64,000 nt of DNA, from NCBI GenBank assembly GCA_014695175.1, contig JACJNV010000105.1:1-64000 (forward strand), written 5' to 3'. Source of the DNA: Microcoleus sp. FACHB-DQ6. GTDB taxonomy: Bacteria > Cyanobacteriota > Cyanobacteriia > Cyanobacteriales > Microcoleaceae. How positions within the stretch are numbered: the first letter of the stretch is position 1; every line of letters starts with the position of its first letter. A program made the position numbers and the translations under genes. The notes under the pieces are model-generated. The model saw only the letters and a list, made by a program, of their open reading frames with translations. It ran no database searches and was not told the origin of the DNA. Of the stretch, positions 1 through 64,000 are shown piece by piece.

Positions 1-93
1 GGTGCTTTGATGCGGAAATTGGTGCATTTGGCTTTTGGTATTTTAAAGTCCCAAAAGCCTTTCGACCCCAATTATTTGACTGCTACCCCTTGA
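1..93 (+). pseudogene. C-terminal end of an IS110-like transposase (runs off left edge)
   Basis: Reading from base 1 in frame 1 gives 30 residues ending at TGA (91-93), with the segment ALMRKLVHLAFGILKSQKPF followed by DPNYL. This resembles the C-terminal tail of IS110-family transposases (MRKL...L...L..G.PFDP), which act as DEDD-type recombinases. Only the tail is inside the window, so I cannot tell whether the element is intact. Its stop codon lies where homology to a C39-peptidase gene remnant begins, which suggests that the insertion or its excision helped break that copy. Family call is by eye and moderate. Confidence 0.45.
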
Positions 94-337
94 CAGGTCA
101 AGACAGTATCTACACTTCATGATTTTTAATACTTATTTCCCATCCAATCTCGGCACTCCCTCCAAAAAAGAGCCGCTCAACATTAATTCAGTCATCCTAT
201 CTAGTTTACCGCTGACTTGCAATTTTTTATCTGTTTGAAAGCGCTCTATATCTGCTTTTAAATGGCCGCTATTATCTCCTAATTTACTCAAATAGTCAAT
301 AGCTTGTTTGTCACTTAATAAGATATCCGCTAACAGA
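91..337 (-). pseudogene. 3' remnant of the C39-like peptidase gene (second copy)
   Basis: This stretch aligns over about 245 bases with the 3' end of the intact minus-strand gene at 1724-2746 (roughly 1690-1925), including the stop region and the peptidoglycan-binding-like C-terminal tail. Shared words include TATTTCCCATCCAATC and AATTTACTCAAATAGTCAAT. Homology stops near 337, where sequence of an unrelated isochorismatase-like fragment begins. Everything upstream (membrane segments and catalytic domain) is missing, so this is a dead fragment. Confidence 0.75.
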
Positions 338-350
338 AAACTATTCTGTT

Positions 351-683
351 TTGCGACCGGAAGTCTTAGACGGGTCGGATGGCAATTCTCTTGCTCAAAA
401 AAATGCTAATTTTATTAATAAATTGCTCGATTTTGATGCAGTAGTTATTGCCGGACAAGCGAAAAGTCACTGCGTTGCTTGGACAATTGATGATTTGTTA
501 AGGGGAATTTTGGCGCGAGAGCCGAATTTAGCAAAAAAGGTTTATTTGCTGGAAGATTGCACTTCGCCTGTGGTGGTTCCGGGTGTTGTTGATTTTACGG
601 AACAAGCAGATGCAGCGTTTCAAAGATTTGCGGCGGCGGGAATGAATGTTGTTAAATCTAGTGAGTTAATTCTGGGCGATTAA
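351..683 (+). pseudogene. Isochorismatase/nicotinamidase-family hydrolase, C-terminal fragment
   Basis: The open frame encodes about 110 residues matching the C-terminal half of cysteine hydrolases of the isochorismatase/nicotinamidase superfamily: a strand-helix FDAVVIAGQAKSHCVAWT carrying the nucleophile-type Cys, then a V.LLEDCTSPV strand and a final helix. The N-terminal half with the catalytic Asp and Lys is absent, and the 5' end abuts a remnant of a minus-strand peptidase gene. There is no convincing ribosome-binding site before the nominal ATG. I read it as a gene beheaded by a deletion or rearrangement, almost certainly inactive. Confidence 0.7.
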
Positions 684-800
684 AGGCGAGGGTTTGCTCT
701 TGGGGTTTTCAGTGAAAAAAAGTATACATGATTAACCAAAGGCGCTAATTTTTGTTGGCTTGGCACTCTGCTGCGATCGCATTTAACTGATTACGTATGA

Positions 801-825
801 TATCATATCCGGTAAATCACTTACG
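801..825. repeat. 25-bp exact dispersed repeat, copy 1
   Basis: The 25 bases starting TATCATATCCGGTAAATCAC recur identically at 8253-8277. Both copies are intergenic, this one just upstream of a gene start. It may be the end of a small non-autonomous element or a shared regulatory site; nothing in the flanks decides this. Confidence 0.7.
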
Positions 826-852
826 GTAGAAGCGTAGTTAAGGAGTTTCCCG

Positions 853-1341
853 ATGACTGAAAGCGAAATTTATAGTGTTGTTCTTTTTCGCGAGGCGAGT
901 GTGCCAGCAATTTCAAAACTCTCGGTGGCGATCGCCACGACTCTTCTGAGCACAGTTGTAACTGCAACCCAAGCCTACGCAGTTCCCGTAACCTACGATT
1001 TCACCATCACTGTTACCAAAGGCGGGTTAGCGGGGAATTCATTCAACGGTTCTTTCAGCTACGATGATGCCAAATTGAAGGGAAAGGGTGTGGAAGAATT
1101 GGGAATTAGTGATGGATTAAGGGCCTGCCTAAATTACCTGGGACGCACTTATCGCGAAACCGATGATACCAGTTATCCTACCTTTCCTACACTCAGATTT
1201 GAGGATGGCAAGATCACGCAGCTAAACTTCTGGATTCAACCGAATCAGCGAGTTAATTGGTGGAATTTACCTGGATGGGAAGTCAAGCTGTCTGAGCCTA
1301 AAAAAAGCGATTCAACTGTTCCCAATTGTCAAAAACGGTGA
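853..1341 (+). CDS. Secreted hypothetical protein resembling PEP-CTERM exported proteins but lacking the sorting signal
   Basis: 162 residues. A strong AAGGAG lies 7 bases before the ATG and fixes the start. After about 18 polar residues comes a hydrophobic stretch (SKLSVAIATTLLSTVVTA) ending in a signal-peptidase-type site near AYA-VPV. The mature part begins VTYDFTITVTKGGLAGNSF and NGSFSYDD, a beta-rich pattern common in cyanobacterial PEP-CTERM proteins. The expected C-terminal PEP motif, membrane helix and basic tail are missing: the protein ends in a Lys/Ser-rich tail at NCQKR. The end may have been replaced by frameshift or truncation. No function can be assigned. Confidence 0.55.
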   Translation: MTESEIYSVVLFREASVPAISKLSVAIATTLLSTVVTATQAYAVPVTYDFTITVTKGGLAGNSFNGSFSYDDAKLKGKGVEELGISDGLRACLNYLGRTYRETDDTSYPTFPTLRFEDGKITQLNFWIQPNQRVNWWNLPGWEVKLSEPKKSDSTVPNCQKR

Positions 1342-1723
1342 GGGGTGGCCAAGGTGCGATCGACCTTAAAAATAGGGTGTTTCGTAATTGCGGGATGATT
1401 GTGATGGTTTTGTGGCATGGATTCTCGCACCCCGAAGGCGTGTATTTTCACAGTAGGCGGGACGCCTAACCCTACTCCCCACAAGAATCCTCCTCAAATT
1501 CTGCAACGCCTAAAATAGAGGAGGAATTAGATGCAACTGCCTACGGTTATATGGGTAATTTCATGCAGCCATGCTACGAAGGTGCGATCGTCGATCGTCT
1601 GCTGGGGCGATCGAATATTTGCGATCGCTATGAACGAATAACTCAAAGATTGTTTGAAAAAAAACCGCATGATTCCTATTTTCTGTCGGTCAAGAGTGCT
1701 CTGCGCTTGATGATTTGTAATAA
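1342..1723. other. Intergenic region, no gene seen
   Basis: About 380 bases with several HIP1-like GCGATCG sites near 1580-1625. An open frame at 1551-1799 runs antisense into the 3' end of the C39 peptidase gene and shows no family likeness. No hairpin terminator or promoter convinced me. Confidence 0.5.
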
Positions 1724-2746
1724 CTATTTCCCATCCAATCGGGGGACTCCTTCCAAAAAACTGCCGCTCAACATTAACTCAGTCATCCGGTCTAAGTGAC
1801 CGCTGATTTTTAATTTTTTGTCTTTTTGAAATCGCTCAATATCTGCTTGCAAATTACCAGAATTATATCCTAATTTACTCAAATAGTCAATAGCTTGCCG
1901 ATCGCTTAACAAGATATCCGCAGACCGGAAAATCGGCACGTATTCCTCTCGCCAAATGTAGGCAAAAGTTGCCCTATCTAAATAGAAAATCCTGCCCCGC
2001 GCGGGGTCTCCAATGGCAGCTACAGTGTCATTCATTCCCAGCAAAGCGACCGCGTGGGGTAGCTTCCGAGGGCCGTCAAATAGCCAAACTGCTAGCACTC
2101 CGGGGCGGTTAATTTGCTGAATTTGCTCCCAAGTTGGCGTTAGTTCGATCGCATTTACGCCCAAAGCTCTTGCTGCTATAATTAACTGCGGCATGGAAGT
2201 TCCCAAGCGACTCGTGCCGGCAAAACGCGCTACACTCGATTCCGTCGCATCGATACCCCAACGCCTTAACACTGTTGCTAGGGCTGCGGGGGCGCAACTG
2301 CTGTTAGATGTTTGGCGAAACACACCGTTTGGCTGCAAATTATTTATTAAATCAGCGTAAATTGGCGCCATAAAATAGTTTTCAGCGCCTGTAAATCCTG
2401 CCAATCCCAAGCCACCAATTAAGATTACTGCGATTACTTGCGATCGCGCTGTCAACCAACTTATACTAAAGCCAATACCGCAAACTCCCATCAACATCAC
2501 TCGTAGCAAAGTCCAAGTAACTTGCATCCCGTGAAAGCGCCACTCGATCGGCAAAGCTGGCATTTGAGGCAGATTTAGAGCCAGTAGCAGCAAAGCAATA
2601 TAAAAACCCAAAAACAGCAGGGCGATCGAATTTTTGCCCTTAAACAAATCGTTAGCCGTCACTCCCGAGCGAACTAACACTCGCCCGAAGCGCATTCCCC
2701 AGACAAACAGCACCGAACCCAGCACCAGCGTCACTACTATTTCCAT
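1724..2746 (-). CDS. Membrane-anchored C39-like cysteine peptidase with C-terminal peptidoglycan-binding-like domain
   Basis: 340 residues from the ATG at 2746 (MEIVVTLVLG). The frame stays open upstream to 2956, but that part is low-complexity and this Met starts the first membrane helix. Several transmembrane segments fill residues 1-120. A papain-like C39 core follows: Gln145 and Cys151 (QTSNSSCAPAALATVL), His231 (LPHAVALLG) and Asp247 (AIGDPARG), the arrangement of bacteriocin-processing peptidases. Residues about 275-330 (LSKLGYNSGNLQADIERFQ) resemble a peptidoglycan-binding helical domain. Catalytic residues appear intact. The substrate is unknown; there is no ABC exporter next to it. 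Truncated copies of the same gene lie on both sides (91-337 and 4836-5008). Confidence 0.75.
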   Translation of the reverse strand: MEIVVTLVLGSVLFVWGMRFGRVLVRSGVTANDLFKGKNSIALLFLGFYIALLLLALNLPQMPALPIEWRFHGMQVTWTLLRVMLMGVCGIGFSISWLTARSQVIAVILIGGLGLAGFTGAENYFMAPIYADLINNLQPNGVFRQTSNSSCAPAALATVLRRWGIDATESSVARFAGTSRLGTSMPQLIIAARALGVNAIELTPTWEQIQQINRPGVLAVWLFDGPRKLPHAVALLGMNDTVAAIGDPARGRIFYLDRATFAYIWREEYVPIFRSADILLSDRQAIDYLSKLGYNSGNLQADIERFQKDKKLKISGHLDRMTELMLSGSFLEGVPRLDGK

Positions 2747-3058
2747 GAACTCAAAATTTTGTTGCTTAACTACGTTGTAACACGCTCCAAGTCGATCGCG
2801 GAGCCCAATCAATAGTGGAAGAGAGGAAGAGTGGGAGAGAGAATTTGACGATGTTTGGGCTTCGTTCCTCAATTTCTCGCTACAATCGAATAAACCGGAT
2901 TTATCCAAAATGGAAGCAGGTAGAACAACCCTTAATCCTAAAGGCTTGACCTGCATCGCTTGCTCGACATTAAGTTTTGCCAGGTTTTTATTGATGAGTG
3001 TGAATCAATGGTTGACAATCAGATAATTCAGCTACCTAACCCAAAAGGAGATATTGTT
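2747..3058. other. Intergenic region between divergent C39 peptidase and chemoreceptor genes
   Basis: About 310 bases. It holds the unused 5' extension of the peptidase frame (2747-2956). A Shine-Dalgarno-like AAAAGGAG at 3042-3049 serves the chemoreceptor relic that starts at 3059. I found no clear promoter pair. Confidence 0.4.
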
Positions 3059-3115
3059 ATGTTTGCCAAGTTAAAGCTGAGAAACCGGATGTTACTCGGG
3101 TAGGGAGTTCCCATT
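3059..3115 (+). pseudogene. Relic of a second chemoreceptor N-terminus, interrupted by TAG
   Basis: AAAAGGAG (3042-3049) precedes ATG at 3059, giving MFAKLKLRNRMLLG, then TAG (3101-3103), then in the same frame GVPI. This parallels the start of the intact chemoreceptor 105 bases downstream (MFNFKATKLRERILWGYSIP), with the stop where Tyr is expected. It looks like the remains of a paralogous gene joined to the present one by deletion. It could also now act as a short translated leader. Confidence 0.6.
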
Positions 3116-3163
3116 GATTTGAAGGCGATTAAGTATTTTTTTTCATTATAGGAAAATTTTAAG

Positions 3164-4618
3164 ATGTTTAACTTCAAAGCCACAAAATTAAGAGAGCGTA
3201 TCCTGTGGGGATATTCCATACCGATTTTGCTCTCAGTTGGAGCAGCTACTTGGGTTTTTTTTAATGCTAAAAAAGTAGAAGATAAAGCAAAAATTCTAAA
3301 TAATTCTAATGCTATTGTTATAAGCCTAAAAGATCTTGAGCTGGGATTCTCAGGTATGCAGAAAGCTGCTCGCGGCTATTTTTTGAGACAAGAAAGTGAT
3401 TTTTTCACTGAATACAATGAAGCGGTAAATAGCTTTGACTACTTCTATCAAGATTTACTTAAGCGGGTTCAAAACCCGAAGCAGCTCCAGCGGCTAGATC
3501 AAATGAAGGTATTACAAGATCAGATAGACCAAGGCTATAGACAAGCCTTTTCTTTGGTCGATCGAGGTAAGCGAGACGATGGAATTAACTTGTGGAAGAC
3601 ACAAATTGTACCAAAGCTTCGTCAGGTTGATGCTATAGCTAAGGAGTTTGAAAGCACCCAAGAAGAGATTTTAGCTAACAGAGAAAAACAGCAAATTCAA
3701 GCTTTGCAGTTCCTGACTACAGTGGTGATTTTAAGCACTGCTATAGCGGCGATTATGGCAATTGCGATCGCTCTGTGGATTGCTTCCGGCATTGCAGAGA
3801 GACTGAATCAGTCAGTCAATATGATTGTTAGTTCTTCCACAGAGATTGCTGCCACAGTTGAACAACAGGAACGCACAGCCGCACAGCAATCTAGCTCTGT
3901 AAACCAAACTACAATCACAATGGATGAGTTGGGCGCTACTTCCCAACAATCAGCCCAGCAAGCCCAAGCAGGTGCGGAATCTGCACGGCAAGCTTTAAAG
4001 ATCGCTGAAAAGGGAACCCTAGCAGTGGAGCAAACCCTGGAATCGATGACAATATTGAAAGAAAATGTCGGGGCGATAGCGGCACAAATTCTGCAATTGA
4101 GCGAACAAACCCATCAGATTGGCAATATCTCTACTGATGTCACAGATTTAGCCAATCAAACAAATATGCTGGCACTGAATGCCTCAGTAGAAGCTGTCCG
4201 GGCGGGCGAAAACGCCAAAGGTTTTACTGTCATAGCCACAGAAATCCGCAAACTAGCAGATAAAAGTAAGAAATCTGCCGAGAAAATTAACCGCCTAGTC
4301 GATGATATCAAGAATGTGATCGATTCCACCGTAACGGTGACACAGGAAGGTACTAAAACAGTAGAAGAAGGAGCCAAAATCAGTCAAGAAACAGCAGCAG
4401 CTTTCTCGGAAGTAGCAACTGCTGTTAATAATGTGGTATTGAACAATCAACAAATTTCTCTAACTGCTCAACAACAAGCAGTGGCCATTCAACAAGTAGT
4501 GGAGGCGATGAACAGCCTCAACCTATCGGCAAAAGAAACCGCTAGTGGTATTAATCAAACCAAATTAGGCACTCAACAATTGAACGATGCAGCCCAAAAT
4601 CTCAATTCAATTGTCTAA
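3164..4618 (+). CDS. Methyl-accepting chemotaxis protein (CHASE3-like sensor)
   Basis: 484 residues. Transmembrane helix 1 is at about 13-32. A helical CHASE3-like periplasmic bundle spans about 35-180, including a GMQKAARGYFLRQESDFFTE segment. Transmembrane helix 2 is at about 183-206, followed by a methyl-accepting coiled-coil. The conserved hairpin tip that contacts CheA/CheW is present (NQTNMLALNASVEAVRAGE, about 330-350). No clear HAMP domain separates TM2 from the signalling helices, and there is no C-terminal CheR-docking pentapeptide. In filamentous cyanobacteria such receptors feed gliding or phototaxis pathways; the ligand is unknown. No che genes are nearby. It is preceded by a broken paralogue start. 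Confidence 0.9.
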   Translation: MFNFKATKLRERILWGYSIPILLSVGAATWVFFNAKKVEDKAKILNNSNAIVISLKDLELGFSGMQKAARGYFLRQESDFFTEYNEAVNSFDYFYQDLLKRVQNPKQLQRLDQMKVLQDQIDQGYRQAFSLVDRGKRDDGINLWKTQIVPKLRQVDAIAKEFESTQEEILANREKQQIQALQFLTTVVILSTAIAAIMAIAIALWIASGIAERLNQSVNMIVSSSTEIAATVEQQERTAAQQSSSVNQTTITMDELGATSQQSAQQAQAGAESARQALKIAEKGTLAVEQTLESMTILKENVGAIAAQILQLSEQTHQIGNISTDVTDLANQTNMLALNASVEAVRAGENAKGFTVIATEIRKLADKSKKSAEKINRLVDDIKNVIDSTVTVTQEGTKTVEEGAKISQETAAAFSEVATAVNNVVLNNQQISLTAQQQAVAIQQVVEAMNSLNLSAKETASGINQTKLGTQQLNDAAQNLNSIV

Positions 4619-5373
4619 AGGGCGCTGAGTGTTTTGGGCGAGCAGACTAGCAATTGATAGCATTGAGTCAATCGATTTTAGATTTTAGATTCAAGCATTG
4701 ACCCCACGGATAAATTCGGGGGGCAAGTTTCATCGGATACAGGTTTTTTATTTCTGGACGGATGAATCCGGGGGCTTGTATCCTGGATGCTTTCGGTCAA
4801 AACGATCGCAGGCGATGGCATCGCGAAAGCCAGGACGATCGAATTTCTGCCCTTAAACAAATCCTTAGCAGTAACCGACGATCGAACTAACACCCGCCCG
4901 AACCGCATTCCCCAGACGAACAGCACCGAACCCAGCACCAGCGTCACTACTATTTCTATAAGTTCAGAATATGGTCGCTTAACTAGGTTTTAACACGCTC
5001 TGCGATCGTCCGTGGGGGAGCGGGGGAGGAGGAGAGTGGGGGAGTGGGAGCATTTTTCTTTTGCCTCCTGCCTTCTTCCCTCTTTCTTCAACTACACCTA
5101 AAATTTGCAAAATGTCAAGGGATTCGATCGACTTTTCCCCCCCTTAGCCATCAAGTCCGAAACAAGATTTAGCGCCGGAAAAAATTCCCCAAATCTCTTG
5201 CCACAAACGGCCACATCGGTTGTAATATAGATGTAAGTCACAGCCCGTTAAAGTAATCAAAACAATTCAGCCGCTCAATATATTCACGCTCCAACGAGCG
5301 CTGAGTTGTATTGAGCGTGCCTATTAAGGAGCGATCGAAGCTCGTCAGACACCCCAAATATTCAGGAAGAATC
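4619..5373. other. Intergenic region with pseudogene fragment and purine-rich run
   Basis: About 750 bases between the chemoreceptor and the P-type ATPase. Besides the peptidase remnant it has a G/A-rich run near 5010-5050 and a pyrimidine-rich run near 5055-5092. There is a possible weak inverted repeat GGATACA/TGTATCC around 4735-4787. No gene is supported. Confidence 0.4.
4836..5008 (-). pseudogene. 5' remnant of the C39-like peptidase gene (third copy)
   Basis: About 170 bases align with 2632-2806, the 5' end and upstream flank of the intact gene at 1724-2746. They encode VVTLVLGSVLFVWGMRFGRV and the following VLVRSSVTAKDLFKG before homology is lost. The codon matching the intact ATG reads ATA, so the start is gone. 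The rest of the gene is absent. With the 3' remnant at 91-337 this shows that there were once up to three copies. Confidence 0.75.
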
Positions 5374-8139
5374 ATGCCATCAAGATCCGCCAACGATGTA
5401 GACGTAGCAGAGCAATATTGGCACTACCTAGAAATATCCAAGGTTGCAACTATCTTAGAAACCAACCTGGAAAGCGGTTTAGAACCGACAGAAGCCAACC
5501 ATCGCCAACAGAAATTCGGGCCCAACGAACTAACGGTTAAAGCAGGGAAACCAGCCTGGTTAAAATTTATCCTGCAATTTAACCAACCCCTCCTGATCAT
5601 CTTGCTGAGTGCAGGTTTAATCAAAGCAGTGATCGGAGAATGGCTAAACGCTAGCGTAATTTGGGGCGTAACAACCACCAACGCTACTATTAGTTTCATC
5701 CAAGAAGCTGGAGCCGAGAAAAAAATTGAAGCCCTAGCCCAAGCTGTCACCACCGAAGCCACAGTCATTCGGGGCGGCAAAAAATTAAGAATTCCCTCCA
5801 AAGAACTCGTTGTCGGCGACTTAGTAATCCTGACTTCCGGCGACAAAGTACCGGCAGACTTGCGCTTAGTGAAAGTCCGCGACTTGCAAATCGACGAATC
5901 GGGACTCACCGGGGAATCTGTTGCTGTCGAAAAAGAATTAGGACAGTCTGGAGACTTAGTTCTGCCAAAAGAAACGCCACTAGCAGAACGGGATAACATG
6001 GCCTATGCCGGCAGTTTTGTCACTTTTGGCCAAGGTAGCGGCATCGTAATTGCGATCGCCAATAAAACCGAAACCGGCAAAATCTCCCAACTATTAGATC
6101 GGCACATCGACCTCACCACCCCCTTAAGCCGCAAATTCAACCAATTCAGTCAAAACTGGCTGCTATTCGTGTTGGGAATGGCAACCTTGACCTTCGCCGT
6201 CAGATTGGGGCGCCCCGTCCCTGCGGGAGTTTCAGCCTTTAAAGAAGCAGTCGAACCCGCTGTCGCCCTGATTGTCGGCGCCATTCCCGAAGGCTTACCC
6301 GCCGTCATCACCGTCACCCTAGCCGTAGGCGTTTCCCGGATGGCAAATCGCCACGCGATCGTCCGCAAATTGCCCGCAGTCGAAACCCTCGGCGGCGCTA
6401 CAGTCATCTGTTCCGACAAAACCGGAACTTTGACGGAAAACCAAATGACGGTGCAAGAAATCTATTCTGGTGGCGAATCCTACTCGGTTACGGGTACGGG
6501 ATACAGCCCCGAAGGTGAAATTCAACTCAACCAACTGCCAATTAGTGTCAGTCAAGCTCCAACTTTGCAAGAATGTTTGCAAGCCGGAATGATTTGCAAT
6601 GACTCTCACTTGGAATTTAAAGATGATAATTGGATTGTCGTTGGAGATCCGACAGAAGGAGCGTTAATTGCTGTTGGTAAAAAAGCAGAATTGAGCCAGC
6701 AAACTTTAGAAAAGTCAATGCAGCGGCTGGATTCAATTCCCTTTGAATCTCAGTTTCAATACATGGCGACGCTGCACCGAACTCCCACTGGCAAAATTTT
6801 GTACGTCAAAGGTTCAGTAGAATCAATTCTCGGCCGCTGCGGTTCGAGTCTCGATACCCAAGGAAATCCGGTAGAAGTCGATCGCGCGCAAATTCACCAC
6901 CAAGTCGATGAAATGGCAAAGCAAGGCTTGCGCGTCTTGGCTTTAGCGAAAAAGCCAGTACCCCAAAGCCAAAATTCCGTCGATCACTCGGATTTGGAGT
7001 CAGGGCTGATTTTCTTGGGACTCCAAGGCATGATTGACCCGCCGCGGGCAGAAGCGATCGCAGCCGTCCAAGCTTGTCAAACCGCCGGCATCCAAGTCAA
7101 AATGATTACCGGCGACCACATCGCTACAGCTAAGGCGATCGCCCGCCGCATGGGATTCCGCAAAACTAAACACCACAGAGAACTTGTAGCCTACACCGGC
7201 GCTCAACTCGCCTCCATGAGCAAGCAGGAACTCGGCGAAGCCGTAGAAGCCGGCTCAGTTTTTGCCCGTGTCGCCCCAGAACAAAAACTCCGCATCGTAG
7301 AAGCCTTGCAGCAGAAAGGCGAAATCGTGGCGATGACGGGAGACGGCGTTAACGACGCGCCGGCGCTGAAACAAGCGGATATCGGGATTGCGATGGGCAG
7401 CGGTACTGAGGTTTCTAAGGAAGCCGCCGACATGATTCTTACCGATGATAACTTTGCGTCGATCGAATCTGCGGTTGAAGAAGGGCGATCTGTTTACAAA
7501 AACCTGCTCAAAGCAATTAGCTTCATTCTCCCAGTCAACGGCGGGGAGTCAATGACAATTTTGCTCAGCACCCTCCTAGGTCGAGAATTGCCGATTTTGT
7601 CGCTACAAATTCTCTGGCTGAATATGCTCAACTCGATCGCCATGACTTTGCCTCTGGCTTTCGAGCCCAAGTCAGCGGGAGTCATGAAACAGCAGCCCCG
7701 ACCGGTAAACGAACCTTTTCTCACCGGAAATCGGATCAAGCGGATCATCGCTATTTCTCTTTACAACTGGACTCTGATTTTCGGAATGTTTGAATGGGTG
7801 CGCCAAGCGGATTGGGGAACTTTGCAACTAGCCCGCACGATGGCGATTCAAGCTTTGGTAATGGGGAGAATTTTTTACCTGTTGAGTCTCAGCCAGTTGT
7901 TGCCTTCTTTGATTGCTAAATTTAGCGGTTCTAAGGAAGAAGTTAGCGGCGCTCCCGCCCTCGGTGTGGGAATTGTCATGGCGGTGATTTTGCAGATCAT
8001 CTTTGCTAATTCTCCGTTTGTCAATCGCATATTTGAGACGGCTCCGATGAATCTGGATCAGTGGCTGATTTGTTTCGGCGTAGCCCTACCGATGATCGGT
8101 GTTGCTCTCTGGGTCAATCGCTTCGATCCGCCCAACTAA
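5374..8139 (+). CDS. P-type (P2-like) cation-transporting ATPase
   Basis: 921 residues from ATG 5374, preceded by AGGAAG; an in-frame TTG at 5311 would add 21 residues but is less likely. Order: cation-ATPase N-domain, M1-M2, actuator with TGES (179-182), M4 with [16 protein letters not shown], phosphorylation motif DKTGT (Asp348), nucleotide-binding domain with KGSVESIL, hinge [12 protein letters not shown] (from 655), then M5-M10. It pumps a cation across the plasma or thylakoid membrane with an aspartyl-phosphate intermediate. M5 (ILPVNGGES) and M6 ([16 protein letters not shown]) lack the SERCA Asn/Asp pattern, so Ca2+ specificity cannot be assumed; the nearest class is Pma1/CtpF-like. 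A hairpin terminator follows at 8186. Confidence 0.9.
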
Positions 8140-8185
8140 TCGAATTGGTAGGTACTGCGATCGATTAGTAATTTCGGGTGTTTAA

Positions 8186-8214
8186 AAACCGGGTTTCTTG
8201 AAGAAACCCGGTTT
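8186..8214 (+). terminator. Long palindromic hairpin after the P-type ATPase
   Basis: A 14-bp perfect stem AAACCGGGTTTCTT / AAGAAACCCGGTTT with one loop base, 47 bases after the ATPase stop and followed by a T/C-rich run. It is a member of a CCGGGTTTC palindrome family seen also near 35392, 43614 and 52483, so it may be a repeat that serves as terminator. Confidence 0.6.
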
Positions 8215-8252
8215 CTCTGTTTTACAGAAATCGAACCTGAAAGCCCACGTCA

Positions 8253-8277
8253 TATCATATCCGGTAAATCACTTACG
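8253..8277. repeat. 25-bp exact dispersed repeat, copy 2
   Basis: Identical to 801-825 over 25 bases, same orientation. Intergenic. Confidence 0.7.
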
Positions 8278-8565
8278 ATTAAGCGCCAATTTTAGTCCAC
8301 CAATGAAAACCAGTTAACCGTGTGAAAATAGCAGAAACGTAAAATAATAATTATTTCTGTATATTTCAATACAATTAACGACCGAGAAAAGTAAAGATAT
8401 ATTAACAAAGTAAATGTGTGGTGGTGGCGATATTTGCCGCTTATTAACAATAGATTTGAATGACCCCCGATCGCCATTCGCTACAACTTTCACCCACCAG
8501 GTCTTCGTTTGAACCAGTTTTGATAAGCAAACCCGATCGATCTTCCCAACGGCTCCTTATCGATA

Positions 8566-8710
8566 CAGGGCTGTTTCATTCTCAAAAAAACCAGCGTTTT
8601 GACTCTTGTCGCGGCTCCGTGCCGACCCTCCCCATCCACGCTTTATTAAGCGTTTCAGGGATTGGGGCAGCCACGGGGGGCAGCCCCTACAAGAGAATGA
8701 AACAGCCCTG
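8566..8710. mobile_element. MITE-like element with 18-bp perfect terminal inverted repeats
   Basis: CAGGGCTGTTTCATTCTC at 8566-8583 is the exact reverse complement of 8693-8710. The 145-bp unit has no coding potential; open frames across it are unsupported. The interior contains GGGGCAGCCACGGGGGGCAG, itself partly self-complementary. I saw no obvious target-site duplication. A non-autonomous transposon is the simplest reading; a large hairpin RNA is the alternative. Confidence 0.6.
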
Positions 8711-9012
8711 CCGATCGATAGCGCACTCCCAAAAGATTTACTTATCAATCAAATTTAATAATTGTTTTATAATTTCCGCAAGAGTACGGTAGAGTTAATT
8801 ATCAAGTAAAGGAAACGTGCGGCTCGCAAAAAGTGAGTTCACACAACTCGGGCGATCGAAATATCGATATTAATCAAACAAGTCAAATCAGCAGGGATAG
8901 TTTAAAGACTTATACTAGCGATAAATCTTTTGCTCCCTCCTGCCAACCAGCGCTCAAAACAGTTAGCTAAACCCAATTAGCGAACAGCAAAAAAGCGCGT
9001 TGATAACCTTCA

Positions 9013-9026
9013 GTGAATGTGGTTAC
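9013..9026 (+). promoter_or_regulatory. Weak candidate NtcA-type site upstream of nrtA
   Basis: GTG-N8-TAC (9013-9015, 9024-9026) departs by one base from the NtcA consensus GTA-N8-TAC. It lies only 32 bases before the nrtA ATG, too close for a usual NtcA-activated promoter. A TATACT -10-like box lies at 8911-8916 without an obvious NtcA site at the right distance. NtcA control is expected for nrt operons, but the site is not firmly located here. Confidence 0.2.
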
Positions 9027-9057
9027 AGAAGATTATGAATTGCAGCGAGGCTAGGCT

Positions 9058-10452
9058 ATGACAAGATTTTCAGATGAATTTTCTGCGCTTTCTCGGCGTA
9101 AATTTATCCTCAAAGCAGGTGCATCTGCCCTGGGTTCAATACTGCTCAAAGGTTGTTTGGGAAATCCCCCAGAACCCGGTGCAACTGCCGGTGGTGACGG
9201 CGCGATACCCGCAGCTACCTCAGTAGTGGCTGTTGCCAACGAGAAAAGAGTCGAAGGAATTGAAAGCACTAAAATTACATTGGGATATATCCCGATCGTC
9301 GAAGCAGCACCTTTAATCATTGCCCAAGAAAAAGGCTTTTTTGCCAAATACGGCATGACCGAAGTTACGATTGCCAAGCAAGCAAACTGGGGTTCGGCAA
9401 GAGATAACGTAGAAATCGGATCTGCCGGCGGCGGCATTGACGGCGGCCAGTGGCAAATGCCCATGCCTTATCTAATTAGTAAAGGCCTGATTACCAAGAA
9501 CAAAGACGGAATCCCGATGTATGTTCTGGCCCAGTTGAACACTCAGGGAAATGGAATTGCGATCGCGACCAAACACCAAGGCAAAGGGCTCGGACTTAAA
9601 CTAGATCAAGCGGCCCAAGACTACATCAAAGGCCTCAAACAAGCAGGCACGCCCTTCAAAGCAGCCTACACTTTTCCCAAAGTCAACCAAGACTTGTGGA
9701 TTCGCTACTGGCTGGCAGCTAACGGCATCAATCCCGATACAGATGTCGAACTGCTAACAGTACCGGCCGCCCAAACCGTGGCCAACATGAAAACCGGAAG
9801 CATGGACGGTTTCAGCACCGGCGACCCCTGGCCGCTGCGGATTGTCAAAGAAAACATCGGCTTCATGTCCGCCCTCACCTCCGAAATCTGGAAAGCACAT
9901 CCAGAGGAATATCTAGCAATTCGCAGCGACTGGGTAGACAAACACCCCAAAGCCACCGAAGCCTTACTCGCAGGACTAATTGAGGCCCAGCAGTGGTGCG
10001 ATAAGCCCGAACATCGAGCCGAATTGGTCGCCATTGTTTCTGGAAGAAACTTCTTTGACGTATCTCCCACGGTTTTGACGCCTCCTTATGAAGGCAAGTA
10101 TGTCATGGGCGACGGCAAACCAGACATCAACGACTTCAAGAGCAGTCCGCTGTACTGGAAAGACGACATTGGCAACGTTTCCTATCCCTACAAGAGTCAC
10201 GATTTGTGGTTCTTAACCGAAAGCGTGCGCTGGGGTTTCTTGCCAACAAAAACCTTAGCAGATAAAAAAACACTCATCGATAAAGTCAACCGAGAAGATA
10301 TCTGGAAGAAAGCAGCTAAATTAGCAGGAGTTGCTGATGCTGACATTCCGAAAAGTACGTCTCGCGGCATTGAGAAGTTCTTTGACGGCAAAGAGTTCAA
10401 CCCGGAAAATCCCGAAGCTTACCTTAAGAGTTTGGCAATTAAAAAAGTGTGA
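9058..10452 (+). CDS. nrtA: Nitrate ABC transporter substrate-binding lipoprotein NrtA
   Basis: 464 residues. The N-terminus has a twin-arginine-like [10 protein letters not shown] and a lipobox with Cys33 (LLKGCLG), so it is an exported lipoprotein. The body has the NrtA/CmpA signatures [38 protein letters not shown] and the closing SLAIKKV. It captures nitrate (and nitrite) for the NrtBCD membrane complex. GAGG precedes the ATG by about 8 bases. The next gene, nrtB, starts 64 bases downstream. The bicarbonate-binding paralogue CmpA is similar; nitrate is preferred because the C-terminal region reads like NrtA. Unlike many cyanobacteria there is no nirA upstream. Confidence 0.87.
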
Positions 10453-10516
10453 TGGGGTCTTAGCTTCGCATAATTGAGTCTCGAAAAAAACAGCAGAAAC
10501 ATAGGAGATTAACAAG

Positions 10517-11362
10517 ATGGCTGTCAGCGCAAATCGGAGAGGCGGAGTCGATGCCCAAGGAGCATTTGGCGAATTTTGGAAGAAGAATTCCCCGAATATC
10601 TTGCCGCCAATTTTGGGAGTAATTGGATTTCTGTTAGTTTGGCAGTTCTTGTCAAGTACGGGACTGATCAAACTGCCCGGGCCGCTCAGCGTTTGGACTG
10701 ACGAACGGACGCGGATATTGTTGATGTATCCTTTCATGAACTCCAAAACCTACGGAGTCGGCTTATTTTGGCAGACTTTGGCTAGTTTGGAACGGGTGGC
10801 AAAAGGCTACACTCTCGCGGCCGCTGTGGGAATCAGCATGGGAGTTGTGGTAGGTACGAATCCCTTCTTGAACAAGGCTTTAGATCCGATTTTCCAGTTT
10901 TTGCGGATGGTGGCGCCTTTGGCTTGGGTGCCGATCGCCCTGGCTGCACTGCAACAAAACGAACCTGCTGCTTTGTTCGTGATTTTTATCACTTCAGTTT
11001 GGCCGATTTTAATCAACACGACTGAAGGTGTTCGCCAAATTCCCGACGATTACAACAACGTGGCGAAAGTGCTGCAACTTTCTCGTCAGGAATATTACAT
11101 GAATATTTTGTTTCCGTCAGCGCTTCCTTACATCTTCACAGGATTGAGAATTGCGATCGGTTTGGCTTGGCTGGCGATTATTGCTGCGGAAATTGTGATG
11201 TCTGGGATTACGGGTATCGGCTTCTTTATTTGGAATGCTTACCAGCAAAACTACATCAGCGAAATTCTGTTAGCGGTGTTCTACATTGGGGCTGTTGGTT
11301 TGTTGCTCGATCGGCTGATGGCTTGGTTGCAGCAAAAGATTGCTCCCCCTCAAGGAAAGTAG
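10517..11362 (+). CDS. nrtB: Nitrate ABC transporter permease NrtB
   Basis: 281 residues, SD-like AGGAG before the ATG. A BPD-type inner-membrane permease with about six hydrophobic segments, and the cytoplasmic EAA-type loop near residues 225-245 (EIVMSGITGIGFFIWNAY) that contacts the ATPase subunits. It follows nrtA by 64 bases. A 365-base repeat-filled spacer separates it from nrtC, unusual for this normally compact operon. Confidence 0.88.
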   Translation: MAVSANRRGGVDAQGAFGEFWKKNSPNILPPILGVIGFLLVWQFLSSTGLIKLPGPLSVWTDERTRILLMYPFMNSKTYGVGLFWQTLASLERVAKGYTLAAAVGISMGVVVGTNPFLNKALDPIFQFLRMVAPLAWVPIALAALQQNEPAALFVIFITSVWPILINTTEGVRQIPDDYNNVAKVLQLSRQEYYMNILFPSALPYIFTGLRIAIGLAWLAIIAAEIVMSGITGIGFFIWNAYQQNYISEILLAVFYIGAVGLLLDRLMAWLQQKIAPPQGK

Positions 11363-11374
11363 CTAATTAGATAT

Positions 11375-11428
11375 GTTGACGGTTGACCGTTGACGGTTGA
11401 CGGTTGACGGTTGACGGTTGACGGTTGA
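11375..11428. repeat. Heptamer tandem array (TTGACGG)n in the nrtB-nrtC spacer
   Basis: About seven and a half copies of TTGACGG, one with a C variant. STRR-type repeat typical of filamentous cyanobacteria. Its unit is nearly the reverse complement of the array at 11570-11691. Confidence 0.9.
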
Positions 11429-11569
11429 CTCTTACAGGAATTACGAACTCAGAGGCTCAGAAATCTGTTTTTTAAACTATTGTTGAGGGATTCAACAAAG
11501 TATTTTGGTTAGTTTAAAGACCAGTTTTATGCATCCAGGAATGTATTAACTATTAGCTGTTATATATCA

Positions 11570-11691
11570 ACAGCGAACAGTCCACAGCAAACAACGAACA
11601 GCGAACAGCGAACAGCGAACAGTCAACAGTCAACAGTCAACAGTCAACAGTCAACAGTCAACAGTCAACAGTCAACAGTCAACAGTCAACA
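11570..11691. repeat. Heptamer tandem array (CGAACAG)n then (TCAACAG)n in the nrtB-nrtC spacer
   Basis: A run of GAACAGC-type units that shifts to at least ten copies of CAACAGT, ending about 35 bases before nrtC. Together with the array at 11375-11428 it could fold into a long stem with six of seven bases paired per unit. Confidence 0.9.
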
Positions 11692-11727
11692 TTCAAATAA
11701 CAAACCTACAAAAAAGGCAAGAAAATC

Positions 11728-13728
11728 ATGTCTGTTTTGATTGCAGTAGAACAAGTCGAAAAAGTTTTTAATTTATCAGACGGTGGCACATACATAGCCC
11801 TCAAAGGCATCGATCTGGAAATTAAAAAAGGCGAATTTATCTCCTTAATTGGACACTCCGGCTGCGGCAAATCTACGCTGCTCAATATGGTCGCAGGTTT
11901 GGATATGCCGACATCCGGATTGGTGACAATTGAAGGGCAAAGAATCACCCAGCCAGGCCCCGATCGCATGGTAGTATTCCAAAACTATTCGCTGCTACCT
12001 TGGCGGACGGTCAGAGAAAATATTACTCTAGCTGTAGATTCGGTGATGAGCGGCTTACCCAAGGCGGAACGCCTCGACATCATTCAAAAACACATCGATA
12101 TGGTGGGCTTGACGCCCCACGCCGAGAAGCAACCCGCACTGCTGTCGGGCGGACAAAAACAGCGCGTGGCGATCGCCCGTGCTCTGGCCCTGCGCCCCAA
12201 ACTGTTACTCTTAGACGAACCCTTCGGCGCTTTGGATGCTTTGACTCGCGGCAACTTGCAAGAAAAGTTGATGGAAATTTGCCAAGAGTACGAAATCAGC
12301 GCTTTGATGGTAACGCACGATGTGGATGAGGCGGTGTTGCTGAGCGATCGCATCGTCATGCTCACCAACGGCCCAGAATCGAAGATTGGCGGGATTCTCG
12401 AAGTAGACATCCCCCGCCCCCGCAAACGGATGGAAGTAGTCTCACACCCCAGCTACTACGCTCTACGCAGCGAAATGATTTACTTCCTCAACCAGCAGAA
12501 GCGCGTCAAAAAACTGCGGGCGCGGAAAGTACCCGCGATCGCCCGCCACGGCCTAGAAAAAGTCAACCTCGAACTCGGCTTTATTCCCCTCGCAGCCTGT
12601 GCTCCCCTCGCTGTCGCCAAAGAAAAAGGCTTTTTTGCCAAGCACGGCCTCGATGAAGTCCACCTCGTGCGGGAAACAAGCTGGCGCGGCATCGTAGACG
12701 GCATCGCCGCAGGTTACTTAGACGCAGCTCAAATGCCCTCTGGGATGGCGGTGTGGTTGAGCTTGGGGGGCCACCAAGAGAAGCCGATTCCGACGGTTAC
12801 AGCCCTCACCATGAGCCGCAATGGCAACGGAATTACCCTCGCGAGGCGCTTTTACGACCAAGGGATCTACACTCTGGCAGACTTTAAAAAAATGCTCCAG
12901 AGAACGCCCGCGCAAACGCACCGTATGGGCATCGTTCACCCTTCTTCGATGCACAACCTGTTGCTGCGTTACTGGCTGGCTTCCGGTGGCATTGACCCGG
13001 ATCGCGATGTGTTGCTGAAAAATATTCCACCGGCTCAGATGATCGTTGACTTGCAGGGCGGCACTATTGACGGTTTCTGCGTCGGCGAACCTTGGAACTT
13101 GCGGGCATCGATGGAAGGAGTCGGCTTTACGGTGGCGACAGATTTGGAACTGTGGCCCGGACACCCCGGGAAAATTCTCGGAGTTCGGGAAGACTGGGCA
13201 AATGCTTATCCCAACACTCACATTGCTCTAGTCAAAGCTTTGCTGGAAGCTTGCCAGTATTGCGCCGATCCAAATCACGCTGCCGAGGTTTCGGAAATTG
13301 TCGCGGGAAGGGAGTACGTCGCTACTGACAAGAATTACATCCAACTCGGCGACCCCAACTCTTTTGCTTGCAACCTCGATACTCCGATGCGGGAATACGC
13401 CCACCACTTGTTTTCTGGAGAGGGGGTGAATCGCCCAAGCCGCACCGAACAACTCTGGCACATGGTGCAGATGGCGCGCTGGGGCGATACTGTGTTCCCG
13501 CGCAACTGGGTAGAAATTCTGGAACGGGTGGTGCGAGTCGGTGCGTTCAGCACGGCGGCGCGAGAGCTGGGGATGGCTGATATTAATTACACTCGCGGTT
13601 CTCTCAGCTTGTTTGACGGCTCGGTGTTTAATGCTGACGATCCGATCGGCTATCTCAACAATCTGGCGATTAAACGCGATTTCACGATGGCTGAAGTTGT
13701 ACTCGATTCCGGCCGCAGAGCTGCTTAG
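11728..13728 (+). CDS. nrtC: Nitrate transporter ATP-binding subunit NrtC with C-terminal NrtA-like regulatory domain
   Basis: 666 residues in two parts. Residues 1-260 form an ABC ATPase: Walker A GHSGCGKST, signature LLSGGQKQR, Walker B LLLLDEP, H-loop VTHDVDEA. Residues about 275-660 resemble NrtA (LELGFIPLAACAPLAVAKEK, FCVGEPWNLR) and lack a signal peptide. In the family this cytoplasmic domain mediates ammonium/nitrite-promoted inhibition of uptake. The fusion is diagnostic of NrtC or the bicarbonate paralogue CmpC. A purine-rich AAGGCAAG precedes the ATG. nrtD follows after 174 bases of degenerate TTAGTTG-type repeats. Confidence 0.9.
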   Translation: MSVLIAVEQVEKVFNLSDGGTYIALKGIDLEIKKGEFISLIGHSGCGKSTLLNMVAGLDMPTSGLVTIEGQRITQPGPDRMVVFQNYSLLPWRTVRENITLAVDSVMSGLPKAERLDIIQKHIDMVGLTPHAEKQPALLSGGQKQRVAIARALALRPKLLLLDEPFGALDALTRGNLQEKLMEICQEYEISALMVTHDVDEAVLLSDRIVMLTNGPESKIGGILEVDIPRPRKRMEVVSHPSYYALRSEMIYFLNQQKRVKKLRARKVPAIARHGLEKVNLELGFIPLAACAPLAVAKEKGFFAKHGLDEVHLVRETSWRGIVDGIAAGYLDAAQMPSGMAVWLSLGGHQEKPIPTVTALTMSRNGNGITLARRFYDQGIYTLADFKKMLQRTPAQTHRMGIVHPSSMHNLLLRYWLASGGIDPDRDVLLKNIPPAQMIVDLQGGTIDGFCVGEPWNLRASMEGVGFTVATDLELWPGHPGKILGVREDWANAYPNTHIALVKALLEACQYCADPNHAAEVSEIVAGREYVATDKNYIQLGDPNSFACNLDTPMREYAHHLFSGEGVNRPSRTEQLWHMVQMARWGDTVFPRNWVEILERVVRVGAFSTAARELGMADINYTRGSLSLFDGSVFNADDPIGYLNNLAIKRDFTMAEVVLDSGRRAA

Positions 13729-13902
13729 AGCGGTTTTTAGTTGGCTAAAAACAGGGTAATTGCTAATAGTTAGTTGTTGGTTGTTAGTTGTTAGTTGTTA
13801 AGTGTTAGCTGCTAATTGCTAGTTAGTAATTCCCTCTTTCTTCTTCCCTCTTGCCTCTTCCTTCTTCCTTCGCAAATCACCCACTCACAATTTCCCAAAC
13901 CC

Positions 13903-14748
13903 ATGATTAATACTTCTCTCAACCAGACGAATACCAAAACCCAAATCAAGTCTAAGAACGCTCGCCGCCAGCCTTTTTTGGTGATGGACAGTGTTTACAA
14001 AGAATATCCAAACGGTTACAGGGCTTTAGAAAACGTCAATCTGAATGTAGCTGAGGGAGAGTTTATTACTCTGATCGGACACTCGGGCTGCGGCAAATCC
14101 ACACTGTTAAATATGGTGTCGGGTTTTAGCCATCCGAGCTCCGGTAGTGTGACGATTAACGGGCAGCGGATTACGAAGCCGGGCCCCGATCGCATGGTGG
14201 TGTTTCAGGGTTACGCTTTGCTGCCTTGGCGGACGGTGTTTGAAAATGTTTACCTGGCGGTTAATTCTGTATTTCCGAATAAGTCGAAGGTCGAAAAAAA
14301 TGCGATCGTCAATGAGCATTTGGCGATGGTGGGATTGACAGAAGCTGCCCAGAAAAGACCGCCGCAAATTTCGGGGGGGATGAAGCAGCGGGTTTCGATC
14401 GCCCGCGCCTTGGCAATTCGCCCTAAAGTGCTGATTTTAGACGAACCTTTTGGTGCTCTGGACGCAATTACTAAGGAGGAATTGCAAGAAGAGTTGCTGA
14501 AAATCTGGAACGATCACCGCTGTACGGTGTTGATGATTACTCACGATATTGACGAAGCGCTGTTTTTGGCCGATCGACTGGTGATGATGACTAATGGCCC
14601 ATCGGCGACAATTGGCGAAGTTTTGGAGATTCCTTTTCCGCGTCCGCGCGATCGGGTTCAAATGATGGAAGATCCGGAATACTACAATTTGCGGAACTAC
14701 GCCCTAGATTTCCTGTTCCGTCGTTTTGCACACGATCACGATGCCTAA
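13903..14748 (+). CDS. nrtD: Nitrate transporter ATP-binding subunit NrtD
   Basis: 281 residues from ATG 13903; an upstream in-frame ATG at 13816 lies in low-complexity C/T repeats and is rejected. Canonical ABC motifs: Walker A GHSGCGKST, ISGGMKQR signature, LILDEPFGALDA, ITHDIDEA. It pairs with NrtC to energise the NrtB permease. Last gene of the operon: no narB (nitrate reductase) follows, in contrast to nirA-nrtABCD-narB clusters. Confidence 0.9.
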   Translation: MINTSLNQTNTKTQIKSKNARRQPFLVMDSVYKEYPNGYRALENVNLNVAEGEFITLIGHSGCGKSTLLNMVSGFSHPSSGSVTINGQRITKPGPDRMVVFQGYALLPWRTVFENVYLAVNSVFPNKSKVEKNAIVNEHLAMVGLTEAAQKRPPQISGGMKQRVSIARALAIRPKVLILDEPFGALDAITKEELQEELLKIWNDHRCTVLMITHDIDEALFLADRLVMMTNGPSATIGEVLEIPFPRPRDRVQMMEDPEYYNLRNYALDFLFRRFAHDHDA

Positions 14749-14784
14749 TCGGTTGGGAAATCAAAGTTAAAGAGGAGAATTATG

Positions 14785-14868
14785 AGACTTCTGGAAAAAT
14801 TTTAATTCTTGTGCGGAGTAGGGGTTGGGCATCCTGCCGGCCCAAGACGAACTTTTTTGCAGAAGTCT
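14785..14868. mobile_element. Small MITE-like element with 16-bp imperfect inverted ends
   Basis: AGACTTCTGGAAAAAT at 14785-14800 mirrors TTTTTTGCAGAAGTCT at 14853-14868 with two mismatches. The 84-bp unit lies 36 bases after nrtD. Its left end also carries a well-placed GAGGAG before an ATG that opens only seven codons, which I do not call a gene. Likely a non-autonomous insertion or hairpin repeat. Confidence 0.5.
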
Positions 14869-14884
14869 ATTGAAAAGTTGAAGC

Positions 14885-15091
14885 CTCAGTGTTCCCCGGT
14901 TTCAGGGGAACATCGCTAGGGGCGCAATTTTCCCGATCCGGTTGGGTAAACTGAAGCTTAATGGTGGGCGATAAGTTTTTTCGGACGTTCGGATCTTTTT
15001 CCGATATTTTACGTCTACCAGCCAAGAGACCCGATTGCCTAGCTGTCGGTAAGCTGGCATGAACTGAGCCCACCTTCGATCGAGGGTGGGC
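14885..15091 (+). ncRNA. Structured RNA candidate, possibly a cobalamin-riboswitch-like element, with terminator
   Basis: The plus strand shows a closing stem CTCAGTGTTC (14886-14895) with GAACTGAG (15061-15068), and a perfect hairpin GTTCCCC / GGGGAAC at 14891-14911; these two overlap and may be alternatives. There is a GGGGCGCAATTTTCCC segment and then AGCCAAGAGACCC with a nearby ATTGCC, close to the cobalamin B12-box pattern AGYCaGgAgACCtGCC. It ends in a strong terminator hairpin. The conserved GCCACTG and GGGAAGG segments are not evident, so a variant, a decayed riboswitch or an unrelated ~185-nt RNA remain possible. No sense-strand gene of normal size follows. Confidence 0.35.
15068..15091 (+). 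terminator. Rho-independent terminator-like hairpin
   Basis: GCCCACCtTCGATCGAgGGTGGGC, nearly perfect, followed by CTTCTTCTTC on the plus strand. It closes the structured RNA candidate and could also end nrt transcription. A 29-codon open frame begins right after it at 15101 but has no recognisable likeness. Confidence 0.65.
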
Positions 15092-15350
15092 TTCTTCTTC
15101 ATGTTATTAACAGTTTTTGGGCGATCGGTGGTTGGTGCATTCCACCCTGGGAACTGGCACACTGCGGCAACGTTTATCGGTGTTTCATGAATTAAGGCTA
15201 TTGTCAATATAGCGGTTTTCAGTGGAGTAAAGTACAGACGATCGGGTAGGGAAAGGGTTTAGCCTAAATCCGAGGCGGGGTTCTGTGACTTTTAACAATT
15301 GGTATAAGACTGATGATTGTAGCCAGCAGACTTTTTTAAATTTGTATTAC

Positions 15351-17282
15351 TCAGGTTTGCACGGAAAACTCCTCTGGGTCAATGTCCCAATTTAGCCAGC
15401 GAATTGCCTCTTTAGCAGATGTCACATCAGGCGGCACTCGCAAAGCGTGAATAAATCCCGTGCTCGGACAAGTCATTTTTAACAAATAAACTGGCTGTGG
15501 ATTACCCTCGTCATCAAAATCCTCGTCAAACTCGATGCTTAATAAAGTGTATTCCTGCCAACTATCTAATTCTGTGACCTCTAATTCTTGACAAATGCGA
15601 TCGTAACCAATTCTCTCAATTAACACTCGACGCAGTTCGGCATTGTCTTCCGATAGAAGCCATTCTGCTTGCCACAAATCGGGGTGTACTTTTCCGTATT
15701 TTTCGGGTAATTTAACGCCGTGGTGAAAGTATAAACTGTAGCCGTCGGCAAATGCGATCGCCGGTTCTCCTTCAGCGTGTAGTCGATTTTCAGCGTCAAA
15801 GCGGATGTGCAGGGGGCGATCGCAAATTATGCAAATTTTCTCAAACGGCAAGATCCACCCGCATTCCTCGAACAACTGTTGCTTGCAGTGAAATAGTTCT
15901 TGGGCTTTCAAGTCGAGAGTAAAACCACATTTCGAGATAAAAAATTCAGTCAAATGGATTTGCTTCAGCAGATCCTTAGAGGTTAGTGGCTGTAGATAGT
16001 TATAATCTGAGAGGAAATCAACTGCCTGCGATTCTCGGTAATTTTCTACTAATTGATTAAATTCTGTCTGGAGTATGGGCTCGGCATCCGGATCTAGTAT
16101 TATTTGATCGAATAGAGCCTCCCACAACACCGGACTCAAATTTCCTACGTCTACCGATTGATATAACTCATTTAACAAGGAATTGCCCCATCCTGAATTG
16201 CCAGTGGCTATTGGCGATATTTGATGTTGTGCTATACAGTCATTGTGTAGTTGTTTTAGTAGTGTTAGAGTAGCTGGCAGACTGCTGGAAACAATAACTT
16301 TAGGTGCTTCTCTATCGATAGCTGCATATATTTTTTTCACTGTTTCTGTAGCTTTTTCATAATCAATTGGTGCCGTGAAGAGCGTCAGGTACTTTTGTGT
16401 AAATTCGATCGACAAATTTAAGCCGATAATTGGATTGCAGTGGAGAGACAAGCCTTTCAGGTTGATGAGTGCCGACAGCGGGGCGATGTCAGTAATTTCA
16501 TTGCTGAAGAGACGCAGACTGGTCAGGCTGATGAGTGCTGACAATGAGGTGATGTCGGTAATTTGATTGCAGTAGAGATTCAGGTCTGTCAGGTTGGTAA
16601 GTGCCGACAGCCCAGTGATGTCGGTAATTTGATTGTTGTTGAGATACAGGGATGTCAGGTTGGTGAGTGCCGACAGTGGGGTGATGTCGGTAATTTGATT
16701 GTTGTTGAGATACAGGGATGTCAGGTTGATGAGTGCCGACAGTGGGGTGATGTCGGTAATTTGATTGTTGTTGAGATACAGGGATGTCAGGTTGGTGAGT
16801 GCCGACAGTGGGGTGATGTCGGTAATTTGATTGTTGTTGAGATACAGGGATGTCAGGTTGATGAGTGCCGACAGTGGGGTGATGTCGGTAATTTGATAGT
16901 TGTTGAGATACAGGTGTGTCAGGTTGGTGAGTGCCGACAGCCCAGTGATGTCGGTAATTGGATTGTTGTTGAGATACAGGTGTGTCAGGTTGGTGAGTGC
17001 CGACAGCCCAGTGATGTCGGTAATTTGATTGTTGTTGAGATACAGGGATGTCAGGTTGGTGAGTGCCGACAGCGGAGTTATGTCGGTAATTTGATTGCCG
17101 TCGAGAGAAAGTTCCGTGAGGTTTGAAAGTATCCGAGCGGCTTTATTGCACTTAGAAGTGCGAGCCCGTTTTAACAGCACTTCAACTGTATCTCTTGCCG
17201 ATTTTGAAAGACTATCTTTGTGCGTGCACCTGTCGGCAAAGCTACTACAATTAATTGGTTGGTTTGCTTGTGGTTCTGACAT
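15351..17282 (-). CDS. Leucine-rich-repeat protein with C-terminal DUF6745-like domain
   Basis: 643 residues. After a 50-residue head come ten internalin-type 22-residue LRRs (consensus NLTSLYLNNNQITDITPLSA) at about 54-273, then a partial repeat. The C-terminal 340 residues match the whole paralogue encoded at 17390-18532, including RVLIERIGYDRICQELEVTE, LLKMTCPSTG, HALRVPPDV and the terminus DPEEFSVQT; I recall this as the DUF6745 type. No signal peptide, so probably cytoplasmic: LRRs as a binding surface, C-terminal domain of unknown activity. It is co-directional with the paralogue, 107 bases downstream, with a palindrome between. The nearly identical repeats imply recent expansion. Confidence 0.8.
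   Translation of the reverse strand: MSEPQANQPINCSSFADRCTHKDSLSKSARDTVEVLLKRARTSKCNKAARILSNLTELSLDGNQITDITPLSALTNLTSLYLNNNQITDITGLSALTNLTHLYLNNNPITDITGLSALTNLTHLYLNNYQITDITPLSALINLTSLYLNNNQITDITPLSALTNLTSLYLNNNQITDITPLSALINLTSLYLNNNQITDITPLSALTNLTSLYLNNNQITDITGLSALTNLTDLNLYCNQITDITSLSALISLTSLRLFSNEITDIAPLSALINLKGLSLHCNPIIGLNLSIEFTQKYLTLFTAPIDYEKATETVKKIYAAIDREAPKVIVSSSLPATLTLLKQLHNDCIAQHQISPIATGNSGWGNSLLNELYQSVDVGNLSPVLWEALFDQIILDPDAEPILQTEFNQLVENYRESQAVDFLSDYNYLQPLTSKDLLKQIHLTEFFISKCGFTLDLKAQELFHCKQQLFEECGWILPFEKICIICDRPLHIRFDAENRLHAEGEPAIAFADGYSLYFHHGVKLPEKYGKVHPDLWQAEWLLSEDNAELRRVLIERIGYDRICQELEVTELDSWQEYTLLSIEFDEDFDDEGNPQPVYLLKMTCPSTGFIHALRVPPDVTSAKEAIRWLNWDIDPEEFSVQT
16464..17123 (-). 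repeat. 66-bp coding repeats of the LRR array (ten units)
   Basis: Ten tandem 66-bp units each encode one 22-residue LRR. The central units differ by one or two bases (GTTGATG/GTTGGTG alternation), so the array is prone to slippage and recombination. On the plus strand it produces long but meaningless open frames. Confidence 0.9.
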
Positions 17283-17341
17283 AGTAAATTCCGATTCTAT
17301 TTTGGTAAAATTTCAGTCTGCCTGTCCGTCAGTTCCGTAGT

Positions 17342-17367
17342 CCGGCAGGGGTTTAAACCCCTGCCGG
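17342..17367. terminator. 26-bp perfect palindrome between the two DUF6745-like genes
   Basis: CCGGCAGGGGTTT followed by AAACCCCTGCCGG, no loop mismatch, 23 bases beyond the stop of the gene at 17390-18532. It may act as a terminator or RNA-stabilising hairpin for that gene, although no T-run follows. Such GGGGTTTAAACCCC palindromes are also typical dispersed repeats. Confidence 0.5.
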
Positions 17368-17389
17368 CCTGTGTGGCCATGAAAAATCT

Positions 17390-18532
17390 TCAAGTTTGCA
17401 CGCTAAACTCCTCTGGCTCGATTCCCCAATTTACCCAGCGAATTGCCTCAAGAGCCGATCGCACATTTGGCGGCACTCGCAAAGCGTGAAGGTGTCCCGT
17501 ACTTGGACAAGTCATTTTTAACAAATAAACTGGCTTTGCATTACCCACCCAATCAAAATCATCGTCAAACTCGATGCTTAATAGAGTGTATTCTTGCCAA
17601 CTATCTAATTCTGTAACCGCTAATTCTTGACAAATGCGATCGTAAGTAATTCCCTGAATTAACGCCCGCCGAACTTCCGCATTCTGTTCCTTCAACACCC
17701 ACTTAGACTGCCACTGGTGCGGGTGCAGCCTACCGTACCATTCGGGCAAAATCACGCCGTGATAGGCGTAAATCGAAACACCGTCGGCAAATTGTACCGC
17801 TGGTGCTCCTTCGGCGTGCAAACGGTAGTTGCTGTCTGCGGAAAGTGCGATCGGCTTTTCACAGACAATGCAAACTTTGTCATAGGGATAAATCAAGCCG
17901 CAATCCCGGACAATCGATTGAAAAACTATCCAATTTCTGCCGCAGGAATGAGGTAAATTTAGAACGGAAATGCAAAAATCCAAGAAACTGCCATAAGCAG
18001 CCCACAATACTGGTTGAATGCAATTACTGAATAGTTTTGTTCCTAATCTTTGCCAGTAAAAGTCTCGACTCGGCTCATTGAACACCTCTTCCGGTGGCAA
18101 TTGGCTTGCTATGAAGCCAGCTAAATAATTGCGGTGCGCCTCCCACAATTGCGTTTGCAGTTGAGTATAAAGTCGAGCTGACCGTTGAGTTTGCAGTTGG
18201 CTTTGCAGTTCGGTTTCTAGTTGGCTCCCCAAATAACCTCGCAGTTGTTTTTCTAGCTGGCTGCGAAGTTTTGTCTCGAATTGGCTCCGCAGTTCGCTGC
18301 TGGGATTGTCAAATCGACTGACGATTAGATCTGCAGCTTCGTAGGGGCGATCGACAAAAATGATTTCCGGTGCTTTTTTGCCGATCGCACTGTAAGCCGA
18401 TTTTATTGTTTCCGCAGCTTGCGAGCGATTTATCGGGCCGGTGGAAAGCGCGATCGCTCTCCACTTTTCGCGATAAACTGGAATCCAAGCTGCTTGTTCT
18501 GGCGTCAGTTTTTTAACCTTAGTCTGCGACAT
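17390..18532 (-). CDS. DUF6745-like protein of unknown function
   Basis: 380 residues from ATG 18532 (MSQTKVKKLTPEQ), chosen for the excellent TTGGAGGT just before it; the frame is open to 18604. A Gln/Leu-rich, probably coiled region (about 100-165; QLETELQSQLQTQ) precedes a C-terminal domain shared with the LRR protein. That domain has a CIVCEKP mini-motif, LHAEGAPAVQFADG, YGRLHP, LLKMTCPSTGHLHALRVPP and PEEFSVQT. Start codon and SD overlap the end of the upstream 97-residue gene by 14 bases, implying translational coupling. Function unknown. Confidence 0.8.
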   Translation of the reverse strand: MSQTKVKKLTPEQAAWIPVYREKWRAIALSTGPINRSQAAETIKSAYSAIGKKAPEIIFVDRPYEAADLIVSRFDNPSSELRSQFETKLRSQLEKQLRGYLGSQLETELQSQLQTQRSARLYTQLQTQLWEAHRNYLAGFIASQLPPEEVFNEPSRDFYWQRLGTKLFSNCIQPVLWAAYGSFLDFCISVLNLPHSCGRNWIVFQSIVRDCGLIYPYDKVCIVCEKPIALSADSNYRLHAEGAPAVQFADGVSIYAYHGVILPEWYGRLHPHQWQSKWVLKEQNAEVRRALIQGITYDRICQELAVTELDSWQEYTLLSIEFDDDFDWVGNAKPVYLLKMTCPSTGHLHALRVPPNVRSALEAIRWVNWGIEPEEFSVQT

Positions 18533-18812
18533 ACCTCCAACCTTGCGGCTCATATTCCCGCTGAATTCGCACCATCCAATTACCCTGGGGAATTGCGATC
18601 GCATGGTGTTCTTCGTGACTCAATAAAGCTGTGGGTGAAAGCACCCGCAAGTACAGAGTGCCGTCTTTTTCGTAAAGTTCAGCTTGTCCCTCAATAATCT
18701 GGTGAGAATGTCCGGTGACTTCACCTTCGGCGAGAGTTAGGTGAGGTTTTTTTTCTCCTTCGATTTTCGGTACGGGGGTGAGAATTACGTCGCCTTGTCG
18801 GATGGGTTGCAT
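18519..18812 (-). CDS. Small partner protein of the DUF6745-like gene
   Basis: 97 residues, MQPIRQGDVILTPVPK..., beta-rich. A GEVTGHSHQI segment and a SHEEHHAIAIPQGNWMVRIQ segment carry several His residues that could bind metal (inference). It overlaps the next gene by 14 bases, so the two are probably made together. I do not recognise a named family. No signal peptide or membrane segment. Confidence 0.75.
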   Translation of the reverse strand: MQPIRQGDVILTPVPKIEGEKKPHLTLAEGEVTGHSHQIIEGQAELYEKDGTLYLRVLSPTALLSHEEHHAIAIPQGNWMVRIQREYEPQGWRYVAD

Positions 18813-19024
18813 AGGTTTTTTCTAAATTTTGTTTGCTGGTGTCGATCGATCGAGCTTTTCTACCGCAACCCTATACTACATTCGTAATACATGGCTGTCA
18901 AGAGCCACAAACCAAATTTCATAACTCTTTGCTACACTGACAGGCGTTATCTTGGATGGTGAAAGTGCGATCGCAGACATAAATGCTACAGTAGATGTTA
19001 GTTTCGAGACAGTTTTAGGTTTGA

Positions 19025-19201
19025 ATGCCTACCTACCCGTCGCTAAAGGGTTTGTATAGAATCACTTATTGCTTGACATATTTGGCATCGCAACCTATTC
19101 ACCTCATCTGTGTTGACGAGAGAAGCAAAAACTTGTTCGTATTGGCTAGATATGACGAGGAAATTGAGATTGAAATTGGTCCAAATGGGAAGGCCTTTTA
19201 A
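19025..19201 (+). CDS. Small DUF6888-like protein (58 residues)
   Basis: A short complete gene: ATG 19025, stop TAA 19199-19201, reading MPTYPSLKGLYRITYCLTYL and later PIHLICVDERSKNLFVLARY and EEIEIEIGPNGKAF. The pattern (P-I-x-L-I-x-V-D-x-R... EEIEIxIxxDG) matches small cyanobacterial proteins I recall as DUF6888, usually encoded next to a DUF6887 protein, as here. Its stop overlaps the next ATG (TAATG), so the pair is translationally coupled. Role unknown; a two-gene toxin-antitoxin-like arrangement is possible but unproven. Confidence 0.7.
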   Translation: MPTYPSLKGLYRITYCLTYLASQPIHLICVDERSKNLFVLARYDEEIEIEIGPNGKAF

Positions 19202-19524
19202 TGAGCCAAGTAGATTATACTGCAATATCCAAGGGAGAATTGAAGCATTATTTTATTAAAAATCGCGGGGAGAAAGCTGCACTGCAAGCCTACTTATACA
19301 GGCGAAAAAAGCGATCGAATTCAATCCTAACAAAAGTGGGAGATACCGAGGGAGAAGTGAAGCGTTATTTTATTAAAAATTACGGGGAGAAAGCAGCACT
19401 GCCAGCCTACTTATACAGGCGGAAAAAGCGATCGAATTCAATCCTAACAAAAGTGGGAGATTCGGATTTCGATACTAAGATGGAGGCAGCTATTCGCCAG
19501 CAAATGAAAGAAGAAAAAGATTAG
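19201..19524 (+). CDS. DUF6887-like protein with internal duplication
   Basis: 107 residues beginning MSQVDYTAISKGELKHYFIK. The N-terminal pattern (M..V.Y..IS..ELK.Y....) resembles the DUF6887 partner of DUF6888 proteins. Residues 12-50 and 51-89 are two near-identical copies (GEKAALxAYLYRRKKRSNSI), the product of a 117-bp tandem duplication; the ancestral protein would be about 68 residues. The tail DTKMEAAIRQQMKEEKD is acidic/basic helix. The first ATG overlaps the stop of the previous gene. Confidence 0.7.
   Translation: MSQVDYTAISKGELKHYFIKNRGEKAALQAYLYRRKKRSNSILTKVGDTEGEVKRYFIKNYGEKAALPAYLYRRKKRSNSILTKVGDSDFDTKMEAAIRQQMKEEKD
19234..19467 (+). repeat. 117-bp tandem duplication inside the DUF6887-like gene
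   Basis: Units 19234-19350 and 19351-19467 differ at only a few positions and keep the frame (117 = 3 x 39). Recent duplication. Confidence 0.9.
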
Positions 19525-19583
19525 TCTTGTATCCTAACAATATATTTATAAATGGGGGAGCGATCGCCCAAACCAGTTTTTCT

Positions 19584-20165
19584 CTAAACCGCAGAAATCC
19601 CGCGCCGAAACTCCTTAACTGCTTCAACCCTAGAAGCCATCAGCAAGCAGCGAGACAGCAGGTTGATGTCTAAACCGGGCAGAACTTCACTTTTTTCAAT
19701 TTTTTCATATCCGTGCGATCGCAAATGATACAGACCAAATACTCCGTCTTCCCAAAACCAAACTTCGGGGACTCCCAGGGCTTGGTAGCGATTCAATTTG
19801 CTTTCTCCCCCACTGGTAAACACTACTTCGATGGCAAGATCGGGGGTAATACCTGTTGACTTGCCAATTAAAAAAGATTCATCAGCTTGTACTGAGACTT
19901 CCTGTCCCTTCTCTTGGGTAAAGCTACCCAACGGGTTAAATTCAATGTCTTTTTCCACACAGTAGTCCATCAGCAAACTTGCGAGCGTCCTGCTGAAAGA
20001 TTCGTGTTCTTGCGAAACTGCCAAGATTTCTACCTGACCTTTGAAATAAAAAAGTCGGATGCCGGGGGAGTCAGAAAAGCCCTGCTCGATTAGCTTGAAT
20101 TGTTGCCAATCAATCCCGGAGTGAATTAGGCGCTGGTCTTTTGGTTTGTCTAAGGTTGCTGTCAT
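19584..20165 (-). CDS. Uma2-family (DUF820) PD-(D/E)XK nuclease-like protein
   Basis: 193 residues from ATG 20165 (MTATLDKPKDQ), preceded by a strong AAAGGAGG. The family core is visible: HESFSRTLASLLMDYC helix, TPDLAIEVVFTSGGESKLNR with the Asp/Glu of the restriction-endonuclease-like fold, and YQALGVPEVWFWEDG. Uma2 proteins are present in many copies in cyanobacteria, often near mobile DNA; their substrate is unknown. Single gene, convergent with the upstream small gene pair. Confidence 0.85.
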   Translation of the reverse strand: MTATLDKPKDQRLIHSGIDWQQFKLIEQGFSDSPGIRLFYFKGQVEILAVSQEHESFSRTLASLLMDYCVEKDIEFNPLGSFTQEKGQEVSVQADESFLIGKSTGITPDLAIEVVFTSGGESKLNRYQALGVPEVWFWEDGVFGLYHLRSHGYEKIEKSEVLPGLDINLLSRCLLMASRVEAVKEFRRGISAV

Positions 20166-20311
20166 GGCACGACCTCCTTTAACTATTTTATAGCAATTTG
20201 AATTCGCACAACTTTGCAAGCACATTGGTATGGTGCGTCTGAACCAAAAAACTTGTTTAAATCGAAACGATCGATCTCAGACACACTATACAAGTAGATT
20301 TAACTATTATA

Positions 20312-23182
20312 TTATCCTTGAAATGTGGCAACCGAAACCCGATCGCGCCCTGCTTCTTTCGCCCGATAAAGCGACTCGTCGGCGATCGCAATTAGCGCCC
20401 CCGGGTGCGACCTCGGCGCCGGAATGCAGCAAGCTACACCCAAACTCAGCGTCACATATTCGCTGACAGCAGACTTAGCGTGAGGTATGTGCAAACCCCG
20501 CACCTGTTGTGCGATCATTTCAGCTACGCAAGTGGCACCTTCAATATCCGTATTCGGCAAAACTACTACAAATTCTTCTCCACCGTAACGCGCTACTAAA
20601 TCTGCCGCTCGCTTTACCGAATGTTGGATCACTGCCGCCACTTGCCGCAAACATTCATCCCCCGCTTGGTGACCGTAAGTGTCGTTGTAAAGTTTGAAAT
20701 AATCAATGTCGCACATAATTAACGACAGCGGTGCTTCTTCCCTCGCCAAACGCCGCCATTCCGTATCGAGGTATTCATTAAAAGAGTGGCGGTTTCTTAC
20801 CTCAGTCAAACTGTCGTAAGTTGCCAAATACTGCAAGGCTCGATTCACCGTTTCTAACTGCTTTTTCTGCTGCTGCAACTGACGGTTGAGTTCCGCCAAC
20901 TGCTGTTCGGCTGCGTGCGATCGCAACAAATTTCTCACCCTCGCCAGCAATTCCCTCTCGTCAAAAGGCTTTGAAATATAATCGTCAGCACCCGCATCCA
21001 AACTTTCGATCCGAGCTTCCATCCCCGATCGCGCTGTCAAAAAGATTACCGGAGTCGATTTCAATTCTGGCGTGGTCCGAATCTCCTTAAGCAAATCCAG
21101 CCCGTTTTGTCTGGGCATGATTTGGTCGCTCACAATCAAATTTGGCTGCAAACTTTTGGCTTTTTCTAAACCTTCAACTCCGTCACTCGCCACGGCGACT
21201 CGATAGTATGGACTCAATAAAGTTTGGAGGTAAGCCACCAGAAAACAGTTGTCTTCTACTACCAGCAACAGCGGTAATTCTCTGTTGTCAGTTGTTAATT
21301 GTTCCCCATTATTTTTCTCGTCAGAAATTTTAGGTTCCGGCAGCGGGGTCACGGGCCCGCTCGCCCCGACATTTCCCGCTCCCCACTCTCCGGAGCTGAA
21401 TCCAGTCAGTCCAGCCAATTGGGCGATCGCGCTCACCAACTGATTCGCTTCCACCGGCTTCGACAAATGCCTCTGAAACCCCGCCTCCAGCGCCGATGCC
21501 GAATCTTCTTCCTCGATGCCTCCCGTCAGCGCCACGGCCGGCAGCAGTTCCCTGTGCTCGGACATTTCCATTGCTCTGATGCGGCGGATCAAATCGCAGC
21601 CATCTGCTCCCGACACCTCCATATCGCTCACCAACACGTCGGGTCGCGACTGTTGCAACTCGGCCATCGCTTCGGCGGCGCTACCCACTGCTGTTACCTT
21701 GGCTCCAAATGCTTCGAGACCTGTTTTGAGAAATTTCCGGATCTCGGGGCTGCTTTCCACTACCAAGACTTGCTTTCCCGCTAGGGGTTTGGAAACCGAT
21801 CCGGGTCTGCTTTCACTTTGGGCGATCGCAGCAGTGCGATCGTCGGGTGCATTTTGGTTGGGGCTCGGTAGCAGCACCCCAAAGGTCGCCCCCTGACCGA
21901 GACCGGGACTCGAAACCCAAACACTTCCCCCGTGCAGTTCCACTAACTGCCGCACAATTGAGAGCCCCAGCCCAAGCCGGTGCTGTTCCTTGCTGTGGAA
22001 ACTGTCTGCGGGGCGGAAGTAGTCAAAGATGTGCGGCAGAAATTTGGGGTCGATGCCGCAACCGCTGTCGCTAACCCGAATCAAGACGCCGGACGGACTA
22101 GGTTCGAGGCGCACTTGAACTGGGTTTGGTGTCGATTCTGGGGTGAATTTGATGGCGTTGGTAACGAGGTTCGCGACTACTTGTTGCAAGCGTTCTGCAT
22201 CTGCAAAAATGTAGTCTACGGCGGGGTCGAAATGTTTTTCTACGCGGATGTTTTTAGCCTCGGCGTCGGGACGGAGGGTATCGATCGCAGATTCTACGAT
22301 CGACGGGAGGTGAACTTGGCTGATGTTCAGGCACACTTTCCCCCGCAGCAGCCGCGAGAGGTCGAGGAGATTGTCTATTTGCCGGTTTTGTAATTTGGCG
22401 TTGCGCTCGATGATTTCCAAAGCGCGGCTGGTGGTGGCTTCGTTGAAATTGCGCGATCGAGCTAGCTGCGTCCATCCCAAAATCGCGCTCAGGGGCGATC
22501 GCAGTTCGTGGGAGGCGATCGCCAGAAATTCGTCTTTTGCCCGGTTGGCTTCGGCTTGGGCTGTTTCAACCGCTTTGCGATCGGTGATGTCGAATCCGAT
22601 CGCCAAATACTGAGAGTGTTTTCCCTTACAGTCCAACAGTGGAACTACTGCTGCGTACACCCAATAATCAGTTCCATTCTTGGCTTTATTCTTAATGTCT
22701 CCTTGCCAAACTTCACCTTTGGCAACAGTTGATAGGAGATTTTTGATTATTTCCGAAGATTTATATTCCCAATGGAGGATGCCGAAGTGGCTGCCGATCA
22801 GTTCAGCCTGGGAATAGTTGGAGATAGAGCAAACTCGTTCGCTGACATAGTTGATAATTCCTCGCGCGTCAGTTCTCACCGCAAGTGCCGATCGGTCGAT
22901 CGCTCTTTTAAAATCTAAACATTCTTGCAGCAATGAATCTACCTCTTTTGTGGTAGAAAATTGAGCGAGCCGATCGGACGCGTTTTGTTGCTGGCGATCG
23001 GGCTTATCCTTACTCCGTTGTTGGATTTCCATGGCTTCTATTTTCCCCTGACGGCTGACACCTAATCTACTCGCATCCTGATTCATTATCACAATTTTCT
23101 TTCCCGCACCGACGGGTGTAATATTTTGTATCTCTTCATCTTCCTGAAAAATTGGCAGGTACCACATCCACTCGGGAGTCAA
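20312..23182 (-). CDS. Hybrid PAS histidine kinase with two receivers and a GGDEF diguanylate cyclase domain
   Basis: 956 residues, no membrane segment. Order: PAS (about 95-205), HisKA with His225 (ASHELRSPLSAILG), HATPase with SDSGCGID and GLGLSIVRQLV (to about 440), receiver 1 (470-590, Asp520 in VSDMEVSG), receiver 2 (638-755, Asp686 in VSDQIMP), coiled linker, GGDEF (785-956). The active site is GGEEF (867-871), with an RxxD inhibitory site (RAAD, 858-861) five residues before it. So one polypeptide could sense, phosphorylate two receivers and make c-di-GMP under product inhibition. The start is uncertain: Met34 and Met51 are alternatives. No partner gene is adjacent. Confidence 0.9.
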   Translation of the reverse strand: MTPEWMWYLPIFQEDEEIQNITPVGAGKKIVIMNQDASRLGVSRQGKIEAMEIQQRSKDKPDRQQQNASDRLAQFSTTKEVDSLLQECLDFKRAIDRSALAVRTDARGIINYVSERVCSISNYSQAELIGSHFGILHWEYKSSEIIKNLLSTVAKGEVWQGDIKNKAKNGTDYWVYAAVVPLLDCKGKHSQYLAIGFDITDRKAVETAQAEANRAKDEFLAIASHELRSPLSAILGWTQLARSRNFNEATTSRALEIIERNAKLQNRQIDNLLDLSRLLRGKVCLNISQVHLPSIVESAIDTLRPDAEAKNIRVEKHFDPAVDYIFADAERLQQVVANLVTNAIKFTPESTPNPVQVRLEPSPSGVLIRVSDSGCGIDPKFLPHIFDYFRPADSFHSKEQHRLGLGLSIVRQLVELHGGSVWVSSPGLGQGATFGVLLPSPNQNAPDDRTAAIAQSESRPGSVSKPLAGKQVLVVESSPEIRKFLKTGLEAFGAKVTAVGSAAEAMAELQQSRPDVLVSDMEVSGADGCDLIRRIRAMEMSEHRELLPAVALTGGIEEEDSASALEAGFQRHLSKPVEANQLVSAIAQLAGLTGFSSGEWGAGNVGASGPVTPLPEPKISDEKNNGEQLTTDNRELPLLLVVEDNCFLVAYLQTLLSPYYRVAVASDGVEGLEKAKSLQPNLIVSDQIMPRQNGLDLLKEIRTTPELKSTPVIFLTARSGMEARIESLDAGADDYISKPFDERELLARVRNLLRSHAAEQQLAELNRQLQQQKKQLETVNRALQYLATYDSLTEVRNRHSFNEYLDTEWRRLAREEAPLSLIMCDIDYFKLYNDTYGHQAGDECLRQVAAVIQHSVKRAADLVARYGGEEFVVVLPNTDIEGATCVAEMIAQQVRGLHIPHAKSAVSEYVTLSLGVACCIPAPRSHPGALIAIADESLYRAKEAGRDRVSVATFQG

Positions 23183-23580
23183 CTCAATTTTTGTTTATAG
23201 TTGGCTAAAGTTTGTCAATCTGAGGACTGATTTTTTCAGATCTAGCCGATCGTCGGCTGCTAGCTCATTCGTTTTTATCTTTTATATTTTACTAGGGGGA
23301 ATCACTGAGAAATTGATGGTGTGGAGCACACACCGACAGTTGCATTCTTGTTTGAAACGGGTATCCTAACCGTCAACTTTTTTCTCACAATTACTCCTAG
23401 TATCTGGCACAAAGTCTCGTCTTCGGCAGGCTTTCGAGTCTGTGGCATTCTGCCTCATCTGCACTGAAGGAGATATATGTGCAGGGCTAGACCGTTCCCA
23501 GATCGGGGGCGGGTTTGGGCGCACACAGTCCCTGTCTGGCGATCGTCCGTAACTTCTTTTAAATTATTTTCTTCTACATC
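23183..23580. other. Intergenic region between divergent kinase and methyltransferase genes
   Basis: About 400 bases before the promoter at 23581. I see no open frame of interest. It has HIP1-like sites and a stretch near 23311-23355 that loosely resembles 26646-26685 (GTTGCATTCTT). Confidence 0.4.
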
Positions 23581-23609
23581 TTGACAGGTCTGTAAATTTT
23601 TTGTATTAT
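23581..23609 (+). promoter_or_regulatory. Consensus-like sigma-70 promoter for the methyltransferase
   Basis: TTGACA (23581-23586), 17-base spacer, TATTAT (23604-23609). The -35 is perfect and the -10 one base from consensus. The GTG start of the methyltransferase is 82 bases downstream. Confidence 0.7.
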
Positions 23610-23691
23610 CAAATGTAATATGCCTTCATAGAAGAGAACCGCCAAACTGCCTTGACGCACTCAACTATTAACAATTTGAGGAAAATCTTCT

Positions 23692-24375
23692 GTGAATTTA
23701 GACGCTGTACGCGAGCAATTTGAACAAAGAGCATTTGATTATGACGGCTTAATTCCCCGCCTCATTCCGCGATATCGCGAGCAACACGATGTAATATTGC
23801 AGTTAATCCCTACTGAAACTAATGGTAACATAAAAGTTCTGGATTTAGGCGCGGGAACTGGCATACTGTCGGCTATGATTCTGCAAGCATTTCCTCAAGC
23901 AAAAGTCCTAGCCTTTGACATCGCCCAAAATATGCTGAAAACTTGCCAAACTAACTTGTCCGCTTTCCGAGAACGGCTGACCTTGCAGCAAGGAAACTTT
24001 GCCGAAGATGATTTCGGCAGCGGTTACGATTTGGTAGTTTCAGGCTTGGCAATCCACCACCTCGACAGCGCAGGCAAACAACAGCTATTTCACAAACTTT
24101 TCCACTCGATGAATCCAGGGGGAATCTTGCTAATTCGAGATATTGTCACAGGTGCTACTCCCCGGCTGACTGAGCAATACGAACAGTTGTGGCGGCAGTA
24201 CATGAAAGCTAACGGAGAAGACGATGCAGCCTGGTTTCAAAAATATCTAGAAGAAGATATTCCCTCCTCTGTAGAAGAGCAGACACAGTGGCTTGCAGAA
24301 GCAGGTTTTGCCGACGCAGGATGTCACTGGCGCTATCTAAATTTTGCTGTTTTTGGCGGAGTTATCCCAAGGTAG
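23692..24375 (+). CDS. Class I SAM-dependent methyltransferase
   Basis: 227 residues, GTG start with GAGG about 12 bases before it. The Rossmann motif I VLDLGAGTGILSAMI, acidic motif II VLAFDIAQNML, and post-motif LVVSGLAIHHLD place it in the UbiE/COQ5-like Methyltransf family acting on small molecules or quinones; the acceptor cannot be read from the sequence. No transmembrane segment. The next gene (kptA) is 322 bases on, so probably a separate unit. Confidence 0.85.
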   Translation: MNLDAVREQFEQRAFDYDGLIPRLIPRYREQHDVILQLIPTETNGNIKVLDLGAGTGILSAMILQAFPQAKVLAFDIAQNMLKTCQTNLSAFRERLTLQQGNFAEDDFGSGYDLVVSGLAIHHLDSAGKQQLFHKLFHSMNPGGILLIRDIVTGATPRLTEQYEQLWRQYMKANGEDDAAWFQKYLEEDIPSSVEEQTQWLAEAGFADAGCHWRYLNFAVFGGVIPR

Positions 24376-24697
24376 AAGGCATTCGGTAAAAAGCAAATTT
24401 TTTGATAATTCTCAAGAGAGAAGGATCGTAAAAAATGGCACACCAAATACTTTTTTATTCCCGGACGCAGAACCTAATTATGTAGGTACTGAATGGTGCA
24501 CATTACCGCCAGAATTAGCGCGTAAAACCATTTTTTACATCCGGTAATCATTTTCCGAAAACCTGTAGAGGCGGGTTCACTTAAGCGCCCTCTGGCAGTG
24601 CAAACAGATTCAACAAACCCGCATCCACTCAACGATACAACCCGCTAGTGACATTTTGTAATAGGGGATTTAAAAGCTCAATAAATAAAGTAAAATT
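24376..24697. other. Intergenic region, possible gene remnant
   Basis: About 320 bases. One plus-strand frame (about 24427-24547) reads protein-like (NGTPNTFLFPDAEPNYVGTE) with no start and no family match. It may be a decayed 3' end of some gene or chance. Confidence 0.3.
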
Positions 24698-25243
24698 ATG
24701 AACGATTCTCGATTAGTAAAAATCAGCCGATATCTCAGTAAACACCTGCGCCACGCGCCATCGCGCATCGGCATTGAACTCGCTCCAGGCGGCTGGGTTC
24801 CTGTTAGCGAACTCCTCGATGCGTGCCAAAAAAATAACTTTCCTGTTCAGCTTGCAGAACTCAAAAAAGTAGTCGCGCAAAACGACAAGCAGCGCTTTTC
24901 ATTTGACGAAACAGGTACTCTAATTCGTGCCAACCAAGGACACAGCGTAGAGGTTGACTTGCAGTTAGAACCCGCTGTTCCCCCAGATATTTTATATCAC
25001 GGAACAGGTAGCACTGTTGTCGAGTCTATTCTCAGTCAAGGAATTAGGAAAATGTCGCGGCATCACGTTCATTTGTCCGTGAATATCCAGACGGCGCGCC
25101 AAGTAGGTGCAAGACATGGCATCCCGGCAGTCTTTACTGTAGATGCCGCAGCCATGCAACGCGACGGTCATACATTTTACTGCTCGGCAAACAAAGTTTG
25201 GTTAGTAGATTTTGTGCCGCCCGCTTATCTCAAAATAAGTTGA
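24698..25243 (+). CDS. kptA: RNA 2'-phosphotransferase KptA/Tpt1
   Basis: 181 residues. Family motifs: ISRYLSKHLRHAP (N-terminal winged-helix with the Arg), RANQGHS, LYHGT, and SRHHVHLS in the ADP-ribosyltransferase-like C-terminal domain. The enzyme transfers an RNA internal 2'-phosphate to NAD+, giving ADP-ribose 1'',2''-cyclic phosphate. In eukaryotes it finishes tRNA splicing; the bacterial substrate is unsettled. An AAA ATPase gene starts 71 bases downstream on the same strand, so the two may be co-transcribed. Length is normal for the family. Confidence 0.92.
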   Translation: MNDSRLVKISRYLSKHLRHAPSRIGIELAPGGWVPVSELLDACQKNNFPVQLAELKKVVAQNDKQRFSFDETGTLIRANQGHSVEVDLQLEPAVPPDILYHGTGSTVVESILSQGIRKMSRHHVHLSVNIQTARQVGARHGIPAVFTVDAAAMQRDGHTFYCSANKVWLVDFVPPAYLKIS

Positions 25244-25314
25244 TAATTTTCACTTTTTTTGTAAAATGTGTACCGCAAAAACTGTAAAATAAGAGTAACT
25301 AGGAGTTTTGCAAA

Positions 25315-26523
25315 ATGAGTGCGGAAGATATGGGCGATCGCGAAAACAATTTTCATCAAAACAATTCTCCAAATAGAGGCCTGCTAGGAGCGGGTTGGCG
25401 ACCTTTTTACCGTCAATTAGATTGGGAATACCTGGTACATTTAGCATCTAGCGATCCCTTAGAACTAGCTCAAAAAACTTTAGGGGCAGCTAGCGACATT
25501 GCCGACGCAATGGGACGACACCAATATACTTGGTGGGCAAATATGTTAAATGTATTCTCGGAAAATACGCGCTACGAAATTGATGAATTTTGGGATTACA
25601 TTACTCCGCAGCCAGTTTACCCTGATTACCGCTACAAAGACGTTTTAGTTACCGAAACGCCTGTGGTGCAATTGGTCAGCCGCGCTAGCATTCCCATCGA
25701 CTACGTTCTCAACAAACTCCAAGAGATTACTGTTTTTAAAGTTCTCGATTTGCTGGGAAAACCGGATGCAATTACCCAGTCTTTTATGGAGCGACATTTT
25801 TCTTATCCTCCGGAGCGGTTTGTTAGCTGGGAACGCTTGGAAGTTTTGGGTACTGTGTATGCTTCTTGGGCCCGCTTCGGCTGCTGGCTGCAAATTGACA
25901 GCTACGACAGGGGAAGACGCTGCTACACTCTAATTTGCCAAGATATTGCGCCGCTCGTTAGCAAGGCAACTTATAATTTAGCGGTGATTCTGGGCGGGTA
26001 CAAAAGCCGCGTCGGACAGGTTCACAGCCAGTTCCCAATTCGCACTTTTTCTGCGGAGGTTCAAAGTTTTACCGATACAGTTCAGCAGGCAATTTTGGAT
26101 CAAAATCAGTTGGCTGTTTTGGTCAGTGGCGAACCGGGGACGGGCAAAACTGCTTGGACGCAAGCGGTAGCAAAGGAAATTTTAGTGCCGCTGGGTTATG
26201 TGATTTTTATCTTAGACCACGATGCTGTGGAAAATTTTGTGCTGCCGAGTTATTTAGAGCGGATTTGTATTATTATCAACGAGGCTGATAATTTGGCTCA
26301 AGATCGATCGACAGCAGAAGCCCAACGCACTAACAAAACTGAACACATTTTGAGTTTGCTGGATGGAACTTTGTATCAAAGCGTCATCGACGAACACGGC
26401 ATTCAATTTCAGCAAAAACTCGTAATTTTGATGACTTGCAACACCACTGAAAGATTAGATCCTGCAATGTTACGCAAAGGGAGAGTGGATTTTACCAGTG
26501 AATTTACGCACAAATTTGTTTGA
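25315..26523 (+). CDS. AAA-family ATPase with uncharacterised N-terminal domain
   Basis: 402 residues, AGGAG spaced 9 bases before ATG. Residues 1-235 are an unrecognised, aromatic-rich, mainly helical domain (YTWWANMLNVFSENTRYEID). The AAA module follows: Walker A GEPGTGKT near 273, Walker B IIINEADN near 321, sensor-1 MTCNTTERLDP, and an arginine-finger-like MLRKGRVD. The usual Walker B DE reads NE, with a further Asp two residues on, so hydrolysis may be altered. It follows kptA by 71 bases. Could be a remodeller or switch; no partner domain shows. Confidence 0.75.
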   Translation: MSAEDMGDRENNFHQNNSPNRGLLGAGWRPFYRQLDWEYLVHLASSDPLELAQKTLGAASDIADAMGRHQYTWWANMLNVFSENTRYEIDEFWDYITPQPVYPDYRYKDVLVTETPVVQLVSRASIPIDYVLNKLQEITVFKVLDLLGKPDAITQSFMERHFSYPPERFVSWERLEVLGTVYASWARFGCWLQIDSYDRGRRCYTLICQDIAPLVSKATYNLAVILGGYKSRVGQVHSQFPIRTFSAEVQSFTDTVQQAILDQNQLAVLVSGEPGTGKTAWTQAVAKEILVPLGYVIFILDHDAVENFVLPSYLERICIIINEADNLAQDRSTAEAQRTNKTEHILSLLDGTLYQSVIDEHGIQFQQKLVILMTCNTTERLDPAMLRKGRVDFTSEFTHKFV

Positions 26524-27105
26524 GCGCTCTCTTGCATTCTCAAGCTATCTGGCGATCGCACTGGCTACACGATCTCATACCATGTTCGATGTGGGGTTTT
26601 CAATTAAAGAATTTGGAATGACTGAGGAAGCTCATGATTTGGAGCGCGGGCCTACAGTTGCATTCTTTTGGGAACTTGTATAAAATACCGAACAATCACC
26701 AGGAAATCTTCTGAATATCAAAGTTTGGGGGAAACTTTCTTGAGTACCTATAGACCACGGGTGTCAACAATCGCCTAAAACCCTTTGTCTCTCTCGTTTT
26801 TTGCCTAGTGTCGCTGCCCTCTTGCGCCCCCGCACAGTCGGGGCAGGCAAGAGATCACTCCAGTCTCCTCCGACTATTCGGGGGCGCGGGCGCGATCTAT
26901 GCCTAATGGTCAAACAGCAAGCGGGCACTAGCTTTGGTCTTAATTTGATAGCAATGCCTATAGACATATCCCCATCAAAAATGATATCAATGATGGGTGA
27001 GACCCTCTAAGGATATCGACCGAGAGAGCACATCAGGGGAAAACAGCATTTTTGGTCTCAAACAGAATTTTTCAGACTTGACAGCTATGGAGGAAATCCC
27101 AAACC
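26524..27105. other. Intergenic region, no gene supported
   Basis: About 580 bases. It holds a GC-rich stretch at 26825-26895 with a GCCCC...GGGGC hairpin; open frames on both strands there lack any protein-like character. TTGACA at about 27078 sits too close to the kinase SD to be its promoter. Confidence 0.4.
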
Positions 27106-29316
27106 GTGCACACTAAGCCAGTTCAGCAAAAAAGTCAGGGACTGGGAAGGTACGTTGACGGGACTGTCCCGATCGCCCAACAACCCGCAGAGGCAGCCGT
27201 GTCCGAGAGTAAAGACCGATTTCGGCGGTTTGTGGAGCGCTCCGCCGAGGCCGTGGCAATGGTAGATTGTGAAATGCGCTATCTGTCGGTTTCCCGTCGC
27301 TGGGAAACAGATTGGGGGTTGGGCGACGGCGAGGCCATCGGCCGATCTCATTGGGAACTGTTCCCGAATCTCCCGGAATATTGGGAGCAAAATGCCCAGG
27401 CTTGTTTGACGGGAGTTTTGGAATACAGCGAGTTTGTGGCAGGGCGATCGATCGCATCTGTATCAGGAAAAACCGCAAGCGGCTCTGTCAGCGAGTCGGT
27501 AAAATGGGTATTTCAGCCTTGGACAAATAGCGAAGGTGCGATCGGCGGTTTGATTTTGTTTGCATCTAAGATAGCTGAGGCTCCCGCTCAAACTAATTGC
27601 TTTAATAAATTTCAGTCCGAGCTCAAAAGCAAGCAGTTAGAAACTATACCGCAACTAACTCAAATTGCCCTCGAAAATGCTGCTGATACAATCTTTTTTA
27701 CTACGTCCGACGGTCAAATTTGCTACGCGAACAAAGCCGCTTGCCATCTTTTCGGCTACTCGGAATCGGAACTGCTAAACATGAGGGTTAGCGACATCGA
27801 TTCGCAGTTGCCAGCATCGGATTGGCGAGAACACTGGGCTCAACTGAAGCAGCAAACCAACCTCACTTTTGAAACCAGTTACAAAACCAAAGACGGCCCC
27901 AGTTTTCCCGTTGAAGTTAAAGTCAATTATATAGAATACGGCGGTTGCGAATACCGCTGCGCGATCGCCCGCGACATTTCGGATCGCCAAGTAGCAGAAT
28001 CAGCGCTTTTAGAGGCGAAAGAGCAACTTCAAGCGGTTTTGGACGCCGTGCCGGGATTAGTTTCTTGGGTAAGTTCCGATTTGCGCTACTTGGGAGTAAA
28101 CCGACATTTAGCTACCGCTTACAAAATGCCTGCCGAACTATTTATCGGTCAAAAAGTAGGTTTTTTAGATACAAGTCCCAAATTTAACGATTTAGTATAC
28201 GATTTCTTTGCCAACCATAAAAAGAAGACATCTCAAGAAGTAACAGCGAGCATCAGAGGAGAAAATAAAACTTATCTAATTGTCGCTCAAAAATACCATA
28301 ACAGTACGGCGGCGGTATTTGTCGGATTGGATATTACAGAAAGCAAACAGTCTCTTTTAGCTTTGCAAGAATCCGAAGAACGCCTGCGACAACAAGCGGC
28401 TAAATTAGAGCAGACGCTGTTAATTTTGCAGCGAGCTCAAACTCAACTGATTCAAACAGAAAAGATGTCATCCCTGGGGCAGTTGGTAGCAGGAATAGCG
28501 CACGAAATTAATAATCCAGTTAGTTTTATTTCCGGCAATGTCAGCCACGCCACGGGCTACATTCAAGAACTGCTGCGAGCGATCGACCTTTACCAAAATT
28601 ATTATCCCCGTCCCGTGCGGGAAATTCAAGATTTGATGGAAGAATTAGACTTAGACTTCATCAAAAAAGACTTGCCAAAACTGCTAAATTCGATGAAAGT
28701 CGGTTCGGAAAGGATTCGCGATGTCGTGCGATCGCTCCGCTTGTTCTCGCGTACCGACGAAGCCCAAATGAAGCCTGCTGATATCCATGAAGGTTTGGAC
28801 AGCACTTTGCTGATCTTGCAAAATCGCCTGCAAGCTAAAGGGGGACGGCCGGGGATTTCTCTAGTTAAAGAGTACGGAGATTTGCCGCAAGTTCACTGCT
28901 ATGCGGGACACTTAAACCAAGTGTTCATGCACTTGTTGACAAATGCGATCGACGCTTTGGAAGAAGGGGGGAGACATCACGCAAAGTATGGTAAAAATCA
29001 AAATCAGTCTTACTTGTCTTCAGCCAGGTCGAGCTCTGAAATATTCACTCCCGAAATTCGGATTCGGACCTCCGTGGTAGGGGAAAACGAAGTTGCGATC
29101 GCCATTAGTGACAACGGCCCTGGCATGACTGAAGAAGTCCTCGACTGCATCTTTGACCCTTTGTTTACTACTAAATCTCCAGACACGAGCACTGGTTTGG
29201 GTCTAGCAATATCCAAGCATTTAGTAGTAGAAAAGCACGGCGGTAAGTTGCACTGTGTTTCGCGTCCGGGAGAGGGAACGGAGTTGATCATTAGAATTGC
29301 AATCGGCAACGATTAA
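27106..29316 (+). CDS. Multi-PAS sensor histidine kinase
   Basis: 736 residues, GTG start with GGAGG 13 bases upstream. Three PAS-like domains: about 35-150 (FRRFVERSAEAVAMVD), 185-300 (ALENAADTIFFTTSDGQICY, ending in RDISDRQ) and 305-420 (LQAVLDAVPGLVSWVSSDLR). A coiled-coil leads to an NtrB-type dimerisation helix with the phospho-His in GIAHEINNPVSFISGN. The ATPase domain has NAIDALEEGG, SDNGPGM and TGLGLAISKHL. It is soluble, with no receiver or output domain, so a separate response regulator must exist elsewhere. The gene after it is 26 bases downstream. Confidence 0.9.
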   Translation: MHTKPVQQKSQGLGRYVDGTVPIAQQPAEAAVSESKDRFRRFVERSAEAVAMVDCEMRYLSVSRRWETDWGLGDGEAIGRSHWELFPNLPEYWEQNAQACLTGVLEYSEFVAGRSIASVSGKTASGSVSESVKWVFQPWTNSEGAIGGLILFASKIAEAPAQTNCFNKFQSELKSKQLETIPQLTQIALENAADTIFFTTSDGQICYANKAACHLFGYSESELLNMRVSDIDSQLPASDWREHWAQLKQQTNLTFETSYKTKDGPSFPVEVKVNYIEYGGCEYRCAIARDISDRQVAESALLEAKEQLQAVLDAVPGLVSWVSSDLRYLGVNRHLATAYKMPAELFIGQKVGFLDTSPKFNDLVYDFFANHKKKTSQEVTASIRGENKTYLIVAQKYHNSTAAVFVGLDITESKQSLLALQESEERLRQQAAKLEQTLLILQRAQTQLIQTEKMSSLGQLVAGIAHEINNPVSFISGNVSHATGYIQELLRAIDLYQNYYPRPVREIQDLMEELDLDFIKKDLPKLLNSMKVGSERIRDVVRSLRLFSRTDEAQMKPADIHEGLDSTLLILQNRLQAKGGRPGISLVKEYGDLPQVHCYAGHLNQVFMHLLTNAIDALEEGGRHHAKYGKNQNQSYLSSARSSSEIFTPEIRIRTSVVGENEVAIAISDNGPGMTEEVLDCIFDPLFTTKSPDTSTGLGLAISKHLVVEKHGGKLHCVSRPGEGTELIIRIAIGND

Positions 29317-29342
29317 TTAGCTGTTGACAAATAGGAAATAAT

Positions 29343-29636
29343 ATGGTTATTGAGTGGCTCAAATTTAAAGTACCTCAAGAAAATTGGGAGCCGTTTATTC
29401 AGCGAGATCAGGAAGTTTGGACGGCGGGACTAAAAAGTTGCGACGGTTTTTTAGGCAAAGAAGTTTGGGTAGATCCGGTGGAAAATGAGGTGGTGATGTT
29501 GATTCGCTGGGAAACTAGGGAGAAGTGGAAGTCTGTACCACAAAGCACAATAGATGAGTTGGATGCCAAAATGGGCGATTTGCAAATTGCGATCGCCGAA
29601 AGTCGCGAATATCAAGTTCGCAAGTTTTTGCATTAG
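29343..29636 (+). CDS. TIGR03792-like small ABM-fold protein
   Basis: 97 residues, AGGAAAT before the ATG. VIEWLKFKVPQENWEPFIQR, a GFLGKEVW strand and VVMLIRWETREKWKS match the small cyanobacterial family related to antibiotic-biosynthesis-type monooxygenases (dimeric alpha+beta barrel). No catalytic role is known. It follows the histidine kinase by 26 bases and may share its transcript. Confidence 0.75.
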   Translation: MVIEWLKFKVPQENWEPFIQRDQEVWTAGLKSCDGFLGKEVWVDPVENEVVMLIRWETREKWKSVPQSTIDELDAKMGDLQIAIAESREYQVRKFLH

Positions 29637-29743
29637 TTAGTCAGCAGTCAGTTGAGCGTGTTAATTTTTGAAAGATTAATCATGCGTTTTACCTTGATTG
29701 TACCGCAGACATTGATTGGGTATTTGGTGCGAGGGGCGATCGC

Positions 29744-29797
29744 TCTTGGTACAATCATTGCAGTGTTTGGTATTTGGTGTTAGGGGCGATCGCTCTT
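29744..29797. repeat. 54-bp direct repeat, left of the toxin-antitoxin pair
   Basis: Matches 30471-30524 over 54 bases with a few mismatches, sharing GCAGTGTTTGGTATTTGGTG and GGGCGATCGCTCTT. A further partial copy precedes it at about 29716-29746. The two full copies bracket the ParE/ParD-like genes. Confidence 0.85.
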
Positions 29798-29817
29798 TTA
29801 TTAACTATTTGATTCGA

Positions 29818-30138
29818 TTACTCTGGAGGCTCAGTACCTAGAGGGGCTTGACGGCGGTGACGAATATGTAATATCGCAATAGTATCGCTCTCCACCACAA
29901 ACAGAATCCGATAGGTTCTTCCTTTACCAACCCACAGTTGTCGAATTTCCCGACCAATGATGGCAGCTTCGGGTGCAACTGAGCAACGGTAAGGAAACTG
30001 TTGCAAGGATGCGATCGCGTCTTGCAGGTCGTAGTACCACTGATTTGCGGCATCAGCACTCAGATAATCGCACATCCAACGGTAGGCGTTTTCAATTTCT
30101 TGAAAGGCGGGTGGTTGGATTAGGACTTGATAACTCAT
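29818..30138 (-). CDS. ParE/RelE-superfamily toxin
   Basis: 106 residues. MSYQVLIQPPAFQEIENAYR (strand then helix), a helical hairpin with DLQDAIASLQQFPYRC, and the C-terminal strands GREIRQLWVGKGRTYRILFV and IAILHIRHRR define the RelE/ParE fold. Such toxins poison gyrase or cleave mRNA; the sequence does not decide which. Its ATG overlaps the antitoxin stop by four bases (30135-30138), the typical coupled order of antitoxin then toxin. Confidence 0.88.
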   Translation of the reverse strand: MSYQVLIQPPAFQEIENAYRWMCDYLSADAANQWYYDLQDAIASLQQFPYRCSVAPEAAIIGREIRQLWVGKGRTYRILFVVESDTIAILHIRHRRQAPLGTEPPE

Positions 30139-30401
30139 AGACGAGGAGGGATGTTGAACTGCTGCTGTAGCGCTGTCATGGCTCTCTCGGCTGGAATACC
30201 TTCACCTCGATCGAAGCTTTCGAGTCCTTTGCGGATGCCGATGATAGCTTCGAGGTAGTCGATACGCTCTAGCAGTTGTTCGTAGGTATTAAGTTGGGGG
30301 TTTGGAGTGGATTTTAGCGATCGTACCAAACTCAGAAGATCCGCAAGCAGTTCGTCAGGGGTGCTATCGATTTCTTGGATGAGGAGTTCTTTGATGGTCA
30401 T
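30135..30401 (-). CDS. Antitoxin partner of the ParE-like toxin
   Basis: 88 residues. The N-terminus TIKELLIQEIDSTPDELLAD and an alpha-helical body with a C-terminal EGIPAERAMTALQQQFN fit the small antitoxins found with ParE/RelE toxins in cyanobacteria. It is translated first and overlaps the toxin gene by four bases. No clear operator palindrome was identified upstream; the 54-bp direct repeat lies 70 bases before the start. Confidence 0.8.
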   Translation of the reverse strand: MTIKELLIQEIDSTPDELLADLLSLVRSLKSTPNPQLNTYEQLLERIDYLEAIIGIRKGLESFDRGEGIPAERAMTALQQQFNIPPRL

Positions 30402-30470
30402 CGCGGCATCTCACGAGGATTGATACTTTGAGTATAACGGCGATCGCTATGAGTTTTGATGGGCGATCGA

Positions 30471-30524
30471 TCTCGGTACAATCATCGCAGTGTTTGGTAT
30501 TTGGTGTGAAGGGCGATCGCTCTT
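30471..30524. repeat. 54-bp direct repeat, right of the toxin-antitoxin pair
   Basis: Second full copy of the repeat at 29744-29797, same orientation, between the antitoxin start and the end of the helicase gene. Confidence 0.85.
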
Positions 30525-30569
30525 GATGCGTGATGGGCGATCCATCATCAGAAAAAATAAAGGGCGATG

Positions 30570-33500
30570 TTATGCGATGTTATTTTCTTTAACTTCTGCT
30601 ATCGGATCAACAATAGCTACCAAAGCAACAGGAATCGGCACGAAATAACTTGACTCTTCATCTAAGAAATCATCGCCACCCATGCTGAAAGAATCTTGAA
30701 CCCATTTAGAGATATCCCGCCCTGCTGATTTTGCCAGCTCGATTACTTCGGATGATAGAGAGACTACACCTTGAACAATTTGCGCCTCCAAGAAAGTAAT
30801 CATGTCATGTACTTCAATAGCAGAAGCACCATCGGGATTGACTGGCTGACTAAAATCAGTTGTAAAAGTGTAGTATGTCAAGTATTTAGCTGAGTCTGAT
30901 GATTTGTTTTTCTCCAATTCTCGTAATGGATGGGTTGCAAACAGCAAGTAAGAGCCGCCTTTAAGATCGGGAAAATGTTCGCACAACTTTTGTGCAGAAA
31001 CAGCCATAAAATCCGCTTGTCTTTGTCTAGCAAGAGACTGAGTTAAGGCTCCAATTGGATCAATGTCAAAAAAAGGTTGATGTTGTTTTGTACCTCCCTC
31101 ACTTTCTTTCGGGTTCCAAGGCAGCAACCCTGCTAATCGATCGGGAGTTTTTTCTTGGCTAAAAAGAGCAAATTCTGGGTCAAAGTTAAATTTTCTATCT
31201 TTTTTGTTTTTCTGCTTTATTACGAGAACTTCAGAAACTGCTGACTCCATCTCTGTTTTATCTTCTCCAAAAACAGGACGTTGCCATTCTTGGGATTCAA
31301 AAATTAATTTATGCTTGTAAGTATCGTATTGAGTAACTTCCAAATTCTGCCAAGTTTTGAGGCGTTTAATTAGCTTATCGCGAGCGAGAACCTCAATGGG
31401 TTTTAGCTGTTCATTTAACTTACGAAGCTCTGTCTCCATGACATCACTGCTTTCCTTTGCTACTTTTAGAATTTGGTCTACAGTTTTTTCATCACCACTG
31501 TCATCTTCAATAGCACTTGCAATTTTGCCCTCTTGCTTATTATCAAGCTGTCCCAAAATTTTCAATTGCATACGCGGATCTGTAACTCCTGCTTTTTCGA
31601 GACGCTTTAGTAAGGCTGTATCTCTTTTTTCGGCTAATGTACCCTCTAAAATGAGATAGTAGGCAGTGACATCAGAAATTTGACCTAATCGAGCAACCCT
31701 CCCATTACGTTGCATTAAAACAGCAGGATCGGGACTGAGATCCCAATGCACAACTTTATTGGCTACTTGAAAATCTAATCCTTCGTCCGCCGCAGAAGTT
31801 GCGACAAGGATGCGGTATTTTTGGTTGCGATCGTAAAATTCCCTAACTACATTCTTTCGATCATCAGCACTCATCTCCCCAGTAAGAGCCCGACTTTGTT
31901 TAGGAAAAGTTGCGGTAATAATGGCAGTAGTTTGTAAGACCTCAGTAAAAACGAGAAAACGAGAATCGGGATGTTCTTCTAGCATAGCTCTTAGCCAGTT
32001 TAGCTTGGCATTTTCAACACTTCTACCTGATGCCAACAAGTCTAAGGCTAATTTTGTCAGTTCTAATATTTCCTCTATCGTTGCTTCTAAATCTGTATCA
32101 TCGTCATCATCTCGATCATTTTTTTGTTTTGCGTTCTCCAGTAGTTTTTTCTGAAAGTCACGAATAGCAGGTATATTGCCATCCTTCAAGTGGGCAGAGT
32201 CAAATGAAAAATTACTGTCAGAAGGAAATATAACCTTTTTGGCGTATCCTGTAACTGTATCCCTCTCAGTATCAAATTTCGCTAGGTGTTTGGAAATCTC
32301 GCGAATTAATTTCCTTAAATCTTGAGTATCAGGGAAGTTATCTGTCTTATACTTGTGCTCATTTTGCCATTTTGGATGATGGCGGACACACCAACGAAAT
32401 AGCCAACAAGCACCTGCAAGAGAACTACTGGTTAAACGTGTTTCAAGATGTGCAGTAGCAAACCCTCCAAAACTACCCCTATGATCTCGATAAATACGCT
32501 GTACTGTCCTTTTGATTTTTTCTAGCGTTGACAGGTACTCTTCATCAGTTTTTTCGAGACTTGGCTTACCTTCGCGGTGGGGACGAACTATCATTAATTT
32601 CGGAAATAATCTCTGGTCAGACCAATTACGAATCTCATCCTGTTGCCGCCAAATGACTGCTACGGGTGAATCATCTTTTGATATTGCTGCTCGAAGTTCT
32701 TTGTTGCCAATATCGTTAGCATAGGCATTTTCAAAAGCAGTTTGGTGTACCAGTAATCGCAATAAATTTGTAAATTGATTGGCAGAGCGAAAAGGTGTAG
32801 CACTCATCAAGATAACTAGCTCTGGTGGTTCTGAGTCTTTCCAGAACTTACCTGCGATCATTTGATATGCAGTTTTATAAGCTTGTGTTGTATCAATTGC
32901 CGATTCTACATATGATTCCCCATTGATGAGGTTAGCATTGCTGGCACAGTGATGACATTCATCAATGATGATGATATTTGGTTTAACTCCTTTAGGTAGC
33001 TCTTTCTTATCATTAAGATATCGTCTAGCAGCGTGCATACTAGCAATCCGAATACCTTTTTGACTAATGCTATCGCCATATTGTCTAAAAGAATCTACAA
33101 CACTAATAATGCTTCCATCAACAGAATCTTTAATCACACTACGTAGTTTATCTCTAACATCTTCTGTTAAGCCACCAGAAGTTAGATAAAGACAACGCAA
33201 ATCATCTTTTTGTGCAATCAGCTTGTCTCTTAATATTAAGCCTACTTCAATTGTTTTACCTAAACCTACTTCGTCGGCGATCAGAATTCGCTTAATGCGA
33301 GACTCATGATTTTTAACATACTGTTGTAATGCTAATTGATGAGGAAAAGGATCTTTGTCACTAGCGGTAATCCGCCCAGAATAGATATTTGCGAGTAGCT
33401 CTAATGCACCCAACCTTAGAACTGTTTTAATATGATGCTGATGCTTTAGCTCATTTTTTTCGAGGACGCTTTCACCTGCATAGTATGTATGGTTTTCCTT

Positions 33501-33725
33501 GAGACGTAACGATAAGTCAGGGAATTTTTCCTTAATTTTTTTCCAGTGGCGTAAGTTTTTGAAGCGGATACCTCGCCGATCTAGTACGCTGTTTTCGCTA
33601 TCACTTGTTTCGATTGTATAGGCTAAATGGGTATAGGCATTGCGATCGCCACTACTGGGATCGGCCCAGACAACATCTGCATGATTACCGCTCTCAGATG
33701 GGATTTCAAACAGCCTATACGTCAT
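30570..33725 (-). CDS. Large SNF2/superfamily-2 helicase-like ATPase, probable defence-type
   Basis: 1051 residues, GAGG about 10 bases before the ATG. Superfamily 2 motifs: I DEVGLGKT (about 150), II DECHH (about 251), III SATPFRS (about 305), helicase-C with FLVFTEVLQT, VATSAADEGLDFQ and VI QRNGRVARLGQ (about 670). The N-terminal 110 and C-terminal 330 residues match no domain I know. Such stand-alone DEAD/SNF2 proteins are common in phage-defence islands. The context fits: a toxin-antitoxin pair downstream and an NB-ARC ATPase divergently upstream. HIP1 octamers are sparse here (one seen in 3.1 kb), unlike the surrounding genes, consistent with horizontal gain. No methylase or nuclease partner is adjacent. 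Confidence 0.85.
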   Translation of the reverse strand: MTYRLFEIPSESGNHADVVWADPSSGDRNAYTHLAYTIETSDSENSVLDRRGIRFKNLRHWKKIKEKFPDLSLRLKENHTYYAGESVLEKNELKHQHHIKTVLRLGALELLANIYSGRITASDKDPFPHQLALQQYVKNHESRIKRILIADEVGLGKTIEVGLILRDKLIAQKDDLRCLYLTSGGLTEDVRDKLRSVIKDSVDGSIISVVDSFRQYGDSISQKGIRIASMHAARRYLNDKKELPKGVKPNIIIIDECHHCASNANLINGESYVESAIDTTQAYKTAYQMIAGKFWKDSEPPELVILMSATPFRSANQFTNLLRLLVHQTAFENAYANDIGNKELRAAISKDDSPVAVIWRQQDEIRNWSDQRLFPKLMIVRPHREGKPSLEKTDEEYLSTLEKIKRTVQRIYRDHRGSFGGFATAHLETRLTSSSLAGACWLFRWCVRHHPKWQNEHKYKTDNFPDTQDLRKLIREISKHLAKFDTERDTVTGYAKKVIFPSDSNFSFDSAHLKDGNIPAIRDFQKKLLENAKQKNDRDDDDDTDLEATIEEILELTKLALDLLASGRSVENAKLNWLRAMLEEHPDSRFLVFTEVLQTTAIITATFPKQSRALTGEMSADDRKNVVREFYDRNQKYRILVATSAADEGLDFQVANKVVHWDLSPDPAVLMQRNGRVARLGQISDVTAYYLILEGTLAEKRDTALLKRLEKAGVTDPRMQLKILGQLDNKQEGKIASAIEDDSGDEKTVDQILKVAKESSDVMETELRKLNEQLKPIEVLARDKLIKRLKTWQNLEVTQYDTYKHKLIFESQEWQRPVFGEDKTEMESAVSEVLVIKQKNKKDRKFNFDPEFALFSQEKTPDRLAGLLPWNPKESEGGTKQHQPFFDIDPIGALTQSLARQRQADFMAVSAQKLCEHFPDLKGGSYLLFATHPLRELEKNKSSDSAKYLTYYTFTTDFSQPVNPDGASAIEVHDMITFLEAQIVQGVVSLSSEVIELAKSAGRDISKWVQDSFSMGGDDFLDEESSYFVPIPVALVAIVDPIAEVKENNIA

Positions 33726-33844
33726 GCGTCTGTCCTCAGTTTTTTTTGATAATGACTAAGTTTCCAATGCCTATTTTACTGAGGTAATGACAACAAACCA
33801 GTCGCTACTTCTCCTATTATTTGTGGAAATCCTATTTTTGTCTA

Positions 33845-33952
33845 GGACAAAAATGTTCAAATTTGTCAACAAGTTTCCCCGGCTTTCACTCTATTAAATC
33901 TAGTTTTGTACAAAAATGTGGAAAAATGTATTAAACTGTTCTTAAATGTGAG
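33845..33952. promoter_or_regulatory. Iterated AAAAATGT-like boxes in the divergent promoter region
   Basis: Between the helicase (minus) and NB-ARC (plus) genes there are GACAAAAATGTTC (about 33846), TACAAAAATGTGG (about 33909), GGAAAAATGTATT (about 33921) and CTTAAATGTGAGC (about 33941). They could be binding sites of a shared regulator. The region is AT-rich, so chance repetition is possible. Confidence 0.35.
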
Positions 33953-33959
33953 CTATAAT
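33931..33959 (+). promoter_or_regulatory. Promoter candidate for the NB-ARC gene
   Basis: A perfect -10 TATAAT at 33954-33959 with TTAAAC 17 bases before it. The start codon is 27 bases downstream. The iterated boxes overlap it. Confidence 0.5.
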
Positions 33960-33986
33960 ACAAAAAAATAACCTCTCCCGGCCCCA

Positions 33987-35363
33987 ATGAACCTGAAAGA
34001 AGCCTTAAAACTTGCCGATCGCATAGTCTTCGAGAAAACGGGTCAACACCTTGACGATTTACAAGCAGCGATACTCCGGGGAACTCTACAACGCGAGACA
34101 TACAAGCACATAGCCAAAGACTTTGACTGTTCTGAAAGTAGCGTTCGGCAAGTCGGATCGCAATTATGGCAGATACTTTCAGAAGAGTTGGGAGAAGATG
34201 TTAATAAAACGAATGTTCGATCGGCAATGGAGAGGTTGCAAGTCTCGATAGTGTCACATTATGCACAAGACTCGGTGCAAATAGGCTTCGTTAATTTTTG
34301 TGGAGAAAACAGAGACCCGCCAGATATACCAAAGTCCCACCCGCCAAATCAGGAAACATCTAACTCAAAACCAATTAAAACTCTATATCAAGATTTAAGC
34401 CAAATGCCGGAGTTGGGTAATTTCTTCGATCGCACCCTCGAACTCCACACCCTCACAACCTGGATTCTACAACAAAACTGCCGCGTCATCACCCTCACCG
34501 GCATCACCGGCATTGGCAAAACATCCCTAGCAGTACAACTCGTAAAACAAATCAAAGACGAGTTTGAGTACGCAGTTTGGTGCACGCTAGACGAATTCCC
34601 CACCATCGATAAATTTCAATCAAACCTAACACAGCTTTTTTCCCAGTCAGAAAAGCCAGGTTCATCCCCAACCAACCATAAACGCTTACCGCTGATTAAA
34701 TATTTACAAAACCATCGCTGTTTAGTAGTCTTAGATGACGTTCACAACCTTTTCTGTAGCGGGGAATTGGCAGGAAAATATAAACCAAATTATGAAGAAT
34801 ATCGCTCTCTATTCAAACATATTGAAAAATTATCCCATCAAAGTTGTTTTCTGCTAGTCGGTTGGGAACCGCCGAAAGAAGTTCCTCAACTCACCAGCGA
34901 AAATACTCCCATTCGTACTTTACAACTCACTGGTTTAGACACCGTGGCCGCACGGGAAATCCTCAGAGATAAAGGATTAGCAGAAATTGATAACTGCGAA
35001 GCACTCATTCACCGCTACCAAGGCAATCCCTTATGGTTAAAAAGCGTGGCGACTTTCATTCAAGAGTTGGGAATCGGCGCGACTGAGTTATTAATAGATG
35101 ATACCATATTGTTACCCGAAGATTTGAAAGATGTTTTACATCAGCAGTACGATCGCACTTCCGAACTAGAAAAACAAGTCATGTCATTGTTGGCGACAGA
35201 AAACCAGCCAGTCAAGCTCGCCAAATTGCTACAAAACGGACAAATATCATCATCAGATTTGCTAAACGCATTGCAATCTCTATCGCGCCGCTGCTTGATC
35301 GAAAAACAGGAAAGTCTTTACACTTTGCCACCTGTACTGAAGCAATATATCAAAGGGTTGTAA
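33987..35363 (+). CDS. vMAP-type NB-ARC (STAND) ATPase
   Basis: 458 residues. Residues 1-90 resemble the vWA-MoxR-associated N-terminal HTH domain of cyanobacteria (EALKLADRIVFEKTGQHLDD, LRGTLQRETYKHIAKDFDCS). A linker leads to NB-ARC: RTLELHTLTTWIL, Walker A GITGIGKT (172-179), Walker B CLVVLDDV (about 246), GNPLWLKSVA (GLPL-like), then a winged-helix end. There are no C-terminal WD40/TPR/LRR sensor repeats, so it is a short form. STAND proteins switch between ADP and ATP states on sensing a trigger, often in conflict or stress responses. It is divergent from the helicase. No SD is obvious. Confidence 0.85.
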   Translation: MNLKEALKLADRIVFEKTGQHLDDLQAAILRGTLQRETYKHIAKDFDCSESSVRQVGSQLWQILSEELGEDVNKTNVRSAMERLQVSIVSHYAQDSVQIGFVNFCGENRDPPDIPKSHPPNQETSNSKPIKTLYQDLSQMPELGNFFDRTLELHTLTTWILQQNCRVITLTGITGIGKTSLAVQLVKQIKDEFEYAVWCTLDEFPTIDKFQSNLTQLFSQSEKPGSSPTNHKRLPLIKYLQNHRCLVVLDDVHNLFCSGELAGKYKPNYEEYRSLFKHIEKLSHQSCFLLVGWEPPKEVPQLTSENTPIRTLQLTGLDTVAAREILRDKGLAEIDNCEALIHRYQGNPLWLKSVATFIQELGIGATELLIDDTILLPEDLKDVLHQQYDRTSELEKQVMSLLATENQPVKLAKLLQNGQISSSDLLNALQSLSRRCLIEKQESLYTLPPVLKQYIKGL

Positions 35364-35372
35364 CCCAATTAT

Positions 35373-35479
35373 TCCTGGACGCATAAATACCAAAGAAACC
35401 GGGTTTTTTACCGAGTCTGCAGGCTGCGACGAAGTATTTTTGTAAAAAACCCCGGTTTCTGAACCCCATGCGTCCAGGA
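35373..35479. mobile_element. MITE-like nested inverted repeat (CCGGGTTT family)
   Basis: The outer 12-bp arms TCCTGGACGCAT / ATGCGTCCAGGA are perfect. The inner arms AGAAACCGGGTTTTTTAC / GTAAAAAACCCCGGTTTCT are near-perfect. The inner part recurs in opposite orientation at 43614-43682, including matching loop bases. It sits just after the NB-ARC stop and may also terminate transcription. Confidence 0.65.
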
Positions 35480-35485
35480 CTAATT

Positions 35486-35620
35486 TTAAGAAAGTTTTGC
35501 ATAGAGAGCTGAAATAAAATTAACGCTTAAAAAGCCTACTCCTAGTACGAGAATGATAAAGATGCCGATACTGAAAATAGACTTTAGCCGATCGCCAATT
35601 CCGGGTTTTTCTGAGTTCAT
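35486..35620 (-). CDS. 44-residue single-pass membrane protein
   Basis: Minus-strand ATG at 35620, stop at 35486. The protein starts MNSEKPGIGDRLKSIFSIGI, runs on as FIILVLGVGFLSVNFISAL and ends YAKLS. A charged head is followed by one clear transmembrane helix, the layout of small thylakoid or photosynthetic-complex subunits. I do not recognise it as a named subunit, and SD support is weak. The clean coding pattern argues that it is real. Confidence 0.6.
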   Translation of the reverse strand: MNSEKPGIGDRLKSIFSIGIFIILVLGVGFLSVNFISALYAKLS

Positions 35621-36025
35621 TGGTCAATTTTTGCTGTAAATTTGAGAGGGGCAATTGAGAAATAGTAGATTATACCAATGCGCGAACAAAAAGGCAACTC
35701 CCGACAAGCTCCAAACGACGATCGCCCTCAGTACGTCGCATTTTTTTAACTTTTAATCTAAAATCTAAAATCTAAAATAGTCTTAGGCATTTTTCAGTTA
35801 GCCTGGACAGCTATTGTCGATCGCCCGAACCCGATGGGGCTAACTCCTGTAAAATAGAGGGCGCGTTGGGGCGAACCTTTTAACAGCCGGAATTGGGCGC
35901 GATCGCCACAGGCTCCCAAATACATAATAATATGGCAGTCATCCTTAACTTACTCACAAAGGTAAAAATACAAGAGTGCGAAGAAATAATCTAAAACATA
36001 TAACTGAAAATAAGGATAGAAATCG
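35621..36025. other. Intergenic region with (TCTAAAA)n run
   Basis: About 400 bases; a short AAATCTA heptamer run lies at 35756-35779. An AAGGAT SD-like word near 36012 serves the next gene. No other feature seen. Confidence 0.4.
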
Positions 36026-36907
36026 ATGCTCCACCCTGTCTCGCAACCTTACCCACAACGAGCAAATACTATGACCCAAAGAGCCGTGCGGAAGCCAAAA
36101 CCCTCTGTTGCAAACCGCTTGAGACCAAGTTTTCCTCAAAGGCACTGGCTGGAGCTGGCAGAGTACGCCTCTCTGGCGGCCTCTGGTGTGGGTTCCCTGG
36201 CGGTGGCTGTGTCGGGCCAAGCTTTTTACGGGGTGGCTCCCCTAACTTTGGCTTTGTCGCTGAATGTTGCTAACCGGTATCGCTTCGAGCAGCAAGTGCG
36301 CGTGCATCAACATTCGGAAATGGCCCAAGTCCAAAAGTCTGTCAATAAAGTCGAAAAAACGGCGGTGACGGTAATTGTTAAATTACGCAGGCAGTTGTCT
36401 GCAGATATTGCAGCGCTGCGCCAGCAAATGGCGACAATGCCTAGGGCTGAGGGCTTTGAGGATTCTCTCGACATCCAGCGGCAGTTGCTGAGTTTAGGAG
36501 AGTCGGTAGCTTCTTTGCAAGAAATCGTGGCGTCTGCTGTGCTCGATGTCCGCCAGCAGGTGAGCGAACAACTGCAAGATTTATCGGTTGGCCAACGGGC
36601 GAATCTCCAAGCTGTGGAACAGGCTATAGAGCAACTGCAAAGCGCCACGCAAGGCTTGACAGAAACTTCTATCACCCGAGACGACTGGGAAGTAGTAAAT
36701 ACTCGATTTTTGGAAATCCAGAAAGTCATGGCCAATTTGCAAAGCCAACTGCAAGCTCCCGCGCACCAATCAACGGCGGATTTGTCGATCGTCCAAGCTC
36801 AAATCCACCGTTTGGAACACGAGCAGCAAGAAGTTGTCAAACCTCACCTCAAGCGCTTAATCTCGGTTGTCAAGGAGTTGCAGCACACACAAGAGAATAT
36901 TCATTAG
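36026..36907 (+). CDS. Membrane-anchored coiled-coil protein of unknown function
   Basis: 293 residues from ATG 36026; ATG 36071 is an equally plausible start. A basic head (RAVRKPKPSVANRLRPS) precedes two short hydrophobic segments (YASLAASGVGSLAVAVSG and YGVAPLTLALSLNVA, about 48-82). The remaining 200 residues are Gln/Glu/Leu-rich, predicted long coiled-coil (VGQRANLQAVEQAIEQLQSA). Such proteins occur in cyanobacteria near cell-envelope or chromosome functions, but none is named. It stands alone. Confidence 0.7.
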   Translation: MLHPVSQPYPQRANTMTQRAVRKPKPSVANRLRPSFPQRHWLELAEYASLAASGVGSLAVAVSGQAFYGVAPLTLALSLNVANRYRFEQQVRVHQHSEMAQVQKSVNKVEKTAVTVIVKLRRQLSADIAALRQQMATMPRAEGFEDSLDIQRQLLSLGESVASLQEIVASAVLDVRQQVSEQLQDLSVGQRANLQAVEQAIEQLQSATQGLTETSITRDDWEVVNTRFLEIQKVMANLQSQLQAPAHQSTADLSIVQAQIHRLEHEQQEVVKPHLKRLISVVKELQHTQENIH

Positions 36908-37071
36908 TCATTAGTGAGCAGTCATTAGTCATCAGTCAGAAGGAAGATTTTTCGACTCAGACATTCTGCGACTAACGCCCGATCGAGTCCAAATTTTTCG
37001 ACAACTGTGTTACAAAATGAAAAGCTAATCTGTCTAGTTCACCTGTTTTCAACCTGTTACAAGAAAATTAA

Positions 37072-39174
37072 ATGACTGCAACCGTAACTATTGCTGATAA
37101 CCCGTTACTAATCGGTCAAGGATTGCCTCCATTTGACGCGATCGAACCAGAACACGTAGTCCCCGCTGTTACTCAACTGCTGACCGAACTAGAAGCCTCG
37201 CTAGCTGACTTAGAATCGTCTGTAGAGCCGACTTGGAGCGGCTTAGTAGAACCATTGCAGCGACTCGGAGAGCGTTTAAATTGGAGCTGGAGCATTGTCG
37301 GACATTTGATGGGCGTAAAAAATAGCCCGGAACTGCGATCGGCTCAGGAAACAGTGCAGCCGGAAGTAGTAAAATTTTGGAGCAAGCTCAGTCAAAGCAA
37401 ACCGCTTTATGAAGCTTTTAAAGCGCTGCGGGCTAGCGAAAATTGGGACAGCTTAGAGTCAGCTCAAAAGCGAATTGTCGAAGCCGCTCTCCGAGACGCT
37501 CAACTCTCCGGCGTCGGTTTAGAAGGCGAGCAAAAAGAGCGTTTTAATGCCATTCAATTAGAATTGGCCGAAATTACTACCCAATTTTCCAATCACGTCC
37601 TCGACGCTACAAAAGCATTCAGCATCACCCTCACAAACAAAGACGAAATTGACGGTTTGCCGCCGAGTTTGTTGAGTTTAGCAGCTCAAGCCGCTCGCAG
37701 CGCCGGCGAAGAAAATGCGGATGCCGAAAACGGCCCTTGGCGGATTACTTTAGACTTTCCGAGTTACGGCCCTTTCATGCAGCACAGCACCCGCCGCGAC
37801 TTGCGCGAAAAGTTGTACAAAGCTTTTATCGGCAGAGCAAGTAGCGGAGAATTGAATAACTGGCCGTTGACCGATCGCATTTTGGCTTTGCGCCAGGAAA
37901 AAGCTGCTTTGCTCGGGTTTAGCAGTTATGCCGAATTGAGCTTGGCGAGCAAAATGGCTCCCGACGTGACAGCAGTGGAAGCTTTGTTAGAAGAATTGCG
38001 CTTAGCTAGTTATGATGCTGCTGTCAAAGATTTAGAAGATTTGAAAGCTTTTGCTGCCGAAAAAGGCGCGGCGGAAGCTGGAGATTTGAAGCACTGGGAT
38101 GTAGGTTTTTGGTCGGAACGGCGCAGGGAAGAAAAGTTTGCTTTTAGTGCGGAAGAATTGCGGCCTTATTTTGCTTTGCCACAGGTATTAGAGGGGTTAT
38201 TTGGATTAGTAAAGCGGCTGTTCGGCGTGACAGTAACTGCGGCGGACGGTCAAACTCCTGTGTGGCACAAAGATGTGCGCTATTTCCAAATAGATGATGA
38301 AGCAGGAAATACGATCGCCAATTTCTATTTAGACCCCTACAGCCGCCCCGAGGAAAAGCGCGGCGGTGCTTGGATGGACGAGTGCGTGGTGCGCGCTAAA
38401 TTTGTGGAAGCGTCCAAGACAACCACGCGGCTGCCGGTGGCTTATTTGGTGTGCAACCAAAGTCCTCCGGTTGACGGGAAACCGAGTTTAATGACTTTTG
38501 GGGAAGTCGAAACTTTGTTTCACGAATTCGGTCACGGTTTGCAGCATATGCTGACAACGGTAGACTATCCGGGGGCTTCGGGCATCAATAATGTTGAGTG
38601 GGATGCGGTGGAATTGCCCAGTCAATTTATGGAAAATTGGTGTTACGATCGCGCGACTTTGTTCGGGATGGCAAAGCATTACGAAACCGGGGAAACTTTG
38701 CCGGAACACTACTACCAAAAACTGCTAGCAGCCCGCCACTACATGAGCGGCAGCGTCATGCTCAGGCAAGTACATTTTAGCAGCGTTGACATCGAATTGC
38801 ACCACCGCTATCGATCGGGCGGCAGCGAAACTGTGGCCGATGTCCGCAACCGCATCGCTAAAACTACGACTGTTTTGCCTCCTCTGGAAGAAGACGCATT
38901 TTTGTGCGCTTTCGGACATATTTTTGCGGGCGGCTATGCGGCGGGGTATTACAGTTATAAATGGGCGGAAGTGCTCAGCGCTGATGCTTTTGCGGCGTTT
39001 GAGGAAGCGGGTTTGGAAGATGAAAGTGCGATCGCCTCTACAGGTAAGCGCTTCCGAGATACAGTGTTAGGATTGGGCGGCAGTTTGCACCCGATGGAAG
39101 TGTTTAAAACTTTCCGGGGACGCGAACCGAGCACTAAAGCTTTGTTGAGACACAGCGGTTTAGTTGCTGCTTAA
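37072..39174 (+). CDS. prlC: M3-family zinc oligopeptidase (oligopeptidase A type)
   Basis: 700 residues, close to the normal 680-700 of oligopeptidase A. The zinc site HEFGH is at 484-488 (ETLFHEFGHGLQHML), with the downstream Glu ligand in NNVEWDAVELPSQFMEN and the conserved GSVMLRQVHFSSVDIELH region. It is a cytoplasmic enzyme that degrades short peptides such as released signal peptides. A strong terminator follows. No signal sequence. Confidence 0.92.
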   Translation: MTATVTIADNPLLIGQGLPPFDAIEPEHVVPAVTQLLTELEASLADLESSVEPTWSGLVEPLQRLGERLNWSWSIVGHLMGVKNSPELRSAQETVQPEVVKFWSKLSQSKPLYEAFKALRASENWDSLESAQKRIVEAALRDAQLSGVGLEGEQKERFNAIQLELAEITTQFSNHVLDATKAFSITLTNKDEIDGLPPSLLSLAAQAARSAGEENADAENGPWRITLDFPSYGPFMQHSTRRDLREKLYKAFIGRASSGELNNWPLTDRILALRQEKAALLGFSSYAELSLASKMAPDVTAVEALLEELRLASYDAAVKDLEDLKAFAAEKGAAEAGDLKHWDVGFWSERRREEKFAFSAEELRPYFALPQVLEGLFGLVKRLFGVTVTAADGQTPVWHKDVRYFQIDDEAGNTIANFYLDPYSRPEEKRGGAWMDECVVRAKFVEASKTTTRLPVAYLVCNQSPPVDGKPSLMTFGEVETLFHEFGHGLQHMLTTVDYPGASGINNVEWDAVELPSQFMENWCYDRATLFGMAKHYETGETLPEHYYQKLLAARHYMSGSVMLRQVHFSSVDIELHHRYRSGGSETVADVRNRIAKTTTVLPPLEEDAFLCAFGHIFAGGYAAGYYSYKWAEVLSADAFAAFEEAGLEDESAIASTGKRFRDTVLGLGGSLHPMEVFKTFRGREPSTKALLRHSGLVAA

Positions 39175-39192
39175 TTTAAGTGTGGAATAACT

Positions 39193-39240
39193 CGGGATTA
39201 ATGCGGGTAAATTTATCTGCATTAATCCCGGTTTTTTGTT
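39193..39240 (+). terminator. Rho-independent terminator of the oligopeptidase gene
   Basis: A 12-bp perfect stem CGGGATTAATGC (39193-39204) / GCATTAATCCCG (39219-39230), then GTTTTTTGTT; 19 bases after the stop codon. Confidence 0.9.
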
Positions 39241-40201
39241 AACCAAAATTTACGCATATCCTGTATGTGTAGGGTGCGGTGTGCATGAAGTCTTACCGCT
39301 ATAATTTATCTCACATCAGGTAGGATGGGAATTATTCATCTCTCTGTTCTCTGACTCTGTGTTCTCTGTGTCCTCTGCGGTTTAATCATTCCAATTCAAC
39401 CGGAATTCATCTCATGCGTAAAACCCCTTTCTGCCTAACTTTTGCTGAATTCAAAATGTTTGTAGTAAAACTAAAGTGTTTAGATTATTATACTAATTCC
39501 CACAATTATTGCAACATATAATCCTGCGACCATCTGTAGGGAAACGGCACTGCCGTGTCCGGCGCGAGACTCTGCAAGTTTTCAGATTTGTTATAAAATT
39601 GATAATTGTAGCCACACTTTTTTATTGGTATTAATAAAACTAAAATTTTCACTACAAACTTATTTTATTGTAGAACATCATGCAATAAAAATCTGTAGTT
39701 TTGCACATCATCCCCAATCTTTTGGTGAAAAATCGGGCATAAAGTGCGTTAGCGAAGCCCTCGAAGAGGATCGCCAGCAGCTTTTACTTTAGGTTGGAAA
39801 GCTCATCAAAGCAGCATCAGTCTCAATACTGTTAGTATAGACTTCGATTTGCGAATATTTACTATCATTTCTCCCTGATTATACTTCAGTTTTCCGCTGT
39901 CGGTAATTAATTTTATATTTCGCAACATTTACGGGGTGTTTTCTCGATACAGCTAATGCTTTTATTAGCAACTAAAAATCGACGCTTTTACCGAATCTTT
40001 AAGATAGAGCGACAACAGCGAGTCTTTTTTAAAGTTTTGATAAAGAACGGGGTAGTCGGCGTCAAAAGGGTAAAATTTTTAGGTAGAAACTAAAAAACTT
40101 AGTTGGGATTAATTGGAGTATTGTCAGAAAAAATCTTTGTATATTATATGATAAAAAGTAAGGATTGATAGTCAATCGTTCACCTACAGATTAAGATTTT
40201 C
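39241..40201. other. Long AT-rich intergenic region without genes
   Basis: About 960 bases with no supported frame on either strand. It has repeat-like filler (TCTGTGTTCTCTGTGTCC near 39355), a TTTTATTG/CAATAAAA inverted pair near 39663-39688, and A/T-rich DNA up to the remA start. It could hold a small RNA, but I found no terminator hairpin to anchor one. Confidence 0.45.
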
Positions 40202-40468
40202 ATGGATATTCAATTAATTAATATCGGTTTTGGTAACATTGTGTCTGCTAATCGAGTGATTGCCATTGTCAGTCCCGAGTCAGCGCCAATTAAGCGGATT
40301 ATTACTGATGCGCGGGAGCGGGGACAACTGGTTGACGCTACTTACGGCCGCCGCACGAGAGCGGTAATTATTACAGATTCGAGTCATGTCATCCTCTCGG
40401 CGATTCAGCCGGAAACGGTTGCTAATCGTTTTGTGCTCAGCAAAGACGGTCAAAGTCGGGATGATTGA
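40202..40468 (+). CDS. remA: RemA-like DUF370 protein
   Basis: 88 residues: [40 protein letters not shown] and [20 protein letters not shown] are the DUF370/RemA signature. In Bacillus, RemA is a ring-forming DNA-binding activator of biofilm matrix genes; the cyanobacterial role is not established. gmk begins 78 bases downstream. The same remA-gmk order is common in other phyla, which supports the assignment. Confidence 0.88.
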
Positions 40469-40546
40469 GGTTTGTCAGTTGCAATTTGAGCGCTTACAGT
40501 TTAGAGTAAGCGGAAACTTGAATTGTTACACGTTTCTATTCTAAAA

Positions 40547-41116
40547 ATGAAATCCGGTAAATTAATTGTTCTGACGGGGCCTAGCGGTGTGGGGAAAGGC
40601 ACCCTAGTACGATCGCTCCTCAATCGCCATTCCGAATTGTATCTTTCGGTATCGGTGACAACTCGATCGCCCCGTGAGGGCGAAATTGAGGGACAGCACT
40701 ATTATTTTGTCAGCCGCAGCCGTTTTGAACAAATGGTTGAGGCTGGAGAGTTGGCGGAATGGGCCGAGTTTGCCGGTAATTTTTACGGTACTCCTTATTT
40801 TGGTCTCAAGCAAGGAATTGGTGAGGGAAAATCCGTAATCCTCGAAATTGAGTTGGAAGGGGCTAGGCAAATTAGGAATAACTTTCCAGAGGCGCTGCGA
40901 ATTTTTATTTTACCTCCTTCTTGGGAAGAATTGGAACGGCGCTTGCGGAGTCGGGGTCAAGATTCCGAAAGTGCGATCGCCCGTCGGTTGCTGCGGGCTA
41001 AAGAGGAAATTGAAGCTGCGGGGGAATTTGATTTTGAGGTTGTTAATGACGATTTGGAAGTTGCTTTGAAAAAGCTAGAATCACTACTTAATTTGGTTGA
41101 GCTTTCAGGTAACTAA
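40547..41116 (+). CDS. gmk: Guanylate kinase
   Basis: 189 residues from ATG 40547 ([19 protein letters not shown]); the frame extends 8 codons upstream without a better start. P-loop [12 protein letters not shown]-binding [33 protein letters not shown], and the lid [17 protein letters not shown]. It phosphorylates GMP to GDP with ATP in the cytoplasm. It follows remA. Its last four bases overlap the end of the convergent hypothetical gene. Confidence 0.95.
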
Positions 41117-41847
41117 TGACTAATTACCCATTTCTCCGTCCTGGCTAAAACTTCGCTACTTTGTTTGATAGCAACACAAACTTTTAAATTCAAATCCAGA
41201 ATATTTAAGGAAGGCGGGAATTTCCGTATCGGTTCTATTTCGCGAGGAGAACAGCCCAACATTTCCATATAAGCTAGCGTCCACCCAATAGCTGCAATAT
41301 CCCCTACATTGCCTTCTCCGGCGCAAAGGTAACAACCCAATTCGCCCTCCGACCCACACTCAGGACAAACCCAATTGCCCAGTTGTGAATGGGGCAGATT
41401 TGTGCGGGAGGCGGATGCAATTGTTAATGCTTTAATATGATTTTGAACTACTTGTTTAAAACCTCGGTTTTGGTTGCTGCGGTGGTCGGAATTCCCGTGC
41501 GATCGCCCGATTGCTACTGCTTGCTGTTGTGGCGAAGCAAGAGAGGCTGTTTGGTTCTCCCTGGTTACTCTAGATTCGCCTAGGTTCGCAGTTAGCTGAA
41601 TACCATAGTCTTTCGACTCTTCAGTCTGAGAGTGGTTGAGTGCGCTGGAAGAATGGGGTTCGGAAGTTGTGAAGGATTGTTCTATGCGATCGGCAAAATC
41701 TTGCATTGAGAGGTGATGTTCGATCGCCAAAGACCAAGTTCTTTTATGTCGGAGATCGCCATATTTTCTGGCTTCTTCCTCAGTAATGCCGATCGCCGCA
41801 GCCTCTTGGCGCAGCACATTCATCGAAGTCATTGTATCTGATATCAT
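41113..41847 (-). CDS. Hypothetical protein with a zinc-ribbon (CPECGSEG...CYLCAGEG)
   Basis: 244 residues. The N-terminal 55 residues form helices ([20 protein letters not shown]). A Ser/Gln-rich low-complexity linker covers 60-125. A C-terminal domain has paired CxxC motifs in [19 protein letters not shown], like a DnaJ-type zinc knuckle, followed by a helical [19 protein letters not shown]. Zinc binding is an inference; function unknown. It is convergent with gmk (4-base overlap of ends) and divergent from xseA. Confidence 0.65.
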
Positions 41848-42047
41848 TAGTTTGTTTGCAGTTAAATTTACGATCGCCCGCTCAGCCTACAAATAAATTA
41901 CCTTAGATATACTACAATAGTCCGGACTATTTTGAGATCCTAGTCGGAAACCCTTGATTTTCCGTTAGGAAGTCGATTTGGCAATCGCCCGGAAACCCTT
42001 ATTTTACGCTTGGCAATCGCACACTGTCCGAAGCATTGATAGTAGCC

Positions 42048-42080
42048 TAAATCTAAAATCTAAAATCTAAAATCTAAAAT
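42048..42080. repeat. (AAAATCT)n heptamer run before xseA
   Basis: About four and a half copies of AAAATCT directly before the xseA start (42084), leaving no normal SD. Similar runs occur at 35756-35779 and 51121-51149. Confidence 0.85.
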
Positions 42081-42083
42081 TGG

Positions 42084-43253
42084 ATGACTTCAATTCTTCC
42101 CGATACAGCTTTATCTGTTGCCGGACTAACATCTTACCTGCAAGACTTGTTGGAGGGCGATCGCAACCTGCAATCAGTTTGGCTGACAGGCGAGGTGTCG
42201 AACGTTTCGCACCACCCCAGCGGCTGCTTTTTCACTCTGTGCGACACCGACAAAAGCGCTGCTATTCGCTGCGTGGTGTGGAATTCTCAGCGGCAAAAAT
42301 TAGTGCAAATGCCCGCAAAAGGGGAACAGTTGCTGGTTTTGGGAAGCATCCGGGTTTACAAAAATCGCGGCGAGTACCAGTTGACTGTTGTGCAATCGCT
42401 ACCGGCTGGGGAAGGATTGCAGGCTTTGCGGTTGCAGCAATTGCGATCGCGCTTGGATGCTGAGGGTTTCTTCGATCCCGCCAGAAAGCGCCCGATTCCC
42501 GCACACCCGCGAATTGTGGCCGTGGTGACATCCGATACAGGCGCTGCTTGGGGAGACATTCAGCGCACTCTAGCTCAAAGATATCCGGGTTTGCGGGTGT
42601 TGCTGTCGCCGACAGGAGTGCAGGGAGAATTAGCTGCTGCTGCGATCGCCCGCGCGATCGCCCGTGTAGAATTGGACGGTAGGGCGGATGTGATCGTGTT
42701 AGCGCGGGGCGGCGGTTCTGCGGAGGATTTGGCTTGTTTTAATGATGAGAGAGTTGTCAGGGCGATCGCGAATTGTGCGATTCCAATTATCACCGGTATC
42801 GGGCACGAAAGAGACGAATCTCTCGCCGATTTAGTAGCAGATAAACGAGCCCACACTCCCACTGCGGCGGCCGCTCAAGCTGTACCAGTTTTAGCAGATA
42901 TTTACTTTGAACACAAGCAGCGAATGGTCAATTTAGCAAGTGCTGTGCGGGCAAGATTTCAGACAGAAGAAGAGCATTTGCAACTGTTACAAAATCGATT
43001 AAAACGTTTGCCTGCGACATCCCGAACTTTGCGGCAAGCAACTGGTAAACTGGAGGTATTGCAAGAAAAGTTATCCGCACTGAATCCGGCGGCGGTATTG
43101 CAAAGGGGTTATGCGGCGGTAATCCAAAGTGACGGTACGATCGTCCGCACAACTGACAGTTTGGAATTGGGAGAGGAATTGACTGTGAGGTTGAGTCGGG
43201 GCGTGCTGAAAGTTAAGATGGTAGAAGTATTGGATGCGGAAGAAAAGTTATGA
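42084..43253 (+). CDS. xseA: Exodeoxyribonuclease VII large subunit
   Basis: 389 residues. The N-terminal OB fold ([20 protein letters not shown]) is followed by the catalytic domain with [33 protein letters not shown] and [20 protein letters not shown], then a coiled-coil and a short C-terminal segment ([13 protein letters not shown]). It forms the ssDNA exonuclease VII with XseB. The ATG follows a heptamer repeat rather than an SD. Its stop overlaps the xseB start by four bases (ATGA). Confidence 0.93.
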
Positions 43254-43477
43254 TTGATTCGCAGTTGCGCCAGTCTGACTGGAATTATGAGGAAACGGTC
43301 GATCGAATTGAAGCGATTATCGATCGGGTGGAATCGGGAGAGTTGCCTCTAGAGGAGGTTTTTGAGCAGTTTGCGGTGGCTGTGGAGTGTTTGCAGGAGT
43401 GCGAAAGGTTTTTGGCGCGGGGGAAGGAACAGATGGATTTGTCGATCGAGCTTTTAGCTGCGGAACCCGATTTTTAA
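43250..43477 (+). CDS. xseB: Exodeoxyribonuclease VII small subunit
   Basis: 75 residues. [35 protein letters not shown] and [13 protein letters not shown] are the XseB helical-hairpin signature. The start overlaps xseA (ATGA), so translation is coupled. Normal length. Confidence 0.92.
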
Positions 43478-43613
43478 GCCCAGATGAACTCGGATTAATG
43501 TGGATGAAATAGCGCGTTTTACCCAAAGTCCGACAGGGAATTAATTCGCTGTCTCATAGCGAAAGTCCTCGCTATAAGGACTGTTAAATTCATAGGATTT
43601 AGCATGGGGGCCC

Positions 43614-43682
43614 AGAAACCGGTTTTTTTTACGAAAATACTTGGTTGCAGCCGAAAAATTCGGTAAAAAACCCGGTTTCTTC
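43614..43682. mobile_element. MITE-like inverted repeat of the CCGGGTTT family (inverted copy)
   Basis: Arms AGAAACCGGTTTTTTTTACG and the mirrored CGGTAAAAAACCCGGTTTCT enclose a loop that matches the reverse complement of the element at 35392-35463. Located between convergent xseB and the CHAT gene, it could terminate both. An AGTCCT/AGGACT hairpin lies just left of it (43564-43582). Confidence 0.7.
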
Positions 43683-43703
43683 AGCCGGAGTGCGTAATTC
43701 TTG

Positions 43704-46700
43704 TCAATGCAAACCCTGACAAATAAACCCCGACCAATAACTCAAATCATCAAAAGGATTTGACAGAGTGTAAATATTTTCTTTCAAACTTTCATATCCT
43801 TTCTTCTGTTTCTGAATCTGATTCTCCCGCTTCGTTATTTTCTTCAAGTCCGCCCCCAACTTATTAAACTCATCCGTCTCCTTGTCGTAGGATTTCTGCC
43901 GCAATTTTAACTCTTGTTTTTCCTTTTGCACCGCAGCCAATTTTGAATTTAAATCCCCAATAATTCTCTGAAGCAACGGATCGATTTGCGGGTGATAAAG
44001 CTCTTTCAACTCCGCCCCCGAAATTTTCCGCAACCTCACCTGTGCCCGTCGCAAAGCCTCTGGACGACTCAAAGCTTCCCGACGATACTGATAGTAAAAA
44101 ATCGAAAACAGCGAAGTAGCAAAATCATCCACCGCCCACAAAGTGCTGACCACACTCCGAGCTCCCGCACACAAAAAACCCGTTCCCAAACTAAGAAGAT
44201 TATCGGTAATTTCCGTTCCTCCTAAATTAGTTTCGCAGCAGGACATAAACACATCGGATAACTGCGGCAAGCGCCAACCAGGTGTCATCAATTCCCCTAA
44301 CGTGATACTCCCGTCTCCTAAAAACAATCGCGATTCTAAAGGATTGTCCAAACGCGAGACAGCGTGGTGGCTGGAGTGGATTACATTCACACTTTGGGCG
44401 AGGTTTCGATAGGCTGCGACTGTTGCTTCTTGACTTCCTTTTAAGCGCTCAGGTTGGGTCACAATTTCGGCAATTTGTTCGCACTCAAAACGAGTGAAGT
44501 ACAAGTCATCCGTAGCATTTTCCACAATCCCGTATTTGGGCGATTCGATGGTTGGGCGTTGATTGCAATACTCCAAGATTCGGCAACTGGGCACGTAACG
44601 AATTAGGAATTTGTGACCAAGGAACACCCTTCGTAGGGGCGGTGCCCCCGTGCCCGCCCTCGGTTGAGGGGGTTCTATCGGCAATGCCGCCAGCGGAATC
44701 TGATGCAAAAACAGATGCGGAATCACAATCAATTCCTCAATCCCATCCAAACAATTACCAATCAACTCATCGACTTTCAACCGCTGCGACAACTGAGATA
44801 AAAACTCACCCATCCCCTGTTGCCAAATTTTCCTATCCTGCAAGTAAGGCGACAACCAACTCTCAAAAATCCACTTCTGCAAATTTCCCAAACCCTCTCC
44901 CTGACAAGTGTGAATCTGCGGCGCTTTATCCTTGTAAATCACAAAAACATGAGTGTCATCAGTCGTGGTATAAAAACAGAGAATCGCCGTCTGCGAATTG
45001 TCAATTAACTGCTGCATCGCCGCAAACTGCATCGGATCGACTTGAACTTGTCCCGCTAAAACAGGATCTAAACTGCGAATATTTTCCCAGATTTCCTGTT
45101 TCTCCCTTTCCAATTCTTGAATCTTCTCCGTGTAAGCAGACAAATTTGCCCGACTGCGCGACTGACTCCCCACATCGGCTAATTCTTTATTGCCTTCAGA
45201 AGGTTTGCGGAGTTGTTCAACTTCTGCGTCAATTTCCTGCTGCTTCGCCTCAAATTCCTGCAAATATTTTTGCACTGCGGGCGGAATTTTGCCGCTAGCA
45301 TACAAATCATTGCTGTGCATTAAATCGACTAACCGCTGAGCACGGGTTCTGTCACAATATTCTATGGCTTTTTCCAGTTGGTTGCTGTTGACGCAAGCTT
45401 GAATTGCCTTTTCGTAAACATCGATCGATTCTGCTAAAATCTGCTGGCGGATATCGTCGGAAGTTGCCCAACTTCTGCTTTTTTCCACCGCTTGAATTGC
45501 TTTCTCGAATCCTTCAAGGGCGATGTCCCAAAAACCAGCAGTGAAAGCGGTATTGCCGAGGTTTCTACCTGATTGCAAGCAGTTTAAAGGGAAAGCAGTA
45601 GGAGTGCGAATTTCTAATGCTAAGCGAAAACAGGCGATCGCCTCTTCTATATTCGCCGCCCTGACTCCTTCTATTCTGTTACTATAAGCACCTCCCAAAT
45701 TGTTTTGAGTCGTTGCCCAATATTCGGGATAATTCTCATGGGTATAGACTTTTAAAGCCTCGCGATAACAGGCGATCGCCTCTTCAATATTCCCCGCCCT
45801 GACTCCTTCTATTCTGTTACTATAGGCAGGCCCCAAATTGTTTTGAGTCGCTGCCCACTTTTCGGGATAATTCTCGCGGGTATAGACTTTTAAAGCTTCC
45901 AGATAACAGGCGATCGCCTCTTCAATATTCCCCGCCCTGACTCCTTCTATTCTGCCTTGATAGGCATTCCCCAAACCATTTTGAGTCGCTGCCCACTTTT
46001 CGGGATAAGCCTCGCGGGTATAGACTTTTAAAGCTTCCCGATAACAGGCGATCGCCTCTTCTATATTCTTTGCCCTGACTCCTTCTATTCTGTCACTATA
46101 GGCAGCCCCCAAATTGTTTTGAGTCATTGCCCAATTTTCGGGATAAGCCTCGCGGGTACTGACTTTTAAAGATTCCCGCAAACAAGCGATCGCCTCTTCT
46201 ATATTCTTTGCCCTGACTCCTTCTATTCTGTCACTATAGGCAGCCCCCAAATTGTTTTGAGTCATTGCCCAATTTTCGGGATAAGCCTCGCGGGTACTGA
46301 CTTTTAAAGCTTCTCGAAAACAGGCGATCGCCTCTTCTATATTCGCCGCCCTGATTCCTTCTATTCTGTTTCTATAGGCAGCCCCCAAATTGTTTTGAGT
46401 CATTGCCCAATTTTCGGGATAAGCCTCGCGGGTACTGACTTTTAAAGCTTCCCGAAAACAGGCGATCGCCTCTTCTATATTCGTCGCCCTGACTCCTTCT
46501 ATTCTGTCCCTATAGGCATTGCCCAAATTGTTTTGAACCGTTGCCCATTGTTCGGGATAATTCTCGCGGGTACGGACTTTTAAAGCTTCCCGAAAACAGG
46601 CGATCGCCTCTTCTATATTCGCCGCCCTGGCTCCTTCTATTCTGTCACCATAGGCAGCCCCCAAATTGTTTTGAGTCATTGCCCAATATTCGGGATAATC

Positions 46701-47381
46701 CTCGCGGGTACTGACTTTTAAAGCTTCTCTAAAACAGGCGATCGCCTCTTCTATATTCGTCGCCCTGACTCCTTCTATTCTGTCCCTATAGGCATTGCCC
46801 AAATTGTTTTGAACCGTTGCCCATTGTTCGGGATAATCCTCGCGGATATAGACTTCTGATGCTGCGCTATAACAAGCAATGCCTATTTCTAAATTCCCTG
46901 CCCGCCACCCCAGAGGAAACTGATTAATTAAGTTGCCAAAATTGACAATAACTCCTGCGATGGGTGCAGCGTCTTCTGAGGTAATTTCTGTGAATTTTGA
47001 TGTTGCCCAAACTTGTAAAATTTGAGCAAATTTTAAATCCAATTTGTCTAGATTTTGCTGTAAAATACGATATACGACTTGAGGAACTCCGCCACTGTCT
47101 GACGTTGCTTGCAACACCTCTATCAAGAAAGAAAAATACTCTTCAGGAGTTGCTGTACTGCTGACATAATTTGCCAAATGTGCCACTAGATTTTGCAACC
47201 AAGCTGCTGCATTTGAGTTGCCCTCTGCTGCCATATTAGCCGCTACCGCTTCCATGACTTGCACAAAATTGACATCAACTAACTCTAGATTGGCGTTGAG
47301 AATATTATCCTCTTCACCGCTAGGGCACTCAAGCAGGGCTTGAATCAGTTGGATATAGGCGGCGATGCGTTGTTCGTCCAT
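43704..47381 (-). CDS. TPR-CHAT caspase-like protease
   Basis: 1225 residues. Residues 1-185 are helical. Nine tandem 46-residue TPR-type units (about 188-601, core NIEEAIACFREALKV) follow, then a less regular TPR (YEKAIQACVNSNQLEKAIEY), a coiled-coil (ELEREKQEIWENIRSLDP), and the CHAT peptidase. The catalytic pair is visible: His near 1005 (IHSSHHAVSRLDNP) and Cys near 1048 (FMSCCETNLGG), with GTGFLCAGARSVVSTLWAVD after it. CHAT proteases are caspase relatives triggered through their repeats. It is the third gene of a minus-strand series after the sigma-like factor and DUF1822 genes, separated by a 319-base spacer. Substrate unknown. Confidence 0.92.
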   Translation of the reverse strand: MDEQRIAAYIQLIQALLECPSGEEDNILNANLELVDVNFVQVMEAVAANMAAEGNSNAAAWLQNLVAHLANYVSSTATPEEYFSFLIEVLQATSDSGGVPQVVYRILQQNLDKLDLKFAQILQVWATSKFTEITSEDAAPIAGVIVNFGNLINQFPLGWRAGNLEIGIACYSAASEVYIREDYPEQWATVQNNLGNAYRDRIEGVRATNIEEAIACFREALKVSTREDYPEYWAMTQNNLGAAYGDRIEGARAANIEEAIACFREALKVRTRENYPEQWATVQNNLGNAYRDRIEGVRATNIEEAIACFREALKVSTREAYPENWAMTQNNLGAAYRNRIEGIRAANIEEAIACFREALKVSTREAYPENWAMTQNNLGAAYSDRIEGVRAKNIEEAIACLRESLKVSTREAYPENWAMTQNNLGAAYSDRIEGVRAKNIEEAIACYREALKVYTREAYPEKWAATQNGLGNAYQGRIEGVRAGNIEEAIACYLEALKVYTRENYPEKWAATQNNLGPAYSNRIEGVRAGNIEEAIACYREALKVYTHENYPEYWATTQNNLGGAYSNRIEGVRAANIEEAIACFRLALEIRTPTAFPLNCLQSGRNLGNTAFTAGFWDIALEGFEKAIQAVEKSRSWATSDDIRQQILAESIDVYEKAIQACVNSNQLEKAIEYCDRTRAQRLVDLMHSNDLYASGKIPPAVQKYLQEFEAKQQEIDAEVEQLRKPSEGNKELADVGSQSRSRANLSAYTEKIQELEREKQEIWENIRSLDPVLAGQVQVDPMQFAAMQQLIDNSQTAILCFYTTTDDTHVFVIYKDKAPQIHTCQGEGLGNLQKWIFESWLSPYLQDRKIWQQGMGEFLSQLSQRLKVDELIGNCLDGIEELIVIPHLFLHQIPLAALPIEPPQPRAGTGAPPLRRVFLGHKFLIRYVPSCRILEYCNQRPTIESPKYGIVENATDDLYFTRFECEQIAEIVTQPERLKGSQEATVAAYRNLAQSVNVIHSSHHAVSRLDNPLESRLFLGDGSITLGELMTPGWRLPQLSDVFMSCCETNLGGTEITDNLLSLGTGFLCAGARSVVSTLWAVDDFATSLFSIFYYQYRREALSRPEALRRAQVRLRKISGAELKELYHPQIDPLLQRIIGDLNSKLAAVQKEKQELKLRQKSYDKETDEFNKLGADLKKITKRENQIQKQKKGYESLKENIYTLSNPFDDLSYWSGFICQGLH
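45579..46820 (-). repeat. Nine 138-bp coding repeats of the TPR array
   Basis: Nine units of 138 bp encode 46-residue repeats; many neighbours are almost identical, e.g. shared CAGGCGATCGCCTCTTCTAT with a HIP1 site in each unit. This points to recent amplification or gene conversion. Confidence 0.9.
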
Positions 47382-47700
47382 TGGAGTTTCCCTTTATTCT
47401 GTATATATATCGATCGGAAATTTGGGGATAATTATGCAAATTCCTGAAAAATTCTAGATATTTGTCTTTGGAATGTTGTAGGGGCAGATTCACCAACCAT
47501 AATCGCCAAAAACAAACCATCTCGAAAACCCGCCCCCACCCCATGCAAACAACCCAAAAACGCAATATTTTAATTGTTTTTTCGTATTGATGGCGGGGAT
47601 GAGGCAGGTTTTTTAGATGGTTGATTTTTATCAGATATGGTTAGTGAACCCGCCCCTACAAGTCATGGAAATTTATCCAGATTTCTGGGAGATTGCCGAT
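47382..47700. other. Spacer between DUF1822 and CHAT genes, repeat-like
   Basis: About 320 bases with no gene. It contains GGGGCAGATTCAC...AAAACCCGCCCC (about 47480-47537), akin to the inverted-repeat element at 56263-56317, and GAACCCGCCCCTACA near 47646. It may carry a separate promoter for the CHAT gene, but I see no clear boxes. Confidence 0.45.
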
Positions 47701-48564
47701 TTATGACAAGGCCAAATCATCACCATCTCCCCAAATTTCAGCCAACTTTTCCAACAAATCTTCAGCAATCAGATTCAGTTCCGCTTTCACATCCTCCTCA
47801 ATATTTGAAGCTTTCTCCACAGGTGAAGATTTATCACGATAGAAAGATATATCTCTCTTTCCCAAACCTCCACTGCTAGAACCACTTCCCGCTAAAGCCT
47901 TCCCTCCTTCATATCCCCAGTCAGATTTCTCACTACTGTGCAAAACTTTATTCAAAATTGCCACTATTTCAGAAATAGATTTGTTTTGCAATTTTTCCCG
48001 AACTTGTGCTTGTACCGGGTCATTTTCTTCCAAATCAGATAGCAACTCTTCAATTTCATTTTGCACTAGCGGAATTGCCAACTCAATCCGATCCAAATAC
48101 TCCCACAATTCCTCAACTGGTTTGAGATTAGTTAGAGAAATCTCTTCTGTTTCATCCATAATTTCCACAGCCGGAATAAAGCCCAAAAGTTTCACCTTAT
48201 CGAAAGGTTCGGCAAACTGAACGACGATATATGCAATGCGATTTTCCCGCACTTCCGGCAGAAAAATCGCCGATTCTCCGAGCTGAACCGGACAGCATTC
48301 TATCTTGCCAATTCCCGGCAAAACCAAATCGCCCACATCCACAACCGCCCGCATTGCTGGATTCCAACTATCACCGCCATCAATATCGGTTTCCATTTCC
48401 ATCCATTCCAAGAAATAGTTAACCGCCCAAACCGCCAGGGTATTGAAATAAACCCGCTTGCCTTTTTGCGGATTAGCTTGCTCTGAAGCAAATTGCAGAG
48501 CCAAATTGCGGGCAGTTTGCTCCAGAGGAATTTCTAACAAATAAGTATCTATGCTATTCACCAT
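47701..48564 (-). CDS. DUF1822 family protein
   Basis: 287 residues. IDTYLLEIPLEQTARNLALQ, FNTLAVWAVNYFLEWME, ESAIFLPEVRENRIAYIVVQ and VKLLGFIPAVE are the DUF1822 pattern, a cyanobacterial family of unknown activity usually encoded beside sigma-like factors and CHAT or caspase genes. The C-terminal third (GYEGGKALAGSGSSSGGLGK) is low-complexity linker plus an acidic helix. Its ATG overlaps the stop of the sigma-like gene by one base (TAATG), so translation is coupled. No membrane segment. Confidence 0.85.
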   Translation of the reverse strand: MVNSIDTYLLEIPLEQTARNLALQFASEQANPQKGKRVYFNTLAVWAVNYFLEWMEMETDIDGGDSWNPAMRAVVDVGDLVLPGIGKIECCPVQLGESAIFLPEVRENRIAYIVVQFAEPFDKVKLLGFIPAVEIMDETEEISLTNLKPVEELWEYLDRIELAIPLVQNEIEELLSDLEENDPVQAQVREKLQNKSISEIVAILNKVLHSSEKSDWGYEGGKALAGSGSSSGGLGKRDISFYRDKSSPVEKASNIEEDVKAELNLIAEDLLEKLAEIWGDGDDLALS

Positions 48565-49520
48565 TATTCCTCGGGTTGATATCCAAACTTAAGTGCAATC
48601 TCTTTGACGAGAGCCAAACCTGTTCTTTTCCAGTGAGAGTTGAGAGTTTGATAGTCAATGTTTAACTCTCTGGCAATTTTAGACAATTTATCTGGAGGGT
48701 CTTGCAACAGCAATCGCAGTGCGAGTACGTGAGAATTGGCATCCGGTCGAGGGCGGCGATTTTCGGGATTATTTGGCTTCTTCTTATCTATTTTTTCATT
48801 AGGATAACTGTTTCGCAGTTCTGCCGTCGGATCGTCTTCAATACACTGCCATAGTTGGCGGCCGATGCGCTGCTTATTTTGAGCTTGTTCTCTCTCGATG
48901 AGTTGCTCAATTCCATTTTTCGTGGTATGGTCTATCGGTTCTTGAGCCTCAAATTTTTCACCTCGCTTGCTCGTAATCTGAGCATCAAAACTAACACTAA
49001 AAATCTGTTGCTGCATCCGGCGATATTGCTCATAGACTTTGTTCTTGAGAGTTTTATTGAACCGCTGAACCACTCGGGTTCGCAACACATCAGCAGCGAG
49101 ATTGTCGAGGTCAATTCCCCTCAAAAATGCCGAAAGCGTTTTGAGAAAACCGCAATAAGCTTCCTGCATCATTTCCTCTAAATCAATATTAGGATAAGGA
49201 TGCTTGCGAATTCCGGGCAAATGGGGAATGAGTTGGCACAATTGATTTTTGAGTCTTTCTTGTTCCTTACTACTCTCTTGCGAGTCTTTCAAGAGTTGTA
49301 GAAGTTGGCGTAACTGTTCGTCGGTGTTCACAGGCACGTTCGGATGACATCGAGATAATTCGATTATCCCAGGGAAAATAGCGCTGTAACGTGCGAGCAA
49401 TAACAAAGTCAAGGAAATCGGTTTGAGTTCCCAACCCGTGGGTGGAAGCAACAAGTTGAAACTTGCCCCTACAGGAACTAAACCTGCTAAGGGTTCGACG
49501 GGGGTATAATGTCTCGTCAT
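48564..49520 (-). CDS. Divergent sigma-70-like factor
   Basis: 318 residues as drawn. Residues about 110-205 look like sigma region 2 (IDLEEMMQEAYCGFLKTLSA, RFNKTLKNKVYEQYRRMQQQ). The C-terminus has a region-4-like HTH (LSKIARELNIDYQTLNSHWK). It should direct RNA polymerase to its own promoter set, perhaps including this operon (inference). The start is doubtful: the first 55 residues lack an SD and include an intergenic-type palindrome (CAAGTTGAAACTTG, 49452-49465). GTG codons at about residues 63 and 65 are alternatives. First gene of the sigma-DUF1822-CHAT series. Confidence 0.75.
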   Translation of the reverse strand: MTRHYTPVEPLAGLVPVGASFNLLLPPTGWELKPISLTLLLLARYSAIFPGIIELSRCHPNVPVNTDEQLRQLLQLLKDSQESSKEQERLKNQLCQLIPHLPGIRKHPYPNIDLEEMMQEAYCGFLKTLSAFLRGIDLDNLAADVLRTRVVQRFNKTLKNKVYEQYRRMQQQIFSVSFDAQITSKRGEKFEAQEPIDHTTKNGIEQLIEREQAQNKQRIGRQLWQCIEDDPTAELRNSYPNEKIDKKKPNNPENRRPRPDANSHVLALRLLLQDPPDKLSKIARELNIDYQTLNSHWKRTGLALVKEIALKFGYQPEE

Positions 49521-49612
49521 AGTCCAGTTTTTGCGTGTTGATACTCTGATATCGCAGGTTTTGGTGGCTTTATGCAGAATTGAGCAAAAATTTTTCGTAA
49601 AGGCAATGCAAT

Positions 49613-49628
49613 AAGGACTGAAGTCCTT
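49613..49628. repeat. AAGGACTgAAGTCCTT-type hairpin repeat
   Basis: Small palindrome upstream of the sigma-like gene, one of a family (compare 43564-43582). The surrounding 49521-49813 has no gene. Confidence 0.6.
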
Positions 49629-49813
49629 ACTACGAAATTAATCCGGTGTAAAATTAACAATCATAGGGACTTCTCCATTGCGCTTTTGAAGAGATGTAGC
49701 AGGAGTCACCCAGTTTTATGCACATTCAAAAAATAAATCATATCAAACCCTTGATAGCAAAGGATTTGATATGAAGCGAATTCTATTAGCCAGGATTTGG
49801 TATAGCGCAGTTT

Positions 49814-50023
49814 CTACAATTTGTCGATCGACCTTTTGGCTTTATTTGTCAGATTTTTCACAGCATCTTTAGCATCTTCTGCTGCGTGGCGGGCGGAGGC
49901 TTCCGCTTGTTTGGCTTTGCCTTCAACCTGGTCTTTTCTGTTGCCGGTGATATTACCGAAAATTTCCTGAGCTTTGCCTTCTAAATTTTTGCCGATCGCC
50001 TTCGCTCTGTCTTCTGCACTCAT
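49814..50023 (-). CDS. CsbD-family stress protein
   Basis: 69 residues, GGAGC SD before the ATG. MSAEDRAKAIGKNLEGKAQE and GNRKDQVEGKAKQAEASARH, then a Lys/Ala-rich amphipathic tail, fit the CsbD-like family: small, very hydrophilic proteins induced by general stress in other bacteria. Monocistronic. Confidence 0.88.
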   Translation of the reverse strand: MSAEDRAKAIGKNLEGKAQEIFGNITGNRKDQVEGKAKQAEASARHAAEDAKDAVKNLTNKAKRSIDKL

Positions 50024-50220
50024 AATAAGCTCCGTTTGGCAAGTTGCTTTAGTAACATTGTAAAATCAACTCGCCTGCAATTGCCTTTAACTTCATATTA
50101 ATTTATATTCTGCTTGACCTCGGTCTTCTTCTGATGACTTACTTCCGGCCAACTCGTCACTCAAAAAGCCAAGGATTTTTTTTGACAACTGTATACATCC
50201 GCCAAATTCGTCCTAAAAAA

Positions 50221-51048
50221 CTATTTCAAACTCGCCGCAGCAACTTTAATCGGTTCGAGCAATTCTAACGGCAAATGCAGCATATTCAATTGGGTGCTAT
50301 CTGCTGCTTTCCTTTCAGGATCGGGGCCGTGATAATCGCTGCCACCAGTTGCAAGCAAACCGTAATAAAGACACAAATCTTTCAACTTTTGGATTTGGCT
50401 GGAACTGTGGCTGGGATGGTATACTTCAACTCCCATTAAACCAGCATCTACTAATTCTTTTAAGACTTCCTCAACAGCGCCGCCGCGAAATAAATAAGGG
50501 TGAGCCCAAACTGGTACTGCGCCGCAACTTTTCAGTAAATCAATGCCTTCGACGATCGAGAATTTCTCGTAATGCACATAAGCCGGGCCGTCATCTCCCA
50601 GCCAGCGATCGAATGCTTCCCGCGATGATTTGGCGTGACCGGCTTTTACAAGTGCAGAGGCAATATGAGGCCTTCCCGGTGCCATTCCTGGGGATGTTTT
50701 TGGCAGTTCGATCGCGTATCCCATTGCTGCTAATTTTTCGACCATTTCCTGCGATCGCCGAAACCGTCCTTGCAGGCGATCGTTCAAAGGAACGCGCAAC
50801 TTATTGGCATCGGGATAAAAACCTAAAATGTGCAGCGATCGGCCGTTGTGAACGGTGCTGAGTTCGAGTCCGGGGACTATTTCGATACCGTGCAAAGCAG
50901 CGGCGGCGAAGGCTTCATCCCAGCCCGACATCGTATCGTGATCGGTGACGGCCAAGGCGCGAACCCCCGAGGACGCGGCGGCGGCTACGAGTTCGGCAGG
51001 GGTGAGAGTGCCGTCGGAATAAGTAGTGTGACAGTGGAGCTCTAGCAT
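50221..51048 (-). CDS. PHP-domain phosphoesterase (RNase AM / nucleoside bisphosphate phosphatase type)
   Basis: 275 residues. Metal-binding PHP motifs in order: HCHTTYSDG, VTDHDTMSG, ELSTVH, GRPHIASALV, WAHPYLF, GSDYHGPD. Length and the GRPHIA insert match the YciV/Rnm branch, which removes nucleotides from 5' ends of small RNA fragments or hydrolyses 3',5'-nucleoside bisphosphates. Cytoplasmic. No obvious operon partner. Confidence 0.88.
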   Translation of the reverse strand: MLELHCHTTYSDGTLTPAELVAAAASSGVRALAVTDHDTMSGWDEAFAAAALHGIEIVPGLELSTVHNGRSLHILGFYPDANKLRVPLNDRLQGRFRRSQEMVEKLAAMGYAIELPKTSPGMAPGRPHIASALVKAGHAKSSREAFDRWLGDDGPAYVHYEKFSIVEGIDLLKSCGAVPVWAHPYLFRGGAVEEVLKELVDAGLMGVEVYHPSHSSSQIQKLKDLCLYYGLLATGGSDYHGPDPERKAADSTQLNMLHLPLELLEPIKVAAASLK

Positions 51049-51358
51049 TTTTTTGGTAAGTTAAAGTCTGTAAAACCTGCAATTATTCCCCTCACTCATG
51101 TGAGATATATCCTCATACTATTTTAGATTTTAGATTTTAGATTTTAGATGGGTAATGAGTGATACTATAAGGGCTTCGATCTTGTCTACAGTGGCATTTT
51201 TTTCGGAACAGGTTTCACTGTCAGCAACATTTTTTCCTCGTTATTTGTAATAACTTGTTGCCCATTTAATGCGTACATTTATGCTTATTCACACTCTGCA
51301 TGACATGGTGGATATTCCGCCCGCCTTTTCAGTTGAATTTAGATGCAGAGTACCTTAG
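51049..51358. other. Intergenic region with (TAGATTT)n run
   Basis: Heptamer run TTTTAGA at 51121-51149, reverse complement of the runs at 35756 and 42048. Nothing else seen in about 310 bases. Confidence 0.5.
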
Positions 51359-51640
51359 CTATTTCTTGATTTCTCTCATTGGGGAAATGACACCCTCTGG
51401 CAATTTGGGAGGAATCGGCGATATTTCAATACTTTGTATGTTGTGAACGGGGATAACTACCAGTTTATCTGCCAATTCGAGAATTATGGGGTCTGCCGTC
51501 AACATTTTGTGCAGGCGAGTGCCTAAAGTTGCTTGCTCTCCTACTGTTCCCTCTGGCGCACTGAACTGGAAGTGTTGCTGTTTGCCGTTGGTATAGTGGA
51601 TTGTCAGATCGATAATTCTTTCTTGGTTGGTTGCTTGCAT
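51359..51640 (-). CDS. Conserved hypothetical protein
   Basis: 93 residues from ATG 51640 (MQATNQERIIDLTIHYTNGK); the frame reaches 51685 but without support. Beta-rich: ERIIDLTIHYTNGKQQHFQF, then a helix RLHKMLTADPIILELADK and a strand KLVVIPVHNIQSIEISPIPP. A small Sm-like or PH-like barrel is possible (inference). I do not recognise the family. Confidence 0.65.
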   Translation of the reverse strand: MQATNQERIIDLTIHYTNGKQQHFQFSAPEGTVGEQATLGTRLHKMLTADPIILELADKLVVIPVHNIQSIEISPIPPKLPEGVISPMREIKK

Positions 51641-52099
51641 AATTTTTTTCCCTAACAGTCGATCGGGACTTGGCAAAATTAACAATAAATCAAAACTGGC
51701 GATCGCACCACCGTTGGAAAGCTTTTGACCAAACCGGGCTGTCGGTATGAAAGTTCGCTTGCTACTAATTTTATCACAAAAACTGTACTGAAACTCGCCA
51801 ACTTACCAAGTATACAATTGGCAGTCCGGCTGTCTTCGCTCCTCAATGCGCGAGCTCCTTCGCCAGCAATATTTGGTCGATCGGGCTTTCTTCTATGCCA
51901 GTTGGCAAAGTGGCTCAATTTAGCCTCTGTAGCGACTTGAGTCAAAGCAGTCTCAAGTCATACAGCAGGGGCATTTGAGCGCTTTGGGTGTCACGGTTTT
52001 TCGAGGTGGGAACTGTGGAGGTTGGGATAGTGGCATTCTGCTGTCACTGCGGTAGAGGATTTTTTTATAAATTAATAACATAACATTCAGGTACAGCTT
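51641..52099. other. Intergenic region, no gene supported
   Basis: About 460 bases. Open frames on both strands at 51679-51945 are mirror shadows without protein-like character. No strong hairpin. Confidence 0.4.
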
Positions 52100-52426
52100 A
52101 TGAAATCCACACTTTGTTTTCCAGAAACTTCTCTTCAATCTAACACAGTCACTGTTAATAATAATGCTATTGACTCTTGTATCCTTGCAGCTTGGATTGA
52201 CTTAGTAGGAGGAGACTTTGAGAGCTTGGGAGGAGATGATTGGCTTCCCTTGTGCGGCGACATTGATGACGGCGAAATTTACCGGGAATGGTTTTTTTGG
52301 CAAGACAGCGAAGTGACTCAAGAGTGGGAAGCTTACGATCCAATTACTAATTATCGAGTTGTGGCATCTAGCCGAGAAATGCTGATTTCTAAAATTGACC
52401 AAATAGAAGATGCCAGAAAAGTTTAG
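52100..52426 (+). CDS. Small acidic hypothetical protein
   Basis: 108 residues, AGGTAC before the ATG. Very acidic and aromatic: WIDLVGGDFESLGGDDWLPL, DIDDGEIYREWFFW, then a helix SREMLISKIDQIEDARKV. No membrane segment, no known family. A hairpin terminator shared with the convergent TPR gene lies downstream. Confidence 0.6.
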   Translation: MKSTLCFPETSLQSNTVTVNNNAIDSCILAAWIDLVGGDFESLGGDDWLPLCGDIDDGEIYREWFFWQDSEVTQEWEAYDPITNYRVVASSREMLISKIDQIEDARKV

Positions 52427-52482
52427 CTGTTCGGGAAAACGTTAAATCTTGATGTTCAACTTTAATAAAAATTATGTAAACC

Positions 52483-52523
52483 AACCCGGTTTCTTTGCCG
52501 AAAGGCCTTAAAGAAACCGGGTT
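52483..52523. terminator. Bidirectional hairpin terminator between convergent genes
   Basis: A 14-bp perfect stem AACCCGGTTTCTTT (52483-52496) / AAAGAAACCGGGTT (52510-52523), followed by TTT on the plus side. Same CCGGGTTTC palindrome family as 8186-8214. Confidence 0.75.
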
Positions 52524-52577
52524 TTTAAGACCACAACTCTAGGTTTGGGTTTAGTTCCACGGGCAAAACCTAATAAT

Positions 52578-53045
52578 TTATGTCGCTACTGCTTTTTGTT
52601 TTTCTCGTTCTAATTTGCGCTGCTTCAAGGCTGCAAGATTTTGTTTAATCGTGTCGATCGCAAATCCAGCCCCCTGCTGTTGGTATAATTCGCTGGCACG
52701 GAGCAAATCTGCAACAGCCTCGTCATCCGAGCGCAAATTTGCAAAAGCCAAGGCACGATTGTGGTAAGCTTCTGCCAAAGTTGAAACTTGTTCTACAGCG
52801 CTGGTAAATTTATCTTTAGCTTTGCGGTACTTTCCCGACTGATAAGCCTCAATTCCTTGTTGAAAATAAACGGAAGCTTTGCTGCCGCTGTCGGTATCTG
52901 GAAATTCTGGGTAAGTTAAAATTGGTTCTTTAAAGAGTACAGAAATGCTGCCCTTGCCGAAGTAAGCCCAAGTCATTGTTCCAAACCCAATCCCCAGCAC
53001 GAGGGCAACAATGACAGACAGAGCAATAAAATTGGTGAGTTCCAT
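52578..53045 (-). CDS. Membrane-anchored TPR protein
   Basis: 155 residues. One N-terminal transmembrane helix (IALSVIVALVLGIGFGTMTW) and two to three TPR helices (ASVYFQQGIEAYQSGKYRKA, LAEAYHNRALAFANLRSDDE), ending in a basic tail (RKLEREKQKAVAT). The repeats probably face the cytoplasm and scaffold another protein. It is divergent from the histidine phosphatase gene, 55 bases apart. Confidence 0.75.
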   Translation of the reverse strand: MELTNFIALSVIVALVLGIGFGTMTWAYFGKGSISVLFKEPILTYPEFPDTDSGSKASVYFQQGIEAYQSGKYRKAKDKFTSAVEQVSTLAEAYHNRALAFANLRSDDEAVADLLRASELYQQQGAGFAIDTIKQNLAALKQRKLEREKQKAVAT

Positions 53046-53100
53046 AGAGCAATATTTGTTGTATTATAATATGATAAGTTAATTTCTAACTTCTGCACCA

Positions 53101-53721
53101 ATGGCTGCGCGGATTTACCTTAACTGGAAATGGTTTTTCCGGTCGCTAGCTTTAGTATTGTCGATCGGCTTAATTACTGCAACTGCAAGTTCTGACGCAG
53201 CAACCAACGCGCAAACTCAAGCAGGGTGGCAATTGTTGCAGCGGGGGGAGACAGGGTTGGTGGTAGCAATGCGACACGCGATCGCCCCTGGTACGGGAGA
53301 TCCTGCTAACTTTAAGTTGGGCGACTGTTCCACCCAGCGCAATTTATCAGCACAGGGAAGAACCCAAGCCAAGCAAATTGGAGCCGAATTTCGCAATCGC
53401 AACATCAAAGTTGCAAGAGTTTTATCGAGTCAGTGGTGTAGGTGTTTGGAAACAGCAAAACTGATAAATTTAGGCAAAGTCGAACAGTTCCCAGCGTTGA
53501 ACTCGTTCTTTAGCGACAGCAGCAAAGAAGCCCGACAAACAGCAGCAATTCGCAAATTAATTGTTGACAACCGCAACACTAAAGGCGCGATTATTATGGT
53601 AACGCATCAAGTAAATATTACGGCGATTACTGATATTGTACCGCAAAGCGGCGAAGCTGTGATTCTCCAAGGCTCTCGACAAGGTAAAATCCAAATAGTC
53701 GGACGAATTGGAGGATTTTAA
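53101..53721 (+). CDS. Exported histidine-phosphatase-family protein
   Basis: 206 residues. A signal peptide (SLALVLSIGLITATASSDA) is followed by the branch-1-like catalytic start AMRHAIAPGTGDPANF (RHA in place of RHG), an SSQWCRCLETAKL segment with the second Arg, and VTHQVNITAIT with the second His. It acts as a phosphatase or phosphoesterase through a phospho-His intermediate, probably in the periplasm. The short form (about 180 mature residues) is common in proteobacteria and cyanobacteria. Substrate unknown. Confidence 0.82.
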   Translation: MAARIYLNWKWFFRSLALVLSIGLITATASSDAATNAQTQAGWQLLQRGETGLVVAMRHAIAPGTGDPANFKLGDCSTQRNLSAQGRTQAKQIGAEFRNRNIKVARVLSSQWCRCLETAKLINLGKVEQFPALNSFFSDSSKEARQTAAIRKLIVDNRNTKGAIIMVTHQVNITAITDIVPQSGEAVILQGSRQGKIQIVGRIGGF

Positions 53722-53781
53722 ATACATAGAAAGTTATAATATTATCAATTCTCCATTACCAATTACCCATTGCCAATTTAT

Positions 53782-54153
53782 ATGAGTTTCCAATACAGCG
53801 CCGCCCTAGTGACTTTAGCAGACCTTGATAAAGAAGTTCTCGTTAAATTTTACACAAAATTTCTCGACATAGAACCAAACCCTTACATTCCCAATACTTA
53901 TGCTGAATTTCAACTCCCCGGCTTAAGACTCGGCATATTCAAACCCAAAGATTCCCACAAATCGGAATTTGCAAATCGAGCAAAAACAGGCATGAGTTTG
54001 TGTTTGGAAGTCAGCGATATCGAAACTGCGATCGCCAGAATTTGGGTTTTAGGTTATCCGCCCAGCGGAGAAATTATAAAAGCTTCTCACGGTCTAGAAA
54101 TCTATGCCTTCGATCCGGCAGGCAACCGCATAATTTTACATCAATCCCATTAG
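53782..54153 (+). CDS. VOC (glyoxalase/bleomycin-resistance) superfamily protein
   Basis: 123 residues from ATG 53782 (MSFQYSAALVTLADLDKEVL). Two beta-alpha-beta-beta-beta halves: VKFYTKFLDIEPNPYIPNTY with LPGLRLGIFKPK, and SLCLEVSDIETAIARI with LEIYAFDPAGNRIILHQSH. The DPxGN motif is typical. Substrate is unknown; it may be an unexceptional metal-binding or non-catalytic VOC protein. Confidence 0.82.
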   Translation: MSFQYSAALVTLADLDKEVLVKFYTKFLDIEPNPYIPNTYAEFQLPGLRLGIFKPKDSHKSEFANRAKTGMSLCLEVSDIETAIARIWVLGYPPSGEIIKASHGLEIYAFDPAGNRIILHQSH

Positions 54154-54354
54154 AATATAGGATGATGGCTGCTAATGATTTGTGAACTCTCGATCTTCTC
54201 TTCTCTTCCTTCGCGTCCTTCGCGTCTTCGCGGTTCGTTCAAAAAAACATCTAGTTCACAACCCGCTTAGGATTGCTACATAAGTTCTGCAATTGCTTCA
54301 CCATCTTGGCAATGATATTGTAAAACCCGCCTCTACAAATCCAAACTCCCTTAA

Positions 54355-54645
54355 CTATCTAATCAGTTCAGCAAAACTATAAAAACTGATAATTAATAAC
54401 AACAAAGCTGTCAGGTGAGTTAGCTGAAATTGAGGCCGCGGGCCGAGGGATTCCCGCACCAAAATTGAAAAAGACGAACCAATTATATAACTCAAAGACA
54501 GCGTTAAATACTGCCACTGCAATGTTACACTCCACAGCCCGAGCAAAATCATCGCCAAAGTCAACATCACCAACTCAACAAAGCGAGGCGGATTGTGCTG
54601 AGTAGACAGAATCAAAGTGTCCAACCAATATTGCCAAGGTCTCAT
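54355..54645 (-). CDS. Small integral membrane protein
   Basis: 96 residues with three hydrophobic segments (LVMLTLAMILLGLWSVTL, YLTLSLSYIIGSSFSILV, LTALLLLIISFYSFAELI). A short conserved-looking head reads MRPWQYWLDTLILSTQHN. No family recognised. It lies 42 bases downstream of the phosphoribosyltransferase gene on the other side of a spacer, same strand reading away. Confidence 0.6.
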   Translation of the reverse strand: MRPWQYWLDTLILSTQHNPPRFVELVMLTLAMILLGLWSVTLQWQYLTLSLSYIIGSSFSILVRESLGPRPQFQLTHLTALLLLIISFYSFAELIR

Positions 54646-54687
54646 GTTTTAGCGATCGAGCTTTTGGATTTAGGCTTCTAGCTTAAC

Positions 54688-55359
54688 CTACGATCGCCAT
54701 TCAGTTTGTTGCTGCAAACACCTTAAAGCCTCCGCCGTCTCAACCTGCGGAAATTGCCCGTAAAAGCGGCTGACACTGTAAAAAGGGTGAGGAGTCTCCA
54801 GGACGATCGCCTTATCGCCCATTCCCGCCAAAAATCCCATCAAATCTGCCGGGGCGACAGGCGCGCAAATCCACAAAGCCATCGGCTGCTGCGACTGCAA
54901 AGCCTTAGCCGCCACAGCCATCGTCATCCCCGTAGCAATGCCGTCATCTACCAAAATCGCCAAAGCCCCCGCCGCGCTGACATTTGGGCGTCCCGGAGAC
55001 AAATCTGCCAGCAGAGATTGAGCATTATTTTGGGCCACGGGCAATGCTGATTTTTGCAAGCGCCAATTCTGCAACTTTTGCTTTTCCCAGAGGACGTGAC
55101 CGTCTGCAGTTGCAGCCCCGATCGCCAATTCTAAATTATCCGGGCGAGTAATTTTCTTAGCGACAACCACATCCAAAGGACAGCCCAAGCGACGCGCAAT
55201 CGGCACAGCAACGGGCAAACCCCCGCGCGGCAAGGCGTAAACAATCGGTTTCACCGCCTTCTGTGTCATTAAACTCAACTTGCCGAACTCGTCCACAACT
55301 GCCTCGGCCAGTTTTTCGCCTGCATCGGCGCGATCGTCAAAAAACGGGTTAGAGAACAT
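54688..55359 (-). CDS. Phosphoribosyltransferase-family protein
   Basis: 223 residues. N-terminal FDDRADAGEKLAEAV, then ALPRGGLPVAVPIARRLG (the hydrophobic-PRGG type) and the PRPP loop ALAILVDDGIATGMTM. This is the stand-alone type I PRTase found in many bacteria, often called predicted phosphoribosyltransferase. The nucleobase substrate is unclear. The membrane-protein gene at 54355-54645 follows in the same direction. Confidence 0.85.
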   Translation of the reverse strand: MFSNPFFDDRADAGEKLAEAVVDEFGKLSLMTQKAVKPIVYALPRGGLPVAVPIARRLGCPLDVVVAKKITRPDNLELAIGAATADGHVLWEKQKLQNWRLQKSALPVAQNNAQSLLADLSPGRPNVSAAGALAILVDDGIATGMTMAVAAKALQSQQPMALWICAPVAPADLMGFLAGMGDKAIVLETPHPFYSVSRFYGQFPQVETAEALRCLQQQTEWRS

Positions 55360-55551
55360 ATTTTTGCCTGTACGAGCTCAACCAAACAATTGGAGATTGT
55401 GCCAGTGTTAATTGGAGATTGTGCGTGAAGCGTAGCTATCCCGTAGGGAATCGACAGCATCCCATACCAGCATCTAGCCAATCTCAAATCACCAAACCCG
55501 ATCTAAACTATAAACTCTAGACTCCCAAATCTCTCCCTAATTGTAAAATGT

Positions 55552-56229
55552 ATGTCCAGCGACTTGCAACTCAGCCTTTTTGACAACAATCAAAGTGCCA
55601 CTTTTCAAACAGACTCAATACCAGCAAATGCCAAAATTCCCATCCCTCCCGGCACTTATCAAAATATGGAACAAATCGGCGAGCACTGCAACCGCTGCTA
55701 CCGCTGCGAATTGGGCAATACGCGCACTCACGCTGTCATCGGGCGTGGCAATCCTCAAGCCTCAATTTTGATTGTGGGAGAAGCGCCCGGACAAAACGAA
55801 GATGAAACCGGATTGCCCTTCGTCGGGCGATCGGGCCAACTGTTAGATAAGATTTTAGAATCCGTGGGATTGAGTGCAGAAACCGACGTATTCATTGCCA
55901 ACGTCATCAAATGTCGCCCTCCCAACAACCGCCCTCCGACAGCAAAAGAAATCGAAGCTTGCAAACCTTACTTGCTCGAACAAATTCGCATCTTAGACCC
56001 CAAAATTATTTTATTAACGGGGGCAACAGCCCTCAAAGGTTTGTTGAGCGACAAGCGACCAATTAGTAAAATCCGAGGTCAATGGATTGAATGGGAAAAT
56101 CGTTTGTGTATGCCAATTTTCCACCCATCTTACTTGCTGCGAAACCCCTCCCGCGAACCGGAGACTCCGAAATGGTATATGTGGCAAGATATGCAGGCTA
56201 TCAAGGCTAAATTGGATGAATTAAAATAG
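55552..56229 (+). CDS. Type 4 uracil-DNA glycosylase
   Basis: 225 residues. Iron-sulfur cysteines in CNRCYRCELG and in VIKCRPPNNRPPTAKEIEAC; catalytic/uracil-binding motif GEAPGQNEDETG (about 76-87) and FHPSYLLRNP near the C-terminus. These define family 4 UDGs, which remove uracil from single- and double-stranded DNA and bind one 4Fe-4S cluster. A Gln/Ser-rich head of about 40 residues precedes the core. Monocistronic. Confidence 0.92.
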   Translation: MSSDLQLSLFDNNQSATFQTDSIPANAKIPIPPGTYQNMEQIGEHCNRCYRCELGNTRTHAVIGRGNPQASILIVGEAPGQNEDETGLPFVGRSGQLLDKILESVGLSAETDVFIANVIKCRPPNNRPPTAKEIEACKPYLLEQIRILDPKIILLTGATALKGLLSDKRPISKIRGQWIEWENRLCMPIFHPSYLLRNPSREPETPKWYMWQDMQAIKAKLDELK

Positions 56230-56262
56230 CAATTCTAATATTTTTTTGTTTGTGCTTTGTAT

Positions 56263-56317
56263 GGGCGGGTTTCACGAACAATAATTGCCTAAAACAGATA
56301 ATCTCGTAAACCCGCCC
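56263..56317. repeat. Inverted-repeat element GGGCGGGTTT...AAACCCGCCC
   Basis: 10-bp perfect arms at 56263-56272 and 56308-56317 around an AATAATTGCCTAAAAC core. A related stretch is at about 47480-47537. Also a possible terminator of the UDG gene. Confidence 0.6.
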
Positions 56318-56370
56318 CCCACGGTAAATCGCTCAACCGAAAATTCGTGGATTTTCTTGCACCTCTGTCA

Positions 56371-56438
56371 GGAACAGGCAAGATGCCTGTTCCACAAGAA
56401 AATTATTTTCTATCAGGAACAGGCAAGATGCCTGTTCC
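56371..56438. repeat. Two tandem copies of a GGAACAGGCA palindrome
   Basis: GGAACAGGCA-AGA-TGCCTGTTCC occurs at 56371-56393 and again at 56416-56438, with similar flanks (TATC/TGTC before, ACAA after). A third GC-rich hairpin (GGGTGGGCG...CGCCCGCCC) follows near 56461-56480, right at the end of the next minus-strand gene. Confidence 0.85.
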
Positions 56439-56492
56439 ACAATAAACAATATTTCATGTGGGGTGGGCGTCTCGCCCGCCCAAAAATACAAT

Positions 56493-57092
56493 TTAGTTGC
56501 GAGACAACTTATTTTTTGCACGACAATCTCGCAGCCACAAACGAATCGCCTCAGCAATTTCGCTTTCACTATCTTGACCTAATAAAGGACGAACATCCGC
56601 CGCCGCAGTACCAAACCGAGAAACGATTTTTGCCAACTCCCAGCCGTTGTCCGTTTTAGCGAAAAACAGCCAATGATATTGCTGAATTTCAACTCGTTGT
56701 CCCCCGCGATACTGCCGTTCCAAAGTAGTAATGAAAACTTGACTGGCATTTTCAGGAACCGCATCCCCAGAATTTAAAGGTAACGGTTCAAACTCCGGGC
56801 GGCCGCCTAAAATTATTTGAGGCAGCGCGTAACCGGACGGTGTGTTTTTGTTAGAAGAAAAGTGCGATCGCACAATTACGCGATTAGCATAACTCGGCAA
56901 ATCTTGCAACAGGCGATCGACCAAAGTTTCTAAATCAGCGGGACATGGCGATCGCGCTAACAAATAATACCGACTTGCATTGATACTGTTAGTATGATTT
57001 GTCACAAAATTAACTGCCCAAGTCGGAGTTGCAACCGCAGATATCAGCAGATAAACACAGATGAACGCAGATAAAATTCCATTGGCGTTCAT
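56493..57092 (-). CDS. Secreted hypothetical protein
   Basis: 199 residues. Signal peptide ILSAFICVYLLISAVATP-TWA with cleavage expected after TWA. The mature part has CPADLETLVDRLLQDLPSYA, then VIVRSHFSSN, QIILGGRPEFEPLPL, and an FFAKTDNGWELAKIVSRFG segment. No family recognised. The DNA for residues 1-20 consists of GATGAACGC/GATAAACAC units that look like intergenic repeat filler (compare 57835-57866), so the signal peptide may be repeat-derived or the true start lies elsewhere. Confidence 0.6.
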   Translation of the reverse strand: MNANGILSAFICVYLLISAVATPTWAVNFVTNHTNSINASRYYLLARSPCPADLETLVDRLLQDLPSYANRVIVRSHFSSNKNTPSGYALPQIILGGRPEFEPLPLNSGDAVPENASQVFITTLERQYRGGQRVEIQQYHWLFFAKTDNGWELAKIVSRFGTAAADVRPLLGQDSESEIAEAIRLWLRDCRAKNKLSRN

Positions 57093-57129
57093 CGGCGTTT
57101 ATCGGCGGTAAAAAACAACATTACTATTG

Positions 57130-57840
57130 TTATCCCAACTCTTCACAAATACGCGCAAAAGCCGCCACCGGATCATCCGAAGCAGTAATCGGCCGCCCAA
57201 TCACCAGATAATCCGCACCAGCTTTCAAAGCCGCCTTCGGAGTCATCGATCGCTTTTGATCGCCTCCATCGGCCCATTTCGGACGCACACCGGGGCAAAC
57301 TAACACAAAATCATCCCCGCAACTCATTCTTAACTGTTCCACCTCTTGCGGAGAACAAACAGCACCAGCTAAACCCGTTTCCTTAGCCAACAATGCCATG
57401 TGCAAAGCATATTCCGGCAACTCCAAAGGTATTTTCAACTCAAAAGCCAACTGTCGCGAATTCAAACTCGTCAATAGAGTAATTGCAATCAACTTAGGAG
57501 TCGGTTGATCAACAGCCGCCGCCCCTTCAGTCAAAGCCAACTGTGCCGCTTTCAAAGCATCTTTACCACAAGTAGAATGGATAGTCAATAAATCCACATT
57601 ATACTTAGCAGCAGCCCGACAAGCACCAGCCACAGTATTCGGGATATCGTGAAACTTCAAATCGAGAAAAATCCGCTTTTCCCGCTGTTTTAAAATTTCC
57701 AAAATCCCCGGCCCGGAACTCACAAACAGTTCCAAACCCACTTTCCAGAAAGATACATCAGGCAGTTTGTCAAGAAGTGCGATCGCCTCTTCTTGACTCG
57801 AAACATCCAAAGCAACAATAATTCGATTATCAGCGTTCAT
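57130..57840 (-). CDS. pyrF: Orotidine 5'-phosphate decarboxylase
   Basis: 236 residues. [29 protein letters not shown], catalytic [17 protein letters not shown] (the Asp-Lys-Asp network), [21 protein letters not shown] and [15 protein letters not shown]. It decarboxylates OMP to UMP in pyrimidine synthesis. Close to tyrS (42 bases downstream of it, same strand), a common cyanobacterial neighbourhood. Confidence 0.95.
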
Positions 57841-57882
57841 CAGCGTTCATCTTCAGTATTCATCTGCGGTTAAAAAAGAGAT

Positions 57883-59115
57883 TCAAGACACCAAACGAAC
57901 AAACTTATTCTTCCCAACCTGCAAAACCTTACCGCATAAATCAGCAGGTGATTCAAAAGTAAGGTTAACATCAGAAACCCGATCGCCCTCCAACTTCACC
58001 CCGCCACCCTGCATCAACTTCCGGGCATCGCCGCTGCTTTTACAAAGCCCGCTAGCACTGAGAATATAAAACAACTTAGCCGGGAACTGCACACTTGCCA
58101 AAGAAAACTCCGCCACAGCATCAGCTTGTCCCGCAGCACCTTTAACCAGGGCAATTGCATCTTGTTGTGCGCGTTCCGCCGCTTCCTTCCCCCGATACTG
58201 GCGCACCACATCCACAGCCAAAAGTTTCTGTTTTTCTCGCGGATTTTCGGGCAATTCATCAAGCGGCAAATCTGTCAATAGTTCAAAATATTGGGCGATC
58301 GAACTATCAGCAATTTTCTCCAACTTAGAATACATCGTCAGCGGGTCTTCCGACAAACCCACATAATTGTTCAAAGACTTCGACATCTTTTGCACCCCGT
58401 CAGTCCCGATCAAAATCGGCATCAGCAAACCAAACTGCGGTTTCATCCCAAAATGTCGCTGCAAATCTCTCCCCACCGCAATATTAAACTTTTGGTCGGT
58501 TCCCCCCAACTCCACATCCGCTTCCAAAGCCACGGAGTCGTAACCCTGCATGAGTGGATACAGAAACTCATGCAGATAAATCGCATTTTCCTGCTGCATC
58601 CTGGTATCAAATCCCTCTTTAGCGAGCATCTGCTGCACCGTCATAGTCTTCAGCAGTTCCAAAACCTTCGCCAAGTCCAATTTCGACAACCACTCGGAGT
58701 TGTAGCGAATTTCCAAACGTCCGGGTGTGTCAAAATCTAGAATCGGACGCACTTGGTCTAAATAAGTCTTGGCATTTTCCGCCACTTGTTCGGCCGTCAA
58801 CTGGGTTCGCATCTCGGATTTCCCTGTCGGATCGCCAATTCTTGCGGTAAAATCTCCGATCAGCAGTACGGCTGTGTGACCGGCATCCTGAAAAGCTCGC
58901 AGCTTGCGGACGCAAAGGCTGTGTCCCAAGTGAATGTCACACCCTGTCGGGTCAATTCCGAGTTTGACGCGCAAAGGTCGATCGACTTTTGCCAGCAGTT
59001 GGGCTAAATTTTCGTCAGGGTTGCTAGAATCAGGTCGATCTGGAAAAATCTCGCTGACGCCGCGGTAAAGCGCTGAAAGGTTAGGAGTTATCATCGGGGA
59101 GCGATCGTCCATCAT
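57883..59115 (-). CDS. tyrS: Tyrosyl-tRNA synthetase
   Basis: 410 residues from ATG 59115; a GTG at 59151 or ATG at 59094 ([12 protein letters not shown]) are alternatives. Class I motifs: HIGH-equivalent [26 protein letters not shown], and [11 protein letters not shown]. The KMSKS spelling marks the TyrZ-type branch rather than KFGKS. C-terminal S4 RNA-binding domain ([15 protein letters not shown]). It charges tRNA-Tyr. pyrF follows in the same direction. Confidence 0.94.
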
Positions 59116-59289
59116 ATTTTGCCAAAGTGCAGCAGAATTAGTTACACTCACTGGTTGACGAATAAAAACATAACTATCAAGCTACTATAATCCCAAAGCT
59201 GACCGGCTTTCATTAGCTGACAGTCTCTAGGGTTCGCATCTAAAATTAAAAGTCTTAAACCCCAAATCGAGTGAGGAAGTGAAATCCAC

Positions 59290-61209
59290 GTGTCAACCAA
59301 CGCAGTCCGCAATAACACGGAAAACTCAGCCCCCGTATTCGAGTTTGTTCAGTCAGTCAGTAAAGTGACCGCCGGAACCATACTCAGCATGACAATGCTT
59401 GCCAGTTCCGTAGTCGCTGGTGGACTGGTTGGCTTAGCGATCAGCTTCCGCAATTTGCCAGATGTTCGGATCTTGCAAACCTACTCTCCCACAGAAACTA
59501 CCCACATTTACGACATCAACGGCAAGCCCCTAGCCAGCATCCACGACGAAGCCAACCGGGATGTCGTACCCCTTAACCAAATCTCCCCGAACCTGAAACG
59601 AGCCGTTCTGGCGATCGAAGATAGCAACTTCTTCACCCACAAAGGCATCAACCCCGGCGGGATAGCCCGAGCTCTCATAGTCAACCTAGAGAAAGGTCGA
59701 ACCGTGGAAGGCGGCTCGACGATGACTATGCAGCTAGTCAAGAACCTGTTTCTTTCTCCCCAGTCAAAATTTAGTCGCAAGGTAGCTGAAGCGGTAATGT
59801 CTATCCGCTTGGAGCAAATTCTCAACAAAGACCAAATTCTGCAACTATACCTGAATCAAATCTACTTAGGTCACAACTTGTACGGCGTAGAGACAGCCTC
59901 TCGAAGCTATTTCAACAAGTCAGCAAGTAATTTGACTCTTTCAGAAGCAGCGATGCTGGCAGGCTTAATTTCTGCCCCCGAAGAATTCAGTCCTTTCGTC
60001 AATTACAAGTTGGCAAAAGAGCGGCAGGAAATCGTTTTAAACCGCATGAAGGATCTTAAATGGATTACGCCGGCCCAAGAGACTGCGGCCCGCCGGGAAA
60101 AAATTAAGCTAGGCAAAATTACCTCTTTTGGCGGCTCTCAAGTTCCTTACGTAACACAAGCCGTAGTCCAGGAACTGACTAGGCGTTTCGGGCGAGATGC
60201 CGTGGTTAAGGGAGGAATGCGCGTTCAAACCACGATCGACCTCAAAATGCAGCGCATAGCCGAAGAAACAGTCAAAGCGTGGCACAATCGGCTTTACTAC
60301 CAAGGGCTGTTTTACGATCGTGAGGAAGGTCAAATTGCCCTAGCCGCCGTCGATCCCCGCACCCACTTCGTCAAAGCAATGGTGGGCGGCGTCGATTACG
60401 AAAAAAGTCAGTTCAACCGCGCCATTCAAGCACGCCGCCAGCCCGGATCTTCTTTTAAACCTTTTATCTACTACGCTGCCTTTGCTAGTGGCAAATACGG
60501 CCCGGATTCAGTTGTCTACGACTCCCCTGTCGGCTACCGCGACGGCGACGGCTACTACTACCCTCAAAACTACGGTGGCGGCTTCTCTGGTGCCGTCAGC
60601 ATCCGCAGAGCTTTGGAAGTATCTCTGAACATTCCCGCCGTCAAGCTTGGCCAAGAAGTCGGATTGAATAAAGTGATTGAGATTTGCCGCGTACTCGGCA
60701 TCAGAAGTCCGATGGAACCGGTGATTTCTTTGCCCTTGGGTGCCGTTGACTTGACTCCTTTAGAAATGGCAGGAGCTTTTGCTACCTTCGCCAACAACGG
60801 CTGGCATTCTGACACCACGTTTATCGTGCAAGTAACTGACAGCAGCGGCAACGTCTTGCTCGACAATACGCCTAAACCCAAATTAGTTCTCAATTCCTGG
60901 GCTGCGGCATCTGTCAACAGCGCCCTGCAAGGGGTAATTACCAGCGGAACGGCAAGGGCGGCTCAACTTGGGCGGCCGGCTGCTGGGAAAACTGGTACAA
61001 CTTCCTCAGAACGGGATATCTGGTTTGTGGGTTACGTACCGCAGTTGTCGGTGGCTGTTTGGATGGGCAACGACAATTATAGACCGATGAGCTACGGTGC
61101 TACAGGTGGTACTATTGTCGCCCCTGTTTGGCGTGATTTTATGAGCCAAGCTTTGGAAGGTGTTCCCGCAGAAAGTTTCAAACCTCCTTCATCTTTTGAG
61201 CGGCCTTAA
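59290..61209 (+). CDS. Class A penicillin-binding protein (PBP1a-like)
   Basis: 639 residues, GTG start with GAGGAAG upstream. One transmembrane helix at about 30-55 ([20 protein letters not shown]). Glycosyltransferase domain with catalytic Glu near 110 ([12 protein letters not shown]) and [14 protein letters not shown]. Transpeptidase with SxxK Ser near 387 ([12 protein letters not shown]), SLN ([12 protein letters not shown]) and KTGT near 567. It polymerises and cross-links peptidoglycan outside the plasma membrane. Slightly short: no C-terminal extension. Several mrcA/ponA paralogues exist in cyanobacteria, so no symbol is given. Confidence 0.93.
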
Positions 61210-61224
61210 TTATCAGTCATTAGT

Positions 61225-61301
61225 CATTGGGCATTGGGCATTGGGCATTGGGCATTGGGCATTGGGCATTGGGCATTGGGCATTGGGCATTGGGCATTGG
61301 G
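61225..61301. repeat. Perfect (CATTGGG)11 heptamer array
   Basis: Eleven exact copies of CATTGGG, then C/T-rich filler (TTCCTTCTTCC) to the end of the DUF1825 gene. Apparent open frames reading ALGIGHW repeats are an artefact. Shorter copies recur at about 61857-61877, with a TCAACAG/TCAACTG run at 61909-61942. Confidence 0.95.
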
Positions 61302-61377
61302 AATACTTTCTTTTTCTTCCTTCTTCCTTCTTCCTTCTTCCCTCTTCCTTCTTCCTTCTTCATTCTTCCTTCTGACA

Positions 61378-61701
61378 CTAAGACTGTTTTTCCAGCTCAG
61401 ATTTCATCCGCTCCAGCGTTGAGTTCATTTGATCGAACATCTGCTGGGGCGTGATGCCAAATTGATTGAGCTGTGTTTTTAACTGCTCTACAGTCATCTG
61501 AGCCATGAAGTCCTCAGACAGCTCAAAGCGCTTCATAAAAATACGGTAGCGCTCCATCATTGATTCCATCTGAGCGATGAACATTTTCTTGCCTTCGCGA
61601 TCGAATTTCCCGTAATTGCCACCTAGTTTGATGAGAGATTGATAGTCTTCAAACAACAGCTTGGCTTCTTGCTGAACAATTTCTGAATCAAAAAATCCCA
61701 T
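61378..61701 (-). CDS. DUF1825 family protein
   Basis: 107 residues, AGGAAAG before the [23 protein letters not shown] and [20 protein letters not shown] are the DUF1825 signature; the C-terminus is a charged helix ([16 protein letters not shown]). All-helical, soluble, conserved across cyanobacteria and function unknown. Confidence 0.9.
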
Positions 61702-61946
61702 AGCTTTCCTAATGTTTTAATATTCTACTAATTTTGATCTAGGCGAGAAATCCCGCTGCTTTTTGTACCATTTTATCAGTTGCCGGAGGAAGTCCCTACC
61801 CCTTAAGGCACAAGAATAAGTAGAAATTTCCGTACAGGATTAGGCATGGGAATGGGGCATTGGGCATTGGGCATTGGAAATGCGGCATGGGGCTTGAGAT
61901 GACAACAGTCAACTGTCAACAGTCAACTGTCAACAGTCAACTGACT

Positions 61947-62540
61947 TTAAACTTCCCCGATGCGTTCTAGAGGCCAAAACCGCACTACAGCGCGGCCGAT
62001 GATGTTCTGCTTAGGTAAAAATCCCCACCTGCTGGAGTCGTTGCTGTTGTTGCGGTTGTCTCCCATCACAAAGTATTCATTTTCTGGGACGCGAAAAGGT
62101 CCCCACTGATATTTAGGAGGTTCGGCAATATATTTTTCAACGAGGGGTTGGTCGTTGAGATAAACTAAACCTTTTTTAACGGCGACGGTTTGACCCGGTA
62201 AGCCAATTATCCGCTTGATGAATGCTTGGTCTTGGGTAAAGCCTTCTTCTTGCAACTTTTCCGGGGGAGTAAATACTACGATGTCGCCAGTTTTTGGAGG
62301 TTCGAGGTAGTAGGAGATTTTTTCGACTACGACGCGATCGCCCACGTGCAAAGTAGGTACCATAGAATCTGAGGGTATGTAGCGCGGTTCGGCGACCACG
62401 GCTCGAATCACTATTGCTAAACTCAAAGCAATAATCACTATCTGAAGATTTTCTCGCTGCGACTTCCACGCTTTCTGCCACCAGCTTTCCGGCGGATTTT
62501 CTGCTACTTGTGTACCCAACTTATTTTTTTCAGATGTCAT
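61947..62540 (-). CDS. lepB: Signal peptidase I
   Basis: 197 residues from ATG 62540 (MTSEKNKLGTQ); the frame is open to 62594. One membrane anchor (NLQIVIIALSLAIVIRAVV, 31-49), then the catalytic Ser59 in PSDSMVPTL and Lys109 in DQAFIKRIIGLPG, and box E GDNRNNSNDSRxWG-like sequence (GDNRNNSNDSSRWGFLP). It cleaves signal peptides of exported and thylakoid-lumen proteins. Normal length for cyanobacterial LepB. Confidence 0.94.
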   Translation of the reverse strand: MTSEKNKLGTQVAENPPESWWQKAWKSQRENLQIVIIALSLAIVIRAVVAEPRYIPSDSMVPTLHVGDRVVVEKISYYLEPPKTGDIVVFTPPEKLQEEGFTQDQAFIKRIIGLPGQTVAVKKGLVYLNDQPLVEKYIAEPPKYQWGPFRVPENEYFVMGDNRNNSNDSSRWGFLPKQNIIGRAVVRFWPLERIGEV

Positions 62541-62824
62541 GAAAGTCCTCGCTAAATAGTTGCCATTAATTATCTGATTAAGCTCGCTCAGCATTTAAAT
62601 TGCATCTCAAAAAATAATCAAACCATGAGCGGGCTGGGCACGCGAACCAGCCCCTAATATACAATTTAAATGCTGTAGAGCTTACCATTGAAGTAGGTCA
62701 CTGTTAATTACTAGACGTGCAGTGTCGGCATTCGCAAACAATCTTGAAAAGCATCTGCGTTGCATCTGTGGTTTCCCTATCAATCAAAGATTTATGCAAT
62801 AAGTCTCCCCTTGATATTAACTCA
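62541..62824. other. Intergenic region, no gene seen
   Basis: About 280 bases upstream of lepB, between it and the clpC terminator. Repeat-like GGGCTGGGCACGCGAACCAG near 62631 and TCTGCGTTGCATCTGTGG near 62753. Confidence 0.4.
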
Positions 62825-62861
62825 TAAAAAAGGCAGAGAATTTAAATTCTCTACCTTTTTT
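62825..62861 (-). terminator. Terminator of clpC
   Basis: The palindrome AGAGAATTTAAATTCTCT within GGCAGAGAA...TTCTCTACC, flanked by A-run and T-run, about 80 bases beyond the clpC stop. Works in either direction by sequence. Confidence 0.85.
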
Positions 62862-62938
62862 ATTTGAGGATTTTGAGTTGTTTGCGATTACGAGATTGGT
62901 TATTTCAAAACTTTACTCGCGATCGCACTTACTCAATC

Positions 62939-64000
62939 TTACTCAGCGCCTTGGGGCAGCAATTCCCGCTTTTGACCTTGCAGCACCTTAACAATTCCGT
63001 CCTCGCCCACATCGACAACAGCGGTGTCGCCGTCTTTGATGCGGCCAGAAAGGATTTCCTCAGCCAAACTGTCTTCCAGCAAGCGCATGATGGCGCGGCG
63101 CAGGGGTCGGGCTCCGTAGCTGGGGTTGTAGCCTTCTTCTACCAGCCGTTCCTTGAATTTTTCGGTCACTTCCAGGGTGATTCCCTGTTCTGTCAAACGA
63201 CCGAACACTTCTTTGAGCATGATGACCGCGATTTCCTTGACTTCTTCCTTGTTCAACTGGCGGAAGACGATAATTTCGTCGAGTCGGTTGAGGAATTCGG
63301 GGCGGAAGTAGTTTTTGAGTTCTTCGTTAACCAAAGAACGAATGCGGTTGTAATTAGCATCGGCTTGGTTGTCGCTGAACTCGAAACCGAGACCGCCGCC
63401 GCCTTTTTCAATCACCTTAGAACCGATGTTTGAGGTCATAATCAGCAGCGTATTTTTGAAGTCTACGGTGCGACCTTTGGCATCTGTTAAGCGACCGTCT
63501 TCCAATATTTGCAAAAGCATATTGAAGACATCGGGGTGGGCTTTTTCGATTTCGTCGAACAGCACGACGGTGTAAGGACGGCGGCGGACTGCTTCTGTGA
63601 GTTGGCCGCCTTCGTTGTAGCCGACGTAGCCTGGAGGAGAACCGATGAGTTTGGAGACGGTGTGACGTTCCATGTACTCCGACATATCCAGCCGAATCAT
63701 GGCGTCTTCGGAACCGAAGAAGTAGCCGGCTAGGGCTTTGGTGAGTTCGGTTTTGCCGACGCCGGTGGGCCCGGAGAAGATGAAACTGGCGATCGGGCGA
63801 TTTGGATTTTTCAAGCCAACGCGAGCGCGGCGGATGGCGCGGGAAACGGCTTTCACTGCTTCTTCCTGGCCGATCAAGCGCTGGTGCAAGGTATCTTCCA
63901 TGTGCAGCAGCTTTTCGGATTCGGATTCGGTCAGTTTGTTTACCGGTACGCCCGTCCAGCTTGCCACGATTTGAGCGATATCTTCTTCGGTGACAACTGG
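62939..64000 (-). CDS. clpC: ClpC ATPase, C-terminal part (5' end outside window)
   Basis: About 353 residues visible, open through base 64000. [20 protein letters not shown], then the second AAA+ domain: [20 protein letters not shown], Walker [10 protein letters not shown], pore-loop [17 protein letters not shown], Walker [12 protein letters not shown], sensor-1 IMTSNIGS, and C-terminal D2-small [17 protein letters not shown]. ClpC unfolds substrates for the ClpP/ClpR protease and is essential in cyanobacteria. The C-terminus is complete at [12 protein letters not shown]. Confidence 0.95.

Follow-up and report, generated by a model that had tools for sequence, protein, structure and literature searches.

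A sigma factor, a DUF1822 protein and a TPR-CHAT protease as a candidate protease-controlled sigma switch in Microcoleus

Three adjacent genes of a putative sigma switch

We have analysed a 64,000-nucleotide stretch of DNA from Microcoleus sp. FACHB-DQ6 (the window) and confirmed three ORFs on its minus strand, which follow one another as sigma-like, DUF1822 and TPR-CHAT in a Microcoleus-type genome. Sequence comparisons, structure models and the analogy to a known system are compatible with a protease-controlled sigma switch, in which the DUF1822 protein would be an anti-sigma factor whose cleavage by CHAT sets the sigma factor free. We give this reading an even chance of being correct.

All the features described below lie on the minus strand. 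The annotated sigma-like ORF (49520..48564, 318 codons) ends in a TAA stop that shares one base with the ATG of the DUF1822 gene (TAATG). The latter (47701..48564, 287 aa) is separated from the protease gene (43704..47381, 1225 aa) by an intergenic spacer of 319 bp (47382..47700); in most Nostoc-type and 253-aa-type loci, the corresponding spacer measures -18 to about 60 bp. The ORFs around these genes look like those of a nucleotide kinase (Gmk-like), of XseA/XseB-like proteins and of PHP-domain proteins. An Rfam search of the region gave no match, and a C14 profile built from six seeds of the same genome found nothing in the neighbourhoods of the loci. The genome contains 31 CHAT matches and a single DUF1822.

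Start and identity of the sigma gene

The sigma gene probably starts at a GTG (position 49331) and the ATG at 49520 is probably too far upstream, because the relatives begin with (M/V)DEQL and a recombination border (see below) falls at the same point. The probable coding region would thus span 48564..49331, stop included. The 63-codon upstream extension (49332..49520) keeps about 85% DNA identity between loci whose sigma bodies are only about 25% identical at the protein level, and is more likely leader or promoter DNA than coding sequence. A codon-position test on this extension was ambiguous and did not decide the matter.

The window sigma protein matched no relevant Pfam family and reached only 13.9 bits (E 0.032) against TIGR02937, below the cut-off of 42.9. 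Larger DUF1822-linked sigmas matched the same model with E values of 2.5e-25 and 2.7e-28 and had Sigma70_r4 above its cut-off. The profile-profile comparison of the window-type sigmas with the clear ECF-like ones gave a probability of 88.6 (E 2.7e-6), and because of this similarity we have taken the window protein as a diverged ECF-like sigma factor. Public records label the plasmid copies as "sigma-70 family RNA polymerase sigma factor". A sequence search of the sigma profile against the PDB returned nothing useful. The sigma ORF of one locus, L197, carries an N-terminal CHAT-like stretch.

Conservation, loss and mobility of the module

The named-genome set comprised 80 loci, 79 of them with room for an upstream gene. 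A sigma gene lay directly upstream of DUF1822 in 72/79, and the two genes overlapped by 4 nt in 37 of these 72. Among 41 class-wide loci, for which the best-scoring DUF1822 genes were sampled, the sigma gene was upstream in 39. Together with the TAATG overlap, these counts bore out the claim of the first-pass annotation that a dedicated sigma factor is coupled to DUF1822. Conservation of the gene order had been set beforehand as the test on which the proposal could fail; the order turned out to be conserved far beyond chance.

Of the 390 genomes that were sampled from the class, 246 contain DUF1822. CHAT usually follows it in the close family and is often missing in the wider one, being found within 3.5 kb in only 13/41 class-wide loci and lacking in the other 28. 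For this reason, sigma and DUF1822 are probably the ancestral core pair, to which the protease was added. Such a pair, most class-wide examples of which have no CHAT, is what an anti-sigma role would lead one to expect. The annotation had also proposed that sensor, protease and transcription switch travel together. This generally applies to the close family; it does not extend to the class, and TPR-CHAT paralogues without DUF1822 occur in the genome studied here.

Individual loci illustrated the loss of single components. Among close relatives, a transposase-like ORF has inserted into the protease gene of L062 and split it, whereas L063 and L064 (the locus of L123) have no protease, with an unrelated large gene occupying the site in L064; sigma and DUF1822 are intact in all three. 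In L069, it is the sigma gene that has decayed.

Conjugative plasmids carry copies of the module in Nostoc UHCC 0926 and in Trichormus variabilis ATCC 29413, as does plasmid pAQ6 in Picosynechococcus PCC 7002. Within the genus, the module occupies at least two different chromosomal settings, in line with mobility. Its recurrence in multicellular cyanobacteria, asserted earlier, held for filamentous strains, with the amendment that PCC 7002 is unicellular. That the three genes are mere neighbours without a shared pathway could be argued from the 319-bp spacer and from the absence of CHAT in the close relatives L063 and L064. The adjacency nevertheless recurs in many genera, at different chromosomal sites and on plasmids, and these conservation data contradict a chance or loose neighbourhood, which we regard as extremely improbable.

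Natural swaps of sigma together with the N-terminal part of DUF1822

The DNA identity between the window and loci L067, L068 and L077 was about 85% just upstream of the sigma start, fell to about 30-65% from 49319 to about 48300, and returned to about 62-92% beyond that point. A second pair of loci, L121 and L124, gave the same kind of profile: most blocks upstream of sigma were 82-100% identical, the identity was about 34-58% through sigma and the first ~60-80 DUF1822 codons, and it then rose to 92-100%. At the protein level, these two loci shared 23% in sigma, 52% in the N-terminal part of DUF1822 (DUF1822-N) and 97% in its middle part (DUF1822-mid). The swapped unit thus runs from the sigma start to about residue 80-88 of DUF1822 between closely similar flanks, and in the window its DUF1822 portion corresponds to residues 1-88 (48301..48564). 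The alleles of sigma and DUF1822-N were always concordant, but they occur with those of DUF1822-mid in each of the four possible combinations, for which recombination is required.

Since the recombinants exchanged sigma with DUF1822-N and left the rest alone, the first ~80 residues of DUF1822 probably bind the cognate sigma. Such a pattern would be expected if DUF1822-N recognises sigma and the remainder of the protein is matched to the protease. The independent swap events may be few in number. A distance correlation also showed a preference of sigma for DUF1822-N over DUF1822-mid (partial 0.59 vs 0.43), a modest difference that is confounded by ancestry. A single-chain AlphaFold2 model of sigma joined to DUF1822 by reading through a TGA in L176 had a pTM of 0.47 from a shallow alignment and supported no interface.

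The evidence for a cognate pair would fit equally well a DUF1822 that acts as a positive sigma partner (a co-activator or stabiliser), with CHAT cleavage switching the response off. Loss of the protease with the pair kept would then leave an active regulator. An anti-sigma DUF1822 in L064, which has no protease, requires that a sigma locked off for good be tolerated, which counts against our preferred reading. Coupled sigma partners in such a gene order are nonetheless usually anti-sigma factors. In addition, inhibition is what was found for the closest analogue that has been tested (PMC10028731), and we consider a positive partner to be quite unlikely.

Fold, linker and C-terminal helix of DUF1822

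Residues 12-198 of the DUF1822 protein, the proposed anti-sigma factor and protease substrate, matched PF08852 (E 1.3e-40; 140 bits vs a cut-off of 25), with the match covering only positions 1-197 of 370 of the model. No NCBIfam family was matched and no membrane segment was seen. The AlphaFold2 model (pLDDT 86, pTM 0.82) showed residues 10-225 folded, followed by a disordered linker at residues 228-248 (47821..47883, pLDDT under 50) and a confident helix at residues 249-278 (47731..47820) with the motif LLEKLAEIWGD. This C-terminal helix is proposed as a protease-docking or displaced element.

Among the homologues, the linkers differ in both length and sequence. What recurs is an Arg that is preceded by a Gly-rich stretch and has Glu, Asp or Asn as its next residue (GGLGKRD in the window; FTRES, GATRE and GSDRE in others), and, counting without correction for shared ancestry, the Arg was found in every tail-type protein that the script could anchor, and by eye in L132. 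We have treated this context as moderate evidence of a cut site, because an Arg in a 26-residue linker is unsurprising and the recurring part is the Gly-rich context with the acidic residue after it. In the window, K236-R237-D238 is the candidate cleavage site.

The fold of the N-terminal domain raised another explanation, namely that DUF1822 is itself an effector, whose N-domain has a restriction-endonuclease-like PD-(D/E)XK fold and is set free by CHAT to act as a nuclease or to bind DNA. The VIA-align rows for residues ~10-160 were mostly PD-(D/E)XK nucleases (SPARDA, Z 8.8; Hjc, Z 7.7; NhoI, Z 7.4), and D79, E89 and N41 are invariant in 55 family members. However, unrelated models typically reach Z values close to these, and a Foldseek search of the DUF1822 model against the PDB gave nothing below E 0.38. 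When profiles were compared, the match to the YraN nuclease family had a probability of 1.3, the motif Lys is replaced by Cys here and by Arg in the relatives, and D79 is Arg in core DUF1822. PD-(D/E)XK homology is not supported by the YraN comparison and the loss of D79, and a released effector appears very improbable.

The TPR-CHAT protease

The protease begins with an N-terminal helical domain (46857..47381) that is common to five other places in this genome. It is followed by a TPR array, the proposed sensor (45625..46855), made of 8.9 copies of a 138-bp (46-aa) unit with 90% matches. Because these units are near-identical, the array may change quickly, as sensors under selection often do, which is suggestive only. 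The CHAT domain (residues 875-1223, 43713..44759) matched PF12770 with 113 bits (E 2e-32, cut-off 24). His1006 (44364..44366) and Cys1049 (44235..44237) align with the dyad of the solved Csx29 and show no variation among the 32 aligned family sequences that cover them, in agreement with the initial description of an intact His/Cys pair. In the sequence search, Csx29 chains were the only solved structures matching TPR-CHAT at E below 1e-3. The PADLOC defence models gave only weak matches for the protease.

Two DUF1822 C-ends track two protease types

We have compared the C-terminal end of DUF1822 with the type of protease encoded next to it, using an EACC2 profile approximated from the EACC2-CHAT proteins of relatives. 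Where the protease neighbour was readable, the tail-only DUF1822 proteins ending in the LLEKLAEIWGD helix had TPR-CHAT as the next gene in 33/33 cases, and those with a C-terminal beta module had EACC2-CHAT in 33/33. This 33:0 and 0:33 split gave a Fisher value of 2.8e-19, which ignores shared ancestry, and the EACC2-CHAT profile and the N-domain of the window protease marked mutually exclusive next genes. Some long DUF1822 forms next to EACC2-CHAT have the tail as well as the beta module.

At seven EACC2-type loci (L178, L157, L171, L163, L136, L185 and L189), Pfam placed CHAT in the gene or genes after DUF1822 in 7/7, either by itself or in a fusion with CHASE2, PBP-like, STAND or TPR-RelA parts. 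In L176, the eighth locus tested, TPR-CHAT is cut off by the contig end.

A C-end that tracks the protease type fits docking as well as cleavage. DUF1822 could accordingly bind both sigma and protease as a delivery adaptor or protease inhibitor, the main substrate being sigma itself or another cell protein, in cell death or defence. CHAT is a caspase-like domain often tied to cell death, and the CHAT-like stretch in the L197 sigma ORF also points in this direction. Against such an adaptor, the sigma-DUF1822 pair stands without CHAT in most class-wide loci, which argues that DUF1822 is not mainly a protease partner, and the persistence of TPR-CHAT paralogues without it in this genome argues that it is not a required immunity protein. 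We regard the adaptor as unlikely.

A possible course of the switch

According to the anti-sigma reading, sigma and DUF1822 would be made together by coupled translation, as the gene overlap suggests, and the N-terminal ~80 residues of DUF1822 would hold the cognate sigma inactive, as the swapped unit indicates. The C-terminal element of DUF1822, the helix for TPR-CHAT and the beta module for EACC2-CHAT, would contact the downstream protease with which it correlates. The TPR array would sense a trigger, and the His/Cys site of CHAT would then cut DUF1822; the most likely place for this is close to R237, within the disordered linker. The cut would destabilise DUF1822 or strip its C-terminal helix, leaving sigma free to transcribe the response genes. 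The earlier suggestion that DUF1822 is a substrate or gatekeeper gains indirect support from the cassette swap, from the C-end that follows the protease type and from the Arg-containing linker predicted to be disordered.

Relation to known systems

In the regulated proteolysis of anti-sigma factors, such as RseA by DegS, or RsiW, a protease cuts the inhibitor and the sigma factor is freed. The switch proposed here would follow the same logic with unrelated proteins, a caspase-fold protease and a DUF1822 in which no membrane segment was seen.

The same trio of ECF-like sigma, DUF1822 and caspase-like protease occurs in the EACC2-caspase neighbourhoods (PMC8195603), where Kaur et al. (2021, eLife) described ECF sigma and DUF1822 near EACC2-caspase genes with variable sensor domains (PMC8195603). 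In the part of that work devoted to these neighbourhoods, DUF1822 is called a TPR protein, activation by an autopeptidase is proposed, and a cut anti-sigma factor is not (PMC8195603). Several of our relatives, with CHAT and CHASE2, STAND or PBP-like domains, appear to be the same neighbourhoods. The window locus differs from them in that its protease lacks EACC2 and has another N-domain and an array of 46-aa TPR units, and in that the C-terminal beta module is missing from its DUF1822. The literature searched held no papers on sll0688 or on CHAT with a sigma factor in cyanobacteria. What is new relative to this literature is a TPR-CHAT variant whose DUF1822 has a C-end of its own, along with the evidence from swaps for an N-module that binds sigma and the suggestion that an anti-sigma factor is cut.

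The type III-E CRISPR system likewise combines a TPR-CHAT protease (Csx29), an ECF-like sigma (CASP-sigma) and a third, linking protein, Csx30 (PMC10028731). In this system, Csx29 cleaves Csx30, which is an inhibitor of CASP-sigma (Strecker et al. 2022, PMC10028731). The layout is also similar, with an N-part tied to sigma and a cut or flexible part towards the C-end (PMC10028731), the parts of DUF1822 being proposed from sequence and model. There are clear differences. No Cas7-11, crRNA or CRISPR array was seen near the locus; between 39 and 56 kb, a CRISPR-like repeat array is absent and the sole regular array is that of the TPR units. The protease scored 69.9 bits against the Csx29 family NF041237, whose cut-off is 300. 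By sequence, DUF1822 could not be related to Csx30 or to any known anti-sigma factor, which weighs against our reading: it had no match to the Csx30 model, its profile found no related solved chain in the PDB by sequence, Csx30 included, and its VIA-align rows held no Csx30 or anti-sigma chain. With no array and the Csx29 cut-off not reached, the window locus is not a type III-E member. By analogy, it may work like the type III-E protease arm, the TPR sensor built into the protease taking the role that the RNA-guided effector has there.

If DUF1822 is a sigma inhibitor cut by CHAT, many uncharacterised cyanobacterial sigmas would gain a regulator and many CHAT proteases a substrate, and a protease-to-transcription route like that of craspase would exist outside CRISPR. 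The plasmid-borne pAQ6 copy offers a tractable example in which the question is directly testable. Tentatively, and with somewhat less than an even chance, we suggest that cyanobacteria hold a large, modular, partly plasmid-borne and CRISPR-independent family of protease-released sigma switches, built from a constant sigma and DUF1822-N, C-terminal adaptors that can be exchanged, and CHAT sensor proteases that match these adaptors (TPR, CHASE2, STAND, solute-binding), of which Csx29-Csx30-CASP-sigma would be a special case.

Protease genes associated with the proposed switch

The window TPR-CHAT gene contains 8.9 near-identical 138-bp units (45625-46855, 90% matches), which form the TPR array and represent a repeat of recent expansion. 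In a close relative (L062:6477-11217), a transposase-like ORF has been inserted, splitting the TPR-CHAT gene. The window's own genome encodes further TPR-CHAT-type proteins (L273, L274 and L275) sharing the N-domain of the window protease; their genes lack a DUF1822 neighbor and some of the proteins are truncated.

Immediately after the sigma and DUF1822 genes of another locus, a single open frame (L136:9345-15317) combines the other protease type, EACC2-CHAT, with a STAND-like ATPase, with TPR and with a RelA/SpoT set made up of RelA_SpoT, TGS, AH/RIS and ACT. The proposed sigma-DUF1822-protease switch could thereby possibly be tied to ppGpp.

DUF1822 and the adjacent sigma genes

The modeled N-domain of the window DUF1822 protein (47701-48564) was similar to PD-(D/E)XK nucleases (SPARDA, Z 8.8; Hjc, Z 7.7). 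Despite N41, D79 and E89 being invariant across the close family, the PD-(D/E)XK Lys is absent from this domain, and profile comparison gave no support to a nuclease relationship.

The ~240 bp preceding the probable window sigma start (49332-49570) keep ~85% identity between loci that carry very different sigma alleles, which indicates that the promoter region has not moved along with the sigma gene. The sigma gene preceding DUF1822 at L197:6709-7980 encodes an N-terminal CHAT-like stretch (residues 20-162, PF12770, E 7.6e-11) and is a possible CHAT-sigma fusion.

A large sigma (~400 aa) and DUF1822 form a conserved pair at L205:1735-4149 and at similar loci (L198-L237), mostly without a protease and spread over many cyanobacteria. 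This large sigma is perhaps one of the named group 3 sigma factors.
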